Shown here piece by piece: positions 1 to 64,000 of a stretch of DNA of 64,000 nt (position 1 is the first letter of the stretch; every line of letters starts with the position of its first letter). The notes under the pieces were generated by a model. It was given only the letters and a program-made list of their open reading frames with translations, was not told where the DNA came from and made no database searches. Source of the stretch: Serratia liquefaciens (GTDB taxonomy: Bacteria > Pseudomonadota > Gammaproteobacteria > Enterobacterales > Enterobacteriaceae); the NCBI GenBank assembly GCA_012719855.1, contig JAAXZN010000028.1, positions 62,001-126,000 of the forward strand. Direction: 5' to 3'. The position numbers and the translations under genes are program-made.

Positions 1-1272
1 GACCGCTACACCCCGCCCTTTCTCGGGCGGCGGCGCGGCTGGCTGCTGATCAGCCAACTGTTGCTGGTGGTGTCGATTGTCGCAATGGGCTTTATGCAGC
101 CGGCACAGCACCTTTGGTGGCTGGCGGCATTGGCGGTACTGGTGGCGTTCTGTTCCGCGTCGCAGGATATTGTTTTTGACGCCTATAAAACCGATCTGCT
201 GAGCGCCGAAGAGCGCGGCACCGGTGCCGCAGTTTCGGTATTGGGTTACCGGCTGGCCATGCTGGTGTCCGGTGGGTTGGCGCTGTGGCTGGCGGATCGC
301 TATTTAGGCTGGCAGTCGACCTACTGGCTGATGGCCGGGCTGATGCTGATCGGAATTGTCGCCACCCTGCTGGCACCTGAACCCGACGACAGCATTCCGG
401 CACCGCGCACCATGGAGCAGGCGGTAGTCGCTCCGCTGCGTGATTTCTTTGCGCGTAACAATGCCTGGCTGATTTTACTGCTGATCGTGATGTACAAGAT
501 GGGCGACGCCTTTGCCGGCAGCCTGAGCACCACCTTCCTGATCCGTGGCGTCGGGTTCGATGCCGGTGAAGTCGGGCTGGTCAACAAAACCCTCGGCCTG
601 TTCGCCACCATCGTCGGTGCGCTGTTTGGCGGCGTGCTGATGCAACGCCTCAGCCTGTTCCGCGCCCTGATGCTGTTCGGCATCCTGCAGGCGGTTTCCA
701 ATCTCGGTTATTGGATCCTGGCGGTCACCGATAAAAACATCATGACCATGGGCAGCGCCATCTTCCTGGAAAACCTGTGTGGCGGTATGGGCACCGCGGC
801 CTTTGTCGCGCTGCTGATGACGCTGTGCAACAAGTCATTTTCCGCCACCCAGTTCGCCCTGCTGTCGGCGCTGTCCGCCGTCGGGCGGGTGTATGTCGGG
901 CCCATTGCCGGTTGGTTTGTTGAAGCACACGGCTGGCCGTTATTCTATTTATTCTCGATCGTCGCCGCGGTGCCGGGCCTGCTGCTGCTGCACCTGTGCC
1001 GTCAGACGCTGGAATATACCCAGCGCACCGATAACTTCATGCCGCGCACCGAATTCCGCCAGTTTTATCGTTGGGCATTGCGCCTGCTGACGCTGGGCTG
1101 TACCTTGCTGGGCCTGTGGCTGCTCCTGCTGATCACCAATGCGCTCGACTGGACCCTGTTGCCGAACCTGGCCGATCGGCTGCTGCAAATGGGTGCCGCG
1201 CTGAGTCTGGTGGGCATTGCGATGGGCAGTTTGCTGGACTATTTGGCACTGCGCCGTACCAAACTGGCCTGA
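1..1272 (+). CDS. ampG: AmpG muropeptide permease, 3' part (5' end outside window)
   Basis: Inner-membrane MFS transporter that imports GlcNAc-anhydromuropeptides for cell-wall recycling and so feeds the AmpD/AmpR signal. The frame is open from base 1, and about 423 residues are visible against about 490 in E. coli AmpG, so roughly the first 70 residues lie outside. The visible part has many hydrophobic helices, and the stretch DIVFDAYKTDLL with its charged loop is typical of AmpG. It is followed by the cyo operon, as in E. coli. Truncated only by the window edge; the reading frame is intact to TGA at 1270-1272. Confidence 0.93.
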   Translation, partial: DRYTPPFLGRRRGWLLISQLLLVVSIVAMGFMQPAQHLWWLAALAVLVAFCSASQDIVFDAYKTDLLSAEERGTGAAVSVLGYRLAMLVSGGLALWLADRYLGWQSTYWLMAGLMLIGIVATLLAPEPDDSIPAPRTMEQAVVAPLRDFFARNNAWLILLLIVMYKMGDAFAGSLSTTFLIRGVGFDAGEVGLVNKTLGLFATIVGALFGGVLMQRLSLFRALMLFGILQAVSNLGYWILAVTDKNIMTMGSAIFLENLCGGMGTAAFVALLMTLCNKSFSATQFALLSALSAVGRVYVGPIAGWFVEAHGWPLFYLFSIVAAVPGLLLLHLCRQTLEYTQRTDNFMPRTEFRQFYRWALRLLTLGCTLLGLWLLLLITNALDWTLLPNLADRLLQMGAALSLVGIAMGSLLDYLALRRTKLA

Positions 1273-1277
1273 TAATC

Positions 1278-1303
1278 GCCGACCGGGCATCGTGCCGGTC
1301 GGC
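1278..1303. terminator. Hairpin after ampG
   Basis: Perfect 9-bp stem GCCGACCGG / CCGGTCGGC with an 8-nt loop, six bases after the ampG stop. There is no T-tract on the ampG side (AAAAATG follows), so it is either a 3'-end stabiliser or a terminator read from the other strand. Confidence 0.55.
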
Positions 1304-1635
1304 AAAAATGCATCAGGGTGATGTATTTATTTAGTTAAAAAATATAATTCCCGCCCAAATTATTTTTTTATTCGAATAGCGAGATCGGGAAATAAAATTA
1401 AATTCACCTTTAAGACACAATTATTTTACATTAAATAAACCTTTCACTCGTATTTCAAAAAAGCGTTTTCAGCTGCAAGATTCATCATACCTTTAGTTTT
1501 CCTTAACATACGGGTTGCTCGGCACGATTCAGCGCGCCAACGCGTTGTTGCCATTGGTAAATTGTCACGTAGCGTGACATCTGTGACACCCTTAACAGAA
1601 AGTGTCAACAAGGCGCTGACACTCCCTTAAGCATG

Positions 1636-1664
1636 TTTACAGTACTGCAACCTTCCCGTAAAAT
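1636..1664 (+). promoter_or_regulatory. Predicted sigma-70 promoter of cyoABCDE
   Basis: TTTACA at 1636-1641, a 17-base spacer and TAAAAT at 1659-1664, ending 49 bases before the cyoA ATG. It is the best -35/-10 pair in the gap and sits just downstream of the TGAC repeat cluster, a position suited to control by a DNA-binding regulator. Confidence 0.6.
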
Positions 1665-1713
1665 GCCCGCACACATGAAACGACAATAGAGCCTTTGTAA
1701 TTGAGGTCGTTAG

Positions 1714-2661
1714 ATGAGACTTAAGAAATACAATAAAAGTATTGGGATGTTGTCATTAATTGCCTCCACTGTAATGCTCAGTGGTTGCAATATGGTATTG
1801 ATGAACCCCAAAGGAGCAATTGGTGTTGAGCAACGGACACTGATTATCACTGCAATCGCGTTGATGCTGATCGTGGTGATACCAGTTATCTTTATGGCGT
1901 TCGCCTTTGCCTGGAAGTACCGTGCTTCCAACAAAGACGCCAAGTACAGTCCGAACTGGTCACATTCCAACAAGATCGAAGCGGTCGTCTGGACCATTCC
2001 TATCATTATCATCGCCATCCTTGGCACCATTACCTGGAAGACTACCCACGAGCTGGATCCGTTCAAGCCGATTGTCACTGACAAGAAGCCGATGACGATC
2101 GAAGTGGTGTCGCTCGACTGGAAATGGCTGTTTATCTACCCGGAACAAGGCATCGCGACGGTTAATGAGCTGGCTTTCCCGAAAGATGTTCCAGTCGAAT
2201 TCAAGATCACCTCTAACTCGGTAATGAACTCGTTCTTTATTCCTCAGTTAGGTGGGCAGATTTATGCGATGGCCGGGATGCAGACCAAACTGCACCTGAT
2301 CGGCAATGAAGCAGGCAAATACGACGGTATTTCAAGCAGCTTCAGCGGTCGCGGGTTCTCCGGCATGAAATTCACCGCCATTGTCACCCCAACCGAAGGC
2401 GACTTCGATCAGTGGGTTGCCAAGGTGAAAGCATCGTCGAATAACCTAAACGCCACCAGCGACTTTAACAAACTGGCAGAGCCGAGTGAAAACAACCCGG
2501 TCGAGTACTTCTCCAGTGTCAAACCGAATTTGTTCAAAGAAACTATTGGCAAATTCATGGGTGATATGGACATGCACAAAGGCGCTACCGCGCACGAAGG
2601 TATGGACATGAGCCAGGGTATGGACATGGGTGAACATGCTCACGCCGGAGCCGAGGAATAA
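1714..2661 (+). CDS. cyoA: Cytochrome bo3 ubiquinol oxidase subunit II
   Basis: Subunit II of the proton-pumping quinol oxidase in the inner membrane. The 315 residues equal the E. coli length. The N-terminus is a lipoprotein signal with lipobox LSGC (Cys25), two membrane helices follow at about 41-65 and 90-110, then a periplasmic cupredoxin-like domain that, as in quinol oxidases, lacks the CuA site. The C-terminus is rich in Met, His and Asp (repeats of the type [15 protein letters not shown]), longer in such residues than a plain tail and possibly metal-interacting (inference). GAGGT lies before the ATG. First gene of cyoABCDE; cyoB begins five bases after the stop. Confidence 0.97.
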
Positions 2662-2665
2662 ACTG

Positions 2666-4657
2666 ATGTTGGGAAAATTAACGATTGATGCGGTTCCGTA
2701 CCACGAACCGATCATCATGGTCACCGTTGCTGCAATTGTTATTGGGGGCCTGGCACTGCTGGCGCTGATAACCTATTTCGGCAAGTGGAAATGGCTATGG
2801 AGCGACTGGTTGACTTCGGTTGACCATAAAAAAATTGGTATCATGTACATCATCGTGGCAATGGTTATGCTGCTGCGTGGTTTTGCCGATGCCATCATGA
2901 TGCGTAGTCAGCAGGCGCTTGCGTCCGCCGGCGAGGCCGGATTCCTGCCGCCGCACCACTACGACCAAATCTTCACCGCCCACGGCGTTATCATGATCTT
3001 CTTCATGGCGATGCCTTTCGTGGTAGGTCTGATGAACGTAGTGGTACCTTTGCAAATCGGTGCGCGCGACGTTGCCTTCCCGTTCCTGAACTCCCTGAGC
3101 TTCTGGTTCTTCGTGGTGGGCGTAGTGCTGATCAACATCTCTCTGGGGGTTGGTGAGTTCGCGCAAACAGGTTGGCTGGCGTATCCGCCGCTGTCGGGCA
3201 AGGAATACAGTCCTGGCGTCGGGGTCGACTACTGGATCTGGAGCCTGCAGATTTCCGGTATTGGTACCCTGTTGACCGGTGTGAACTTCTTCGCCACCAT
3301 TCTGAAGATGCGTGCTCCTGGCATGCCTCTGATGAAGATGCCGGTGTTCACCTGGGCGGCACTGTGTACTAACGTCCTGATCATCGTTTCTTTCCCAATT
3401 CTGACCGTAACCATCGCGTTGCTGACCCTGGATCGCTATCTGGGCACCCATTTCTTTACCAATGATATGGGCGGCAACATGATGATGTACATCAACCTGA
3501 TTTGGGCCTGGGGTCACCCAGAGGTGTATATCCTGGTTCTGCCGGTGTTCGGTGTGTTCTCCGAGGTCACCGCGACCTTCTCGAGAAAGCGCCTGTTCGG
3601 CTATACCTCACTGGTATGGGCAACCATCGCGATTACCGTTCTGTCGTTCATCGTATGGCTGCACCACTTCTTTACCATGGGGTCCGGCGCGAACGTAAAC
3701 GCCTTCTTCGGTATCGCCACCATGATCATTTCCATCCCTACCGGGGTGAAAATCTTCAACTGGCTGTTCACCATGTACCAGGGCCGCATTCAGCTCAACT
3801 CCGCTATGCTGTGGACCATCGGCTTCATCATCACCTTCTCCGTGGGTGGGATGACCGGCGTTCTGCTGGCCGTGCCGGGTGCGAACTTCGTGCTGCACAA
3901 CAGTCTGTTCCTGATTGCCCACTTCCATAACGTTATCATCGGTGGTGTGGTGTTCGGTTGCTTCGCAGGCCTGACCTACTGGTTCCCTAAATCCTTCGGC
4001 TTCACGCTGAACGAAAAATGGGGTATCCGCGCGTTCTGGTTCTGGATCATCGGCTTCTTCGTGGCCTTTATGCCGCTGTATGCTCTGGGCTTTATGGGTA
4101 TGACTCGTCGTATCAGCCAGAACATCAACCCAGAGTTCCACCCACTGCTGCTGGTAGCGGCTGGCGGCGCGGCTCTGATTGCCTGCGGTATCCTGTGCCA
4201 AGTGATTCAGGTGTTCGTCAGTGTGCGTGACCGTGAGCAGAACCGTGACCTGACCGGTGACCCATGGGGTGCTCGTACGCTGGAGTGGTCGACTTCGTCT
4301 CCACCGCCGTTCTATAACTTTGCCGTAGTGCCACAGATTCATGACCGTGATGAATTCTGGGACATGAAAGAAAAAGGCGTAGCTTATAAGAAACCGGCTA
4401 AATACGAACCGATTCATATGCCGAAGAATACCGGTGCCGGTGTGATTATTGCTGGCTTCAGCCTGGTATTTGGTTTCGCGATGATCTGGGACATCTGGTG
4501 GATGGCGATCGCTGCCTTCGTAGGTATGATCGTGACCTGGATTGCCAAGAGCTTCGATGAAGATGTTGATTACTATGTGCAGGTTGATGAGATCGAGCGC
4601 ATTGAAAACCAACACTATGAACAAATCAGCAAAGCAGGCGTGAAACATGTCAACTGA
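2666..4657 (+). CDS. cyoB: Cytochrome bo3 ubiquinol oxidase subunit I
   Basis: Catalytic subunit carrying low-spin haem b and the haem o3-CuB centre; it oxidises ubiquinol, reduces O2 to water and pumps protons. The start at 2666 ([10 protein letters not shown]) is preceded by GAGGA and gives 663 residues, the E. coli length; the frame is open further upstream but that part overlaps cyoA. Key residues sit at E. coli positions: Arg71 and Asp75 in [10 protein letters not shown], His98 and Gln101 at the quinol site, and His106 as haem ligand. The motif [10 protein letters not shown] contains the CuB ligand and the cross-linked Tyr, HH lies in WLHHFFTMG, and FHNVIIG holds the last haem ligands. 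Confidence 0.98.
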
Positions 4658-5264
4658 TACTCTGACTAACCATAACGCAGCCCATGCAGAGCATGGGCAC
4701 CACGACGCAGGAGAGACCAAAGTCTTCGGATTCTGGATCTACCTGATGAGCGACTGTATTTTGTTTGCGAGCTTGTTCGCGACTTATGCAGTACTGGTGA
4801 ACGGGACTGCTGGCGGTCCCTCTGGCAAAGACATCTTCGATCTGAAGTTTGTCCTGGTTGAAACCTTCCTGCTGTTGTTCAGCTCCATCACCTACGGTAT
4901 GGCGATGATCGGCATGAACAAAGGCAAGGTTGGCAGCGTTAACACCTGGCTGTTCCTGACCTTCCTGTTCGGTCTGGGCTTCGTCGCGATGGAAATCTAT
5001 GAGTTCCATCACCTGATCGCTGAAGGTTATGGCCCGGATCGCAGCGCGTTCCTGTCCAGCTTCTTCGCGCTGGTTGCGACCCACGGTCTGCACGTGACTA
5101 CCGGTCTGGTTTGGATCATCATCATGATGATTCAGGTCAGCAAGCGTGGCCTGACCGCAACCAACAAAACCCGTCTGATGTGCCTGAGCCTGTTCTGGCA
5201 CTTCCTGGACGTGGTCTGGATCTGCGTCTTCACCGTTGTTTACCTGCTGGGGGTTATGTCATGA
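4647..5264 (+). CDS. cyoC: Cytochrome bo3 ubiquinol oxidase subunit III
   Basis: Five-helix membrane subunit of the bo3 oxidase, 205 residues against 204 in E. coli. The N-terminus is His-rich and cytoplasmic, followed by [18 protein letters not shown], the family hallmark. The start overlaps the end of cyoB by 11 bases, so translation is probably coupled. It has no redox centre of its own; subunit III stabilises the complex and its assembly. Confidence 0.97.
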
Positions 5265-5599
5265 GTCATTCATCCCATGAAACTTCTCACGGCGGCGCAA
5301 GCCACGGTAGCGTCAAGACCTATCTGATCGGCTTTATTCTGTCGATCATCCTGACGGTGATTCCATTTGCGATGGTGATGAGCGGTACCGCCTCTCACTC
5401 CACCATCCTGGCGGTTGTAGTTGGCATGGCCGTGATTCAGGTAGTTGTTCACCTGATTTACTTCCTGCACATGAATACCTCATCGGAAGAGCGCTGGAAC
5501 CTGGTGGCATTGCTGTTCACCGCTATGATCATCGGTATCGTTGTTGTGGGTTCACTCTGGATTATGTACAACCTCAACATCAATATGATGGCCAGTTAA
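5261..5599 (+). CDS. cyoD: Cytochrome bo3 ubiquinol oxidase subunit IV
   Basis: Small three-helix subunit that assists assembly of the haem-copper core. The start [10 protein letters not shown] at 5261 overlaps the cyoC stop as ATGA and gives 112 residues, close to the 109 of E. coli; a longer upstream frame runs inside cyoC and was rejected. Helices are at about 19-37, 46-66 and 80-100. Cotranslated with cyoC by start-stop overlap. Confidence 0.96.
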
Positions 5600-5613
5600 G
5601 AGTCGAGCTGCAC

Positions 5614-6507
5614 GTGATGATTAAGCAATACCTGCAAGTAACTAAACCAGGAATTATTTTCGGCAATTTAATTTCTGTCGTCGGGGGATTCCTGTTGGCT
5701 TCCAAAGGAAGCATCGACTATCCCCTGTTTCTCGCCACCCTGGTGGGTGTCTCGTTGGTTGTCGCTTCGGGCTGTGTGTTTAACAACTACATTGACCGCG
5801 ACATCGACAAGAAAATGGAGAGAACGAAGAATCGGGTGCTGGTGAAAGGCCTGATCGCGCCGAGTGTAAGCCTGGTTTACGCTACCGCCCTGGGTATTGC
5901 GGGCTTTGCGTTGCTGTATATTGGCGCCAACCCGCTGGCCATGTGGCTGGCGGTGATGGGCTTTGTGGTTTATGTCGGCGTCTACAGCCTGTACATGAAA
6001 CGCCACTCGGTATACGGCACGCTGATCGGCAGCTTGTCGGGCGCTGCGCCACCGGTTATCGGTTATTGCGCGGTCACCAACGAGTTCGATGCCGGTGCGT
6101 TGATCCTGTTGGCTATCTTTAGCCTGTGGCAGATGCCGCATTCCTATGCGATTGCCATCTTCCGCTTTAAAGATTACCAAGCAGCCAACATTCCGGTACT
6201 GCCGGTCGTCAAAGGCATTTCGGTGGCGAAGAACCACATCACCGTCTACATCGTGGCGTTTATGGTTGCTACGCTGATGCTGACTTTGGGCGGCTACGCC
6301 GGCTACAAATACCTGATCGTCGCTGCGGCGGTAAGCGTATGGTGGCTGGGGATGGCGCTGCGTGGTTACAAAGCCGAAAATGACAGCGTTTGGGCGCGCA
6401 AACTGTTTGTGTTCTCGATTGTTGCCATTACCTCGCTCAGCGTGATGATGTCTATCGACTTCAGCGCTTCGGCCTCGCCGGAAACGTTGATGACTTACGT
6501 CTGGTAA
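5614..6507 (+). CDS. cyoE: Protohaem IX farnesyltransferase (haem O synthase)
   Basis: UbiA-family membrane prenyltransferase that adds a farnesyl group to haem B to make haem O for the cyo oxidase. The motif [18 protein letters not shown] (around residues 67-84) carries the Asp-rich Mg/prenyl-diphosphate site, and the second loop is [16 protein letters not shown]. It begins GTG-ATG, and GTG (5614) or ATG (5617) could be used; 296-297 residues either way. Last gene of cyoABCDE, 14 bases after cyoD, followed by a hairpin. Confidence 0.97.
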
Positions 6508-6522
6508 GCCAAATCGTCTGTG

Positions 6523-6545
6523 AATGGGCCGCTTAGCGGCCCATT
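6523..6545 (+). terminator. Hairpin after cyoE
   Basis: Perfect 10-bp stem AATGGGCCGC / GCGGCCCATT with a TTA loop, starting 16 bases after cyoE. The following bases (AAATTGATG) are not T-rich, so termination may be partial. The same hairpin recurs at 6672-6692. Confidence 0.65.
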
Positions 6546-6615
6546 AAATTGATGACAAACACCCGAAAAACGTGGTTTTCGGATGTTTGGGGCAAGGCAG
6601 AGATATAATCCTTTG

Positions 6616-6698
6616 TTTCTATTAGTACTCAATGCATTACTACTAGCTACTGAGGTCTTTGTCCGCTCTCTATGGGCCGCTTAGCGGCCCATTTTATT
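6616..6698 (+). ncRNA. Possible small RNA between cyoE and yajR
   Basis: A consensus -10 TATAAT at 6604-6609 would start transcription near 6616, and an intrinsic terminator (GGGCCGC-TTA-GCGGCCC with TTTATTTG) ends at about 6698, giving roughly 80 nt without a start codon plus ribosome site. The -35 region (GATGTT or nearby) is poor. This is a guess from promoter and terminator spacing; I do not recognise the RNA. Confidence 0.3.
6672..6698 (+). terminator. Intrinsic terminator, second copy of the cyoE hairpin
   Basis: ATGGGCCGC-TTA-GCGGCCCAT stem at 6672-6692 followed by TTTATTTG. It repeats the core of the hairpin 147 bases upstream, with a much better T-rich tail. Confidence 0.75.
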
Positions 6699-6854
6699 TG
6701 TCTCGCAGAAAAACCGACGAACTGTAATATCTGCTAAACAACATTAGATTTACCCCCCCTGCCCTTCACACTAAAATGACGCAGTTTTAACAGAAGCTAT
6801 CCCATCAGGCGTTATCACCGATAACCTGACGGAATGGCTTTTAATGAGGTTTTA

Positions 6855-8219
6855 ATGAACGATAATGCAATGACCCCGCTGGAACGACGAGCGACCTGGG
6901 GACTAGGAACGGTATTCTCACTGCGCATGCTCGGCATGTTTATGGTGCTGCCGGTACTGACGACCTACGGTATGGCGTTGAACGGCGCCAGCGAAACGCT
7001 GATAGGCATCGCCATTGGCATTTACGGCCTGGCGCAAGCGGTGTTCCAAATTCCTTTCGGCCTGATTTCCGACCGTATCGGCCGTAAGCCGCTGATTGTC
7101 GGCGGACTGTTGATTTTCGCATTGGGTAGCGTAATTGCCGCGGCTACCGATTCCATCTGGGGGGTTATCCTCGGCCGGGCATTGCAAGGTTCCGGCGCTA
7201 TCGCCGCGGCGGTGATGGCGCTGTTGTCCGATCTCACCCGGGAACAGAACCGCACCAAAGCGATGGCATTCATCGGCGTCAGCTTCGGTATTACCTTCGC
7301 CATCGCCATGGTGGTCGGCCCGATCGTCACCCACGCTTTCGGCCTGCACGCGCTGTTTTGGATGATTGCCGTGCTGGCATTGGCCGGTATCGTTATCACC
7401 CTGGCGGTCGTGCCTTCCGCCAGCAGCCACGTGCTGAACCGTGAATCCAGCATCGTACGCGGCAGCTTCAGCAAGGTGTTGAGCAACTCCCGCCTGCTGA
7501 AACTGAATTTCGGCATCATGTGCCTGCATATCTTGTTGATGTCCAGCTTCGTGGCGCTGCCTTTAGCGATGGAAAAAGCCGGTTTGGCCCCCAGCGAACA
7601 CTGGATCGTCTATCTGGTCACCATGCTGGTGTCTTTCGCCGCCGTGGTGCCCTTTATCATCTATGCCGAAAAGAAGCGCCGCATGAAGCAGGTCTTCATG
7701 GGCTGCGTAGCGGTCTTATTTTGTGCCGAAGTGCTGCTGTGGCTGTCTGGCGCGCACCTGTGGGGCATCATTGCCGGCGTGCAATTGTTCTTTATGGCGT
7801 TTAACGTGATGGAAGCAATCCTGCCGTCGCTGATCAGTAAAGAATCTCCGGCGGGCTACAAAGGCACGGCCATGGGGGTTTACTCCACCAGCCAGTTTAT
7901 CGGCGTGGCAATTGGCGGCAGCCTGGGGGGCTTTCTGTACGGCCTGCAGGGCGCGGGATTGGTCTTTATCGCCGGGGCCGTTTTAGCCGCAATCTGGTTC
8001 ATGGTGAGCAGCACCATGCAGGAACCACCGTACGTGAGCAGCCTGCGTATTACGCTGTCGGAACTGGCAGTGAAAGACTCGGCGTTGGAAAGCCGGCTGA
8101 AGGCCCAGCCGGGCGTAGCTGAAGCGATTGTGGTACCGGAAGAGCGCAGCGCCTACGTGAAGGTCGATACCAAGCAAACCAACCGCGGTCAGTTGGAAGC
8201 ACTGGTGAATTCGCTGTAA
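6855..8219 (+). CDS. yajR: MFS transporter YajR
   Basis: Twelve-helix major facilitator family exporter of unknown substrate with a C-terminal ferredoxin-like YAM domain (about residues 388-454). MNDNAMTPLE at 6855 is preceded by GAGG at 6846-6849 and gives 454 residues, the E. coli length. The motif-A loop SDRIGRKPLIVGG follows helix 2, and the TREQNRTKAMAF region matches E. coli closely. Convergent with yajQ; the two share a GC hairpin. Confidence 0.95.
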   Translation: MNDNAMTPLERRATWGLGTVFSLRMLGMFMVLPVLTTYGMALNGASETLIGIAIGIYGLAQAVFQIPFGLISDRIGRKPLIVGGLLIFALGSVIAAATDSIWGVILGRALQGSGAIAAAVMALLSDLTREQNRTKAMAFIGVSFGITFAIAMVVGPIVTHAFGLHALFWMIAVLALAGIVITLAVVPSASSHVLNRESSIVRGSFSKVLSNSRLLKLNFGIMCLHILLMSSFVALPLAMEKAGLAPSEHWIVYLVTMLVSFAAVVPFIIYAEKKRRMKQVFMGCVAVLFCAEVLLWLSGAHLWGIIAGVQLFFMAFNVMEAILPSLISKESPAGYKGTAMGVYSTSQFIGVAIGGSLGGFLYGLQGAGLVFIAGAVLAAIWFMVSSTMQEPPYVSSLRITLSELAVKDSALESRLKAQPGVAEAIVVPEERSAYVKVDTKQTNRGQLEALVNSL

Positions 8220-8225
8220 AGAAAT

Positions 8226-8243
8226 GGGCCGGCAAGCCGGCCC
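8226..8243. terminator. Hairpin between convergent yajR and yajQ
   Basis: GGGCCGGC-AA-GCCGGCCC, a symmetrical stem in the 52-base gap between the two stops. It lacks a clear T-tract on either side (ATCAATATATTGG follows), so it is a weak bidirectional terminator candidate. Confidence 0.5.
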
Positions 8244-8271
8244 CATCAATATATTGGTCTTCGCGAAAGGA

Positions 8272-8763
8272 TCAGTCGCGGAAGTTTTTGAACTGGAAAG
8301 GTTGCCCCAGATCGGCACCGCGCACCAGCGCCATCACGCCCTGCAGATCGTCACGTGATTTACCGGTTACACGCACTTCATCCCCCTGGATCTGCACCTG
8401 CACTTTCAGCTTGCTGTCTTTGATCAGCTTGACGATTTTCTTCGCCTGGGCGGCTTCAATCCCCTGCTTCAGCTTGGCTTCCACGCTGTAGGTTTTCCCG
8501 CTGTGGGTCAGCTCCTCCGGGATCTCGAGCGCGCTGCCTTCGATGCTGCGCTTGCTGAGCTTTTCACGCAGGATATCGAGCAGTTGCTGCACCTGAAAAT
8601 CAGATTCACTGGCAACCTTGATGCTTTCGTTTTTTTCGTTCAGCTCAAAGCTGGCCGGCACGTTGCGGAAATCCCAACGGGTGCCAAGATCGCGCGTGGC
8701 GTTCTCAACGGCGTTACGTACTTCTTGCATATCAATTTCGGAAACAATGTCGAAAGATGGCAT
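8272..8763 (-). CDS. yajQ: YajQ family nucleotide-binding protein
   Basis: Cytoplasmic protein of two ferredoxin-like domains; family members bind nucleotides including tRNA or cyclic di-GMP, but the role in enterobacteria is not settled. The start MPSFDIVSE at 8763 follows AGGAGGAAGAAG and gives 163 residues, as in E. coli. The frame runs 27 codons further upstream without support. Divergent from panE, with a symmetrical TATAAT palindrome between them. Confidence 0.95.
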
Positions 8764-8876
8764 ACTTCTTCCTCCTGAATTAGAGCCTAATGCGATAGGC
8801 GATTTCGATGCCGAGCATGATAACCGCTTTAGCGCCTCAGACAAAATTTGCCGGCCCCGCCGCGCAGCAGAAAAGT

Positions 8877-8888
8877 CTATAATTATAG
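8877..8888. promoter_or_regulatory. Symmetrical -10 palindrome between yajQ and panE
   Basis: CTATAATTATAG is a perfect 12-base palindrome that offers TATAAT on both strands in the divergent gap. Neither strand has a good -35 at 17 bases, so strength is uncertain. It could be one bidirectional promoter for yajQ and panE. Confidence 0.4.
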
Positions 8889-8930
8889 GATAGATACTGA
8901 GCGTTTTTCCCGTTACCCCAAGGAGTCTGG

Positions 8931-9842
8931 ATGAAAATAACTGTTCTTGGCTGCGGCGCGCTCGGACAGCTGTGGCTCTCCCGGCTTTATCAGCAGGGCC
9001 ACGACGTACAGGGATGGTTACGAGTACCGCAACCCTTTTGCGCAGTGAACGTCATTGAGCCTGAAGGCCTCTCGTTCAACCGTAATTTGCCCACCAACGA
9101 TCCTGAACATTTGGTCCAGAGTGAACTGTTGCTGGTCACGCTGAAAGCCTGGCAGGTCTCCGGGGCGGTCAGCGCCCTGCTGCCGAAGCTGAACCCGCGT
9201 TGCGCCATCCTGCTGCTGCATAACGGCATGGGCACGCAGGACGAACTGCCGCCGAACAATCAGCCGATATTGCAGGGCACCACCACCCATGCCGCACGCC
9301 ATGACGGCAGCACCATTATCCATGTGGCCGGCGGTACCACCCATATCGGCCCGACATCCCCGGCGGCGACTTCGCTCAGCCATCTGGCGGAAGTGCTGCA
9401 TCAGGCGCTGCCTGACGTCGCCTGGCATAACAACATTACTTCGGCGAACTGGCGCAAGCTGGCAGTAAACTGCGTGATTAATCCGCTAACGGCGCTGTAT
9501 AACTGCCGCAATGGCGATTTGCAGCGCTATCCTGAGCAGATTGAGGCCATCTGCCGTGAAGTCGCCGGCGTGATGGCGATGGAGGGTTATTCGACCTCCT
9601 GTGAAGGCTTGCAGCAGTATGTGATGGAGGTGATCCAGAGCACTGCGGACAACGTCTCTTCGATGCTGCAGGATATCCGCACCCAGCGGCACACCGAGAT
9701 CGACTACATTACCGGCTATCTGCTGCGTCGCGCACGCAGCCATGGCGTGACTCTGCCGGAGAACGCGCGACTGTTTGAATTGATTAAGCGAAAGGAAAAT
9801 GAATATGAGCGTATCGGCGCTGGTTTGCCTGGCACCTGGTAG
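8931..9842 (+). CDS. panE: 2-dehydropantoate 2-reductase (ketopantoate reductase)
   Basis: NADPH-dependent reduction of ketopantoate to pantoate in pantothenate/CoA synthesis; cytoplasmic. The N-terminus [15 protein letters not shown] is the Rossmann GxGxxG fold. [23 protein letters not shown] holds the conserved Lys and Asn region of the substrate domain. 303 residues, matching E. coli. AAGGAG precedes the ATG. Its 3' end overlaps yajL by 38 bases, so the two are cotranscribed. Confidence 0.96.
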
Positions 9843-10395
9843 CGAAGAAATCGAAGCCGTCACCACGATAGATCTGTTGGTGCGGGCAGGCATCAAAGTC
9901 ACCACCGCCAGCGTGGCCGGCGACGGCAACCTGACCATTGTCTGCTCACGCGGCGTCAAGCTGCTGGCAGATGCGGCGCTGGTGTCGATTGTCGATGACC
10001 CCTTCGACGCGATAGTGCTGCCCGGCGGCCTGAAAGGTGCCGAGTGTTTCCGCGACAGCCCGCTGCTGGTGGAGAAAGTGCGCCAGATGCATCTGCAGGG
10101 TAATATCGTCGCCGCCATCTGCGCTGCGCCCGCGTTGGTGCTGCAACACCACGATCTGTTCCCCGTCGGCAATATGACCGGCTTCCCTGGGCTGAAAGAA
10201 CAGATCCCGGCCGACAAATGGATGGAACGACGTGTAGTGTACGATGCGCGCGTCAACCTGCTCACCAGCCAGGGGCCGGGAACCTCAATGGAGTTCGCGC
10301 TGAAGTTGATTGATTTGCTGCTGGGTAAAGCCAAAGCGGCGGAGATCGCCGCTCAGTTAGTCTTGATTCCAGGGATGTACGATTTCCGCGATTAA
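9805..10395 (+). CDS. yajL: DJ-1 family protein deglycase / chaperone YajL
   Basis: DJ-1/PfpI superfamily protein implicated in oxidative-stress protection and glyoxal-adduct repair (the deglycase role is debated). [15 protein letters not shown] at 9805 follows AAAGGA at good spacing and gives 196 residues, as in E. coli; an ATG two codons earlier lies closer to the AAAGGA. The nucleophilic Cys106 is present in AAICAAP, with Glu15 nearby. Overlaps panE. Confidence 0.95.
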
Positions 10396-10428
10396 ATCAC
10401 AGGGGCGGTTAATCCGCCCCTTGATCGA

Positions 10429-11877
10429 TTACGGGCGGTAGACCTTCACGTTGCTGTAGCCCTGCTCCAGCAAATACAACGCCTGTAGGCGGCTCATCAC
10501 GCCACGCTCACAGTACAGCAGGTAGGTTTTGCTCTGGTCCAAATCGCCAAACTGGGTGCTGAGCTTGTAGAACGGCAGCGGTTTCACCTCAACCTGATCC
10601 AGCTTCAGCGGCTTGTCTTCCTGCTCGTCATTAGAACGAATATCCAGAATCACCTCGTCAGCGCCAAACGCCGCCACGGTTTCCACTTCGGTAACCTGTT
10701 CCTGCGTCTGCTCGGCGATGGTGCGGATGTCCACGTTCTTGGCTTCGCTGACCACGCGATCGAGAATGCTGAAGTCAAAGTGAGCTTCTTCTTCTTCGAT
10801 TTTGGCTTTAACCGCCTTCACCGTCGGACTTTTCGAGATCACGCCGCAGTATTCCGGCATGGTCTTGGCGAAGTCTTCGGTGCCAATCTCACGCGCCACT
10901 TTGATGATGTGCTCTTTATCGTGGGAGATCAGCGGACGCAGAATCAGCGGATCGGATGCGTTGTCGATCAAACGCAGGTTAGTCAGCGTTTGGCTCGAAA
11001 CCTGCCCCAGCGCCTCACCGGTCACCAGAGCCTGCACGCCATAACGCTCAGCTATCTGTGAAGCGGCGCGCACCATCATGCGCTTAAGCACCACGCCCAT
11101 TTGACCGTCTTCGACTTTCTCGAGGATCTCGCCGACCACGGGTTCAAAATCGATGGCGATAAAGCGCACCTTGTGCGAACTGGCAAAACGGTTCCACAGG
11201 TAGTGAGCCACCTGCCGCACGCCAATTTCATGCGCGGCGCCGCCCAGATTGAAGAAGCAATAGTGCACGCGGCAACCGCGACGCATCAGCATATAGCTGG
11301 AAACGCCCGAGTCGAAACCACCGGAAATCAGCGACAATACGTCTTCCTGGGTCCCCACCGGATAACCGCCGATACCTTCACGACGGGCTTTGACCAGCAT
11401 CAGCTTGTCATCTTCGATTTCCAGGTTAACCGTCACCTGTGGATGCGACAGCTTAACGCGCGCGCTCTCAATGTGCTGGTTCAGACCGCCACCGACGTAA
11501 CGCTCCACGTCCTGCGAATTGAAGTCCTGTTTGCCGCGGCGCTTCACACGCACGCAGAAAGTTTTCCCCTCCAGTTGCTCGCGGTAAGCTTCCAGCGTCT
11601 GCTCGAAAATATGGTGGATATCGGTATAGTCGCGGTCTTCCACTTCTAAAATGTGATGAATACCGGGGATGCGCGTCAGCGCATCGGCAATCACCGGCCG
11701 CTGGTTTTCATCTTTGGCGCGAACTTCGATATGATCCCAGTGACGGACGACCGCCAGCGTTTCATCATACTGCTTCAGGACGTTGCGGATACTGGTCGAG
11801 AGGATCTTGATAAAGCGCAAGCGCACAGATTGGCTCTTGATGGTAATTTCCGGGAACAATTTAATGATAAACTTCAT
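10429..11877 (-). CDS. thiI: tRNA 4-thiouridine sulfurtransferase / thiamine thiazole sulfur carrier
   Basis: Makes s4U8 in tRNA and supplies sulfur for the thiazole of thiamine. 482 residues as in E. coli: N-terminal ferredoxin-like and THUMP domains (about 1-165), a PP-loop ATPase with [11 protein letters not shown] near 185, and a C-terminal rhodanese domain. Catalytic Cys456 lies in [11 protein letters not shown], 26 residues from the end, and the partner Cys of the PP-loop domain is in [11 protein letters not shown]. Divergent from xseB-ispA-dxs. Confidence 0.97.
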
Positions 11878-11925
11878 GGCGGTCTTTATTGTCAGAATTA
11901 CGAGGGAAAAGGATTTACAATGTAT

Positions 11926-11974
11926 ATGCGATTGATAAAACCCACGGTACTGCCGAATGTTTTATCAATCGCAT
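11926..11974. repeat. 16-bp perfect inverted repeat between thiI and xseB
   Basis: Arms ATGCGATTGATAAAAC (11926-11941) and GTTTTATCAATCGCAT (11959-11974) pair perfectly across a 17-base spacer. It lies 49 bases upstream of thiI and 136 bases before xseB. It may be a regulatory hairpin or an operator; no T-tract follows on either side. Confidence 0.75.
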
Positions 11975-12109
11975 TTGCGGCGCAGAGTATACCACTATCT
12001 GGTGGAGCCCGGTGCACAAAACCACACATACGCGCCATGATTTGCTAATCAAGATCCGCTAGGATAGGCTCTGGCGCTACTGTTCACATGATGATGTAAA
12101 AAGAAAATT

Positions 12110-12373
12110 ATGCCGAAAAAACCTGCACAATCAGACAGTACAGAGCAAAGCGTCAGCTTTGAAAGCTCCCTCAGCGAGCTGGAAAATATCGTGACGCGTC
12201 TGGAATCGGGTGAATTACCGCTGGAAGACGCATTGAATGAGTTCGAACGCGGCGTTCAGTTGGCGCGACAGGGCCAGCAGAAACTGCAGCAGGCGGAGCA
12301 ACGCGTACAAATTTTGCTTAACGACAGCGCCGATGATGCCGCGCTGACGCCTTTCACACCGGATGCCGAGTAA
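12110..12373 (+). CDS. xseB: Exodeoxyribonuclease VII small subunit
   Basis: Small subunit of ExoVII (with XseA, encoded elsewhere), which degrades single-stranded DNA. 87 residues, predicted two-helix coiled coil; [20 protein letters not shown] and [13 protein letters not shown] are the family signatures. The ribosome site is weak. It starts the xseB-ispA-dxs operon, five bases before ispA, as in E. coli. Confidence 0.95.
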
Positions 12374-12378
12374 TCACC

Positions 12379-13299
12379 ATGTCCGAAACTGTCCAACAGA
12401 CCGCTTTTTCTGACCAGTTGCAGGCCTTGCGCCAGCGGGCCGACCGCACGCTGCTGGATTTTATCGCACCGCTGCCGTTCAGCGATGGCAATATGGTGGC
12501 GGCAATGCGTCACGGTGCGCTGCTGGGCGGTAAACGCCTGCGCCCGTTTCTGGTGTACACCACCGGGCAGATGTTTGGCGTATCACTGAATAATTTGGAT
12601 GCACCCGCGGCTGCGGTAGAATGCATTCACGCCTATTCACTGATCCATGACGACTTGCCGGCCATGGACGACGACGATCTGCGTCGCGGTCAGCCAACCT
12701 GTCACATCAAATTTGGCGAAGCCAATGCCATTCTGGCCGGAGATGCGCTTCAGACGCTGGCATTCACCATTCTGGCCGATGCGGAGATGCCCGAGGTGGC
12801 GCTGCGCGATCGGCTGGCGATGGTCTCCGAACTGGCTACCGCCAGCGGCGTGGCCGGCATGTGCGGCGGGCAGTCGCTGGATCTGGAAGCCGAAGACAAG
12901 CAGATAGGTCTGGAGGCGTTGGAACAGATCCATCGCCACAAAACCGGCGCGTTAATTCGCGCGGCCGTTCGCCTTGGGGCCTTGGCCGCCGGTGAACCCG
13001 GCCGTAAAGCCCTGCCTCAGCTTGACCGTTACGCCGCCGCGATAGGCCTGGCGTTTCAGGTGCAGGATGATATTTTGGACGTGGTCGGCGAAACCGAAAA
13101 AATCGGTAAACGCCAGGGGGCGGACCAGCAACACGGAAAGAGCACCTATCCAGCTTTGCTCGGGCTTGACAGCGCGAAAGCAAAAGCGTGGGATCTCTAT
13201 CAGGAAGCTTTAGCTGCATTAGACACTTTGGCAGCACAATCTTATAACACAGCGCCATTGCGAGCGTTAGCCAGCTTCATTATTGAACGCGACAATTAA
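12379..13299 (+). CDS. ispA: Farnesyl diphosphate synthase (geranyltranstransferase)
   Basis: Condenses IPP with DMAPP and GPP to farnesyl diphosphate for quinone, undecaprenol and haem O side chains. 306 residues (E. coli 299). First Asp-rich motif DDLPAMD after SLIHDD, second motif FQVQDDILDVVG. Middle gene of xseB-ispA-dxs; its product also supplies the farnesyl donor for cyoE upstream. Confidence 0.96.
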   Translation: MSETVQQTAFSDQLQALRQRADRTLLDFIAPLPFSDGNMVAAMRHGALLGGKRLRPFLVYTTGQMFGVSLNNLDAPAAAVECIHAYSLIHDDLPAMDDDDLRRGQPTCHIKFGEANAILAGDALQTLAFTILADAEMPEVALRDRLAMVSELATASGVAGMCGGQSLDLEAEDKQIGLEALEQIHRHKTGALIRAAVRLGALAAGEPGRKALPQLDRYAAAIGLAFQVQDDILDVVGETEKIGKRQGADQQHGKSTYPALLGLDSAKAKAWDLYQEALAALDTLAAQSYNTAPLRALASFIIERDN

Positions 13300-13333
13300 C
13301 GTGTGACGTTAACTCCTCTGATATGAGTATCGA

Positions 13334-15199
13334 ATGAGTCTTGATATAGCCAAATACCCGACCTTGGCGCTAGCGGAAAATCCCGATGAACTCCGCTCGT
13401 TGCCGAAAGAGAGCCTGCCGAAGCTGTGTGACGAACTTCGGCAATACCTGCTGGACAGCGTCAGTCGTTCCAGCGGCCACTTTGCGTCCGGGCTGGGTAC
13501 CGTCGAACTGACGGTGGCGTTGCACTACGTGTACCACACCCCCTTCGATCATCTGGTATGGGACGTCGGTCACCAGGCCTACCCGCACAAAATTCTGACC
13601 GGGCGCCGCGACAAAATTTCCACCATTCGCCAGAAAAATGGCCTGCACCCTTTCCCATGGCGTGCGGAAAGTGAGTATGACGTGTTGTCGGTTGGCCACT
13701 CCTCTACCTCGATCAGTGCCGGTCTCGGCATGGCGGTAGCGGCTGCGCGCGAAGGTAAAAATCGCCGTACGGTTTGCGTTATTGGCGATGGCGCGATCAC
13801 CGCCGGTATGGCGTTTGAAGCCATGAACCACGCCGGTGATATCGACCCGGATATGCTGGTGGTACTGAACGATAACGAAATGTCTATTTCGGAAAACGTC
13901 GGTGCGCTTAACAACCATCTGGCGCAGCTGCTGTCCGGCAAGCTTTACTCCACCCTGCGTGAGGGCGGGAAAAAAGTGCTGTCCGGCCTGCCGCCAATCA
14001 AAGAGCTGGTCAAGCGTACCGAAGAACACCTGAAAGGCATGGTAGTGCCGGGCACGCTGTTCGAAGAGCTGGGCTTTAACTACATTGGCCCGGTCGACGG
14101 CCACGACGTTCAGGGGCTGGTCGCTACGTTGAAAAACATGCGTGACCTGAAAGGCCCGCAACTGCTGCATATCATGACCAAAAAGGGCCGCGGATATGCA
14201 CCGGCAGAAAAAGACCCGATCAGCTTCCACGCGGTACCCAAGTTCGATCCGGCCAGCGGCACGCTGCCGAAAAGCGCCGGCGGCCTGCCGACCTATTCAA
14301 AAATCTTTGGCGATTGGCTGTGCGAAACCGCCGCCAAAGACAGCTCACTGATGGCTATTACCCCGGCAATGCGCGAAGGCTCGGGCATGGTGCAATTCTC
14401 GCGCGACTATCCGCAGCAATATTTTGACGTGGCGATCGCCGAACAGCACGCGGTAACCTTCGCTGCCGGGCTGGCGATTGGCGGCTACAAGCCGGTGGTG
14501 GCGATTTACTCCACCTTCCTGCAGCGCGCTTACGATCAACTGATCCACGACGTCGCGATTCAAAAATTGCCGGTGATGTTTGCCATCGATCGCGGCGGTA
14601 TTGTCGGCGCTGACGGTCAGACTCACCAGGGTGCGTTCGATTTGTCATTCATGCGCTGCATCCCGACAATGGTGATCATGACGCCAAGTGATGAGAACGA
14701 ATGCCGCCAAATGCTCTACACCGGTTATCACTATAACGAAGGCCCAAGCGCCGTACGTTACCCTCGCGGTACGGGTACCGGCGCGCCGCTGGAACCCCTC
14801 AGCGCGCTGCCGATCGGCAAAGGCGTTGTCCGCCGTGAAGGTGAAAAACTGGCGATCCTGAACTTCGGCACGTTGCTGCCGGAAGCTGCGCAGGTAGCGG
14901 AAGCCCTCAATGCCACGCTGGTGGATATGCGCTTCGTAAAACCACTGGATGAACAGCTGGTGCTGGAGCTGGCAGCCAGCCATGACGCACTGGTCACGCT
15001 GGAAGAAAACGCCATTATGGGCGGGGCCGGCAGCGGTGTGAACGAGTTGCTGATGGCTAAGCGTCGCGCTATCCCAGTACTGAATATCGGCCTGCCGGAC
15101 AGCTTTGTGTCGCAAGGCAGTCAGGAAGAAGTCCGCGTCGATCTGGGTCTGGATGCCGCCGGTATACAGCAGAAGATTGAGGTCTGGCTGGCGCAATAA
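13334..15199 (+). CDS. dxs: 1-deoxy-D-xylulose-5-phosphate synthase
   Basis: Thiamine-diphosphate enzyme joining pyruvate and glyceraldehyde 3-phosphate, the first step of the MEP pathway. 621 residues, E. coli length. The ThDP motif runs from GDGAITAG to LNDNEMSIS near 153-190, the catalytic Glu is in [15 protein letters not shown], and the C-terminal transketolase domain is complete. The ribosome site is poor, but the N-terminus [13 protein letters not shown] matches E. coli. Followed by a strong terminator. Confidence 0.97.
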
Positions 15200-15220
15200 T
15201 TTCCCCGCCTGATTTGACCG

Positions 15221-15247
15221 ACGCCTCCGCATTGCGGGGGCGTTTTC
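15221..15247 (+). terminator. Intrinsic terminator after dxs
   Basis: ACGCCTCCGC-ATT-GCGGGGGCGT (one T:G pair) followed by TTTTCATTT, 21 bases after the dxs stop. Confidence 0.85.
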
Positions 15248-15307
15248 ATTTGCGTCGCCCGAAAACCCGCTACAGTTAAAGTTCTGTGCTGACACCGGGA
15301 GGAAAGC

Positions 15308-16282
15308 ATGAAGTATCTGAAACTGGGCAATACCGACCTGAACGTTTCCCGCATCTGCCTCGGCTGCATGACCTACGGTGAACCCGACCGTGGCAACCAT
15401 GCCTGGACACTGCCGGAAGAAAGCAGCCGCCCGCTGCTGAAACAGGCACTGGATGCCGGCATCAACTTCTTCGATACCGCCAACAGTTACTCAGATGGCA
15501 GCAGCGAAGAGATCGTCGGTCGGGCGCTGCGCGATTACGCTCGCCGTGACGAAGTGGTGCTCGCCACCAAAGTCTATTTCCCTATGAGCAATCTGCAGGC
15601 TGGGCTGTCGCGCGCTAAAATCATGCAGTCCATCGACGATAGCTTGCAACGCCTGGGCACCGACTACGTTGATCTGTTACAGATCCACCGCTGGGACTAT
15701 GAAACGCCGCTGGAAGAAACGCTGGAAGCGCTGCATGACGTGGTGAAAGCCGGCAAGGCGCGTTATATCGGCGCATCGTCGATGTATGCCTGGCAGTTCG
15801 CCAAAGCACTTTATACCGCCGATCTGCACGGCTGGACGCGTTTCGTCAGCATGCAGGATCAGTACAACCTGATCCAGCGGGAAGAAGAGCGAGAGATGCT
15901 GCCGCTGTGCGCCGCCGAGGGTATCGCGGTGCTGCCCTGGAGCCCGCTGGCGCGTGGGCGTTTGACCCGCCCATGGGGTGAAACCACCGCGCGGCTGGTG
16001 TCCGATCAGGTCGGCAAAAACTTGTACGATGAAACCGAAGGCATCGACGCCATCATCGCCGAGCGCGTGGCAAGCATTGCGCAAGAACGTGGCGTATCGC
16101 GAGCGCAAGTTGCTCTGGCCTGGCTATTGAGCAAGCCGGTCGTCAGCGCGCCAATCATCGGTGCGTCACGCCATGAACATCTGGAAGAGGCTATTGCCGC
16201 CGTCGATCTTGAGCTAACGCAGGCCGAGGTAGCCGAACTGGAAACGGCTTATGTGCCGCATCATGTGACAGGATTTGAATAA
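15308..16282 (+). CDS. yajO: Aldo-keto reductase YajO
   Basis: NADPH-dependent aldo-keto reductase of the AKR superfamily. E. coli YajO has been linked to formation of 1-deoxyxylulose-type precursors, but its physiological substrate is unclear. 324 residues: FFDTANSYSDGSSEE carries the catalytic Asp and Tyr, LATKV the Lys and IHRWDYETP the active-site His. GGGAGG precedes the ATG. It stands alone between dxs and the convergent pgpA. Confidence 0.93.
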   Translation: MKYLKLGNTDLNVSRICLGCMTYGEPDRGNHAWTLPEESSRPLLKQALDAGINFFDTANSYSDGSSEEIVGRALRDYARRDEVVLATKVYFPMSNLQAGLSRAKIMQSIDDSLQRLGTDYVDLLQIHRWDYETPLEETLEALHDVVKAGKARYIGASSMYAWQFAKALYTADLHGWTRFVSMQDQYNLIQREEEREMLPLCAAEGIAVLPWSPLARGRLTRPWGETTARLVSDQVGKNLYDETEGIDAIIAERVASIAQERGVSRAQVALAWLLSKPVVSAPIIGASRHEHLEEAIAAVDLELTQAEVAELETAYVPHHVTGFE

Positions 16283-16297
16283 CGCAGTGAGCTTTAA

Positions 16298-16319
16298 GGG
16301 CGCAGTAACTACTGCGCCC
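16298..16319. terminator. Hairpin between convergent yajO and pgpA
   Basis: Perfect 10-bp arms GGGCGCAGTA and TACTGCGCCC separated by AC. Only short T-runs flank it (TTTAAG on the left strand, TCGTCATC on the right), so it is a weak two-way terminator candidate. Confidence 0.6.
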
Positions 16320-16325
16320 TCGTCA

Positions 16326-16820
16326 TCAGAACAGCCCGGCTGGCCAGTGATGACCAATCAGGTAGATGATACCGGCAGAAATCACACCGGCGACGATGTC
16401 GTCGATCATGATCCCCATGCCGCCGTGCACGTTGCGATCGAACCAACGAATCGGCCACGGCTTCCACATATCGAGAATGCGGAAAATCACAAAGCCCGCG
16501 GCAACCCACTGCCAGTCATTGACCGGCAGTGCCATCAGCGTGATCCACATTCCGACGAACTCGTCCCAGACGATGCTGCCGTGGTCATGGACCTTCATAT
16601 CTTTGGCCGTCTGGTGGCACAGATAAACGCCGATACAGATGCTGAACATCACCAGCAGCGAATAGAGTTGCCATGGCAGTTGGATCAACAATAACCAGAA
16701 CGGGATCGCCGCCAGCGACCCCATGGTGCCTGGCACCACCGGTGACAAACCGCTGCCGAAGCCGGTTGCCAACAGGTGCCACGGATTGCTCATCCGCAAG
16801 CGACGTGTTGCTTCATCCAT
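16326..16820 (-). CDS. pgpA: Phosphatidylglycerophosphatase A
   Basis: Inner-membrane lipid phosphatase converting phosphatidylglycerol phosphate to phosphatidylglycerol. The start MDEATRRLRMSNPW at 16820 gives 164 residues and begins one base after the thiL stop; upstream in-frame codons lie within thiL. SNPWHLLATGFGSGLSPVVPGTMGS and the membrane segments match E. coli closely. Translation is probably coupled to thiL. Confidence 0.95.
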   Translation of the reverse strand: MDEATRRLRMSNPWHLLATGFGSGLSPVVPGTMGSLAAIPFWLLLIQLPWQLYSLLVMFSICIGVYLCHQTAKDMKVHDHGSIVWDEFVGMWITLMALPVNDWQWVAAGFVIFRILDMWKPWPIRWFDRNVHGGMGIMIDDIVAGVISAGIIYLIGHHWPAGLF

Positions 16821-16821
16821 G

Positions 16822-17805
16822 TTACGCCTGCCCTTCGCTGAAATGATCGAAACCGTGCCACGGCAGCTCCACCGCTTCATCGTTGCGATAGAACTTGATG
16901 CCTTCCGAAAGCGGGCCAATCTGACCAATACAGGTGTAATCCGCCCCCAAATGGCTCAGCGCCACTTCCAACGCACCGCGATTGATCTCCGGTACGGTGA
17001 AGCACAGCTCGTAATCCTCTCCGCCGGTCAACGCCCAGCGCAACGCCTGTTCGGCGTCGGTATGGCTGCTTAGCGCCTGCGACAGCGGCAGCTCATCCAA
17101 ATTGATGCGCGCACCGCACTCGGAAGCTTTCAGCACGTGTTTCAGATCGGAAATCAGACCGTCCGAAATATCAATCGCCGAGCTGGCCAGATCGCGCAGT
17201 GCCTGCCCTTGCAGCACTCGCGGCTGTGGCCGCAGATGGCGCCCAACCAGGTAATCGCCGGCGTCGGCGTCCGCCACCTGCAGGCGATCCTGCAAGATAG
17301 CCAACCCGGCAGCGCTGTCACCCAGCGTCCCTGTGGCGTAGATCCAATCGCCAATACGTGCGCCGCCACGGGTCAACGCCCGGCCGGCCGGGATCAGACC
17401 GTGGATCGTCAGCGTCATGCTCAATGGGCCGCGCGTAGTGTCGCCGCCAATCAACTGCATGCCGTAATAATTAAGTTGTTCGAACAGACTGTCGCTGAAC
17501 GCCTTCAACCAGGGCTCATTCACTTCCGGCAGGGTTAATGCCAGTGAAAGCCAGGCTGGATCCGCGCCCATAGCCGCCAGATCGCTCAGGTTAACTGCCA
17601 ACGCTTTGTAGCCGAGATCGGCCGGATCGATGTCCGGCAGGAAGTGAACGCCCGAAACCAGGGTGTCGGTACTGACGGCCAAAAGCTGTTTTTCTGCCAC
17701 TGTCAGGAGTGCGCAGTCATCTCCAATGCCCAACTGTACGTCCCGGCGCAGACTCTTAAACCGGTCAAAATAGCGGGCAATGAGGTCAAATTCGCCACAT
17801 GCCAT
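16822..17805 (-). CDS. thiL: Thiamine-monophosphate kinase
   Basis: ATP-dependent phosphorylation of thiamine monophosphate to thiamine diphosphate, the cofactor used by Dxs in this window. [16 protein letters not shown] at 17805 gives 327 residues (E. coli 325); the frame continues 33 codons upstream without a match. Metal-binding [14 protein letters not shown] and GGDTTRG motifs are present, and ISDGL lies in the second half. Downstream of nusB with a hairpin between. Confidence 0.96.
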
Positions 17806-17828
17806 GGTCGATGTTCCAATAGAAGAAA

Positions 17829-17853
17829 TTAAGGCCGGGGATACCGGCCTTAA
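17829..17853. terminator. Hairpin between nusB and thiL
   Basis: TTAAGGCCGG-GGATA-CCGGCCTTAA, a perfect 10-bp stem just after nusB. On the nusB strand the tail is only TTTCTTCT; on the opposite strand the tail is TTTTTATTTTTTC. It may act as an attenuator before thiL, or stop antisense transcription. Confidence 0.6.
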
Positions 17854-17857
17854 TTTT

Positions 17858-18274
17858 TTATTTTTTCTTGCGGATGCTTGGTGCTGCTTTATCCAGCACG
17901 CCATTCACAAACTTGTGGCTGTCTTCAGCGCCGAAGGTTTTCGCCAGCTCGATCGCTTCATTGATAGCCACCTTGTACGGCACGTCCTCACGCATTTTCA
18001 GCTCAAACAGCGCAATGCGCAGGACGGCTCTTTCCACCTGGCCCAGCTCTTCGAGCTGGCGCGACAGGTAAGGTGCCATCAGGCCATCCAGCAGACCTGC
18101 ATTCACCGCCACGCCGGACAGCAGCTCCCGAAAATAGGCGATGTCCACATCTTTGACATCTTGCTCCGTCAGGAACTGGTGTTCAACATCGGCAATGTCA
18201 TTTTTAGACAACTGCCAAGAGTAAAGCGCTTGAACAGCGCACTCACGAGCGCGGCGACGAGCAGCAGGTTTCAC
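17858..18274 (-). CDS. nusB: Transcription antitermination factor NusB
   Basis: RNA-binding all-helical protein that, with NusE (S10), binds boxA of rRNA operons and promotes antitermination. 138 residues (E. coli 139). The N-terminal [17 protein letters not shown] and the motif [16 protein letters not shown] are family signatures. Follows ribE by 20 bases. Confidence 0.97.
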
Positions 18275-18294
18275 GGAATTCCCCTTAACTAAAT

Positions 18295-18765
18295 TCAGGC
18301 TTTAATAGCTTTGATAACATTAATCATTTCAAGTGCGGTCAGAGCAGCTTCAGCGCCCTTGTTGCCCGCTTTGGTGCCGGCACGTTCGATAGCCTGTTCG
18401 ATGCTCTCGGTCGTCAGCACGCCAAAGGCAACCGGGATTTCAGTGTTCAGAGAAACACTGCCCAGGCCGGAGCTGGCTTCGCCCGCGACATATTCGAAGT
18501 GCGCGGTGCCCCCACGGATAACGGTGCCCAGTGCAATAACCGCATCGTATTTGCCGGTGTTAGCCAGCACGCGTGCAGTCAGCGGCAGCTCGTAAGCGCC
18601 CGGGACCCAGACAACGGTGATGTTGTCGTCAGCAACCTGGCCAATACGCTTGAGTGCATCGATAGCACCTTGCAGCAGGCTGTCGTTGATGAAATTGTTA
18701 AAACGTGCAATTGCGATCGCCACACGGGCATTTGGAGTAGCAACAACACCTTCGATAACTTTCAT
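18295..18765 (-). CDS. ribE: 6,7-dimethyl-8-ribityllumazine synthase
   Basis: Condenses 5-amino-6-ribitylaminouracil with dihydroxybutanone phosphate, the penultimate step to riboflavin. 156 residues as in E. coli; [11 protein letters not shown] and [14 protein letters not shown] are active-site segments. Also called ribH in other species. Between ribD and nusB. No FMN riboswitch was recognised in the 119-base gap to ribD. Confidence 0.97.
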
Positions 18766-18884
18766 GGGCTTTCCTTAAAAATGGGTTCAATACCCCGCAG
18801 GGGGGCGGATTCTATCACATTCTTTATCTGCCTGCGCGGGCGGTTTTGTAAAACGCTGACCATCCCGGTTCGCGGGCATTAAAT

Positions 18885-19994
18885 TCAGTATTTTGCCTTC
18901 AGGCGCAGGCGCAAATCGGGGCCAATTTGCCGTACTTCGCTGAAAACAAACTCCGGCGCATCGGCCAGACGCTCAAGGTCCGGCAGTTGACACAGACCGC
19001 GGCCATTATCGCCCAACAATTTTGGCGCGATGTACAAAATGAGCTCATCGACCAGCCCCGCCTGCAACAAGGCACCGGCAAGCTGCGCACCGGCCTCGAC
19101 CCAGAGGGAGTTCACCTGGCGTTTCGCCAGTTGCATCATCATCACCACCAGATCGACTCCGCCGCCGTGCGCCGGAAACGTCAGTTGCTCGACGTCTTGC
19201 GGCCAGGTTTGAGCGTCCGCCTGCAGGCGCGCCAACCAGGTTGCACCCGGCTGATTCACCACCCGATGCTGAGGCGTGACGCGATTTTGGCTGTCGAGGA
19301 TAATGCGCAATGGCTGGCGCAGATTTTCACGCGGATAAATGCTTTGGGTTGCGGCGTCCAGCTCATCCCAACGCACCGTCAGGGACGGATCATCAGCCAA
19401 CACCGTAGCGCTGGTGCTGAGAATGGCGGCACTTTCTGCCCGCAGGCGCTGCACGTCCTGACGTGCCTGCGCAGAGGTGATCCATTGGCTCTCGCCAGAG
19501 GCCATCGCCGTGCGGCCATCCAGCGAGGCGCCCAGCTTCAGTTGTACATAAGGGAAACCGGTGCGCATCCGCTTGAGAAAGCCCAGATTCACCGCCTCGG
19601 CCTCGGCCAGCATCACGCCGTGACGCACGTCCACACCGGCCTGCTGCAGCTTATACAAACCGCGACCGGCGACCTGCGGATTAGGATCCTGCATCGCCGC
19701 GACCACGCGGGTGACACCGGCGGCGACCAATGCATCGGCACAGGGCGGCGTGCGGCCGTGGTGGCTACAGGGTTCCAGCGTAACGTAGGCGGTAGCGCCA
19801 CGGGCTTTTTCACCCGCCATGCGCAAGGCATGCACTTCCGCATGGGGTTCACCGGCGCGCAAATGATAGCCTTCACCGACGATTTCGCCATCACGCACAA
19901 TCACGCAGCCGACGTTAGGGTTAGGTGCGGTGGTAAAACGCCCCAGCCGCGCCAGCTCGAACGCGCGTGCCATATACAATTCGTCGTTATGCAT
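18885..19994 (-). CDS. ribD: Bifunctional riboflavin deaminase/reductase
   Basis: N-terminal deaminase (residues about 1-145) with zinc motif HAEVHAL and PCSHHGRTPPC, and C-terminal 5-amino-6-ribosylaminouracil 5'-phosphate reductase. ATG at 19994 is chosen because GGGAG lies six bases upstream (369 residues, E. coli 367); an in-frame TTG one codon earlier is less likely. Eleven bases after nrdR on the same strand. Confidence 0.96.
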   Translation of the reverse strand: MHNDELYMARAFELARLGRFTTAPNPNVGCVIVRDGEIVGEGYHLRAGEPHAEVHALRMAGEKARGATAYVTLEPCSHHGRTPPCADALVAAGVTRVVAAMQDPNPQVAGRGLYKLQQAGVDVRHGVMLAEAEAVNLGFLKRMRTGFPYVQLKLGASLDGRTAMASGESQWITSAQARQDVQRLRAESAAILSTSATVLADDPSLTVRWDELDAATQSIYPRENLRQPLRIILDSQNRVTPQHRVVNQPGATWLARLQADAQTWPQDVEQLTFPAHGGGVDLVVMMMQLAKRQVNSLWVEAGAQLAGALLQAGLVDELILYIAPKLLGDNGRGLCQLPDLERLADAPEFVFSEVRQIGPDLRLRLKAKY

Positions 19995-20005
19995 CAAAAG
20001 CTCCC

Positions 20006-20455
20006 TTAGTCCTGCAGACGGGCGATCTCTTCGCCGAATTCGCGGATATCTTCAAAGCTGCGATAAACCGAAGCAAAGCGAATATAGGCCACTTTATCCA
20101 ACTTTTTCAGCGCATCCATCACCAGATTGCCCACCAGCTTGGTCGGCACTTCACGCTCGCCGGTGGCGCGCAGTTGGGATTTAATGTGGTTGATCGCATT
20201 TTCAACGTCGTCGGAGCTGACCGGGCGCTTTTCCAACGCTTTCAGCATGCCGCGACGCAGTTTGTCCTCGTTGAAGGGCTCACGAACTTCATCGCTTTTT
20301 ATCACCCGCGGCATCACCAGTTCAGCCACTTCAAAGGTGGTGAAACGTTCATTACAAACCAAACATTGGCGGCGACGGCGCACCTGCGAACCATCGCCCA
20401 CCAGGCGGGAATCAATGACTTTGGTATCAACGGCGGCGCAGAAAGGGCAATGCAT
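20006..20455 (-). CDS. nrdR: Transcriptional repressor NrdR
   Basis: Represses ribonucleotide reductase operons in response to dATP/ATP. 149 residues: N-terminal zinc ribbon CPFC...CLVC at about 3-34, then an ATP-cone domain. First gene of the leftward nrdR-ribD-ribE-nusB-thiL-pgpA run, so riboflavin, NusB and thiamine genes may share its transcript. Divergent from yajI across 186 bases. Confidence 0.97.
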
Positions 20456-20641
20456 AACACGTCCTGATAAACGTTTTCATAGTTAAGAACAGTTTACCCC
20501 GAAGTGCGGTCACAACAAAGGCCGCCGGTTATTTGTTGCGAGCCCCTCTTCGAAATAGTGCCCCAAAAGGCGACGAACATGACTTTCCCCACCAGGCGGG
20601 CTAAGCTGATATCAGGAGATGTTGAATAGGAAATACCCGCC

Positions 20642-21196
20642 ATGACAACCCGTTACCCCAAAATTTTCCTGCTCAGCGCACTGGTTCTGCTGGCAGGTTG
20701 CGCACCAACTCGTGAGGTGCCGAAGCTGCGTAATCAGGTGGTTGAACTGAATCAGAAACTCACCATTCTGACCAACCAGGCCACGGCGCTGGAACAGCAA
20801 AACCAGCTGAATCAGAACTCCACCAGCGGTGTCTATCTGGTGCCGGCGGCCAACAATGCGGCCCGCCTGCACAGCAACCTCGGCGAACTGAGCGTATCGC
20901 TTAGCCACGTAAAAACCGAGGCTAACGGTGCCCAGGCCTTGTTGCACGTTCGCACCCTGTCACAAGCTTCCTTGCCTACGTTCAAGGCAGTAGTGGAATG
21001 GGGCCAACTGGATGCGGCCACCGGCAAACCGCTGACGGCAGATGCACTTTCACAACCGATCGCCACCCCGGACTCGCTGCTGCCCAAGACAGAATACAGC
21101 TTTGAGCTGCGTTTCAGCGGCCTGACGCCAGAGCAATTGGGCTATGTCCGGTTGCACAGCGTAGAGCCCACTACGGCGGCCGTCCCTCAGCACTAA
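20642..21196 (+). CDS. yajI: YajI-like lipoprotein (DUF3251)
   Basis: Predicted lipoprotein of 184 residues with signal MTTRYPKIFLLSALVLLAGC, lipobox LAGC, Cys20. A short Gln/Leu-rich helical part follows at about 29-58, then a beta-rich region with SGVYLVPAANN and LTPEQLGYVRLHS. Position after nrdR and general make-up match E. coli YajI; function unknown. Ends convergent with ttrA. Confidence 0.8.
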   Translation: MTTRYPKIFLLSALVLLAGCAPTREVPKLRNQVVELNQKLTILTNQATALEQQNQLNQNSTSGVYLVPAANNAARLHSNLGELSVSLSHVKTEANGAQALLHVRTLSQASLPTFKAVVEWGQLDAATGKPLTADALSQPIATPDSLLPKTEYSFELRFSGLTPEQLGYVRLHSVEPTTAAVPQH

Positions 21197-21205
21197 TCTT
21201 TGAAT

Positions 21206-21235
21206 GCCCACTCCCGATCTTGACCGAGAGTGGGC
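21206..21235. terminator. Hairpin between convergent yajI and ttrA
   Basis: GCCCACTC (21206-21213) pairs with GAGTGGGC (21228-21235) in the 45-base gap between the two stops. Tails are not clearly T-rich. Confidence 0.55.
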
Positions 21236-21241
21236 CACCAC

Positions 21242-24200
21242 TTAGCTCAAACGCTGCAACCTTGCCGGTAACCCCTGGCGCACCGCCGCGCCGCTGACCC
21301 AATCCAGCCAGCTATTGCTGATTTCGCGGGTCGGATCGGGCAAGCCGAGGTCGTTGAGATTAATGCCGGCGGCTATGCGCGCGTCCGCGGGCAACGGTTG
21401 ACCATCCAGCGTGTGTGTCCGCGCACCCATCTCGCGATGGCCATAACCATGCTCAATAGCAATAACGCCAGGCATCACGCCGTCCAGCAGGCTGATCTGG
21501 GCTTCGACGCTGCCCCCTGGGGTCTGCAACCTGACCCGATCGCCATGCCGCAGCGCATAGCGTTGCGCATCGGCCGGATTCAGCGCCACCAGATTGACCG
21601 GTTTCACCGCACGCAAGCGATCGATCGGCGCCGTAGCGCTGCTCATCAGATGCGATTTGAACGACATCAAACGGAACGGCCATGCCTCTGGCGGATAGTG
21701 ATCCCCAACGTCGGAGCCGTCGGCAAAACGAGGCGGATAATAGGTAGGACAGCCGCTATAGCGCTCTCCCGTCATCGCATGGCGGTGGCGAGCCACCTCT
21801 TCATTCCAGATATTCAGCCCCTTTTTCCATTGCGGCCCGGTTTCATCGCCACGCCAGGCCTGTTCATAAGGCGCAAAACGCCCACCGCGTGCCAGCAGAT
21901 AGCCCACGCGCAGTCGCTCATCCGCTTTCAACACGCTGTCCAGCGCCGGTTTCAGGCGATCGACCCCGGTCAATCGCAGCTCGCTTTCCGTCGCCTCGGG
22001 CAGCGGCTCACCGGCAAAGGCCACGTTGGCCGCCGCCCGCAGATAATAATCTTCGGCATTGTGCAGCCCGAAGCGGTTACCCTGCGGATCCTGCAATGCG
22101 CCGTCGCCAAAGCCCGGTAACCCCATAGCTTTAGACAGCGCAATGACAAAGCTCTCCAGCGCCACCGGCTGCCCATCGGCCGTTTTCGCCGTACGTGCCG
22201 GAACCACCGGCCAACGCGCGGTGCTTGCCCGCACCATCACACCGGACCAGGGGGCGGTAAAACCCCAGCTCTCGAAGTTATGCGTATCCGGCACGATATA
22301 GTCCGCCAACGCGCTGGTTTCGTTAATAAAGGCATCGACCGCAATGAACAAAGGCAGCTGTCGCGGATCCTTCAGCCGACGTTCAACCACCTCACGCAGG
22401 CCGGCCACGCCATACAGCGGGTTGCCCATATGGCTGATCCAGGCTTTTAGCGGGTAGGGGTATCCCATCAGCGCCGGCGCCAGTTGCTCGGTGAACTGGC
22501 CCGCGACGAACGGGTACCAGGGCCCGCGCGCCGGGTAAGGTTTTTCCCCTTGCTCGAGCTTGCGGCGATATTCGTCGGATTGTTCATACGCCTGTTTGCT
22601 GCGCGACAGCACCAACCCTTTCGGTTTCACCATGCCGGGAAACGTCTTCAGGTTATAGCGCGGCCCGTCGGCAAACTCTTTGAACTTGCCGCCGCCCACT
22701 GAAACGCCGCCCTTAAGGTTCAGGTTACCGATCAGCGCATTGAGCATCATCACCGCCCAGCTGTTATAAAAGCCGTTGCCGCTCATCATGCCGCCGTGGG
22801 CAATCACCGCGGCTTGCCGTTGGTAAGAGGTAAACTCTTTGGCCAATGCGGCAATGGTCTCGGCGCCGACGCCGCAGCGTGCGCTGTATTCGTCCAGCGT
22901 AAATCGCTCAGCCGCCTGTTGCAGGCACAGGAAGCTCGAACGCACCCGAACCTGCGAGCCGTCGGCCAACCGCAATGGCTGATCCACCCGCAACGGCCCT
23001 TGCAGCGCCTGGTTGGCCGCTACCGGCTCACCCCGCAGCTCATCCCATACCAAAGGCGAACTTTCTGCCTCTCCTGGCGAGCTGCCGTCCAGATGTATCT
23101 GGCGCAAAAACTGTCCGCACAAAGGGTGATCTTCATCGGTTACTACCAGATGCGTGGCATTGGTCCAGCTTTTTTCACCGGCGGCCTGCATTGCCACCTC
23201 ACCTGGCAACGCCAGATAGTCTGCGTTATAACGTTCCTGCTCGATAATCCAGCGGATCATGCCCATGACCAACGCAGAGTCTGTACCGGGCAACACCGGC
23301 ACCCAACGGTTGTGATCGTTGGCCAGGGTGGTGGTCAAGGGCAATGCCGGAGCCACTACCACGTAACGAAACTCGTCGCGCATGCGGGCATTGGCCAACT
23401 GGCGCCCCTGGCGCTTGAACGGGTTACCGGACTGCGCCGGTGAAGTGCCGAGAAACAGGCCAAAGCGCAAATTATCCCAATCCGGTTTAACGTGGGCATT
23501 GGTTTCCAGATCGCCCATTAAAGCCCCGGAACCCGCGCGATAGGCCAATCCACAATAGGCACCATGGTGACCGAAATTACGTGTCCCAAAGGCGTTTTGC
23601 GCAAAACGCTTGATGAACGCGTCCCGGCCTTCATCACCGGCATTGGTGACCAACAGTTGATTGGCCTTGGGCCCCAGGGAAGGCTGATCCGGATCGAGCG
23701 GCGTGTCGAGATCGCGGATAGCCCGCAGTCCCTCGACCGGCCCCTCGCCAAACAGATCGCCGCCCTCAACCACTTCCTCAATCAACTGCTCGAAACTGAT
23801 GCGCTGCCACTGCCCGCTGCCGCGCGGCCCCACCCGCTTCATCGGTTCCAGCACCCGATAAGGGCTGGTTAGCCCCTCCAGCAAGGTCGCGCCCCTGGCG
23901 CAGGCCGTCGAGCGTTGCTCAAGACCTTCATCGCCTCCCAGGCGGTTGAGTGCGTCGCTCACCGGTAAAGCATAGGGAAAGTGGCGATCGTGGGACAGCG
24001 GATGATAAGGGTTGCCCGCCACCCGCACTACCTGATGGATTTCGCGATCGACCCTGACCCGCACCCCGCAAAGCGTCCAACAGCCAAAACACTGGGTCAT
24101 CGATACCGCCTGCTGCGGGTTGGCCTGCCAGCCATCGGGGTGTCGACGCCCTTCGGTCGGCAAGGCGTTGGCGCTGATCCTGTCCAGCGTCAATTTGCCG

Positions 24201-24325
24201 CTGCTGCCGTCGCGCAGCCCGGTAAACACCTTCTGCACCATCTCGCTGTAGCTGGCGCCGAACAGCGTCAACCCGCCCAGGGCCAGCCCGCCTTTTAACC
24301 ACTGACGCCGTGTTGACTTAGCCAT
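21242..24325 (-). CDS. ttrA: Tetrathionate reductase catalytic subunit A
   Basis: Molybdopterin-guanine-dinucleotide enzyme reducing tetrathionate to thiosulfate in the periplasm. 1027 residues, similar along its length to Salmonella TtrA. A twin-arginine signal (TRRQWLK, residues 5-11) is followed by the [4Fe-4S] ligands Cys79, Cys82, Cys86 and Cys142. A likely molybdenum-ligating Cys258 is in HGAYCGLAYRAGSG. The C-terminal cofactor-binding domain ends NSWLDWVSGAAVRQGLPA. Last gene of ttrBCA; its start overlaps ttrC by eight bases. Confidence 0.96.
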   Translation of the reverse strand: MAKSTRRQWLKGGLALGGLTLFGASYSEMVQKVFTGLRDGSSGKLTLDRISANALPTEGRRHPDGWQANPQQAVSMTQCFGCWTLCGVRVRVDREIHQVVRVAGNPYHPLSHDRHFPYALPVSDALNRLGGDEGLEQRSTACARGATLLEGLTSPYRVLEPMKRVGPRGSGQWQRISFEQLIEEVVEGGDLFGEGPVEGLRAIRDLDTPLDPDQPSLGPKANQLLVTNAGDEGRDAFIKRFAQNAFGTRNFGHHGAYCGLAYRAGSGALMGDLETNAHVKPDWDNLRFGLFLGTSPAQSGNPFKRQGRQLANARMRDEFRYVVVAPALPLTTTLANDHNRWVPVLPGTDSALVMGMIRWIIEQERYNADYLALPGEVAMQAAGEKSWTNATHLVVTDEDHPLCGQFLRQIHLDGSSPGEAESSPLVWDELRGEPVAANQALQGPLRVDQPLRLADGSQVRVRSSFLCLQQAAERFTLDEYSARCGVGAETIAALAKEFTSYQRQAAVIAHGGMMSGNGFYNSWAVMMLNALIGNLNLKGGVSVGGGKFKEFADGPRYNLKTFPGMVKPKGLVLSRSKQAYEQSDEYRRKLEQGEKPYPARGPWYPFVAGQFTEQLAPALMGYPYPLKAWISHMGNPLYGVAGLREVVERRLKDPRQLPLFIAVDAFINETSALADYIVPDTHNFESWGFTAPWSGVMVRASTARWPVVPARTAKTADGQPVALESFVIALSKAMGLPGFGDGALQDPQGNRFGLHNAEDYYLRAAANVAFAGEPLPEATESELRLTGVDRLKPALDSVLKADERLRVGYLLARGGRFAPYEQAWRGDETGPQWKKGLNIWNEEVARHRHAMTGERYSGCPTYYPPRFADGSDVGDHYPPEAWPFRLMSFKSHLMSSATAPIDRLRAVKPVNLVALNPADAQRYALRHGDRVRLQTPGGSVEAQISLLDGVMPGVIAIEHGYGHREMGARTHTLDGQPLPADARIAAGINLNDLGLPDPTREISNSWLDWVSGAAVRQGLPARLQRLS

Positions 24326-25376
24326 AATGTTTTTTCTCCATCAGCTGATGCTGTAATTCACGGATCCCAATGATTAACGCTATCCACAAACCCAAAGTGC
24401 CCAGAATCGCCAACAGCCCTTCGCTGCCGAGCGGTAGCACATAGGGATTGGTTAATACGTTGAACTTGGGCAGCGTCTGGGTTTGCATCAGCAGCAGCCA
24501 ACGCACGCCCCAGCAGAGCAACAGCGCGACCATGCACTGGCCCAGCAACCCTTTTGCCCCCAGTGCTCGGCGGCGAACTCGCCAGGCCAGCGCCAACAGC
24601 AACAAGATCGAGGCGACAAAGGCGATGCCGGCCAAACGCCAAACCACGCCTTGGTTAGCCAGGCGATGCAATGCGGCAGAGGACGTGCTGCCATCCAGCC
24701 ACCAGCCAAGGCATGAGATACACAGCAACAATAAGGTCACGGCCTGATAGCGAGCCAAACGCGGCTGCCACTGTGGTTCGTGACGCAGCCAACAGGCCAA
24801 CAGCGGCGGAACGGCCTGCATAGCGGTGAGCAACAGCAGCCAGGGTAACCAAAGGCTGTACCACAGCGGCTGTGCCCGCAGCACGGAAACCTCGCGTCCG
24901 GTATAGAGCAAAATACTGGCTGCGGAAAGTAAGCAGCCCAATGCCACCCAACGCAGCCATTTCTCTTCTTGCCATGCCGGGAAGACCTGCAACCAACGCG
25001 CCCAGATCGGCAAGGTTTGCGCTCTCAACCGGCCACGCAGCAACAGAACGAAATAGCTCACGACCGACAGGCTGAACAGCGGTAAAAACAGCGAGCCGAG
25101 CGACATCCACGACCAGGGCGTAAAATGGGCGTAGAAATGCCAGATGCGAGCAGGCTGATGCAGATCGGCGCTCAGGGCCAATGGCGCCACCGTACCGCTC
25201 ACGACGGCCAACGAGACGGCGGCCAGTTCCAGCCGGACCGTTTTATTGGGTTCGCGCCAGCGCAGCCAGACGGCAATAATGACGCTGCCGCAGGCCAGAC
25301 CGATGAAGAAGAAATACTGCACCGCCCAGGGTAGCCAGTCGATCTCCTGTGGGCGAGCCATGATTTCGCGGATCAT
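24318..25376 (-). CDS. ttrC: Tetrathionate reductase membrane subunit C
   Basis: NrfD-like integral membrane subunit that oxidises quinol and passes electrons to TtrB. MIREIMARPQEIDWLPWAVQYFF at 25376 is preceded by AGGAGGT at six bases and overlaps the ttrB stop as ATGA; 352 residues (Salmonella 340). About nine hydrophobic helices; LALSADLHQPARIWHFY and LYTGREVSVLRAQPLWYS are conserved with Salmonella. Middle gene of ttrBCA. Confidence 0.94.
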   Translation of the reverse strand: MIREIMARPQEIDWLPWAVQYFFFIGLACGSVIIAVWLRWREPNKTVRLELAAVSLAVVSGTVAPLALSADLHQPARIWHFYAHFTPWSWMSLGSLFLPLFSLSVVSYFVLLLRGRLRAQTLPIWARWLQVFPAWQEEKWLRWVALGCLLSAASILLYTGREVSVLRAQPLWYSLWLPWLLLLTAMQAVPPLLACWLRHEPQWQPRLARYQAVTLLLLCISCLGWWLDGSTSSAALHRLANQGVVWRLAGIAFVASILLLLALAWRVRRRALGAKGLLGQCMVALLLCWGVRWLLLMQTQTLPKFNVLTNPYVLPLGSEGLLAILGTLGLWIALIIGIRELQHQLMEKKHYG

Positions 25377-26107
25377 GCGTGTACCTCCTGCCACAATGCC
25401 GGTTGCCCCTGAACCTGGCTGACGAAAGCCTCGTCGAGCCCCAGATAGAAAACCTGCGGATGGGTGCCCTGCTCGGGTTTGAGTACCTTGAGCTGAGGCT
25501 GGTGCTGCTCTAAAGTGCGCCTCAACACTCCCTGACGATCGTTAAGATCGCCAATCATCCGTGCGCCTCCGACACAAGACTCGACGCAGGCCGGTAGCAG
25601 CCCGGCATCCAGCCGATGCACGCAGAACGTGCATTTGTCCGCTGTTTGAGTTTCATGGTTGATAAAGCGTGCCTCATAAGGGCAGGCCTGTACGCAATAG
25701 GCACAGCCAACGCAACGGGTGTTATCGATCACCACAATGCCGTCCTGCCGCTGGAAAGTGGCCTGTACCGGGCAAACCGGCACGCAGGGCGGGTTATCGC
25801 AGTGGTTGCACAGCCGCGGTAACAGGACGTTGGTGGTCGAGTTCTCACCCTCCAGAGTGACCTGATATTGCAGTACACTGGTGCGAAATTGTCCCTGAGG
25901 CAGCTGATTTTCCACCGCGCAGCTGACGGTACATGCCTGACAGCCGATGCAGCGACGCAGATCAATCAGCATCGCCATGCGTTTTTTGCCGTCGCCCTCT
26001 CGGCGCGTCGGCTGCAATTGCCACCCTGACTGCGCCAGCGGCACCAACGCAGCGCCGGCGGTTAGCGCACCGAGTCGTTGTAAAAACTGCCGTTTCCCAC
26101 TGTCCAT
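25373..26107 (-). CDS. ttrB: Tetrathionate reductase iron-sulfur subunit B
   Basis: Periplasmic electron-transfer subunit between TtrC and TtrA. 244 residues with four [4Fe-4S] groups: Cys53/56/59/63, Cys100/103/108/112, Cys132/135/138/142 and Cys159/162/174/178. The N-terminus RQFLQRLGALTAGAAL is Tat-like, but only one Arg precedes FLQ, so export may depend on TtrA (inference). First gene of ttrBCA, divergent from ttrSR. Confidence 0.95.
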   Translation of the reverse strand: MDSGKRQFLQRLGALTAGAALVPLAQSGWQLQPTRREGDGKKRMAMLIDLRRCIGCQACTVSCAVENQLPQGQFRTSVLQYQVTLEGENSTTNVLLPRLCNHCDNPPCVPVCPVQATFQRQDGIVVIDNTRCVGCAYCVQACPYEARFINHETQTADKCTFCVHRLDAGLLPACVESCVGGARMIGDLNDRQGVLRRTLEQHQPQLKVLKPEQGTHPQVFYLGLDEAFVSQVQGQPALWQEVHA

Positions 26108-26180
26108 TGATTTCTCCCAATAAGTTCCTGCCGGGGAACTGATACAAGGGAGTGTAAAAAGGGCAACCGGCCACCAATAT

Positions 26181-26194
26181 TGTGGTTTACCACA
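26181..26194. promoter_or_regulatory. Palindrome TGTGGTTTACCACA, candidate TtrR operator
   Basis: TGTGGT-TT-ACCACA is a perfect inverted repeat in the 153-base ttrB-ttrS gap, 74 bases upstream of ttrB and 67 bases upstream of ttrS. The position suits a regulator acting on both. Assignment to TtrR is inference. Confidence 0.4.
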
Positions 26195-26208
26195 TTACCG
26201 GCGACGGC

Positions 26209-26222
26209 TTGATCCAGGACAA
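26209..26222. promoter_or_regulatory. FNR-like half palindrome in the ttr intergenic region
   Basis: TTGAT-CCAG-GACAA matches the FNR consensus TTGATnnnnATCAA in the left half and at three of five bases in the right half. FNR control of ttr is established in Salmonella; this particular site is a guess. Confidence 0.3.
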
Positions 26223-26260
26223 TTCAGACCGGTGATGGGGATCATAAAAGCGGAGAGGAT

Positions 26261-28015
26261 GTGAAAAGAGCAGCGCTATTTCTGTTACTGGGCAGTTGGT
26301 TAAATGCGGCCTGGGCGGGGCAATGGAGCATTGCGGTACTGGCGCTGCGTGGCGATGCCCATGCGCTGACCCAGTGGCAGCCCTTGGTCGATCATCTCAA
26401 CCGCCAGTTTCCCGATGACCATTTCCGCCTGTCGCCGGTGAATCTTGACGGTATGAATGAAGCGGTCCGCCATCAACGCGTCGATTTTTTGCTCACCAAC
26501 CCGGCGCAATATGTCCAACTGGATAACCGCTATCCGCTGCGCTGGCTGGTTTCACTGCGTTCAACCCAACCCTCTCTGCAAGGCTCAAGCAACGTTGTCG
26601 GCAGCGTCATCCTGGTACGGGGCGACAGTCCGATAACCACTCCCCACCAACTGACAGGAAAGAGCGTCGGTGCCGTCGCCGCCGATGCTTTTGGCGGCTA
26701 CCTGCTGGGGTACAAAGAACTGCTCGGCGCCGGGCTAAACCCGGAGAAAGATCTGCGACTGCACTTCAGCGGCTATCCGGCGGATGCCCTGCTTTATCAA
26801 TTGCGCGATCGGGCGCTGGATGCGGCGATTGTGCCGGTTTGCCTGTTGGAAAAAATGCAGGCGGAAGGATTACTGCAGGCCGGTGATTATCGCGCACTGC
26901 TGGCGAAGCAAAGCGGCCAGCGCTGCCTGACCAGCACCGAACTGTACCCTAACTGGTCCTTTGCCGCCTTAAACCACGTGCCGGACCGGTTGGCAGACGA
27001 ATTAACTCGCCAATTGCTGCAGATGAACACCCCCGGTTTGCCGGTTTGGGGAGCCCCGGCGTCATCGCGTCAGGTTAACCAGCTGCTGCAGGATCTGAAT
27101 ATCCACCCGACGCAGCGTTCTCTCTGGCAGGAACTGTACCTTTGGGCACGGCAGCATTGGCTACTGCTCAGTGGCGTCTTTGGGGGGATGGCGTTGCTCG
27201 GAGCCAATCATCTGTGGGTAGGTTATCTGGTGCGCCGCCGCGGGCGCCAGCTTGAACAAATGCATCAGACGCTACGCGCCAGAGACACGGCCCTGGCCCG
27301 GGCGCAGCGCCTCAGCGCCCTGGGCGAAATGGCCTCCGGTTTTGCCCATGAGCTTAACCAGCCGCTGGCGGCGATCCGCCACTATGCGGAAGGCTGTCGT
27401 ATTCGCCTTGAGCGCAACAACAGCCAGCATGAGCTGCTGCCAATCCTCGAGCAGATTGGCCAGCAAGCGCAGCGTGGTGCGGAGAGCATCGTTAATTTGC
27501 GACGCTGGGCCAGCAAAACACCCCATGACGAAAGTGCGCAATGGCTGTTATTGCGCCCACTGGTGGAACACGTCATCCAATTGATGCAAATAAAACAGCA
27601 GCATCCGCAGTGCCGATTAACGATTAACATCTCGTCGCAGACTCAGCTGTTCAGCCAGGCGACGTTATTAGAGCAAGTGCTCACCAATCTGTTGAGCAAC
27701 AGCCTGCAGGCGGGTGCCCGACAAATCACGCTGCGCCACGAAGCCGACGCACATCAACAACGGTTGCTCGTTGAAGACGATGGCGGCGGACTCAGCGCCG
27801 AGCAACTGGCACTGCCGTTCGTGCCCTTCCGCAGTACCAAACAGGAAGGTCTCGGGTTAGGGTTGGTGATCTGCCAGCGGCTGTTGAAGGGCCAAGGCGC
27901 AGAGCTGACGCTGGAAAATCACCTGGCTTCCCCACAACGCCAGGGGCTGCGCGTAACTCTGCATTTCCCCGTTATTCAAAAGGATCCCAGCCATGGCGCT
28001 GATACATCTGGTTGA
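26261..28015 (+). CDS. ttrS: Tetrathionate sensor histidine kinase TtrS
   Basis: Membrane sensor kinase that detects tetrathionate and phosphorylates TtrR. It starts at GTG after GGAGAGG, 584 residues. Signal peptide about 1-19 (ending AAWAG), periplasmic phosphonate-binding-like domain (PhnD type) about 20-285 and a membrane helix about 300-323. His363 lies in GFAHELNQPLAAIRHY, and the ATPase has NLLSNSLQAG, DDGGGL and GLGLGL motifs. Overlaps ttrR by 23 bases. Gene order matches the Salmonella ttr locus. Confidence 0.94.
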   Translation: MKRAALFLLLGSWLNAAWAGQWSIAVLALRGDAHALTQWQPLVDHLNRQFPDDHFRLSPVNLDGMNEAVRHQRVDFLLTNPAQYVQLDNRYPLRWLVSLRSTQPSLQGSSNVVGSVILVRGDSPITTPHQLTGKSVGAVAADAFGGYLLGYKELLGAGLNPEKDLRLHFSGYPADALLYQLRDRALDAAIVPVCLLEKMQAEGLLQAGDYRALLAKQSGQRCLTSTELYPNWSFAALNHVPDRLADELTRQLLQMNTPGLPVWGAPASSRQVNQLLQDLNIHPTQRSLWQELYLWARQHWLLLSGVFGGMALLGANHLWVGYLVRRRGRQLEQMHQTLRARDTALARAQRLSALGEMASGFAHELNQPLAAIRHYAEGCRIRLERNNSQHELLPILEQIGQQAQRGAESIVNLRRWASKTPHDESAQWLLLRPLVEHVIQLMQIKQQHPQCRLTINISSQTQLFSQATLLEQVLTNLLSNSLQAGARQITLRHEADAHQQRLLVEDDGGGLSAEQLALPFVPFRSTKQEGLGLGLVICQRLLKGQGAELTLENHLASPQRQGLRVTLHFPVIQKDPSHGADTSG

Positions 28016-28592
28016 TGATGATTTTGCCGTTACCGACGCCTGCCGCTTTTTACTCGAAGGGCTGAATTACCGGGTACAAACCTGGCACGACAGTCAAAAA
28101 TTCATCGACAGCATCGATCCCTATCAATGCGGCGTCGTCATGCTGGATATTCGCATGCCGGGAATTGACGGGCAGCAGGTTCACCAAGGCCTGCGGCGGC
28201 AGAACAGTACGCTGGCGGTGGTGATCGTCACCGGTCACGGCGATATTGCCATGGCCGTGGAGGAAATGAAGCTGGGTGCCGTCGATTTTCTGCAAAAGCC
28301 GATCGCCGCCGCGCCGCTGATTGAGGCACTGGAGCGCGGGATTATTCATTCTCAACGTCAGATTGAGCAGCGCCAACGGCAACAGCTTTTCGGCGCGCTG
28401 ACGCCGCGCGAGCGCGATATTGCCCGTGCCGTAGCCGCTGGGATGACCAACAAACAGATCGCCGAAAGTCACTTTATCGCGGTACGCACCGTCGAAGTGC
28501 ATCGGGCCAGAGTCATGGAAAAAATGCAGGCGGGTAGTCTGGCAGAACTGGTGAACGCGCTTAACCGATTGACGCTGACCAGTCTCGGCTAG
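27993..28592 (+). CDS. ttrR: Tetrathionate response regulator TtrR
   Basis: FixJ/NarL-type regulator activating ttrBCA. 199 residues: receiver domain about 1-120 with acidic pocket VDDD, phospho-acceptor Asp52 in MLDIRMPG and Lys in LQKPIA, then a LuxR-type helix-turn-helix (LTPRERDIARAVAAGMTNKQIA) from about 135. Translationally coupled to ttrS. Followed by a two-way terminator. Confidence 0.94.
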   Translation: MALIHLVDDDFAVTDACRFLLEGLNYRVQTWHDSQKFIDSIDPYQCGVVMLDIRMPGIDGQQVHQGLRRQNSTLAVVIVTGHGDIAMAVEEMKLGAVDFLQKPIAAAPLIEALERGIIHSQRQIEQRQRQQLFGALTPRERDIARAVAAGMTNKQIAESHFIAVRTVEVHRARVMEKMQAGSLAELVNALNRLTLTSLG

Positions 28593-28604
28593 CAATTTTC
28601 AGGC

Positions 28605-28645
28605 AAAAAAATGCCGGTCGGGATAAGCCGACCGGCATCTTATTT
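28605..28645. terminator. Bidirectional terminator between ttrR and secF
   Basis: ATGCCGGTCGG-GATAAG-CCGACCGGCAT, a perfect 11-bp stem at 28611-28638, with AAAAAA before and TCTTATTTC after. On the secF strand it ends in seven T, a very strong terminator; on the ttrR strand it is moderate. Confidence 0.88.
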
Positions 28646-28660
28646 CAACTCACCGACAGA

Positions 28661-29629
28661 TTACGGCAAGAGAGAAGGCTGATCTGCGCCCTCTTTCTCC
28701 ACTTTCTGCTGCAGCATGTGCTCGCGTTTCATACCCAGCTTCAACGCCAGCGCGGACGCCACGTAGATAGAGGATACGGTACCGATAGACACACCGATCA
28801 ACATAGCCAGAGAGAAGCCATGCAGCATCGCGCCGCCGAAGATGTACAGCATCAGCACCACCATCAGGGTGGTACCGGAGGTCATCAAAGTACGGCTCAG
28901 CGTCTGGGTCAGCGACACGTTCATGATTTCGTAAGGCGTCCCGCGGCGGATCTTGCGGAAGTTTTCACGAATACGGTCAGAAACCACGATGCTGTCGTTC
29001 AATGAGTAACCGATAACCGACATCAATGAAGCAACGATGGTCAGGTCAATCTCGATATGGAACAGCGACAGCACACCCAGGGTGATGACCACGTCGTGCG
29101 CCAGCGCGATAACCGCCCCCAGCGCCAGGCGCCATTCGAAGCGGAAACCGACGTAGATCAGAATACTGATCAACGCCACCAGCAGCGCCAGCCCACCGTT
29201 TTGCGCCAGTTCGGTCCCCACGCTCGGGCCGACGAACTCAATGCGTTTTACGGTAGCGTTTTTGTCGACCGAGTCGTTGATCACGCCGATCACTTTGTTA
29301 CCCAGTTCCTGGCCAGCAGTACCGGTCGCCGGTGGCATACGCACCATCACGTCACGGCTGCTGCCAAAGTTCTGAATAACCGGGTCCTGGAACCCGGCTT
29401 TTTCCAGCGTATCGCGCATCAGATCGAGGTTGGCCGGTTTTTCCAGGCTGATTTCAATCACCGTACCGCCGGTGAAATCCAGACCCCAGTTAAAACCGCG
29501 TACCGACATAACGGCGATTGACGCGATCAGCAGCACCAGCGAGATGCCGAAGGCCACGTAATCCCAGCGCATAAAGTCGTAGACTCTACGGCCGTAGTTG
29601 AGTTGTTCAACAGTATAATCCTGTGCCAC
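28661..29629 (-). CDS. secF: Protein translocase subunit SecF
   Basis: Membrane partner of SecD that uses the proton motive force to complete protein export through SecYEG. Start at GTG 29629, with GAGGAG upstream and the E. coli-like N-terminus (M)[19 protein letters not shown], gives 322 residues (E. coli 323). The longer frame runs into secD. Six helices; [11 protein letters not shown] and the RND signature [14 protein letters not shown] are present. Ten bases after secD. Confidence 0.97.
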
Positions 29630-29639
29630 AACGCACTCC

Positions 29640-31487
29640 TCAGATAGACAGCTTGTTAATGCGTTTGCCGCCGTAAAGCAGGTTGACGATGGCACGGGTA
29701 CCGACAATCGCGGTGAACATGGACGTCGCCACACCGATTGCGGTGGTAATCGCAAAGCCCTTGATCGAACCGGTACCTACTGCGTACAGAATGATCGCGG
29801 TGATCAGGGTGGTGATGTTGGCGTCAACGATACTGGAGAACGCGCCTTTATAGCCCTCATGGATCGCCTGCTGAACAGAACGTCCGTTCTTCAGCTCTTC
29901 CTTGATACGTTCGTTAATCAGTACGTTGGCGTCGACCGCCACCGCCAGCGTCAGCACGATACCGGCAATCCCCGGCATGGTCAGCGTCGCCCCCGGCAGC
30001 AGGGACATCACGCCGACAATCAGCACCAGGTTGGCGACCAGCGCCGTGGTAGCGATCATGCCGAACTTACGGTACCAAACCACCATAAACACGATGGATG
30101 CCACCAGCCCCCACAAGCAGGCTTCCAGACCTTGAGTGATGTTCTGTTGTCCCAGGGTCGGGCCGATTGTACGCTCTTCCACGATCTGGATTGGCGCAAT
30201 CAGCGCACCGGCACGCAGCAGCAGCGAAAGCTGACGTGCTTCGTTCGGGTTGCCGATGCCGGTAATACGGAAGCTGTTACCCAGACGTGACTGAATGTTC
30301 GCCACGTTGATCACTTCTTCCTGTTTCACCAGAATCGCACGGCCGTTGGCGTCTTTCTTGCCGCTGTCCTTGTACTCCACAAACAGGGTCGCCATCGGCT
30401 TGCCGATATTGTCCTTGGTGAAGTTGGACATCGCAGTGCCGCCGGCACTGTCCAGCGAGATGTTCACCTGCGGTTGGTTATATTCGTCGGTGCTGGAAGT
30501 GGAGTCGGTGATATGGTCACCGGTCAGGATCACACGCTTGTACAGCACAACAGGCTGGCCTTCACGGGTGTCTTTCACTTCTGAGTCGCCTGGGACACGG
30601 CCATTGGCCGCAGCCGTGACGTCCGCATTGGTGTTAACCAAGCGGAATTCCAGCGTAGCGGTAGCGCCGAGGATCTCTTTGGCACGAGCGGTATCCTGAA
30701 TACCCGGCAGCTCGACCACGATGCGGTCGGAACCCTGACGCTGCACCAGCGGTTCGGCAACGCCGAGCTGGTTAACACGGTTACGCAGGATAGTGATGTT
30801 CTGCTGTACCGCGTATTCGCGCGCTTCGCTCAGACGGGCATCCGTCAAGTTGGCTTTCAGGGTATTGCTGCCATTGGCAGAGAACACCATATCGCGCTGA
30901 CGCGGACTGAGGTAGCTGATGGCCTGATCGCGGGCAGCATCGTCACGGAAACGCACTTCCACGCCGTTGTTGTCCAGCTTGCGGATAGACGCATAAGGAA
31001 TGCCCTTTTCACGCAGATCGCTGCGCAGGGTATCCATGGTCTGTTCCTGCAGCTTGCTCAGCGCCGTGTCCATGTCGACTTCCATCAGGAAGTGAACACC
31101 ACCACGCAGGTCCAGACCGAGCTTCATCGGTTCGGCGCCCAGCATGGCCAGCCAGGCTGGCGTGGCCGGAGCCAGGTTCAATGCCACCACGAACTTGTCA
31201 CCCAGTTCCGCCATCAGGGCTTCACGGGCACGCAGCTGAATGTCAGGATTGCTGAAGCGAGCCAGGATGGCGCCATTTTCCAGCGCAATCGACTTGCTCG
31301 CGATCTTGTCTTTTTCTAATACGGTACGGACTTGGTCCAGTGTAGTTTCACTGGCGGCGACACCGCGCGCGCCAGTGATTTGTACAGCCGGATCCTCACC
31401 ATAGATGTTGGGAAGCGCGTAAAGCAGACCGATGAAGATCACCACGATCAGCATCAGATACTTCCACAAAGGATAACGGTTTAGCAC
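29640..31487 (-). CDS. secD: Protein translocase subunit SecD
   Basis: RND-like export motor with a large periplasmic P1 domain. 615 residues, identical in length to E. coli. [18 protein letters not shown] is the D2-like conserved segment, and [19 protein letters not shown] lies in helix 4 with the functionally important Asp and Arg. Between yajC and secF in one leftward operon. Confidence 0.98.
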
Positions 31488-31512
31488 GGCAATTCCCTTC
31501 GGGAAAACAAAA

Positions 31513-31845
31513 TTACAGGGCCTTCATGGTACCTTTCGGCAGAACGGCCGCCACGAAGTCACGCTTGATCATCACTTCCGTGGTGTCGTTCAGCGCAATG
31601 GCGATAATGCCGGTGTCAGCCACTTTGGTCACGCGGCCAATCAGGCCACCGGTGGTCAGCACTTCATCACCCTTGCCGATCGAGTCCATCAGTTTCTTGT
31701 GCTCTTTAGCGCGTTTCTGCTGTGGGCGCAGGATCATGAAATAGAAAATCAGACCAAACACCACCAGCATAATGATCAGAGAGTACGGGCTTCCCTGAGA
31801 CGGAGCTCCTGCGGATGCGACGGCGTCAGAAATGAAAAAGCTCAT
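31513..31845 (-). CDS. yajC: SecDF accessory protein YajC
   Basis: Small single-helix protein of the SecDFYajC/YidC holotranslocon. 110 residues as in E. coli, with the helix at about 20-42 and [18 protein letters not shown] at the cytoplasmic face. Sits between tgt and secD. Confidence 0.97.
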
Positions 31846-31878
31846 TGAAATTCCCTCATTAAGTTATCAATTATTAAT

Positions 31879-33075
<1,197 letters not shown>

Positions 33076-34146
33076 TCAGGCGCCGACGGACTCTTGCTCC
33101 GCCTGCGGGTTACGGCTGATGAACATCGCATCGCCATAGCTGAAGAATCGGTACTGTTCGGCCACCGCCTGCTGATAGGCATTCATGGTGTTTTTATAAC
33201 CGGCAAAGGCGGAAACCAGCATAATCAGCGTCGACTCCGGCAGGTGGAAATTGGTCACCAGCGCGTCAACCACCTGATAATGGTAGCCGGGGAAGATAAA
33301 GATGCTGGTGTCGCCGAAGAACGGGGCAATTAACGCGTCCTTGCTGGCGTTGGCGGCGCTTTCCAGAGAACGCACCGAGGTCGTACCTACCGCCACCACG
33401 CGCTTGCCGCGAGCTTTACAGGCCAATACCGCGTCAACCACATCCTGCGGCACTTCCGCATATTCGGCGTGCATGACGTGTTCTTCGATGGTTTCCACCC
33501 GCACCGGCTGGAAGGTGCCCGCGCCCACATGCAGCGTGACAAAGGCCATCTCGATGCCCTTCTCGCGCAGCGCAGCCAGCAGCGGCTCGTCGAAGTGCAG
33601 CCCGGCGGTCGGCGCCGCTACGGCACCCGGCTTCTCGCTGTAGACCGTCTGATAAAGCTCGCGGTCAGCGTCTTCGTCCGGGCGGTCGATATAGGGTGGC
33701 AACGGCATGTGGCCGACGGCATTGAGGATAGTGAACACGTCGCGCTCATCGTTGAAACGCAGTTCGAACAGCGTATCGTGGCGCGCCACCATGGTGGCGG
33801 AGATGCTTTCATCGTCGCCGAGCAGCAGGTCAGCCCCCGGTTTAGGGGCCTTAGAGGCACGAACGTGCGCCAGCACACGATGGTCGTCCAGCACGCGCTC
33901 AACCAGAACTTCAATCTTGCCGCCGCTGACCTTGCGGCCAAACATGCGCGCCGGGATCACCCGGGTATTGTTAAACACCAACAGATCGCCGGCTTCCAGA
34001 TTATCCAGCAGATCGGTGAATACGCCGTGCGTCAGCTCCCCGCTCGGCCCGTCCAACTGCAGCAAGCGGCAACCGCTACGCTCAGATTGGGGATAGCGGG
34101 CAATCAGGGACTCGGGAAGTTCAAATGAAAAATCGGCGACGCGCAT
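33076..34146 (-). CDS. queA: S-adenosylmethionine:tRNA ribosyltransferase-isomerase
   Basis: Transfers the ribosyl group of SAM to preQ1 in tRNA, giving epoxyqueuosine. 356 residues, as in E. coli; [19 protein letters not shown] at the start, the motif [10 protein letters not shown], and [12 protein letters not shown] for SAM binding. The ribosome site is weak (GAAGAAGTGA). Heads queA-tgt-yajC-secDF; an ERIC element lies just upstream of the start. Confidence 0.97.
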
Positions 34147-34169
34147 GGGTATTCACTTCTTCATTGTAT

Positions 34170-34294
34170 ATACCCTATGAATTTCAAGTTGCAGTTAGGC
34201 GGCCAGCTTGCCCATCTCCGGGAGCTTACTTGAGTAAGTGACCGGAGTGGGCAAGTGCAGCCAACAACACTGCGGCTTGAAAGGCGACGGGTAT
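34170..34294. repeat. ERIC / IRU intergenic repeat
   Basis: About 125 bases bounded by ATACCC (34170-34175) and GGGTAT (34289-34294), matching the enterobacterial repetitive intergenic consensus: GAATTTCAAGTTGCAG near the left end, GGAGCTTACTTGAGTAAGTG in the centre and CTGCGGCTTGAAAGG near the right end. It is an imperfect long palindrome that can fold as RNA. It lies in the divergent gap between queA and acpH, 24 bases from queA. Confidence 0.92.
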
Positions 34295-34366
34295 GTTGGT
34301 CATAAAAAACAGGCGGCCTAGTCTAAAGCTGTGGGCGGTCAGCGGCAAGAAATAAGGAGGATTTGC

Positions 34367-34393
34367 ATGACTTCAGGTATAGTTGCCGGATGA
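34367..34393 (+). CDS. Eight-codon leader ORF coupled to acpH
   Basis: AAGGAGG (34354-34360) sits six bases before ATG at 34367, which opens MTSGIVAG and stops at TGA 34391-34393. That stop shares ATGA with the acpH start at 34390. The strong ribosome site therefore belongs to the mini-ORF, while acpH itself has no clear site, so translational coupling is likely. Not supported by homology. Confidence 0.5.
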
Positions 34394-34971
34394 ATTTTCT
34401 CGCTCATCTCCATTTGGCCCAGCTTGCGGAAAGCTCTTTACTGGGTAATCTGTTGGCCGACTTCGTGCGCGGCAACCCCGCAGGCGAGTACGATCCCGAG
34501 GTGGTGGCCGGCATTATGATGCACCGCCGCGTCGATGTCTTGACCGACAGCCTGCCGCAGGTCAAAGCCTGCCGCGACTATTTCTCCGCAGAACACCGGC
34601 GCGTAGCGCCAATCACGCTCGACGTGGTGTGGGATCACTTTCTGGCTCGCCACTGGCAGCAACTGGAACCGTCCCTCAGCCTGCACGGCTTCACCCAGCA
34701 AGCCCGCGGTCAGATCGTGCCGCATTTGCCGCTGACGCCGGTGCGCTTTCAGAATTTGAATGGCTATTTATGGCCGGAACGCTGGCTGGAGCGCTACGCC
34801 GAGCTGCCGTTTATCGGCAACGTGCTGGCGGGTATGGCCAGCCGTCGTCCGCGTCTGGCGGCGCTGGCAGGCTCTTTCGCCGACGTAGAACGCAATTATC
34901 ATCAGCTTGAAACACAGTTCTGGCAGTTTTACCCACAGATGATGCAGCAGGCAAAAGAGAAGAAGCTGTAA
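34390..34971 (+). CDS. acpH: Acyl carrier protein phosphodiesterase
   Basis: Removes the 4'-phosphopantetheine group from holo-[28 protein letters not shown] at 34390 matches E. coli AcpH (193 residues in both). [11 protein letters not shown] and [14 protein letters not shown] carry the likely metal-binding His/Asp residues. An alternative TTG start at 34363 is only two bases from the ribosome site. Formerly yajB. Confidence 0.92.
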
Positions 34972-35086
34972 GGTCAAACCAAACCCATTGAAAATGCGAC
35001 GCTTTACAAGAAATTGCTTTTTAAGCCTTGCCCTTTGACGGGAAAAGGTTATTTTTAAAGCTCGCTAAATTTAATCAACGACTTTG

Positions 35087-35123
35087 ATAGGTAAAAGCTA
35101 TCTCATCGATTGGTCTTTTACCC
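35087..35123 (+). promoter_or_regulatory. Predicted OxyR binding site upstream of the peroxiredoxin gene
   Basis: 35087-35101 reads ATAGGTAAAAGCTAT, an exact fit to the OxyR half motif ATAGnTnnnAnCTAT. After the expected seven-base spacer, 35109-35123 (ATTGGTCTTTTACCC) is a degenerate second half. It abuts a TTTATT / TATACT promoter (35124-35152), the usual position for activation by OxyR. Confidence 0.65.
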
Positions 35124-35152
35124 TTTATTCACCCAGTCGTGGCCCCTATACT
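35124..35152 (+). promoter_or_regulatory. Predicted promoter of the peroxiredoxin gene
   Basis: TTTATT at 35124-35129, a 17-base spacer and TATACT at 35147-35152. The poor -35 next to the OxyR-like site suits an activated promoter. It leaves a leader of about 40 nt before the ATG at 35201. Confidence 0.5.
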
Positions 35153-35200
35153 GGCCCTTGTTTTTACATCAACCCCTTAACACCTATTACAGGAGTAATT

Positions 35201-35803
35201 ATGGTCCTGGTAACTCGTCAAGCCCCTGACTTCACCGCAGCTGCCGTACTCGGCAATGGCGAAATCGTTGAAAACTTCAACTTCAAGAAGCACCTGAACG
35301 GCAAACCGGCCGTCCTGTTCTTCTGGCCGATGGACTTCACCTTCGTATGTCCTTCTGAGCTGATCGCTTTCGATCACCGCTATGAAGAGTTCCAGAAGCG
35401 TGGCGTTGAAGTGGTTGGCGTTTCATTCGACTCAGAATTTGTCCACAACGCATGGCGTAAAACCCCAGTCGAGAATGGCGGCATCGGGGAAGTGAAATAC
35501 GCAATGGTTGCTGACATTAAGCGTGAAATTCAGAAAGCTTACGGCATCGAGCACCCAGAAGCAGGCGTTGCCCTGCGTGGTTCTTTCCTGATCGACAAAG
35601 ACGGCGTGGTTCGCGCTCAGGTTGTTAACGACCTGCCAATCGGCCGTAACATCGACGAAATGATCCGTACCGTTGACGCATTGCAATTCCACGAGCAGCA
35701 CGGCGAAGTGTGCCCGGCTCAGTGGGAAAAAGGCAAAGCAGGTATGGGCGCTTCTCCGGACGGCGTGGCTAAATACCTGTCCGAAAACGCTTCCAAGCTG
35801 TAA
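35201..35803 (+). CDS. tsaA: Typical 2-Cys peroxiredoxin (AhpC/TSA family)
   Basis: Cytoplasmic peroxidase reducing hydrogen and alkyl peroxides. MVLVTRQAPDFTAAAV at 35201 follows AGGAG and gives 200 residues; a longer frame begins within the promoter and was rejected. Peroxidatic Cys lies in DFTFVCPSELIAF and resolving Cys in HGEVCPAQWEKG. It is not beside an ahpF reductase gene, so thioredoxin is a likely reductant (inference). Same type as Yersinia TsaA. Strong terminator downstream. Confidence 0.94.
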   Translation: MVLVTRQAPDFTAAAVLGNGEIVENFNFKKHLNGKPAVLFFWPMDFTFVCPSELIAFDHRYEEFQKRGVEVVGVSFDSEFVHNAWRKTPVENGGIGEVKYAMVADIKREIQKAYGIEHPEAGVALRGSFLIDKDGVVRAQVVNDLPIGRNIDEMIRTVDALQFHEQHGEVCPAQWEKGKAGMGASPDGVAKYLSENASKL

Positions 35804-35823
35804 TTTCAGCCTGTCAGCGTATC

Positions 35824-35850
35824 AACCGGCCCCCGTGGCCGGTTTTTTTT
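35824..35850 (+). terminator. Intrinsic terminator after the peroxiredoxin gene
   Basis: AACCGGCC-CCCGT-GGCCGGTT (35824-35844) followed by eight or more T; 21 bases after the stop. Confidence 0.92.
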
Positions 35851-36033
35851 GCGCCAAATCAGGGCATGCTGCCCGCTTTGCGTGCTTCATTTCCTTGTTT
35901 CCGCTCACATTTCCCTGGCCGTTTTCCGCACAATCCCTTATCTGCAGCTAGTATCAATAACGCTGGCCCACTCTTTGCACGACACCGGGGGCAAGCCAAA
36001 CACAATAAGAAAACTGACAGGGTAGGAATAACT

Positions 36034-37797
36034 ATGTTTTTACAGAAATGGAGCAAGCCGCTGACCATGGCGGCGCTGCTGGTCAGCAGCAGCCTGTATG
36101 CCGCATCCAATCCGGCGGTCGAAGCCAAAAACGGCATGGTGGTGACATCGCAACATCTGGCCTCACAGGTCGGCGTCGATATCCTGAAGCTGGGCGGTAA
36201 TGCCATAGACGCCGCCGTGGCGGTGGGCTACGCGCAGGCGGTGGTCAACCCGTGCTGCGGCAACATTGGCGGCGGGGGCTTTATGACGGTGCACCTGGCC
36301 GACGGCACCGATACCTTTATCAACTTCCGTGAAACCGCGCCGGCGGCGGCCAATGCCAATATGTATCTGGATGCCGAGGGCAACGTCAAGAAAGGCGCCA
36401 GCCTGTATGGCTATCTGGCGGCGGGCGTGCCAGGCACCGTACTGGGCATGGAAACCGCACGCCAGAAATACGGCAAGCTGAGCCGCGAGCAGGTCATGGC
36501 CCCGGCCATCAAACTGGCGCGCGAGGGCTTTATTTTGACCCGTGCCGACACCGATATTCTCGATACGACCACCGCGCGCTTTAAACAAGACCCGGAGGCC
36601 GCCAAAATCTTCCTGCGCCCGGACGGCTCTTCGCTACAGCCGGGCGATCGCCTGGTGCAAAGCGATTTGGCCGACACCCTGGCCGCTATCGCCAAAGAGG
36701 GGCTGGACGCCTTCTATAAAGGCAAAATTCCTCAGGCGGTTGAAGCAGCGGCCAAACAAGGCGGCGGCATCCTGACCGCGGCCGACTTCGCCCACTACAA
36801 AGTGACCGAAACCCCGCCGATTACCTGTAGCTATCGCGGCTATAAATTTGTATCGGCCCCGCCACCCAGCTCAGGCGGCGTGACGCTGTGTGAAATCCTT
36901 AACGTGGTTGAAGGTTATGACCTGAAGAGCATGGGCTTCAATTCGGCGGCCGCAATCCACACCATGACCGAAGCGATGCGTCACGCTTATATGGACCGCA
37001 ACACCTACCTTGGCGACCCGGAGTTCATCAAGAACCCGATCGACAGGCTGGTCAGCAAGAGCTATGCCGAAGAAATTCGCAAGAAAATCGTCGCTGACAA
37101 AGCCACACCGTCGGAAAACGTACAGCCCGGTATGGAACCCCACGAGAAGCCGGAAACCACCCATTACTCGATTGTCGATCATGATGGCAACGCTGTCTCC
37201 ACCACCTATACCGTCAACGGCCGCTTTGGTGCGGTGGTGATCGCCCCTGGCACCGGCTTCTTCCTCAACGATGAGATGGATGACTTCACCGTCAAAGTCG
37301 GCGAGAAAAACCTCTATGGTCTGGTGCAGGGTACCGCCAACAGCATTGCCCCCGGTAAGCGCCCACTATCGTCGATGAGCCCGACGCTGGTGACCAAAGA
37401 CAATAAAATCTTTATGGTGCTCGGTTCGCCGGGCGGTTCCCGCATCATCACCATCACCCTGCAGACCGCACTCAACGTGATTGACCACGGCATGGCACCG
37501 CAGGAGGCGGTAGATGCGCCACGCATCCATCACCAGTGGTTGCCGGATGAGGTTTACTACGAGCAGCGCGGCGTTTCTGCCGATACGCTTAAAATTCTTG
37601 CCGGTATGGGTTACAAGATGGTTGAGCAAACGCCATGGGGCGCGACCGAGCTGATTCTGGTGGGCCTGCCGGGTGCCGCGGGCGTCAGCCCGGCTAATTC
37701 CGGCAACGATTCAGCGGTGTCCGGCAAAGTGCGCGAAGGCTACCTGTACGGTGCCAATGACGTTCGCCGCCCAGCCGGTTCTGCCGTGGGATATTGA
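36034..37797 (+). CDS. ggt: Gamma-glutamyltranspeptidase
   Basis: Periplasmic N-terminal-nucleophile hydrolase cleaving glutathione and other gamma-glutamyl compounds. MFLQKWSKPLTMAALLVSSS at 36034 opens a signal peptide (cleavage near residue 24); 587 residues (E. coli 580). Upstream in-frame codons lie in the promoter region. The autoprocessing site is before Thr375 in ETTHYSIVDHDGN, which becomes the nucleophile of the small subunit, and GSPGGSRII is the gamma-glutamyl site. Single gene ending in a terminator. Confidence 0.95.
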   Translation: MFLQKWSKPLTMAALLVSSSLYAASNPAVEAKNGMVVTSQHLASQVGVDILKLGGNAIDAAVAVGYAQAVVNPCCGNIGGGGFMTVHLADGTDTFINFRETAPAAANANMYLDAEGNVKKGASLYGYLAAGVPGTVLGMETARQKYGKLSREQVMAPAIKLAREGFILTRADTDILDTTTARFKQDPEAAKIFLRPDGSSLQPGDRLVQSDLADTLAAIAKEGLDAFYKGKIPQAVEAAAKQGGGILTAADFAHYKVTETPPITCSYRGYKFVSAPPPSSGGVTLCEILNVVEGYDLKSMGFNSAAAIHTMTEAMRHAYMDRNTYLGDPEFIKNPIDRLVSKSYAEEIRKKIVADKATPSENVQPGMEPHEKPETTHYSIVDHDGNAVSTTYTVNGRFGAVVIAPGTGFFLNDEMDDFTVKVGEKNLYGLVQGTANSIAPGKRPLSSMSPTLVTKDNKIFMVLGSPGGSRIITITLQTALNVIDHGMAPQEAVDAPRIHHQWLPDEVYYEQRGVSADTLKILAGMGYKMVEQTPWGATELILVGLPGAAGVSPANSGNDSAVSGKVREGYLYGANDVRRPAGSAVGY

Positions 37798-37837
37798 TCG
37801 GCTCATTAGGCGTGTGAACGCCCACTCAGTAAATGGA

Positions 37838-37860
37838 GGGCCGGGATGCCGGCCCTTTTC
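37838..37860 (+). terminator. Terminator between convergent ggt and malZ
   Basis: GGGCCGG-GATG-CCGGCCC (37838-37855) followed by TTTTCTGTCTT on the ggt strand; 40 bases after ggt. Confidence 0.85.
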
Positions 37861-37864
37861 TGTC

Positions 37865-39688
37865 TTAACCCAGACGTCGCCACAGGGTGACGGACTCTTC
37901 GCTCAATTGCAGCGACATCGCGTTCTGCGTATCTTCCATTTCGCCCTTTCCTTCCAGTCGCTGCCATTGGCCTGCGGCCAGCAACGGCGTGTGCGGCAAG
38001 GTCACTGCACCGCTGCCGGCACGCTGTAACGCCACCAACACCTGTTCTTGTTGATAGAGACGCACGAACACTAAGGTCTCTCCGACCGCATGCAGCACCT
38101 GACAGCCACCGCGACGCAACGCCAGACTCTGCTTGCGCAGTGCCGCCATACGCTGGAACAACGCCAGCAGGGACCGATCCCAGTGGCTTTCATCCCACGG
38201 GAAGGGTTTACGACAGAACGGGTCGTTAGCGCCATCCAGGCCAATTTCATCGCCATAATATAAACAGGGCACACCGATCCAGCTCATCAGCCACACTGCC
38301 GCCATCTGCATCCGCACCCGGTTGCCCTGCAACAGCGTCAGAAAGCGCGCGGTATCATGACTGTCGAGTTGATTGAACTGAATCAACTGGCGGCCATGCG
38401 GCAAGCCGGCCCGGTAGCCGTCCATCCATTGTGCGCAGTCCGCCGCCGACATCCGCACCGGGTGATGCGCGACGTCCAATCCGGCGAGGAATCCCCTGAC
38501 CGGCAGGGCGAAGCCCATATAGTTCATTGCCGCATCTTCAACGCCGGCATGCAGCCAGCGCCGCGCATCGCCAAAATGCTCGCCCAGCACATAGGCCTGC
38601 GGATTTTCCTGTTTAACCGCGTGATAAATACCTGCCAGATGCCGCAGGTTGCCGGTGGCTCCGCCGTTTTCACCCAGCATATGCACCACGTCCAGCCGCC
38701 AGCCGTCAATGCTGTAGGGCGGGCGTAACCAATGGCGCACTACGCTGCCCTCACCGCGATAAATCGCCTCCGCCACCTGGGGTTCGGCAAAGTTGAGCTT
38801 CGGCAGGCTGGCGTTGCCCTTCCAGTCAAGCGCACGGCCATCCGGGTAGAAATTAAACCAGCCACGGTAGGGAGAATCCGGATGGTGGCAAGCGCCGTTG
38901 TCGCCTTGCTGGTGACGATCAAACCACGGGTGGGAATCGCCGGTATGGTTAAACACCCCGTCGAGCACCAGTTTCATTCCCACTTTGTGAGTGCTCACTC
39001 GCAAACGTTGCAAGGCAGCGTTGCCACCCAGGTAGGGATCGACCTGATAATAGTCTTCGGTATCGTATTTGTGCACGCTGGGTGCGGTGAAGATCGGGTT
39101 CAGATAGAGCGCCGTCACGCCCAACTGCTGCAGGTAAGGCAATTTTTGGCTAATGCCGTCCAGGTCGCCGCCATAGAAGGTGGACGCGGCGTGTCGGTCC
39201 TCCAGCGGCTGCTGCCAGTCGCAGCGAACGACATCGCAGCCGGCGGCATGATGACGATAGCTGCCGCTCTGAATGCCATGTTCGCCGCCGCTGCTGGCAA
39301 AGCGATCGGGAAAGATTTGATAGAAAATCTGGTCGGCCACCCATTGCGGGCTACTGTCGGGTACGTCGACGGCAAATTGCGCCAGTTGCCCCGGCGGCGT
39401 CAGAGACTCTCCCTGTGGACCGAACCATTGCTGGCGGTCGGCCCAGACCAGCTTGAAACAGTAACGGCGGGTCGCTTCGCCCTCATTCAGGGTCAGGCTG
39501 GCCTGGTATCGCTGCAGCCCGCCAACCTGCTGCCCCTTCATGATCAGCAACCATTCTTCATTGTCCGGCTCGGCACGTAAAAAAACCTGTTCAGGCAGTT
39601 CATTGCCCTGTAACCACAGCGTGATATCCAGGCGTTGTCCCTTCTTCACCACAAAAGGCGGGACCGGTTGATGCCAGGCGTTAAGCAT
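37865..39688 (-). CDS. malZ: Maltodextrin glucosidase
   Basis: Cytoplasmic GH13 enzyme releasing glucose from maltodextrins. MLNAWHQPVPPFVVKKG at 39688 matches E. coli MalZ; 607 residues against 604. GH13 motifs are DGVFNHTG, DGWRLDVVHML (nucleophile Asp), GEHFGDAR (acid Glu) and NQLDSHDTARF. The N-terminal beta-sandwich domain is about residues 1-120. No other mal gene is adjacent. A 21-codon upstream extension lacks a match. Confidence 0.95.
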   Translation of the reverse strand: MLNAWHQPVPPFVVKKGQRLDITLWLQGNELPEQVFLRAEPDNEEWLLIMKGQQVGGLQRYQASLTLNEGEATRRYCFKLVWADRQQWFGPQGESLTPPGQLAQFAVDVPDSSPQWVADQIFYQIFPDRFASSGGEHGIQSGSYRHHAAGCDVVRCDWQQPLEDRHAASTFYGGDLDGISQKLPYLQQLGVTALYLNPIFTAPSVHKYDTEDYYQVDPYLGGNAALQRLRVSTHKVGMKLVLDGVFNHTGDSHPWFDRHQQGDNGACHHPDSPYRGWFNFYPDGRALDWKGNASLPKLNFAEPQVAEAIYRGEGSVVRHWLRPPYSIDGWRLDVVHMLGENGGATGNLRHLAGIYHAVKQENPQAYVLGEHFGDARRWLHAGVEDAAMNYMGFALPVRGFLAGLDVAHHPVRMSAADCAQWMDGYRAGLPHGRQLIQFNQLDSHDTARFLTLLQGNRVRMQMAAVWLMSWIGVPCLYYGDEIGLDGANDPFCRKPFPWDESHWDRSLLALFQRMAALRKQSLALRRGGCQVLHAVGETLVFVRLYQQEQVLVALQRAGSGAVTLPHTPLLAAGQWQRLEGKGEMEDTQNAMSLQLSEESVTLWRRLG

Positions 39689-39937
39689 GACTTTCCTCCA
39701 GCTGTACAAAACGAAATCGACGACGTTATTCAATGCCACGAACAATGCCACGTTGAGTGTCAGTCCCCCTCCTCTCTGGCCGGTAAACTCGGGGAGGAGC
39801 CGGGGGGTGGAGATAATCAGTCAGCGCTAACCCTATGTAAAAAAGGGTAAACAGCCGCACATTATGACCCGTAACCATTAGGCTAACGTCTTTTGAGTGT
39901 ATTGGATATTTTTTGCGCATTTTTTAAAGGAGCGGCA

Positions 39938-41203
39938 ATGCAACAACAGATAACCCTGTGGCTGGAGAAGTTCGGGCTGGAGTTCAGCGGGATGATGTCC
40001 CTGTTGATGGTGCTGGGACTGATCCTCTTGATTTCGGTGGTGATCCACCTGGTGTTGCACCGCGTGGTGCTGGCGGCGATCCAACGCCGTGGCCAACGGT
40101 CGCAACGTGTCTGGCAGCAGGCTATCACCCAGTACAAGCTGTTCCAGCGTATGGCGCTGTTGCTGCAAGGGGTGATCATTAATCTGCAGGCGGTGCTGTG
40201 GCTGCACGCCGGTAGCGAGACTCAGGCGATTATCATTACCGCCGCCCAGGTGTGGATCATGGGCTTCGCCCTGCTGTCGCTGTTTTCCCTGTTGGACACG
40301 CTGCTGGCGATGCTGCGCCAAAGCCCGATCTCCAATCAGCTGCCGCTGCGCGGTATTTTCCAGGGCCTGAAGCTGGTGGCGGCAGTCCTGATTGGCATCA
40401 TGATCGTTTCACTGCTGATGGGGAAATCGCCCTTGCTGCTGCTCAGCGGCCTGGGGGCGATGACGGCGGTGCTGATGTTGGTATTTAAGGACCCGATCCT
40501 CGGCCTGGTGGCCGGCATCCAGCTTTCCGCCAACGACATGCTGAGCATCGGCGACTGGCTGGAAATGCCGAAATACGGCGCCGACGGCGCGGTGACCGAC
40601 ATTGGCCTGACCACGGTGAAAGTGCGCAACTGGGACAATACCGTGACCACCATCCCAACCTATGCGCTGATCTCCGACTCCTTCAAAAACTGGCGCTCCA
40701 TGTCGGAATCCGGTGGCCGCCGCATCAAACGCAGTATCAATATCGACACCACCAGCGTGCATTTCTTGTCGGAAGAGGAACAACAGCGCCTGAACCGTAA
40801 CCCGCTGCTGCAACGCTACCTGAACGATAAAACGCAGGAGCTGAGCCAGCATAATCAGCAGACTGGAGTAGATCTCAGTTCACCGCTCAACGGCCGCCGA
40901 CTGACCAACCTTGGTACGCTGCGCGCTTACCTGGTGGCCTATCTGCGCGCCCATCCTGGCATTCACCAGAATATGACGCTGATGGTGCGCCAGTTGGCAC
41001 CGCTGCCAGAGGGATTGCCGCTGGAGATTTACGCCTTCACCAACACTACGGTATGGGCAGAATACGAAAGTATTCAGTCGGATATCTTTGACCATATCCT
41101 GGCGGTGATTAACGAATTCGATTTGCGGGTGCACCAAACGCCGACCGGTAACGACATGCGCAGCATGCTAAGCCCTCTGCGGCAGGCGGCAGACATTTCC
41201 TGA
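39938..41203 (+). CDS. ybdG: Miniconductance mechanosensitive channel YbdG
   Basis: MscS-superfamily inner-membrane channel acting in osmotic downshock. [16 protein letters not shown] at 39938 follows AAAGGAG and gives 421 residues (E. coli 415). Five hydrophobic helices are followed by the MscS pore and beta domain ([26 protein letters not shown], then [10 protein letters not shown] and [17 protein letters not shown]). Divergent from malZ across a 249-base gap in which I saw no further gene. Confidence 0.92.
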
Positions 41204-41223
41204 CGCAGGCTGACGTAACTGTT

Positions 41224-41259
41224 TCTGCTGGTAATTATTCTCCACCAATTGCCAGCAGA
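41224..41259 (+). other. Hairpin after ybdG
   Basis: TCTGCTGGTAATT (41224-41236) pairs with AATTGCCAGCAGA (41247-41259) with one T:G pair and a 10-base loop, 20 bases after ybdG. No T-tract follows directly, so it could be a stabiliser or attenuator before the small gene at 41330. Confidence 0.45.
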
Positions 41260-41329
41260 TATCTCCAGCCTCTTTTCTTGCCCACCGAAAGCGGTGTTAA
41301 TACGCTCACCCAGCCACCTGAAAGAAGAG

Positions 41330-41599
41330 ATGCCATTGCTGAAACAGGTAAAACATCGGCTGTTTACCCTGCTGGCCACGCTGTTGTTCATCGGCTGTCT
41401 GCACAGCGCTTCGCTGGATGAAAACCGCATGAGCCGCACTCTGCAACCGTCGCTTAGCGCCCTGAGCAGCAGCATGCAGGATATTCGCGAAGTGCTGGCG
41501 CGCTGCGCCGGAGAGGGGAGAGAGGAAAGGCTTAGCGACAGCAGCCTGCGTATCGAAGCGCGCGCCTCCGGTGACGACGAACCTGAGGAAAAGCATTAA
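41330..41599 (+). CDS. Small hypothetical protein with N-terminal membrane/lipoprotein-like segment
   Basis: Not recognised. Starting at ATG 41330 it encodes 89 residues: a basic N-terminus (MPLLKQVKHR), a hydrophobic stretch about 11-22 ending FIGC (Cys23, a marginal lipobox), then a helical Ser/Leu-rich part and a charged tail ending DDEPEEKH. The ribosome site is weak (AAGAAGAG). In its favour: it is 126 bases after ybdG on the same strand and ends three bases before a terminator stem. The frame stays open to 41249 upstream. Confidence 0.5.
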   Translation: MPLLKQVKHRLFTLLATLLFIGCLHSASLDENRMSRTLQPSLSALSSSMQDIREVLARCAGEGREERLSDSSLRIEARASGDDEPEEKH

Positions 41600-41600
41600 A

Positions 41601-41630
41601 AAAACACCGGCTCATGGCCGGTGTTTTCAT
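41601..41630. terminator. Bidirectional terminator between the small gene and proY
   Basis: AAAACACCGGC-TCATG-GCCGGTGTTTT, an 11-bp stem at 41601-41627 flanked by A and T runs on both sides. It serves proY from the right and the small rightward gene from the left. Confidence 0.88.
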
Positions 41631-41632
41631 CT

Positions 41633-43039
41633 TCAATCCTGTTGCTGTGCCAGAGTCGCCAGCTTTTTCTGGCGGTTGACCTTGAAGTAATACCCCGCCA
41701 GCAGCACCGCCACCCACACCAGCCCGGCGTACAGCGATACGCGAGTCGTTGGGAAGTAACCGATCAGACCGATGATAAATACCAGGAAGACGATCGCCAC
41801 CACCGAGGTAAATACCCCGCCGCGCAGTGGGAACGCCAGGCCTTTCACCTGCTCTTTGCTCAGGCCGCGGCGGAAGGCAATCTGCGAGGACAAGATCATG
41901 ATCCACACCCATACGGTGGCGAAGGTCGCCAGTGAGGCAATCACCAGGAACACGTTTTCCGGCATGATGTAGTTGAGATACACCGCCAGCAACAGCGCCA
42001 GCATCATCACCACCACCGTGACCCACGGGATCCCGCGTTTGGACACCTTGCTGAACATCTTCGGCGCATGGCCCTGCTCGGCCATGCCGTGCAGCATGCG
42101 GCCAACGCCAAACACATCGCTGTTAATCGCCGAAAGCGACGCGGTGATCACCACAAAGTTAAGGATGCCCGCCGCCACGGTAATGCCCATATGCTGGAAA
42201 GTCAGCACGAACGGACTGCCGTTGGTCCCCACCTGATTCCACGGGTAGATCGACATAATGACAAACAGCGTACCGACGTAGAACACCAGGATACGCCACG
42301 GCACCGAGTTGATGGCCTTGGGAATGGAGATTTTCGGGTCTTTGGCTTCACCAGCGGTGATACCGATAATCTCGATGCCGCCGTAGGCGAACATCACCAA
42401 CTGCAGCGACAGGATCATGCCGATAAAGCCGTTGCTGAAGAAGCCGCCGTTAGACCACAGGTTATGGATGCCGGTCGGCTGACCGCCGTTGCCAATCCCC
42501 CAGATGATGATACCGATACCGGCGGCAATCATGATGATGATGGTGGCTACTTTGAAGAAGGAGAACCAAAACTCCAGCTCACCGAACACCTTCACGCTCA
42601 TCAGGTTGATGGCGCCTATCACCAGCACCACGCTCAGTACCCAAATCCAGTGCGGCACCTCGGGGAACCACACCCCCATATAGATACCGAAGGCGGTCAC
42701 GTCGGCAATGGCGACGATCAGGATTTCAAAACAGTAGGTCCAGCCGGTAATGTACCCGGCCATCGGCCCAAGGTAGTCCTGCGCGTAACGCGAGAACGAA
42801 CTGGCCTGCGGGTTGTTGACCGACATCTCGCCCAGCGCACGCATGATGATAAAAGCGACGATGCCGCCAATCAGGTACGCCAGCAAAACGCTTGGCCCGG
42901 CCATTTTAATCGCGTCTGCCGAACCGTAGAACAGGCCGGTACCGATAGCCGAACCCAGGGCCATAAAACGAATGTGACGGGTGCTGAGACCGCGTTTTAG
43001 CTTATTGGGCGCGGGAGCGGTGGGTGACTGTTGTTGCAT
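41633..43039 (-). CDS. proY: Proline-specific permease ProY
   Basis: APC-family amino acid permease of the inner membrane, 468 residues and twelve helices. The sequence from [26 protein letters not shown] onward tracks E. coli ProY closely; [17 protein letters not shown] and [16 protein letters not shown] are family hallmarks. E. coli ProY is cryptic for proline, so the substrate is by homology only. Lies 71 bases downstream of brnQ, same strand, behind a terminator. Confidence 0.93.
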
Positions 43040-43071
43040 GAAAATAACCCGTGTTTTTTAAACGTAAAAAA

Positions 43072-43091
43072 GCCACGGACAAGTCCGTGGC
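43072..43091 (-). terminator. Terminator between brnQ and proY
   Basis: GCCACGGAC-AA-GTCCGTGGC, a 9-bp stem; on the leftward strand it is followed by TTTTTT. It ends brnQ, so proY likely has its own promoter or depends on readthrough. Confidence 0.82.
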
Positions 43092-43110
43092 CCAAAATTT
43101 AGCCGGGAAT

Positions 43111-44430
43111 TTAGGAGTGCGCGGTCACTTCGGAACGCGTACAAACCCGGTCATAAATCGCGACCAGCACCAGCATCAACAGCGAAGGCGACAACCATGC
43201 CAGACCCTGTTCCGCCAGCGGCAGGTGATTGGTCCAATCCGGCAGCACTTGCTGGAAGGCGGACGCTTTCACCGCGTCAAGGATACCAAACAACAGGCTG
43301 ACTAACATCACCGGCGCGATAATACGCGGCGCGCTGTTCCACCAACGCAGGGTGAAGCTCAGCACCACCAGCACGATGCACGGCGGGTAAATCGCGGTCA
43401 GCACCGGGATGGAGATCTGGATCAGATGGCTCAGGCCCAGGTTGGACACCACCATCGAGAACAGCCCCAGAATAAACACCAGCGTCTTGTAGGAGAAAGG
43501 CAGATATTGGGCAAAGAACTCGGCGCAAGCGCAGGTCAGGCCAACCGCAGTCACCATACAGGCGATGAAAATCAGCGCCGCCAGGAAGAAGCTGCCCAGC
43601 CCACCGAAGGTATTTTGCACGTAAGCATGCAGGATCACCGCGCCGTTGGTCGCGTCAGGTACCAACACGCCGCTGCCGGAGCCCAGTTTAAACAGGCTCA
43701 GGTAAACCAACGTCAGGCCCACACCGGCAATCAGCCCGGCCAGAATGGTGTAACGCGTCAGCAAACCGGCATCTTTGACGCCGCGGGAACGCGCGGCGTT
43801 AACGATAACGATGCCAAATACCAGCGCGCCCAGCGTATCCATAGTCAGATAGCCGTTGACGAAGCCGGAGGAGAAAGGAACGTTCTGATAAATGTCGGTC
43901 GCCGGGATAGGCGTGCCTGCCGGCCAAACCAGCGCGGCAATGCCGAGCGCGCCCAGCGCAACAATTTTCAGCGGTGCCAACACGTGGCCCACGGTATCGA
44001 GCAGACGGCCCGGATACAGCGAGATGCCGATCACCAGTGCGAAATACACCAGGCTGTAAATAAACAGCGGCATGGCGCCATCACCGGTCAGCGGTGCAAT
44101 GCCCACTTCAAAGGAGACGGTCGCGGTACGCGGCGTGGCGAACAGCGGGCCTACGGCCAGATAGCAGACGGTAGCCAGCAACAGACCGGCGCGACGGCCA
44201 ATCGGCGAGCTCAGGGCGTCAATACCGCCACCGACGCGCGCCAGGGCGATCACGGTCATCACCGGCAGACCGACGGCGGTGATCAGGAAGCCGACAGCTG
44301 CGGTCCAGACGTGCTCACCGGACTGTAAACCGACCATCGGCGGGAAAATGATATTCCCGGCGCCGACGAATAAGGCAAAGGTCATAAAACCCAATGCGAT
44401 AATATCTTTTGACGTTAAACGATGACTCAT
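43111..44430 (-). CDS. brnQ: Branched-chain amino acid:sodium symporter
   Basis: LIVCS-family inner-membrane carrier importing Leu, Ile and Val with Na+. 439 residues as in E. coli; [25 protein letters not shown] at the N-terminus and twelve hydrophobic helices. E. coli has the same pair brnQ-proY next to malZ, but there brnQ and proY read in the same sense as malZ. Upstream lies a 447-base gap. Confidence 0.95.
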
Positions 44431-44877
44431 ACGATGTCGTGTTGCCTGTTCAAATGAAAAAAAATGCCCGATATGGAGGTAGCGTTAAGCCCCATCCGGT
44501 TGCCGGCTTGCCATTTCATCGCGAGACCAATAAGAGCAGAAAACGCATAACGTCCGGCGTTTTGTCCTTATTCGAAAGTGACCACTCATGATGATGGGCA
44601 GAGTTTTAGGAGTTATAAATGGAGGTTTAGTCCGACAACGGAGGCTAAGTTAAACGTTTATAGCGTTGAAAGGCAAGTCGCATGACAAAAAGCAGAGCTA
44701 TCGACCAGATAATCTTTCGGCACCAGTCGATCATAGGGGCTATCAATAAATATACAATACATGATTTGTATCATTTTTGAGCAACGCATTCACAAAACGT
44801 GAAGCAGATAACTCATGACCGCGCGAAAACGCCAATAAACCACCAGTTTCCGCACGGTATGAACCGATTTTTTTGCC
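44431..44877. other. Gap between brnQ and the MetE-like gene
   Basis: About 450 bases with no supported gene. The brnQ-proximal half would be its promoter and leader. A short inverted repeat ATACA-TGATT-TGTAT lies at 44757-44771 in an AT-rich stretch. A 35-codon leftward frame (starting MSGHFRIRTKR) within the brnQ leader is not rich in Leu, Ile or Val, so it does not look like an attenuation peptide. Confidence 0.5.
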
Positions 44878-45984
44878 CTACCAAACCTGTTCGGCAATAT
44901 TCACCACGCTTTGCAGCTTATTCCACTGCTGCTGTTCACTCAGGCTGTTCCCCTCTTCGGTCGAAGCAAAACCGCACTGGGTACTGAGGCAAAGCTGTCG
45001 ACGATCGACAAACTGCGCCGCCTCTTCAAGCCTCTGTTTCACCTGCTCGGGGTTTTCCAGTTCGCCGTTTTTGGTAGTAATCAGGCCCAGCACCACCTGC
45101 TGTTTGCCCGGTTTGATAAAACGCAGCGGTTCAAAACCCCCGGAACGCTCATTGTCGTACTCGAGGAAGAAGGCGTCGATATTCACCTGACCAAACAGGA
45201 TCTCCGCCACAGGTTCATAACCGCCCTCGGAGATCCAGGTGGAACGGAAATTACCGCGGCAAACGTGCAACCCGATGATCAGATCCTCAGGTTTGTCGGC
45301 GATCGCCGCGTTCAGCACATCGGCATAAATCCGCGCCAGAAGATCGGGATCCTCTCCACGCTCGCGGATCTGCCGCCGTTGATCGTCAGAGCACAGGTAG
45401 GCCCAGACGGTGTCGTCAAGCTGCAGATAGCGGCAACCGGCATCATAAAATGCCTTGATCGCGTCGCGGTAGGTCTGTGCCAGATCGTCAAAATAGGCGT
45501 TCAGATCCGGATAAACCTGGCTGTCGATGGCCTTGCGCCCGCCGCGAAAATGCAGCACGCTCGGGCTGGGAATGGTCATCTTCGGCACCGCATCACCGGC
45601 GATAGTCTTCAGAAAACGAAAGTCCGCCAGCATCGGATGTTGCGGGTTGAAGCCCAATTTTCCGACCACCTTGATACTGCGCGCCCGCGTCTGTACGCCG
45701 TTAAACTGGATCCCCTGCTCCGCGTCATAACCTTCCACGCCGTCCAGCCCTTCCAAAAAGTCGAAGTGCCACCACGCCCGACGAAACTCCCCATCCGTCA
45801 CGACCGCCAAACCGAGATCTTTCTGTTTTGCCACCGCCAGACGGATCTGTTGGTCTTCAACCTCCCGTAACTGAACGGCATCAATCTCGCCCTGCAGAAA
45901 CTGTTGGCGAGCGGTTTTCAGCGCCGCAGGGCGTAACAAACTGCCGACAACGTCAGCGTGAAAGGCAGAATTGCAATCGCACAT
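44878..45984 (-). CDS. MetE C-terminal-like cobalamin-independent methyltransferase
   Basis: Stand-alone catalytic domain related to the C-terminal half of MetE (YxjG/YxjH group), probably methylating homocysteine to methionine; the methyl donor is uncertain because the N-terminal domain of MetE is absent. ATG at 45984 follows GGGAG; 368 residues. Zinc ligands expected in the family are present: His240 and Cys242 in GLHVCRGNF, Glu275 in FFLEYD, Cys337 in STQCGF. TDGEFRR is the substrate-loop motif. MetJ boxes upstream support a methionine role. Confidence 0.87.
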   Translation of the reverse strand: MCDCNSAFHADVVGSLLRPAALKTARQQFLQGEIDAVQLREVEDQQIRLAVAKQKDLGLAVVTDGEFRRAWWHFDFLEGLDGVEGYDAEQGIQFNGVQTRARSIKVVGKLGFNPQHPMLADFRFLKTIAGDAVPKMTIPSPSVLHFRGGRKAIDSQVYPDLNAYFDDLAQTYRDAIKAFYDAGCRYLQLDDTVWAYLCSDDQRRQIRERGEDPDLLARIYADVLNAAIADKPEDLIIGLHVCRGNFRSTWISEGGYEPVAEILFGQVNIDAFFLEYDNERSGGFEPLRFIKPGKQQVVLGLITTKNGELENPEQVKQRLEEAAQFVDRRQLCLSTQCGFASTEEGNSLSEQQQWNKLQSVVNIAEQVW

Positions 45985-46067
45985 AATATGACTCCCGCTA
46001 GCCGGCAAAAGCTCGGGCCTTTGCCTCAGTGATTTACAATGTGAACTATTACGTCGGGTTACAAAGT

Positions 46068-46091
46068 GGACTTCCAGACGTCTAGATGATT
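46068..46091. promoter_or_regulatory. Predicted MetJ operator (tandem met boxes)
   Basis: The middle octamer AGACGTCT (46076-46083) is a perfect met box. It is flanked in register by GGACTTCC (46068-46075, five of eight) and AGATGATT (46084-46091, five of eight). MetJ binds two or more adjacent 8-bp boxes. It lies 83-107 bases upstream of the MetE-like start. Confidence 0.7.
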
Positions 46092-46167
46092 TATGTTCAG
46101 CATGCTGTCACGTCGACTGCCGGGCGGCAACGGAAGAATTTTCACGGGGGATGAAAGAAATTCATTT

Positions 46168-46186
46168 TGGGCACCGAAGGTGCCCA
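46168..46186 (-). terminator. Hairpin after the PstS-like gene
   Basis: TGGGCACC-GAA-GGTGCCCA; read leftward the loop is C(TTCG)G, an extra-stable tetraloop. The tail is AAAATGAATTTC, not a clean T-run. Ten bases beyond the stop. Confidence 0.6.
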
Positions 46187-46195
46187 GAGGCCGAC

Positions 46196-47134
46196 TTATT
46201 GCAGGCCCAGCGCCAGGCGGGTTTTCTGCAGAGTCTCTGGCGGCAGCGGCAGATAGCCGTCGTGATTGACCAGATTTTGCCCGGTGTCCGACAGCACGCG
46301 ATCGAGAAATGCCGCCGTCAGCGGTTCCAGTTGCTGGTTAGGCGCCTTATTGATGTAAATATACAGATAGCGCGACAACGGATAGCTGCCGTTGCGCACG
46401 TTGGCGTCATTGGGGGTAACGTAGTTTTCGCCGAATTCCGCCAACGGCAGCAGCCGCACGCCGCTGGCGCGAAAACCGATGCTGGCGTAGCCGATACTGT
46501 TCAACGAACCGGCCACCGCCTGCACCACCGAAGCCGACCCCGGCAGTTCATTGACACGCGGCATGAAATCACCGCCACACAGCGCACGCAGCTTGAAATA
46601 ACCGTAGGTGCCGGAGGCTGAATTACGTCCAAAACGTTGCAACGCACGCTGTTGCCAATCACCGGTCAGCCCCAGATCCCCCCACCGGGTCAAAGGCTGG
46701 CTTTCGCCACAGCGCAGGGTCGCGGAGAAAATTTGGTCGAGCTGCTGCAGGTTAAGACCGCGCAGCGGGTTGTCCTGATGCACCAGCACCACCAACGCAT
46801 CGACCGCGACCGGTACCGCCAACGGCGCATAGCCATAGCGGTGTTCGAACGCCGACACTTCCGCGGCCTTCATCGGCCGACTCATCGGGCCGAGCTGAGC
46901 GGCACCCGCCGCCAATGCGGTTGGCGCCGTCGAAGAACCGGCGGCCTGGATCTGCAGATTAACGTTGGGATAATGCTGGCTGAAGTCCTGCGCCCACAGC
47001 GCCATCAGGTTCGCCAGCGTATCGGAGCCGACGCTGGACAGGTTGCCGGACAGCATGCCATCCGGCTGCGCCAGCGCGCCTCGGCTTGCCAACAGCGCCA
47101 GGCAAAGCAACAGCCCTCGGGTGATTCGGATCAT
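46196..47134 (-). CDS. PstS-like phosphate-binding periplasmic protein
   Basis: Periplasmic solute-binding protein of the PstS family, 312 residues. Signal peptide about 1-22 (ending ALAQ), then [24 protein letters not shown] and LGPMSRPMK, the phosphate-loop regions, and [12 protein letters not shown]. The start is 15 bases after phoR, so it is probably the third gene of a phoB-phoR operon. No pstCAB genes are nearby. It may bind phosphate for transport or for sensing (inference). Confidence 0.85.
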
Positions 47135-47148
47135 GCCAGCCTCTCGCG

Positions 47149-48465
47149 TTAATTTTTCACCGCATTCTCTGACAAAGCTGCGGGAACAATCAACCGGTTA
47201 GGCAAGGTAAAGATAAATCGGGTGCCAATGCCCTGCTCGCTGAGGATCTCCAGCCGCGCATCGTGGTGGCTGAGCGCATGCTTGACGATCGCCAACCCCA
47301 GCCCGCTGCCGCCGGTCTGGCGTGAACGGGCTTTGTCGACGCGGTAGAAACGCTCGGTCAAACGGGGAATATGTTCGGCCGCGATGCCCGGCCCGTTATC
47401 ACTGACCTGAAACTGCGCGCCGTTTGGCGTCTGCTGCCAGCTGACCTCAATATTGGTGCCTTTCGGCGTATGATTGACGGCGTTATACACCAGATTCGAC
47501 ACCGCACTGCGAAGTTGGTCATCGTTACCGAACACCTTGAGCTGTTCATTTACCCGGAAGGTGATCTCGTGGTTGCCGCCGCTCAGCGATTGCGCCTCAC
47601 GTTGCAACACCCGCAGCATCAAGGGGATATCAACGCGCTCGTTCATTTCAACGTTAGGCGCCGCCTCGATGCGCGACAGCGTCAGCAGTTGCTTGACCAG
47701 TCCGTCCATGCGGCGAGTCTGCTCCTGCATGGTACCCAGCGCCTTGCCGCGCAGCGAACCATCCAGTTCTTCATCGCTCATCATTTCCAGGTAGCCCTGC
47801 AATACCGTCAGCGGCGTGCGCAGCTCATGGCTGACGTTGGCGAAGAAGTTGCGCCGTGCGCCTTCCAGTTGACGCATCTGGGTCACATCGCGGGCCACCA
47901 TCAATAACTGCCCTTCGGAATAAGGCATCACGCGGAATTCTACGTAATGTTCGTTGTTCAGTTGCAGCGTCAAGGGGCGGGAGAACTCCTGCTGTTGCAG
48001 ATAGTGGCTGAACTCCGGATAACGCAGCAGGTTAAGGATGTGCTGACCATTGTCTTCCGGCCAGCGGAAACCCAGCAAATGCTGCGCCAGCCCGTTGCAC
48101 CAAAAGATATTGCCTTCGACGGTGGTCATCACCACCGCATCGGGCAGCGATTCCGCTCCGCTGCGGAAGCGTTTGATCAACAGCGCCAGCTCACGGCGTC
48201 GACGGCGGTTCCGTTGCTGCATCTGATACAGACCGTAAAACAGCGGTTCCCAGCTCCAGCGACCCGGCGGCGGGGTCATGCTGCGGTCAACCCACAGCCA
48301 GTGGGAAAGTTTGAGTTGGTTGTAGAAATTCCATGCCAACGCCGCCAGCACGGAGGCCAGCAGCAACCAGGGCAGATAACCGAAAATCAGCCCCAGCAGT
48401 AAGGCAGGCAGGCAGAAAAGGGCCAGCTCCAGGGCCAGCCTCTTCCAGGATAGACGTTCTAACAC
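47149..48465 (-). CDS. phoR: Phosphate regulon sensor histidine kinase PhoR
   Basis: Inner-membrane kinase/phosphatase of PhoB, controlled by the Pst transporter. 438 residues (E. coli 431): two helices at about 9-46, a basic linker, PAS domain about 100-195, dimerisation domain with His213 in [10 protein letters not shown] at the E. coli position, and ATPase motifs [17 protein letters not shown] and GGSGLGLAI. Downstream of phoB by 24 bases. Confidence 0.96.
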
Positions 48466-48489
48466 GGCATATTCTCCAGCGCGGCGCGA

Positions 48490-49179
48490 TCAGTAGCGCG
48501 TTGAGAATCGGTAGCCGGTGCCCCGAACGGTTTGAACCATTTTGTCATGACCACTGGTCTCTAACGCCTTACGGAGCCGACGGATGTGCACGTCAACGGT
48601 GCGGTCTTCCACATAAACGTTAGTGCCCCAGACGTGATTAAGCAACTGCTCACGGCTATAAACGCGTTCCGGATGGGTCATAAAGAAGTGCAACAGCTTG
48701 AACTCGGTCGGCCCCATATCCAGCGCCTGTTCGTTAGCCATCACGCGGTGTGAGGAAGGGTCCAGGCTCAGCCCTTGCATTTCAATCACTTCTTCCACCG
48801 CCATCGGTGAAATACGGCGCATTACCGCCTTGATGCGCGCCACCAGCTCCTTTGGTGAGAAAGGTTTGGTGATGTAATCATCCGCCCCGACCTCCAGGCC
48901 GCGCACCCGATCTTCTTCTTCACCGCGCGCGGTCAGCATCATCACCGGAATGTCACGGGTCAGGGCTTCACGCTTCATATGTTTAATAAACTGAATGCCG
49001 GATCCCCCGGGTAACATCCAGTCGAGCAACACTAAATCAGGGAACGGCTCAGACAGGCGCGTCACGGCGCTGTCATAATCCTCAGCTTCCAACGGTTGGT
49101 AACCATTCTGTTCCAACACAAAGCACACCATCTCACGGATCGGCGCTTCGTCTTCCACCACCAGTATGCGTCTTGCCAT
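48490..49179 (-). CDS. phoB: Phosphate regulon response regulator PhoB
   Basis: OmpR-family activator of the Pho regulon. [17 protein letters not shown] at 49179 gives 229 residues, as in E. coli; ten extra upstream codons are unsupported. Phospho-acceptor Asp53 in LLDWMLPG, Lys in [14 protein letters not shown], and a winged-helix domain ending [14 protein letters not shown]...VRGTGYRF. Preceded by a Pho box, so autoregulated. Confidence 0.97.
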
Positions 49180-49226
49180 CGTCAATCCTGCCAATGTGTT
49201 AGCGATCACAGTTGATTGCGGGCGCC

Positions 49227-49260
49227 ATTATGCGTCAGTTTTGTGACAGATTTATGAAAT
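49227..49260 (-). promoter_or_regulatory. Pho box and -10 of phoB
   Basis: On the leftward strand ATTTCAT-AAAT-CTGTCAC (49260-49243) fits the Pho box 7+4+7 layout with a perfect second repeat. A third repeat CTGACGC continues the 11-base phase, and CATAAT (49232-49227) follows the 18-base box after ten bases, the standard spacing. Confidence 0.8.
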
Positions 49261-49380
49261 AAATAGCCATGAAAAAAACGGGCTGTTATGGGCAGTAAGC
49301 ATAGCGGTTATTTCTAATCACACAGAAACATCATATTCCCTTTATAATCACCGCCATTACCCTATCGCCCCGGGAGTGTC

Positions 49381-50613
49381 ATGCGCCTGATCCACACCTC
49401 TGACTGGCATCTTGGCCAGTACTTTTTCACCAAAAGCCGCGCCGCCGAGCATCAGGCCTTTCTGCACTGGCTGATCGAACAGATCGAACAACACCAGGTG
49501 GACGCGCTGATCGTCGCCGGGGACCTGTTCGATACCGGCTCGCCGCCAAGCTACGCCCGCGAGCTGTATAACCGCTTCGTGGTGGAACTGCAGCACACCG
49601 GCTGCCAGTTGGTGGTGTTGGGCGGCAATCACGACTCCGTGGCAACCTTAAATGAATCGCGCGAATTGCTTTCCTGCCTGAATACCACCGTGATCGCCAA
49701 TGCACAGAGCGAAATCGAACAACAGGTGCTGGTGTTGAATCAACGTGACGGCCAACCGGGCGCCATATTGTGCGCCATTCCTTTTCTGCGGCCGCGCGAT
49801 CTGCTCACCAGCCGCGCCGGTGAGTCCGGGGTGCAAAAACAGCAGGCGCTGCAAGAGTCTATCGCCGACCACTATCACACGCTGTACCAGGCCGCCTGTG
49901 CGCGCCGTGATGCGTTGGGCTTGCCGCTGCCCATCGTCGCTACCGGCCATCTGACCACCGTCGGCGTAACGACCTCCGATTCGGTGCGCGACATCTATAT
50001 TGGTACGCTGGACGCCTTCCCCGCCCAGGCCTTCCCGCCGGCAGATTACATCGCGCTGGGGCATATTCATCGCGCGCAAAACGTTGCCAAATCTGAGCAT
50101 ATTCGCTACAGCGGCTCCCCTATCCCGCTCAGTTTTGACGAACTGGGCAAGGCCAAAAGCGTGTTTATGGTGGATTTCGCCGCGGGTGCCCTGCAGCAGG
50201 TCAGCGCATTGGAGATCCCAACCTTCCAGCCGATGCAGCTCATTAAGGGAGATTTGGCGCAGATCGAGCAACAATTACGGCAGTTCACCGATTATCAGGG
50301 TGAATTACCCGTATGGCTGGATATCGAAGTGGCGACCCAGGATTACCTTACCGACATTCAGCGTCGCATTCAGCTGCTGGCCGATCAACTGCCGGTAGAG
50401 GTCGTGCTGCTGCGCCGCAGCAAGGAGCAGCGTCGCCAGGCCATTGAGCAGCAAGACAAGGAAACGCTCAACGAGCTGAGCGTCAACGAAGTCTTCGAGC
50501 GGCGGTTGGCGCAGGAACCTGAAATGGCCGAAGCACGCAAACAGCGAATGAGTCAGATGTTCCAACAGGTGGTCGAAGCCGTACGGCACCAGGATCAGGA
50601 GCCGAACCAATGA
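49381..50613 (+). CDS. sbcD: Nuclease SbcCD subunit D
   Basis: Mre11-type nuclease of the SbcCD complex, which cleaves DNA hairpins and protein-blocked ends. 410 residues (E. coli 400). Metal motifs are [32 protein letters not shown] and GHIHRAQ. Divergent from phoB, as in E. coli. A TATAAT lies at 49343-49348 but no good -35 was found. Stop overlaps the sbcC start as ATGA. Confidence 0.97.
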
Positions 50614-53600
50614 AAATTCTCAGCCTGAGATTAAAAAACCTGAATTCGCTGCAGGGGGAATGGAAGATAGACTTCACCGCCGAGCCCTTCGCCAGCAACG
50701 GATTATTTGCCATCACCGGCCCCACCGGAGCGGGTAAAACCACCCTATTGGACGCCATCTGCCTGGCGCTTTATCACCAGACGCCGCGCCTGAATGTCAC
50801 GCCAAGCCAAAATGAGCTGATGACCCGCCACACCGTCGAGTCGCTGGCGGAGGTCGAGTTTGAGGTTAAAGGCGTCGGTTACCGCGCGTTCTGGAGCCAG
50901 CGACGTGCCAAAAACTCCCCGGACGGCAACCTGCAGGCACCGAAGGTGGAGCTGGCGTTGCGCGATGACGGCAAGATCCTGGCCGATAAAGTCCGCGACA
51001 AGCTGGATCTTACCGCCGCGATCACCGGGCTGGATTTCGGTCGTTTTACCAAATCGATGATGCTGTCCCAGGGGCAGTTCGCCGCCTTCCTGAATGCCGA
51101 CGCCAATGATCGGGCCGAACTGCTGGAAGAGTTGACCGGCACCGAGATTTACGGCCAGCTTTCGGAACGTGTTTTCGAGCAGCACAAGCAGGCCAAAACC
51201 GATCTGGACGCGTTGCATCAGCGCGCCAGCGGCATTGAGTTGCTGAACGAGGAACAACGCCAACAGCTGGAAAGCCAGCTCGTGGAGCTCAGTTCGCAGG
51301 AAAATGCCCTCAGTGAACAGACCCAGCGTCAGCAACGGGCGTTAAACTGGCTGCAGCAATGGCAACAGACGCAGCAGAAACAGCAGGAATACCAGCGTCA
51401 GTTGAGCGCCGTGCAACAGGAGCAGGCTGAGGCAGAACCGCAGCTGCAGCAGTTGGCGCGAAGCGAGCCGGCAGAGAAACTGCGCCCACTGCTCAACGAA
51501 CGCAACCGCTGCCGCAACGATCAACAGGCGCTACAACAGCAGATTGCCCAGTTGACGCAGCAACAGGAGCAACAGCTTGCCCAGATGGCCCCGTTGCAGC
51601 AGACAGTGGAACAAGCGCGTGCGCAACTGCAGGCGCATGTCGAACACCAGCAGATCCAACAACGGCTGATCGACGAGCAGATCGTCCCGCTCGACCACCA
51701 GATAACCCAGTTGCAAAAAACGCAGACAGAACTGCAACAGGCCTGCGATGTCGCCACGCAACAGTACGCACAGCAACAAACGGAGCTGGAACAGCTAGAG
51801 GTTTTACGAGCCCGGCTCACCGCCCAGGCCGGACAGCATCAGGAGCAGCTTAACGGCCTGACTGCCGCACTGGCAACGCAGCAACAGCAGCAAAATGCGC
51901 TGGAAGCCCAAGTCCCCTTAACAGGGCTGCGCCAACGTCAGACCGAGCTGGCCGAGCTGCGTCCGGTGCGTCAGCAATTATTTACCCTCTCCTCGCTGTT
52001 TGGCCAGGTCAGCGAACGTCTGGAACAGCAACGCAAGGAATTCACGGCCCGTCAGACACAGCTCTGCGAACTTGAAAAACAGCTCGAAGAAACACGCCAG
52101 CAGTACAAACAGCAAAAAGCGCATCAGACGGACGTAGAGAAAGCCCTTGAGCTGGAGCAACGCATCGTCAGCCTGGAGGCTGAACGCGCTCGCCTGCAAA
52201 CCGGCGAACCCTGCCCACTGTGCGGATCTTCCGAACATCCGGCCATCGAACAATATCAGGCGGTAAAACCCTCTGAGACAGCCCTGCGTTTGGCGGATAT
52301 GCGTATCAAAACCGAGGCCTTGTACACCCAGGGCACCGAGCTGCGCACCCGCTGCGAAAGCCTGAAAGAGCAACTGCAACGCCAGCAACATCTTATCGGA
52401 CAAGATGAACAACAGCTGGCTGCTCATCGTCAGCAATGGCAAACCCTCAGCACGCCTCTGGCGTTTGATTTTGATCTGCAGGACACCGCTCGCCTTAGCC
52501 AGTGGTTAAGCGACTGCGACAATGAGGAGCGTCAGGCTCAGGCCAGTCTGCTGCAACACGAGCAGGCAGCCCAGGCGGTACAGCAGGCTAAAGATCGGTT
52601 GGCCGCACTGCAGGCACAGCAGCAACAGGCGCAGCAAGAAAAGGCGCGGCTGGACGAGCGTTTCAGCCTGCTGGAAAAAAGCCGCGCCGAGGCCCAATCG
52701 CAGCAGCAACGCCTGCAGCAACAGCGTCAGGAAGCAGAGCTTGCTCTTGGCGAACAGCGTACGCAGCGGCTGGCGCTGTTTGGCGAACGGCAAATCGTGC
52801 AGGTGCGTGAACAGTTGCGCGCCCGGCAAACGGCCTGCGAACAGGCTGTACAACTGGCCGCAGAGCAATGGCAGAAGGCGCAGGAACAACGCGATCGTCT
52901 GAGTGGGCAACTTACCGGGTTGCAGCAACAGCTGTTGCACCTGACCGAACGGCTGCAACAGACTGAGCAAGATTGGCAGCAAGCGTTGTCCACCAGCGAC
53001 TTCAGCGACGAAGCGTCCTTCAACGCCGCCCTGTTGAATGACGACCAGCGCCAACAATTGCAACGTCGCAAGGAGCAACTGCAACAGAGACAAGTTGAAG
53101 CCAGCGCCCTGCTGACCCAGGCCGTAGCCAATCTGGAACAGCAACGCCAACAGCGTCCGGAAGTGCTGGATGAAACCCAGGCCGATCCCCAAACCCTGGG
53201 CCAGGATCTGGCCGCGCTGGCTCAGCAGCTTAAAACTCTGCAGCTTCGACAGGGCGAAGTGCGCAACCAGTTGGAAAGTGATGCCGCACGCCGTCTCAAT
53301 CAGCAGTCGCTGTTTGAGCAAATCAGCCAAAGTCAGCAGCAGTACGACGACTGGAGCTACCTCAATCAGCTCATCGGCTCCAAAGAGGGGGATAAATTCC
53401 GTAAGTTTGCCCAAGGACTGACGCTCGATCATCTGGTGTACCTGGCCAATAACCAGTTGGGGCGGTTGCACGGCCGCTATCTGCTGCAGCGCAAAACCAG
53501 TGATGCATTGGAATTGCAGGTGGTGGACACCTGGCAGGCGGACGCACTGCGCGACACCCGTACCCTGTCCGGCGGTGAAAGTTTCCTGGTGAGCCTGGCA

Positions 53601-53861
53601 TTGGCACTGGCGCTATCCGATCTGGTCAGCCACAAGACCAGCATCGATTCACTGTTCCTTGACGAAGGCTTCGGCACGCTGGATGCGGAAACCCTGGATA
53701 CCGCGCTGGACGCCCTCGACAGTCTGAATGCCTCAGGGAAAACCATCGGCGTGATCAGCCACGTTGAAGCCATGAAAGACCGAATTCCGGTGCAAATTAA
53801 GGTGAAAAAGGTGAACGGCCTCGGTATCAGCCGGCTGGAACCGCAGTTCCGACGGGAATAA
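50610..53861 (+). CDS. sbcC: Nuclease SbcCD subunit C
   Basis: Rad50/SMC-like ATPase. 1083 residues (E. coli 1048). Walker [10 protein letters not shown] at 37-45; a long Gln-rich coiled coil is broken by the zinc-hook CPLC (Cys535, Cys538). The signature [20 protein letters not shown] and Walker [13 protein letters not shown] lie in the C-terminal part. The extra length is in the coiled coil. Gln/Leu-rich low-complexity coding is the reason for the many false reading frames on the other strand. Confidence 0.97.
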
Positions 53862-53914
53862 CTTTGCCCCGGCCTGAGAAATGTGACCGCGGCGGCACTC
53901 CCCGGCGAAAAGCG

Positions 53915-53942
53915 TTGAGCCGCCGCAGACAAGGGTTATGAT
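53915..53942 (+). promoter_or_regulatory. Predicted promoter of the bglG-like gene
   Basis: TTGAGC (53915-53920), 16-base spacer, TATGAT (53937-53942). Transcription would begin near 53949, a few bases before the RAT element. Confidence 0.5.
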
Positions 53943-53955
53943 GCTATCGATAACA

Positions 53956-54022
53956 GGATTGTTACTGTAAATATACAGGCAAAACCTGACGCACGGGATC
54001 GCTCCTGGACGTCAGGTTTTTT
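53956..54022 (+). promoter_or_regulatory. RAT antiterminator element overlapping an intrinsic terminator
   Basis: GGATTGTTACTG (53956-53967) and CAGGCAAAACC (53976-53986) form the ribonucleic antiterminator, very like E. coli bgl. It overlaps the left arm of a terminator: AAAACCTGACG (53981-53991) pairs with CGTCAGGTTTT (54010-54020), followed by T. The two structures are mutually exclusive, the classical BglG switch. Confidence 0.88.
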
Positions 54023-54056
54023 CGTTTTCAGCATGCTGAAACATCCGGGAAAAACC

Positions 54057-54899
54057 ATGAAGATCGCAAAAATACTTAATAATAACGTGGTGATTACGCT
54101 GGACGACCGTCAGGAAGAGACGGTGGTTATGGGAAAAGGCATCGGCTTTAAAAAGAAGGCCGGCGATCTGCTGGACGAAAATCTGATCGAGAAGGTCTTC
54201 ACCCTTAACGGCAGCGAAATGGCTGAGCGCTTTAAAACGCTGCTGTCGGAGATCCCCCTGGCCTGCGTGACCACGGCCGACAAGATCATCACCCTCGCCC
54301 GCCAGCGCTTGCCGGGCAAGCTGCATAACATCGTTTATATCACGCTGACCGATCACATCCACTTTGCGCTGCAGCGCCATGCCCAGGGGCTGGACATCAA
54401 AAACGTGCTGCTGTGGGAAATCAAGAAGCTCTACCCGGCCGAATTTGCCGTCGGGCTGGAGGCACTGACGCTGATCGCCGAACGGCTCGGCACCACGCTG
54501 CCGGAGGACGAAGCCGGGTTTATCGCCCTGCATCTGGTTAACGCCCAGTTGAATGATGAAATGCACAACACCCTGCATATCACTCGCGTCATGCAGGAAA
54601 TCCTGAATATCGTCAAATACCACTTCCGTTTTGACTACAACGAAGAAGCCCTGAGCTATCACCGCTTTATCACTCACCTGAAGTTCTTCGCCCAGCGTCT
54701 GCTGGGTAAAAACTATGTCGACAGCGACGACGACTCACTCTATCTGGTGGTGAAAGAAAAGTACCCTGACTCCTTTGCCTGCGCAGGCAAGATCAACCAG
54801 CACATCGAGAAAAACTATCAACATCAGCTCACCCGCGAAGAAATGATGTTTCTGACCATTCATATCGAACGGGTACGCAGCGAGAGCGAAGTGAAATAG
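54057..54899 (+). CDS. bglG: BglG/LicT-type transcriptional antiterminator
   Basis: RNA-binding antiterminator of beta-glucoside PTS operons. MKIAKILNNNVVITLDD at 54057 opens the CAT RNA-binding domain (1-55), followed by PRD1 (conserved His100 in LTDH and His159 in ALHLV) and PRD2 (His207 in FITHLKF, and FLTIHIERV). 280 residues, full length. It has its own RAT/terminator leader, yet no PTS permease or glucosidase follows: the next genes are a convergent toxin-antitoxin pair. Hence an orphan, autoregulated or acting on a distant operon. Confidence 0.9.
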   Translation: MKIAKILNNNVVITLDDRQEETVVMGKGIGFKKKAGDLLDENLIEKVFTLNGSEMAERFKTLLSEIPLACVTTADKIITLARQRLPGKLHNIVYITLTDHIHFALQRHAQGLDIKNVLLWEIKKLYPAEFAVGLEALTLIAERLGTTLPEDEAGFIALHLVNAQLNDEMHNTLHITRVMQEILNIVKYHFRFDYNEEALSYHRFITHLKFFAQRLLGKNYVDSDDDSLYLVVKEKYPDSFACAGKINQHIEKNYQHQLTREEMMFLTIHIERVRSESEVK

Positions 54900-54901
54900 A
54901 T

Positions 54902-55288
54902 CTAGCGCCGGGCGTCAAACACCCGGATACCATACTGCGGGAAAGCGGCATCGGCGGAAACCAGCGTCAGCCCTTCGGCCTGCGCCTGGGCGATCAACAT
55001 GCGATCAAAAGGATCCTGATGATGTGGCGGCAATTGGCCCGCCTGCTGACCATGAAAGGCGGCCATCGGCAACGGCAGAAAATCTTCGGCCTCAATGACC
55101 TCGAAAATGTCCTCCGGCAGTGCCAGCTTGCCCAACGCCCGCTTAATCGAAATCTCCCAAATGCTGGCCGCGCTGACGTACACCACATTACCGGGATCGG
55201 CGATCTGCCTTCTGGCGTTCTCCCCCAGGCTGGCGTCATCGATCAGCCACCACAGCAACGCATGGGTATCCAGCAGCAGACGTTTCAT
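54902..55288 (-). CDS. vapC: PIN-domain toxin, VapC family
   Basis: Predicted ribonuclease toxin of a type II toxin-antitoxin system, 128 residues. Acidic PIN residues are visible: Asp7 in LLLDTHALLWWL, Glu in SIWEISIK, Asp in DPFDRMLIAQA and in SADAAF. Start overlaps the antitoxin stop as ATGA. It ends two bases from the bglG stop, convergent. The specific RNA target cannot be told. Confidence 0.88.
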   Translation of the reverse strand: MKRLLLDTHALLWWLIDDASLGENARRQIADPGNVVYVSAASIWEISIKRALGKLALPEDIFEVIEAEDFLPLPMAAFHGQQAGQLPPHHQDPFDRMLIAQAQAEGLTLVSADAAFPQYGIRVFDARR

Positions 55289-55518
55289 TCATCGCCCTCA
55301 AACAGCGCGGTGATATCTGCATCGCCATCATTAAAATTGTCCGGCACGGTAAACTTGCCCTTGGCGGCACCAGGCTTGCGGGTTTGCCCCTTGATGGCGA
55401 CCAGTTGAACATACGGCTTCCCTGCTTTCGCTATAATCACGGTTTCTCCCTGTGCGGCTTTATCCGCCAATTGGCTCAGGTTGGATTTGGCTTCGTGCAT
55501 ATTGGCCTGAATAGGCAT
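55285..55518 (-). CDS. Phd/YefM-type antitoxin
   Basis: 77 residues. N-terminal Phd/YefM DNA-binding fold (MHEAKSNLSQLADKAAQGETVIIAKAGKPYVQLV) and a flexible acidic C-terminus (FNDGDADITALFEGDE) that would wrap the toxin. AAGGAG precedes the ATG. It overlaps the toxin by four bases. Probably represses its own promoter through the TTAGCTAA palindromes just upstream. Confidence 0.88.
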   Translation of the reverse strand: MPIQANMHEAKSNLSQLADKAAQGETVIIAKAGKPYVQLVAIKGQTRKPGAAKGKFTVPDNFNDGDADITALFEGDE

Positions 55519-55529
55519 ACGCGATCTCC

Positions 55530-55575
55530 TTAGCTAAGTTAGCTAAAGCATAGAGGGGAGTTTAGTTTTTGTACA
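55530..55575 (-). promoter_or_regulatory. Promoter and operator of the toxin-antitoxin operon
   Basis: Leftward promoter TGTACA (55575-55570), 17-base spacer, TATGCT (55552-55547). Immediately downstream two palindromes TTAGCTAA (55539-55546 and 55530-55537) lie nine bases centre to centre over the predicted start point near 55540, suited to binding by antitoxin dimers. Confidence 0.65.
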
Positions 55576-55586
55576 GGGAATTGATT

Positions 55587-55613
55587 AAAGCGCGAGCGGG
55601 CCCGCGCTTTTTT
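55587..55613. terminator. Terminator between mak and the toxin-antitoxin promoter
   Basis: AAAGCGCG (55587-55594) pairs with CGCGCTTT (55603-55610). The leftward tail (AATCAATTCC) is poor in T; the rightward tail has six T. It probably ends mak, with imperfect strength. Confidence 0.6.
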
Positions 55614-55620
55614 GCAACAG

Positions 55621-56529
55621 TTACAGCTGTGGCCACAACCAGGCCGCGCCGCGCACGCCGCTGGAGTCTCCGTGCACGGCCTTGCGGATCGGGGTTTCAC
55701 ATTCGCCGCCGAAAACCCAGGATTTCACCAACTGCGGCACTCGCTGATAAAGCCGGTCTACGTTGCTCATACCGCCGCCCAACACCACCACGTCCGGATC
55801 AAAAATATTGATCACGTGCGCCAGCGATTTGGCCAACCGCAGCTCATAGCGGCTAATGGCTTGCTCCGCCAGAGTATCCCCCTGTGCCACCAACGCCATG
55901 ATCTCATGCCCTTTAAGCGGATTGCCGCTCAGGCGTGCATAATCGGTGGCAAAGCCGGTACCGGAGATAAAGGTTTCAATGCAGCCCTGCTTCCCACAGT
56001 AACAAGGGACCTCAGCGCGAAAACGCAGTTCGTCATCGTCCAGCCACGGCAGCGGGTTATGTCCCCATTCGCCAGAAATGCCGTTACCGCCCGAGTGCGC
56101 CTGGCCGTTGATCGCCACCCCTGCGCCGCAGCCGGTGCCAATTATCACCGCAAACACGGTTTGTTTGCCGGCGGCAGCGCCGTCGGTGGCTTCCGAAACC
56201 GCCAGGCAGTTGGCGTCGTTAGCGATGCGGACTTCACGCGCCAGCATGGCCGACAGGTCTTTATCCAGGGGTTGACCGTTGAGCCACACCGAGTTGGCAT
56301 TTTTCACCAGCCCGGTATAGGGCGACAGCGTACCGGGAATGCCCACGCCGACCGAGCCCTGTTGCCCGGTGTGGTCTTCCGCCAGCTTCACCAGTCCGGT
56401 GATGGCCTCCAACGTTTGCTGATAGTCATGGCGCGGCGTGGCAATACGATGGCGGAACAGCTCCTGCCCGTCGTTGGCCAACGCGATCACTTCAATTTTG
56501 GTGCCACCCAGGTCGATACCAATGCGCAC
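55621..56529 (-). CDS. mak: ROK-family fructokinase
   Basis: ATP-dependent manno(fructo)kinase, cytoplasmic. GTG start at 56529 with GAGGAG upstream gives 302 residues, the E. coli Mak length; an in-frame TTG five codons earlier overlaps the ribosome site. DLGGTKIE (ATP-binding), [11 protein letters not shown] and the zinc motif region [17 protein letters not shown] are present. E. coli mak (yajF) also lies just beyond sbcDC, so this is the ancestral position and the bglG/TA segment is the insertion. Confidence 0.94.
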
Positions 56530-56740
56530 GATTTTTCTCCTCAATGCACAACAACATTGCTACAGCCTAATGTAACCGGCTTTCGGGATCACCCCATTAA
56601 CGCCGAGTGTGACGGCGATGGCAATTTCCGCATCAGAACCGCACCGGCTGCCGCTTATTAATTAGCCATCGGGTACACTGGATTTTATCAGTTAACCTGT
56701 TGATAACATTTTTACCCATCATAAAATTCGGAGAGCAGCG

Positions 56741-57481
56741 ATGAAACCTGCCATATTGATCGTCGACGACGATCCCGCTATCTGTGATCTGCTTTGTGAC
56801 GTACTCAATGAGCACGTGTTTACCGTACATGCCTGCCACCGGGGAAGCGAGGCACTGGCGTTACTCAATCAGCAACCGGATATTGCGCTGGTGCTGCTTG
56901 ATCTGATCCTGCCGGATACCAATGGCCTGTTGGTGTTACAGCAGATCCACCGTCTGCGCCCGGATCTGCCGGTGGTGATGCTGACCGGTCTCGGCGCCGA
57001 ATCCGACGTGGTGGTCGGCCTGGAAATGGGCGCCGACGACTACATCGCCAAACCCTTTAATCCTCGCGTGGTGGTCGCTCGCGCCAAGGCGGTTTTGCGC
57101 CGTACCGGTGCGCTGGCGCTGGAACCTGCCGCTGTCGGCCAGACCAGAGCGGAAGGCTGGCAGTTTAACGGCTGGTGTCTGGACACCAACCGCTGCACGC
57201 TGCACAACCCTCAGCGCCAGGCTGTCGATCTGACCCAGGGCGAGTACGGTTTGTTGCTGGCGCTGGTACAACATGCGCGTAAAGTACTGACCCGCGATCG
57301 CCTGCTGGAACTGACCCACGGCGAAACTCTGGAGGTCTTCGATCGCACTATCGACGTGCTGATCATGCGACTGCGCCGCAAGATCGAAATCAATCCGCAC
57401 CAGCCCGAACTGATCCGCACTATTCGCGGGCTGGGTTACGTCTTTGCCGCCGACGTCAGCCAACCGGTGGCTGCCGCCTGA
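56741..57481 (+). CDS. OmpR/PhoB-type response regulator
   Basis: Two-component regulator of 246 residues: receiver with VDDD (9-11 acidic), phospho-acceptor Asp54 in LLDLILPD, MLTGLG and Lys in DYIAKPFNPRVVVARAK; then a winged-helix domain ending RTIDVLIMRLRRKIE...IRTIRGLGYVFA. GGAGAG precedes the ATG. No kinase gene adjoins it; the likely partner begins at 63785 beyond the sugar operon. Its 3' end overlaps that of the sugar kinase by 26 bases on the opposite strand. TorR-like in general, but the ligand is unknown. Confidence 0.88.
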   Translation: MKPAILIVDDDPAICDLLCDVLNEHVFTVHACHRGSEALALLNQQPDIALVLLDLILPDTNGLLVLQQIHRLRPDLPVVMLTGLGAESDVVVGLEMGADDYIAKPFNPRVVVARAKAVLRRTGALALEPAAVGQTRAEGWQFNGWCLDTNRCTLHNPQRQAVDLTQGEYGLLLALVQHARKVLTRDRLLELTHGETLEVFDRTIDVLIMRLRRKIEINPHQPELIRTIRGLGYVFAADVSQPVAAA

Positions 57482-58469
57482 TAAAATCCTGCAGTTCAGG
57501 CAGTGGCCGAGCGCCGTCGATAGCATTGGCGCACAGTAGGTTGAAACGCGCACAGGCATGCGCCAGCTGCAGGGTCTCCACCAAAGGCCAGTCTTCATGG
57601 CTGGCGTACAGCACGCCGGCGCAGAACGCATCACCGGCGCCGACGCTGCCCACGATTTCAGTTTCCCTCACCCGCCACGAGGGTTGCCAACGCGCTTCGC
57701 CACCGCTCTCCAGCCCGTAGGCCCCTTCCGGACAGTGGATCACCACCCGCCGCCGCACACCGGCCTGCAATAATTGTTCTGCGGCCTGCGCCATCAGTGA
57801 CTGCTGTAACGAGCCATTAGCCGTACGCAGCGCCAGTCCGGTAAACTCACCGGCTTCCAGCTCGTTGATCACCAGATAATCCAGCCAGCGCAGCGCCGGC
57901 AACACCAAAGGCCGATAGCGTGGATCGCCCTGGCGCGACACCAGATCCAACGAGGTTTGGTAACCGCGCTGCTGCATTTGTGCCAGCAGGCGTGCGCTAC
58001 GGGTGCCGAACTCCTGGTCCGGACAATCCAGGCTGTCGAGCAGCAGCAGATAGCCCAGGTGGAAAATTTTATGGCTGCTGTGCAGCGCGTCAAAATCGCC
58101 GAGGTCCAACAACCGATTCGCGCCCGGCGCATGGAAAAAGGTCCGTTGCCCACCCGGCTCGGTCATCACCTGCGACATCGAGGTCATTGCCGTTTCGCTG
58201 CGTCGCACCCGGCCGCTGTCGACTTGGTGCTGCGCCAGCATTTGCAAAATATAGTCACCATCGGCATCGCAGCCGATCAGCCCAAGCGCCGCCAGCGGCA
58301 ACCCGGTTTCCATCCGTGCCAGCGTCAGCAATACATTAAGCGGCGCACCGCCAGTAGCACGCTGGCTATGCTCAATCTCCACCAGCCAGCCCGGCTGAGG
58401 CCAATGCGCAATTTGATGGACATGATCCACCAGCATGTTACCGGCAGAAACAATGCCGCGCCGGATCAT
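57456..58469 (-). CDS. PfkB-family carbohydrate kinase
   Basis: Ribokinase-fold sugar kinase of 337 residues. Sugar-binding GG at 40-41 (ATGGAPLNV), a FHLGYL segment, and the catalytic GSVGAGDAF with Asp280. ATG at 58469 overlaps the aldolase stop as TGATG; GTG one codon earlier is also possible. Last gene of the operon. Next to a class II aldolase and an aldose isomerase, it probably phosphorylates the ketose before cleavage; whether at C1 or C5/C6 cannot be told from sequence. Confidence 0.85.
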   Translation of the reverse strand: MIRRGIVSAGNMLVDHVHQIAHWPQPGWLVEIEHSQRATGGAPLNVLLTLARMETGLPLAALGLIGCDADGDYILQMLAQHQVDSGRVRRSETAMTSMSQVMTEPGGQRTFFHAPGANRLLDLGDFDALHSSHKIFHLGYLLLLDSLDCPDQEFGTRSARLLAQMQQRGYQTSLDLVSRQGDPRYRPLVLPALRWLDYLVINELEAGEFTGLALRTANGSLQQSLMAQAAEQLLQAGVRRRVVIHCPEGAYGLESGGEARWQPSWRVRETEIVGSVGAGDAFCAGVLYASHEDWPLVETLQLAHACARFNLLCANAIDGARPLPELQDFIRRQPPVG

Positions 58470-59329
58470 CACAACCGCCCGGCGCTGCCGAAAATATGCA
58501 TCTGCTGCTGCACCACTTCGCTGATCGACCGTTCCACCGCCAACAGCACTTCGGCAAACTCATCATAAATCGCGTGACGCTGCGTCATCCGCTGTTCAAT
58601 TGCCCCCAGTGCCGCTTGCGACATGCCGGTATAGAAGTTGATTTTGTGAATGCCCAGGCTGATTGCCCGCTTGAAGTCGGCATCGCTGATGCCGGAACCA
58701 CCGTGCAGCACCAAAGGGATGCCAGCCTGCTGCTGGATAGCCGCCAGACGTTCGAAATCGAGCTTGGGCTCGCCCTTGTATTTGCCGTGCGCGTTGCCGA
58801 TCGCCACCGCCAGCGCATCGATGCCGGTCAATTCGACAAACTCGCGCGCCCGCTGCGGGTCGGTAAATTTATTGCTGTCGGCCTCGCCATACAGAGCACC
58901 GCCTTCGTCACCGCCGACGGCACCCAGCTCGGCCTCCACCGAGACGCCCACCGCATGGCACATGCGCACCACTTCCTGCGTTTGGCGCACATTTTCTTCG
59001 TAACTCAGGCCGGAACCGTCGAACATCACCGAGCTGAATCCCAGCCGCAATGCCTGCACCACCGCCTCAAAATGCAGACCGTGATCGAGGTTCAACACCA
59101 CCGGAATGTCGTGCTGCGCCGCCTCACTTTTGATCGCCGCGACCAAAGACTCCAGCGAGACGTACTTAAAGTGGACTTCGGCAATATTGATGATAAAGGG
59201 CGATCGCGCGGCCTGCGCGGCGGCAAACAGCGCGCGCAGAAAGTGGCTGTCGAGCACGTTGAACGCGCCAAGCGCATAGCCGTGTTGACGCGCGTGCGAT
59301 AGCCCCTGTGCCAGTGAAATCAATGCCAT
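58469..59329 (-). CDS. Class II ketose-(bis)phosphate aldolase
   Basis: Zinc-dependent aldolase of the fructose/tagatose-bisphosphate family, 286 residues. Catalytic Asp82 and zinc His83 in NLDHG, His181 in GNAHG, His209 in LHGGSG, the acidic loop VEAELG with GGDEGG, and NFYTG for phosphate binding. Overlaps the kinase by one base and follows the isomerase by 11 bases. Substrate likely the phosphorylated ketose from the neighbouring kinase, giving dihydroxyacetone phosphate plus an aldehyde (inference). Confidence 0.88.
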   Translation of the reverse strand: MALISLAQGLSHARQHGYALGAFNVLDSHFLRALFAAAQAARSPFIINIAEVHFKYVSLESLVAAIKSEAAQHDIPVVLNLDHGLHFEAVVQALRLGFSSVMFDGSGLSYEENVRQTQEVVRMCHAVGVSVEAELGAVGGDEGGALYGEADSNKFTDPQRAREFVELTGIDALAVAIGNAHGKYKGEPKLDFERLAAIQQQAGIPLVLHGGSGISDADFKRAISLGIHKINFYTGMSQAALGAIEQRMTQRHAIYDEFAEVLLAVERSISEVVQQQMHIFGSAGRL

Positions 59330-59340
59330 GGTGCATCTCC

Positions 59341-60027
59341 TTAATCGATAAAGCGCAAGTATTCGTTACACAGCAACCACTGGGGCGGCTGATCCTCTTC
59401 GATTTGGCTAAAGCGGCTGAGCGGCGTCAGGAAGCGGTTATCGTTGTCGTCGTCATTCACCGTAGAGACCTCCCCCACCAGCACGTCGCCGAAACCTTCT
59501 TCGCCCCAAAAGCTGTGATAGATCCCCGGCGTCAGGCAGATGCTTTCCCCCGGCGCCAGCCGCAGGCGCGAACCGGCGGCATGGGTCTGTCGGCAACCGT
59601 CCAGGGTCACGCTCACCGGGCTATCGGCCAGCCCTTCCTGCGGATCGGCGTTATGCAGCTCGACGATCAGGTTGCCGCCACCGCGGTTGATGATGTCTTC
59701 CCGCTTGCGCCAGTGAAAATGCATCGGCGTCACCTGCGCTTCACGGCAATGCATTATTTTCTCCGCATAGCATTTGGCATAAGGTCGACCGCCGGGCGAA
59801 CCGTTTCGCAACGTGAACAGCGTGAGCCCCTTGTGAGCAAAATCATCGCCGCCGAACGCCGTGACGTCCCAACCCAACTTCAGGTCGAATACCTCCTGCC
59901 ACGGCTGGCGATCGAGCTGACGCCAGACCGGCAGGCTAAAGTGGGCAAAGGGCGGCAGATGGACGTCGAAGCGGGCAAAAAAATGCTGGGTTTGTTGCAG
60001 AGTCTGGTTCACGGCGGAACGGTTCAT
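59341..60027 (-). CDS. D-lyxose ketol-isomerase
   Basis: Cupin metalloenzyme interconverting D-lyxose and D-xylulose (also D-mannose and D-fructose in characterised homologues). 228 residues. The metal ligands known for the E. coli O157 enzyme are at the same numbers: His103, His105, Glu110 (in MHFHWRKRED) and His171 (GIYHSFW). Closely similar to that enzyme along its length. Lies between the binding-protein gene and the aldolase in the sugar operon. Confidence 0.93.
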   Translation of the reverse strand: MNRSAVNQTLQQTQHFFARFDVHLPPFAHFSLPVWRQLDRQPWQEVFDLKLGWDVTAFGGDDFAHKGLTLFTLRNGSPGGRPYAKCYAEKIMHCREAQVTPMHFHWRKREDIINRGGGNLIVELHNADPQEGLADSPVSVTLDGCRQTHAAGSRLRLAPGESICLTPGIYHSFWGEEGFGDVLVGEVSTVNDDDNDNRFLTPLSRFSQIEEDQPPQWLLCNEYLRFID

Positions 60028-60089
60028 ATCGCCTCCGGAAGTGGGGATGAAATGAGGGGCCTGGCGTAGCAGACCCCGCCGATAACAGG

Positions 60090-61034
60090 TTATTTCACCG
60101 TCCAGCCTTTGTAGCTGCCAATATTGTTTTTATCGATCATGGTGACCGGGATCAGCACCGGACCGGTTGGTGCGGGTTTACCCTGCAGAATTTCGTAACC
60201 GATCTCGACCGCTTTGGCCGCCATCACCTGCGGATCCTGTGCCGGTGTCGCCACAAACAGCGATTTCCCGCCGCGCTTGAGCGCCTCTTCGCCGTCCGGC
60301 GATCCGTCTACGCCAACGATAAAGAATTCGCTGCGCTGCGCCTGCTTGGCTGCCAGATCGGCACCGATCGCCGTAGGATCGTTAATCGCGAATACGCCGT
60401 CGATCTTCGGATTGGCCGCCAACAGCGCGGTCATGATCTCCAGCCCGCCTTCGCGGCTGCCCTTGGCGTTCTGGTTATAGGACAGCAGCTTGATCTCCGG
60501 GTGTTTCTTCAGTTCGGTCATGCAGCCTTCCACCCGGTTCTGTACCGCGGACACCGGTGGGCCATTGATGATCACCACGTTGCCTTTCTCTTTCAGGCGA
60601 TCGCTGATGTATTTACAGGCCATGGCGCCGGCCTGGGTGTTGTCCGAGGTGATGGTGGCATCGGCACCTTCCGCCGCCACGTCCACCGCCACCACCACGA
60701 TGCCGGCGTCTTTGGCGCGTTTTACCGCCGGGCCGATCCCTTTGGAATCTGCGGCGTTCAGGATGATCATATCGACCTTGGCGGCGATAAAGTTATCGAT
60801 CTGCGCCACCTGCTGACCGAGATCATAGCCGCTCGACACCAGCGTCACGTTAACCTTGTCACCGGCCAGTTCGCGCGCTTTCAGTTCCGCACCCTTGGTG
60901 ATCTGCACAAAGAACGGGTTGGCCAAATCGCCCACCGTCACCCCAATCGATTTCAATTCTTTCGCCTGCACCAACGAAGCGCTGCCGAGTGCGGCGGTAA
61001 CCAGCAAAGCGGTAATCAATGGCTTGAAACGCAT
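60090..61034 (-). CDS. Periplasmic sugar-binding protein (RbsB/AlsB type)
   Basis: Substrate-binding component of a CUT2 sugar ABC importer, 314 residues. Signal peptide about 1-24 (ending SLVQAKE), then SIGVTVGDLANPFF, AADSKGIGP, TSDNTQAGAMACKYI and GVDGSPDGEEAL, the ligand-pocket segments of the ribose-binding family. Bound sugar unknown; context suggests D-lyxose or another pentose or hexose. Comes after the permease with a 66-base gap. Confidence 0.9.
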   Translation of the reverse strand: MRFKPLITALLVTAALGSASLVQAKELKSIGVTVGDLANPFFVQITKGAELKARELAGDKVNVTLVSSGYDLGQQVAQIDNFIAAKVDMIILNAADSKGIGPAVKRAKDAGIVVVAVDVAAEGADATITSDNTQAGAMACKYISDRLKEKGNVVIINGPPVSAVQNRVEGCMTELKKHPEIKLLSYNQNAKGSREGGLEIMTALLAANPKIDGVFAINDPTAIGADLAAKQAQRSEFFIVGVDGSPDGEEALKRGGKSLFVATPAQDPQVMAAKAVEIGYEILQGKPAPTGPVLIPVTMIDKNNIGSYKGWTVK

Positions 61035-61100
61035 AGTGTTTTCCCCATTATTTTCTGAGATACGAAAAACCTGCCCCGGTGGGCGTCGGTGACGGATAAA

Positions 61101-62126
61101 TCAATGTTGGTAATTACGGGTGCGATACTTATCAATCAGCACCGCTATGATGATCACCGCCCCTTTGATCACCAGTTGCCAGAAGTAAGAGACGCCCATC
61201 AACGTCATGCCGTTGTTCAGGGTGGCGATAATCAACGCCCCTACCAACGTGCCGGTAATGGTACCGATGCCGCCGACGAAGCTGGTGCCTCCGAGAATGA
61301 CTGCGGCGATCGCATCCAGCTCATAGCCCATGCCAAGGTTACCGTTGGCGCTGTACAGCCGCGAGGCGCTCATCACTCCGCCCAACCCGGACAGCAGGCC
61401 GCTCATGCCATAGACAAACAGCAGCACGGCACCGACCTTGATCCCGGTCAGGCGCGCCGCCTGCATGTTGCCGCCTACCGCGTAGATATGAACCCCCAGC
61501 GTCGTGCGGCGCAGAATGAACCAGCACACTGCAATTACCGCAAAGGCGATAATCACCAACCAGGGGATAGGCCCCAGGTAAGCGTTGCCGATCCATTCAA
61601 AACTGATATTGGAATTGATGATGGTGGTGCCGTCCGCCAACAGATAAGCGGCACCGCGCAGTGCGGTGTAGGTACCGAGGGTGACGATAAACGGCGGCAG
61701 GCCAGCGTAGGCCACCAGAAAACCATTAAACAGCCCCATCCCCAAACCGGCCAACAGCGCCAGCGGGATCGACATTCCAGCCATGCCAGGCATCAGTGAC
61801 ACCGCCATCGCTACCACCGCGGTAGTGCCCAGCATCGAACCGACCGAAAGATCGATGCCGCCGGTCAGGATGATGAAGGTCATGCCCGCCGCCAACACGA
61901 TGTTGATCGACGCCTGCCGGGCGATATTCAGCAGATTGGCATCGGTAAAGAAATTCGGGGCAACAAAGCCGAAAACTGCGACGATCAGGATCAATATCGG
62001 CAAGATACCGACGGTTTGCATCATATCGCCCAACAGTGCCCGTTTCAGCGTCGGATTTTTTGCGCCTGGCGGCAATGGATTCGAAGTCATGGTCGGCTCC
62101 TTGAGCGTAGGGATGGAATTATTCAT
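61101..62126 (-). CDS. Sugar ABC transporter permease (RbsC type)
   Basis: CUT2 inner-membrane permease, 341 residues with about ten helices; the motif GINAI-like loop reads [29 protein letters not shown], which contacts the ATPase. ATG at 62126 overlaps the ATPase stop as ATGA; a second Met twelve codons later (MTSNPLPPG) has GGAGC nearby and could be used instead. Confidence 0.9.
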
Positions 62127-63643
62127 GCGGTAGTCGCCTGCGGTTGGGCGGCGTCAACGCCGGTGGCCAGCGTCATGATATTTTCCTGGCTGATCTCATC
62201 GCCGCTCAGTTCCCCGACGATGCTGCCTTCGTGCATCACGTAGACCCGGTCGCTCATGCCGACCACCTCAGGCAGTTCGCTGGAGATCATCAGGATCGCC
62301 ACGCCTTGCTGCGCCATCTGGCTCATGATGCGATAAATCTCGCTTTTGGCCCCCACGTCCACGCCGCGTGTCGGTTCATCGAGGATCAGGATCCGTGGGC
62401 CAATGGCTACCCAGCGTGAAATCAGCAGCTTTTGCTGATTACCGCCGGACAGACCGCCGGCACGCACCTGAGCATGTGGCACGCGGATATTCAGCAGGCC
62501 GATAGCGTCGCTGGAAATGCGCTGCGCCTTGCGGCGATTGAGCAGTCCATAGCGGCCGTCGCGTTCCAGCGTCGCCATCACGATGTTTTCATGCGCGGCC
62601 AGATCGAGAAACAACCCCTGCTCCTTGCGGTTTTCAGTGAGAAAGCCGATGCCCAGAGCAATGGCATCGCGCGGCGAGTGGATACTGGCCAGTTTGCCGT
62701 CGATCTCCACCGTACCGCCGCTGGACTTGCGCACGCCGAAAATCAGCTGCGCCAGTTCGGAGCGACCGGCGCCCACCAATCCGGCAAGGCCGACAATTTC
62801 ACCGGCGCAAACCTGAAGGCTGACCGGCTTCACCTTTTTGCCGTCAGTCAGGCCGCGCAGCGTCAGCCGAGGTTCCCCCACCGGGATGCCCTGTTCCTTA
62901 TTGAACAAGTCGCTCAGCGGTCGCCCCACCATCATGCGCACCAACTCGCTGGCGGACAGCTTGTCGCGCATCAGGCTGCCAACATACTGACCGTCGCGCA
63001 GCACGCTGACGCGATCCGACAGCTCGTACACCTCCGCCATGCGGTGGCTGATATAAATGATTGCCATGCCTTCATCGCGCAGCCGTTTGATCAGCTCGAA
63101 CAGTCGATGCGTCTCGCGTGAAGAAAGCGCCGCCGTAGGTTCGTCCATCACCAGAATGCGGCTGTTACGGTGCAGCGCACGGGCGATTTCCACCTGTTGC
63201 TGCTCGGCGATGGTTAATTTCATCACGCGATCGCCGGCGCTGAACTGCGCCCCCAAACGATTGATCACCTTCTGCGCTTCCAGCAACATCTGTCCGCGTT
63301 TCACCAGGCCGCCACGTTGGATCTCGCTACCCAGAAAAATGTTTTCCGCCACCGTCAGATTCGGGGCCAAATTCATTTCCTGGTAAATCAGCGTGATACC
63401 TGCCGCCAGAGCATCTTTTGGCCCTTTGATGGCGAACGGCTGCCCATCGATAATAATTTCCCCGCTGCTGGCGATATAAGCGCCGGCCAATATTTTCATC
63501 AAGGTACTTTTACCCGCGCCGTTTTCACCCATTAGCGCGTGGATCTCACCGCGATACACCGTCAGGTTGACGCCCTTGAGCGCATAGAACTGACCAAAAC
63601 TCTTGGCGATGTTGTGCATTTCCAGAATCGGGGTCGCGCTCAT
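62123..63643 (-). CDS. Sugar ABC transporter ATPase (RbsA type)
   Basis: Double-cassette ATPase of a CUT2 importer, 506 residues. First cassette: Walker [13 protein letters not shown], signature-like [15 protein letters not shown], Walker [13 protein letters not shown]. Second cassette is degenerate at Walker A ([12 protein letters not shown]), as usual in this family, with [14 protein letters not shown] and [15 protein letters not shown] 63643 is preferred because AGAGG lies seven bases before it; an ATG two codons earlier is too close. First gene of the operon. Confidence 0.9.
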
Positions 63644-63784
63644 CGTCATACCTCTGGTTGCGGTTCGGATGGCATGCAGTTAACCACGCATAAATAAATG
63701 CAAAATGTCAGCGCCCGTTCATCTTTGTCATATTGTTAATGGGACGGGGATTTATACTGCGAACAGTCAGTTACGGGGGATTCG
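63644..63784. promoter_or_regulatory. Divergent control region of the sugar operon and sensor gene
   Basis: About 140 bases between the ATPase start and the sensor start. It holds CAGTTAACC at 63677-63685, a nine-base word also found upstream of the response regulator (56689-56697), and a direct repeat TTCATCT / GTCATAT near 63718-63732 that could be a regulator site. TATACT at 63753-63758 may be the -10 of the sensor gene, but no -35 fits well. Confidence 0.4.
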
Positions 63785-64000
63785 ATGCGCAGACTGCCTT
63801 TCCTTGCCGGCGCGCGTGGGCGCCTGTTGATGTTCAACCTGCTGGTGGTGGCGGTGACGCTGATGGTCAGCGGCGTGGCGATCTTCGGTTTCTACCATGC
63901 GGGCAAGCTGCAGGAACAGATGCAGGCGCAAACCCTGGCAGAAATGAACGGCAGCATGGCGTTGAGCCGGGATACCTCCAACGTGGCGACCGCGGCTATT
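63785..64000 (+). CDS. Membrane sensor protein, probable histidine kinase, 5' part
   Basis: Only 72 residues are inside the window. ATG 63785 follows GGGGGA. The start is MRRLPFLAGARGRLLMFN, a membrane helix about 15-37 follows, then an alpha-helical periplasmic-type stretch (AGKLQEQMQAQTLAEMNGSM). This fits the N-terminus of a TorS-like or similar sensor kinase, but the kinase domains lie outside. Rightward like the orphan response regulator at 56741 and likely its partner. Confidence 0.6.
   Translation, partial: MRRLPFLAGARGRLLMFNLLVVAVTLMVSGVAIFGFYHAGKLQEQMQAQTLAEMNGSMALSRDTSNVATAAI

Follow-up and report, generated by a model that had tools for sequence, protein, structure and literature searches.

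The closest described system is that of Escherichia coli O157:H7 EDL933, in which the hybrid kinase LmvK and the response regulator LmvR flank the sugar operon lmuKAIZYX (Yang et al. 2023, PMC10128022). Mannose and lyxose are reported to induce the operon and lmvR, and not lmvK, and operon expression on mannose falls when lmvK or lmvR is deleted; the evidence for control consists of qPCR, EMSA, DNase I footprinting and mutants, where the LmvR footprint extends from -62 to -41 of the lmuX promoter, immediately ahead of its -35, and contains the direct repeat ATATGA-N3-ATATGA (PMC10128022). Growth on lyxose is impaired by deletion of the isomerase or the transporter, the sugar kinase and aldolase being dispensable, and growth on mannose is unaffected by the deletions, for which the authors invoke ManA; fructokinase activity is reported for LmuK, phosphotransfer is drawn through an Hpt of no stated identity, and the island stands in place of the allose genes (PMC10128022). 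Serratia does not occur in the main text of that paper, and our literature search combining D-lyxose isomerase, Serratia and operon gave no match.

In the ChvE/VirA/VirG system of Agrobacterium, a hybrid kinase with a C-terminal receiver is likewise paired with a DNA-binding regulator; the VirA receiver controls the activation of VirG, to which it binds and which it is proposed to recruit, and the sugar signal arrives through ChvE (PMC4705274).

The locus in Serratia liquefaciens

The window, by which we mean the whole stretch of 64,000 nucleotides analyzed, corresponds to bases 62001-126000 of a 168,730-base contig in a genome of 5.46 Mb, and contains the following genes:

56741..57481, + strand: LmvR orthologue, OmpR-type response regulator (Pfam Response_reg and Trans_reg_C; 72% to EDL933 LmvR; phospho-acceptor D54)
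57456..58472, - strand: LmuK orthologue, PfkB sugar kinase (Pfam; 69% to EDL933 LmuK)
58469..59329, - strand: LmuA orthologue, class II ketose-bisphosphate aldolase (NCBIfam NF005284, 555 bits, cut-off 406; 82% to EDL933)
59341..60027, - strand: LmuI orthologue, D-lyxose/D-mannose isomerase (NCBIfam NF051472, 438 bits, cut-off 350; 72% to EDL933)
60090..61034, - strand: LmuZ orthologue, RbsB-type periplasmic sugar-binding protein, candidate co-sensor (Pfam Peripla_BP_4; 88% to EDL933)
61101..62126, - strand: LmuY orthologue, ABC permease (Pfam BPD_transp_2; 86% to EDL933)
62123..63649, - strand: LmuX orthologue, double-NBD sugar ABC ATPase, first gene of the operon (Pfam ABC_tran, two stretches; 82% to EDL933)
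63785..64000, + strand: LmvK orthologue, hybrid histidine kinase (first 72 codons; the whole gene ends at window position 66397 and encodes 870 aa in the parent contig)

The layout claimed in the earlier note, a regulator and a sensor on the + strand around a six-gene sugar ABC operon on the - strand (ATPase-permease-binding protein-isomerase-aldolase-kinase), was borne out in coordinates and families; all seven complete genes are open frames, and the 3' end of lmuK overlaps the 3' end of the regulator gene. No LacI, AraC or DeoR-type regulator was found by Pfam in the ten-gene stretch that begins with mak and ends with rdgC, in agreement with the absence asserted in the same note. Past position 64000, the sensor that had been read from its first codons continues as a complete hybrid kinase with all kinase domains present, and since the next gene in the parent contig is rdgC, no regulator of its own adjoins it on that side.

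Frames resembling, by eye only, a BglG-type antiterminator (54033-54899, +) and a small PIN-domain (VapC-type) toxin (54902-55288, -) were also noted. Past rdgC, a second large hybrid-kinase-like frame of 923 aa (L006 12966-16401, -) overlaps a 225-aa LuxR-type-looking frame; both were recognized by eye and are unrelated to the lmu operon.

All eight genes match the EDL933 locus (L228) in order, with 59-88% identity to the window proteins, and orientation, operator repeat and operator position are shared. So are the His and Asp phospho-sites, which are H410 and D692 in EDL933 LmvK (PMC10128022) and H509 and D794 in the Serratia kinase, the regulator carrying D54. The sensor kinase is 59% identical to EDL933 LmvK over the N-terminal half and 68% over the C-terminal half. 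The two systems differ in that the Serratia kinase has 870 aa including a PAS_7 domain, whereas the EDL933 kinase has 756 aa and lacks PAS_7; in that the Serratia locus lies between mak and rdgC, whereas the EDL933 locus lies in island OI167 between yjcS and yjdP; and in a single operator mismatch. Virulence targets are reported in EDL933 (PMC10128022); our comparison covers the locus itself.

Based on this correspondence, we propose, with a probability of roughly 0.93, that the Serratia locus is the orthologue of LmvK/LmvR-lmuKAIZYX and that the pair would activate the operon there as in EDL933. Control of the operon by the pair, which the earlier note had put forward from the layout, is thereby supported by experiments on the EDL933 orthologue (PMC10128022) together with the matching genes, gene order, phospho-sites and operator. 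The control system as such is already in print for EDL933, where mannose induces besides lyxose (PMC10128022); new here are its spread, the conservation of the operator, the finding that the pair is retained along with the transporter, the difference in PAS content and a specific hypothesis of sensing.

Operator and promoter elements

63719..63733, - strand: predicted LmvR operator, direct repeat ATATGA-CAA-AGATGA (pattern search; EDL933 has ATATGA-CAA-ATATGA)
63706..63711, - strand: putative -35-like block CTGACA of the operon promoter (from conservation and the published orthologue promoter, PMC10128022)
56607..56621, + strand: GTGTGACGGCGATGG element upstream of the regulator gene, tentative second LmvR site (pattern count)

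The best match in the window to the published repeat is ATATGACAAAGATGA (63719-63733, -), which has one mismatch and is followed 7 bp downstream by the CTGACA block. The search covered the 135 bases that precede the ATPase gene in 66 of the 68 named loci described below, L145 and L148 being left out as they have no ATPase gene in the stretch. Among the matches listed, an operator with at most two mismatches is present in 64/66 of these enterobacterial loci and one with at most one mismatch in 55/66, compared with 22/1320 and 3/1320, respectively, in first-order Markov resamples of the same stretches. The two exceptions are L087, with three mismatches, and L142, where a copy with one mismatch lies further upstream. 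When the loci are aligned on the operator, TATGACAA is common to 68/68 (the 66 named loci, this contig and E. coli VE-T9), and so, but for single exceptions, is ATGAA, after which comes a largely conserved block, CTGACATTTTGCATTTA. Because the loci are related, we take this conservation as a sign of constraint and not as 68 independent cases.

At the regulator promoter, a pattern related to GTGTGACGGCGATGG occurs at up to four mismatches in 33/63 loci versus 40/1260 shuffles; since the pattern was chosen from the same data, an LmvR site at this position is only suggestive and weakly supported.

Co-occurrence and genomic site

Among 148 genomes of relatives, own genome included, the kinase and the regulator are found in the same 24 and in no others; the lack of co-conservation that the earlier note would have taken to refute its reading is thus not what these genomes show. 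The cut-offs were E <= 1e-60 for the regulator and E below 1e-130 for the kinase, the latter set after the list had been seen, and 15 further genomes matching only the kinase core (E <= 1e-30) were left out of the carriers. Of the carriers, 13 belong to the genus and 11 to other genera in the same family, with broken or truncated copies in three of the 24 (G030, G055 and G081). The binding protein is present in 23/24 carriers, one other genome having a 49% paralogue, and the isomerase in 19/24 and in none of the remaining genomes of the 148; the pair thus follows the transporter more closely than the isomerase. Only counts are given, because relatedness inflates any significance.

In 369 genomes drawn evenly from the class, the sensor search gave ten matches, of which that in the own genome is full-length; the other nine span model positions 242-362 only (second TM helix and HAMP) and were left out. 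The binding protein was found at E <= 1e-80 in the own genome only among the same 369. The transporter, regulator and kinase are each present in 401 of 5426 complete E. coli genomes. The 40 matches listed for each E. coli kinase or regulator search are mostly O157:H7, with O145, O55:H7, O157:H16 and unstated serotypes from pig, goat, horse and vegetable also represented. E. coli VE-T9 (L082 3640-5899) carries the whole operon with a sensor kinase gene annotated as frameshifted. LmvKR-lmuKAIZYX, which was reported as characteristic of E. coli O157, spans many genera of the Enterobacterales, including Serratia, Pantoea, Enterobacter and Buttiauxella, and in these it is most simply read as a sugar-uptake switch.

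The kinase gene adjoins rdgC in 14 carriers, and mak adjoins the regulator gene in 13/13 in which the other side was read. We considered mak as a part of the module and rejected this, since of the 13 Serratia genomes with rdgC but no module, 12 have mak directly beside rdgC (mak was not found in the 13th, G020). The flanks differ in many loci outside the Serratia group, from which it follows that the module moved, or was gained and lost, as a block.

Gene content of the module

The locus scan yielded at least 80 loci, and 68 named loci were counted at set identity cuts with the gene order checked; the counts, all of which refer to the matches listed, exclude the paralogous L080 and L081 as well as 12 weak loci (L150-L153 and L155-L162). 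All eight genes are present in 43/68 named loci, and others lack some of them. The sugar kinase and aldolase are missing in 10/68, and 5/68 retain only the regulator, binding protein, permease, ATPase and sensor kinase, one of these (L101) with a 358-aa frame of no assigned family in the gap. A kinase remnant is kept in one locus, from a Sodalis symbiont. L142 shows decay, and no binding protein was detected in it; L145 represents the end of a contig, and L148 has only the regulator and a truncated sensor kinase (1/68 each). No regulator is seen within the stretch examined in 6/68; the regulator is nevertheless present in 5/5 searchable genomes of those six, at 71-78% identity, and the coordinates suggest, the same contig being assumed, that some of these regulators lie just outside the stretch.

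The binding-protein gene is linked to the kinase gene in 65/68 named loci among the matches listed. Since loci exist that keep the pair and the transporter without enzyme genes, the enzymes are dispensable to the module, whereas the transporter, binding protein included, is retained in almost every locus. Lineages of this kind, with sensor, regulator and transporter, constitute a natural experiment on direct versus binding-protein-mediated sensing.

Several loci deviate in other ways. In Entomohabitans (L074, L148), no transporter gene was found between the genes of the pair, and the sensor kinase aligns only from about residue 297 onward, without the periplasmic part. G058 has a paralogous sugar ABC locus (L080 6915-12874; binding protein 49%, aldolase 34%) in which no frame matched the two-component pair, and G051 has a second isomerase of 48% identity beside two aldolase-like frames (L081 6974-9508). 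In G029 (L077 29-2469), a permease-like frame, 40% identical to the window permease, and a ROK-kinase-like frame adjoin the kinase; by eye, both resemble allose genes.

Kinase architecture

By Pfam, the LmvK orthologue contains HAMP, PAS_7, HisKA, HATPase and a C-terminal receiver, giving the order TM-helical sensor-TM-HAMP-PAS-HisKA(H509)-HATPase-REC(D794), where the two membrane helices, as read from the sequence, enclose a periplasmic stretch of about 270 residues. The S. proteamaculans sensor is 95% identical to that of the window. Alignment with EDL933 LmvK skips Serratia residues 380-478, i.e. the PAS segment has no counterpart there. As judged by a span criterion, the segment is absent in 22/68 and present in 46/68 named loci among the matches listed, two of the 46 being partial genes. 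Since PAS_7 was detected in all four distant kinases scanned (two from Albitalea, one each from Burkholderia arboris and B. stagnalis), we infer from this distribution that the segment was probably lost in the part of the family that includes Enterobacter, Citrobacter and E. coli.

The Serratia kinase scores 231.7 against the VirA-like model (cut-off 647) and the regulator 169.5 against the VirG model (cut-off 344), and other models score higher for both. The ChvE/VirA/VirG system also differs from the Serratia system in layout and targets.

Sugar sensing and phosphotransfer

The periplasmic sensor domain, modelled for an orthologue, is all-helical, and in a fold comparison TorS is one of the two tied nearest solved folds. 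When the sensor sequence was searched against solved structures, a single chance-level match resulted; only the fold comparison was informative. The TorT/TorS/TorR system (TMAO) has a hybrid kinase with a large helical periplasmic domain, which the modelled LmvK sensor may resemble, and its regulator is OmpR-type, as is LmvR. TorS carries a further Hpt domain, unlike LmvK. Whereas TorT is the partner in that system, the putative partner of Serratia LmvK is the binding protein of an ABC transporter. A literature search for binding-protein sensors with TorT terms gave no match.

More distant relatives were also considered. Seven distant kinase-regulator pairs adjoin other ABC binding-protein genes, and in five of six plasmid records examined, out of ten, both a regulator gene and a binding-protein gene adjoin the kinase; the sixth, L213, a partial match, has no such neighbours. 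Among four weak sensor matches whose neighbours were examined, L150 and L151 are hybrid kinase-regulator pairs. In L155 and L160, the kinase-length frames next to the regulator are only 443 and 467 aa long and the locus has no match to the reference ABC proteins, so that neither supports a wider pattern.

That the regulator and kinase merely happen to lie beside the operon, which a different regulator would control, could be argued from their position on the strand opposite to the operon, about 6.3 kb apart, but their occurrence in the same 24 genomes, the operator conserved across the named loci and the published genetics of the EDL933 orthologue (PMC10128022) render this extremely improbable. 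The manner of sensing is much more evenly divided. Presentation of the sugar to the sensor by the binding protein, raised in the earlier note, is plausible but unproven, and we put at even odds that the helical periplasmic domain of LmvK would read the sugar through LmuZ rather than directly. Alternatively, LmvK may sense mannose or lyxose directly in this domain, with LmuZ serving transport only, a reading that we hold to be somewhat less probable. Three observations tell against it, none of which implies contact: one of the two top-ranking folds for the sensor model is that of TorS, which works with TorT; loci that have lost all three enzyme genes still retain the kinase together with the binding protein; and distant relatives of the kinase adjoin binding-protein genes of unrelated types. 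Co-retention, the possibly TorS-like fold of the model and these neighbours thus favour presentation by LmuZ.

A similar division concerns the step from kinase to regulator. The EDL933 authors draw an H-D-H-D phosphorelay to the regulator via an unlinked Hpt protein (PMC10128022), and the invariance of receiver residues D794 and K843 in ten aligned kinases is in line with such a relay; against it, the kinase itself has no Hpt domain by Pfam, and in VirA, a hybrid kinase likewise paired with an OmpR-type regulator, the receiver is reported to recruit VirG (PMC4705274). We regard the Hpt relay as rather doubtful and direct transfer with a gating receiver as somewhat more likely. By analogy with VirA/VirG, recruitment or gating of the regulator may be the role of the C-terminal receiver, in place of feeding a separate Hpt, a proposal whose chances we judge to be balanced.

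We tentatively propose, at slightly less than an even chance, that LmvK reads the state of LmuZ rather than the sugar itself and belongs to a wider proteobacterial family of importer-matched pairs of hybrid kinase and OmpR-type regulator. If so, the binding protein of each adjoining importer, whether of ribose, maltose, phosphonate or iron type, would have its own matching pair, the sensor would diversify along with the importer, and lineages without the enzyme genes would retain the module as a pure uptake-and-sense unit.

Conservation of LmuZ was tried as evidence of contact with the sensor and set aside: LmuZ alone of the four binding proteins is more conserved than its own permease, but by a margin so small that it carries little weight. 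Between Serratia and E. coli VE-T9, LmuZ is 87.9% identical, the permease 86.5% and the ATPase 81.6%; for the controls between Serratia and K-12, the values for binding protein (permease, ATPase) are 85.2 (88.4, 89.0) for MglB, 80.6 (83.0, 74.7) for XylF and 82.4 (89.7, 84.6) for RbsB.
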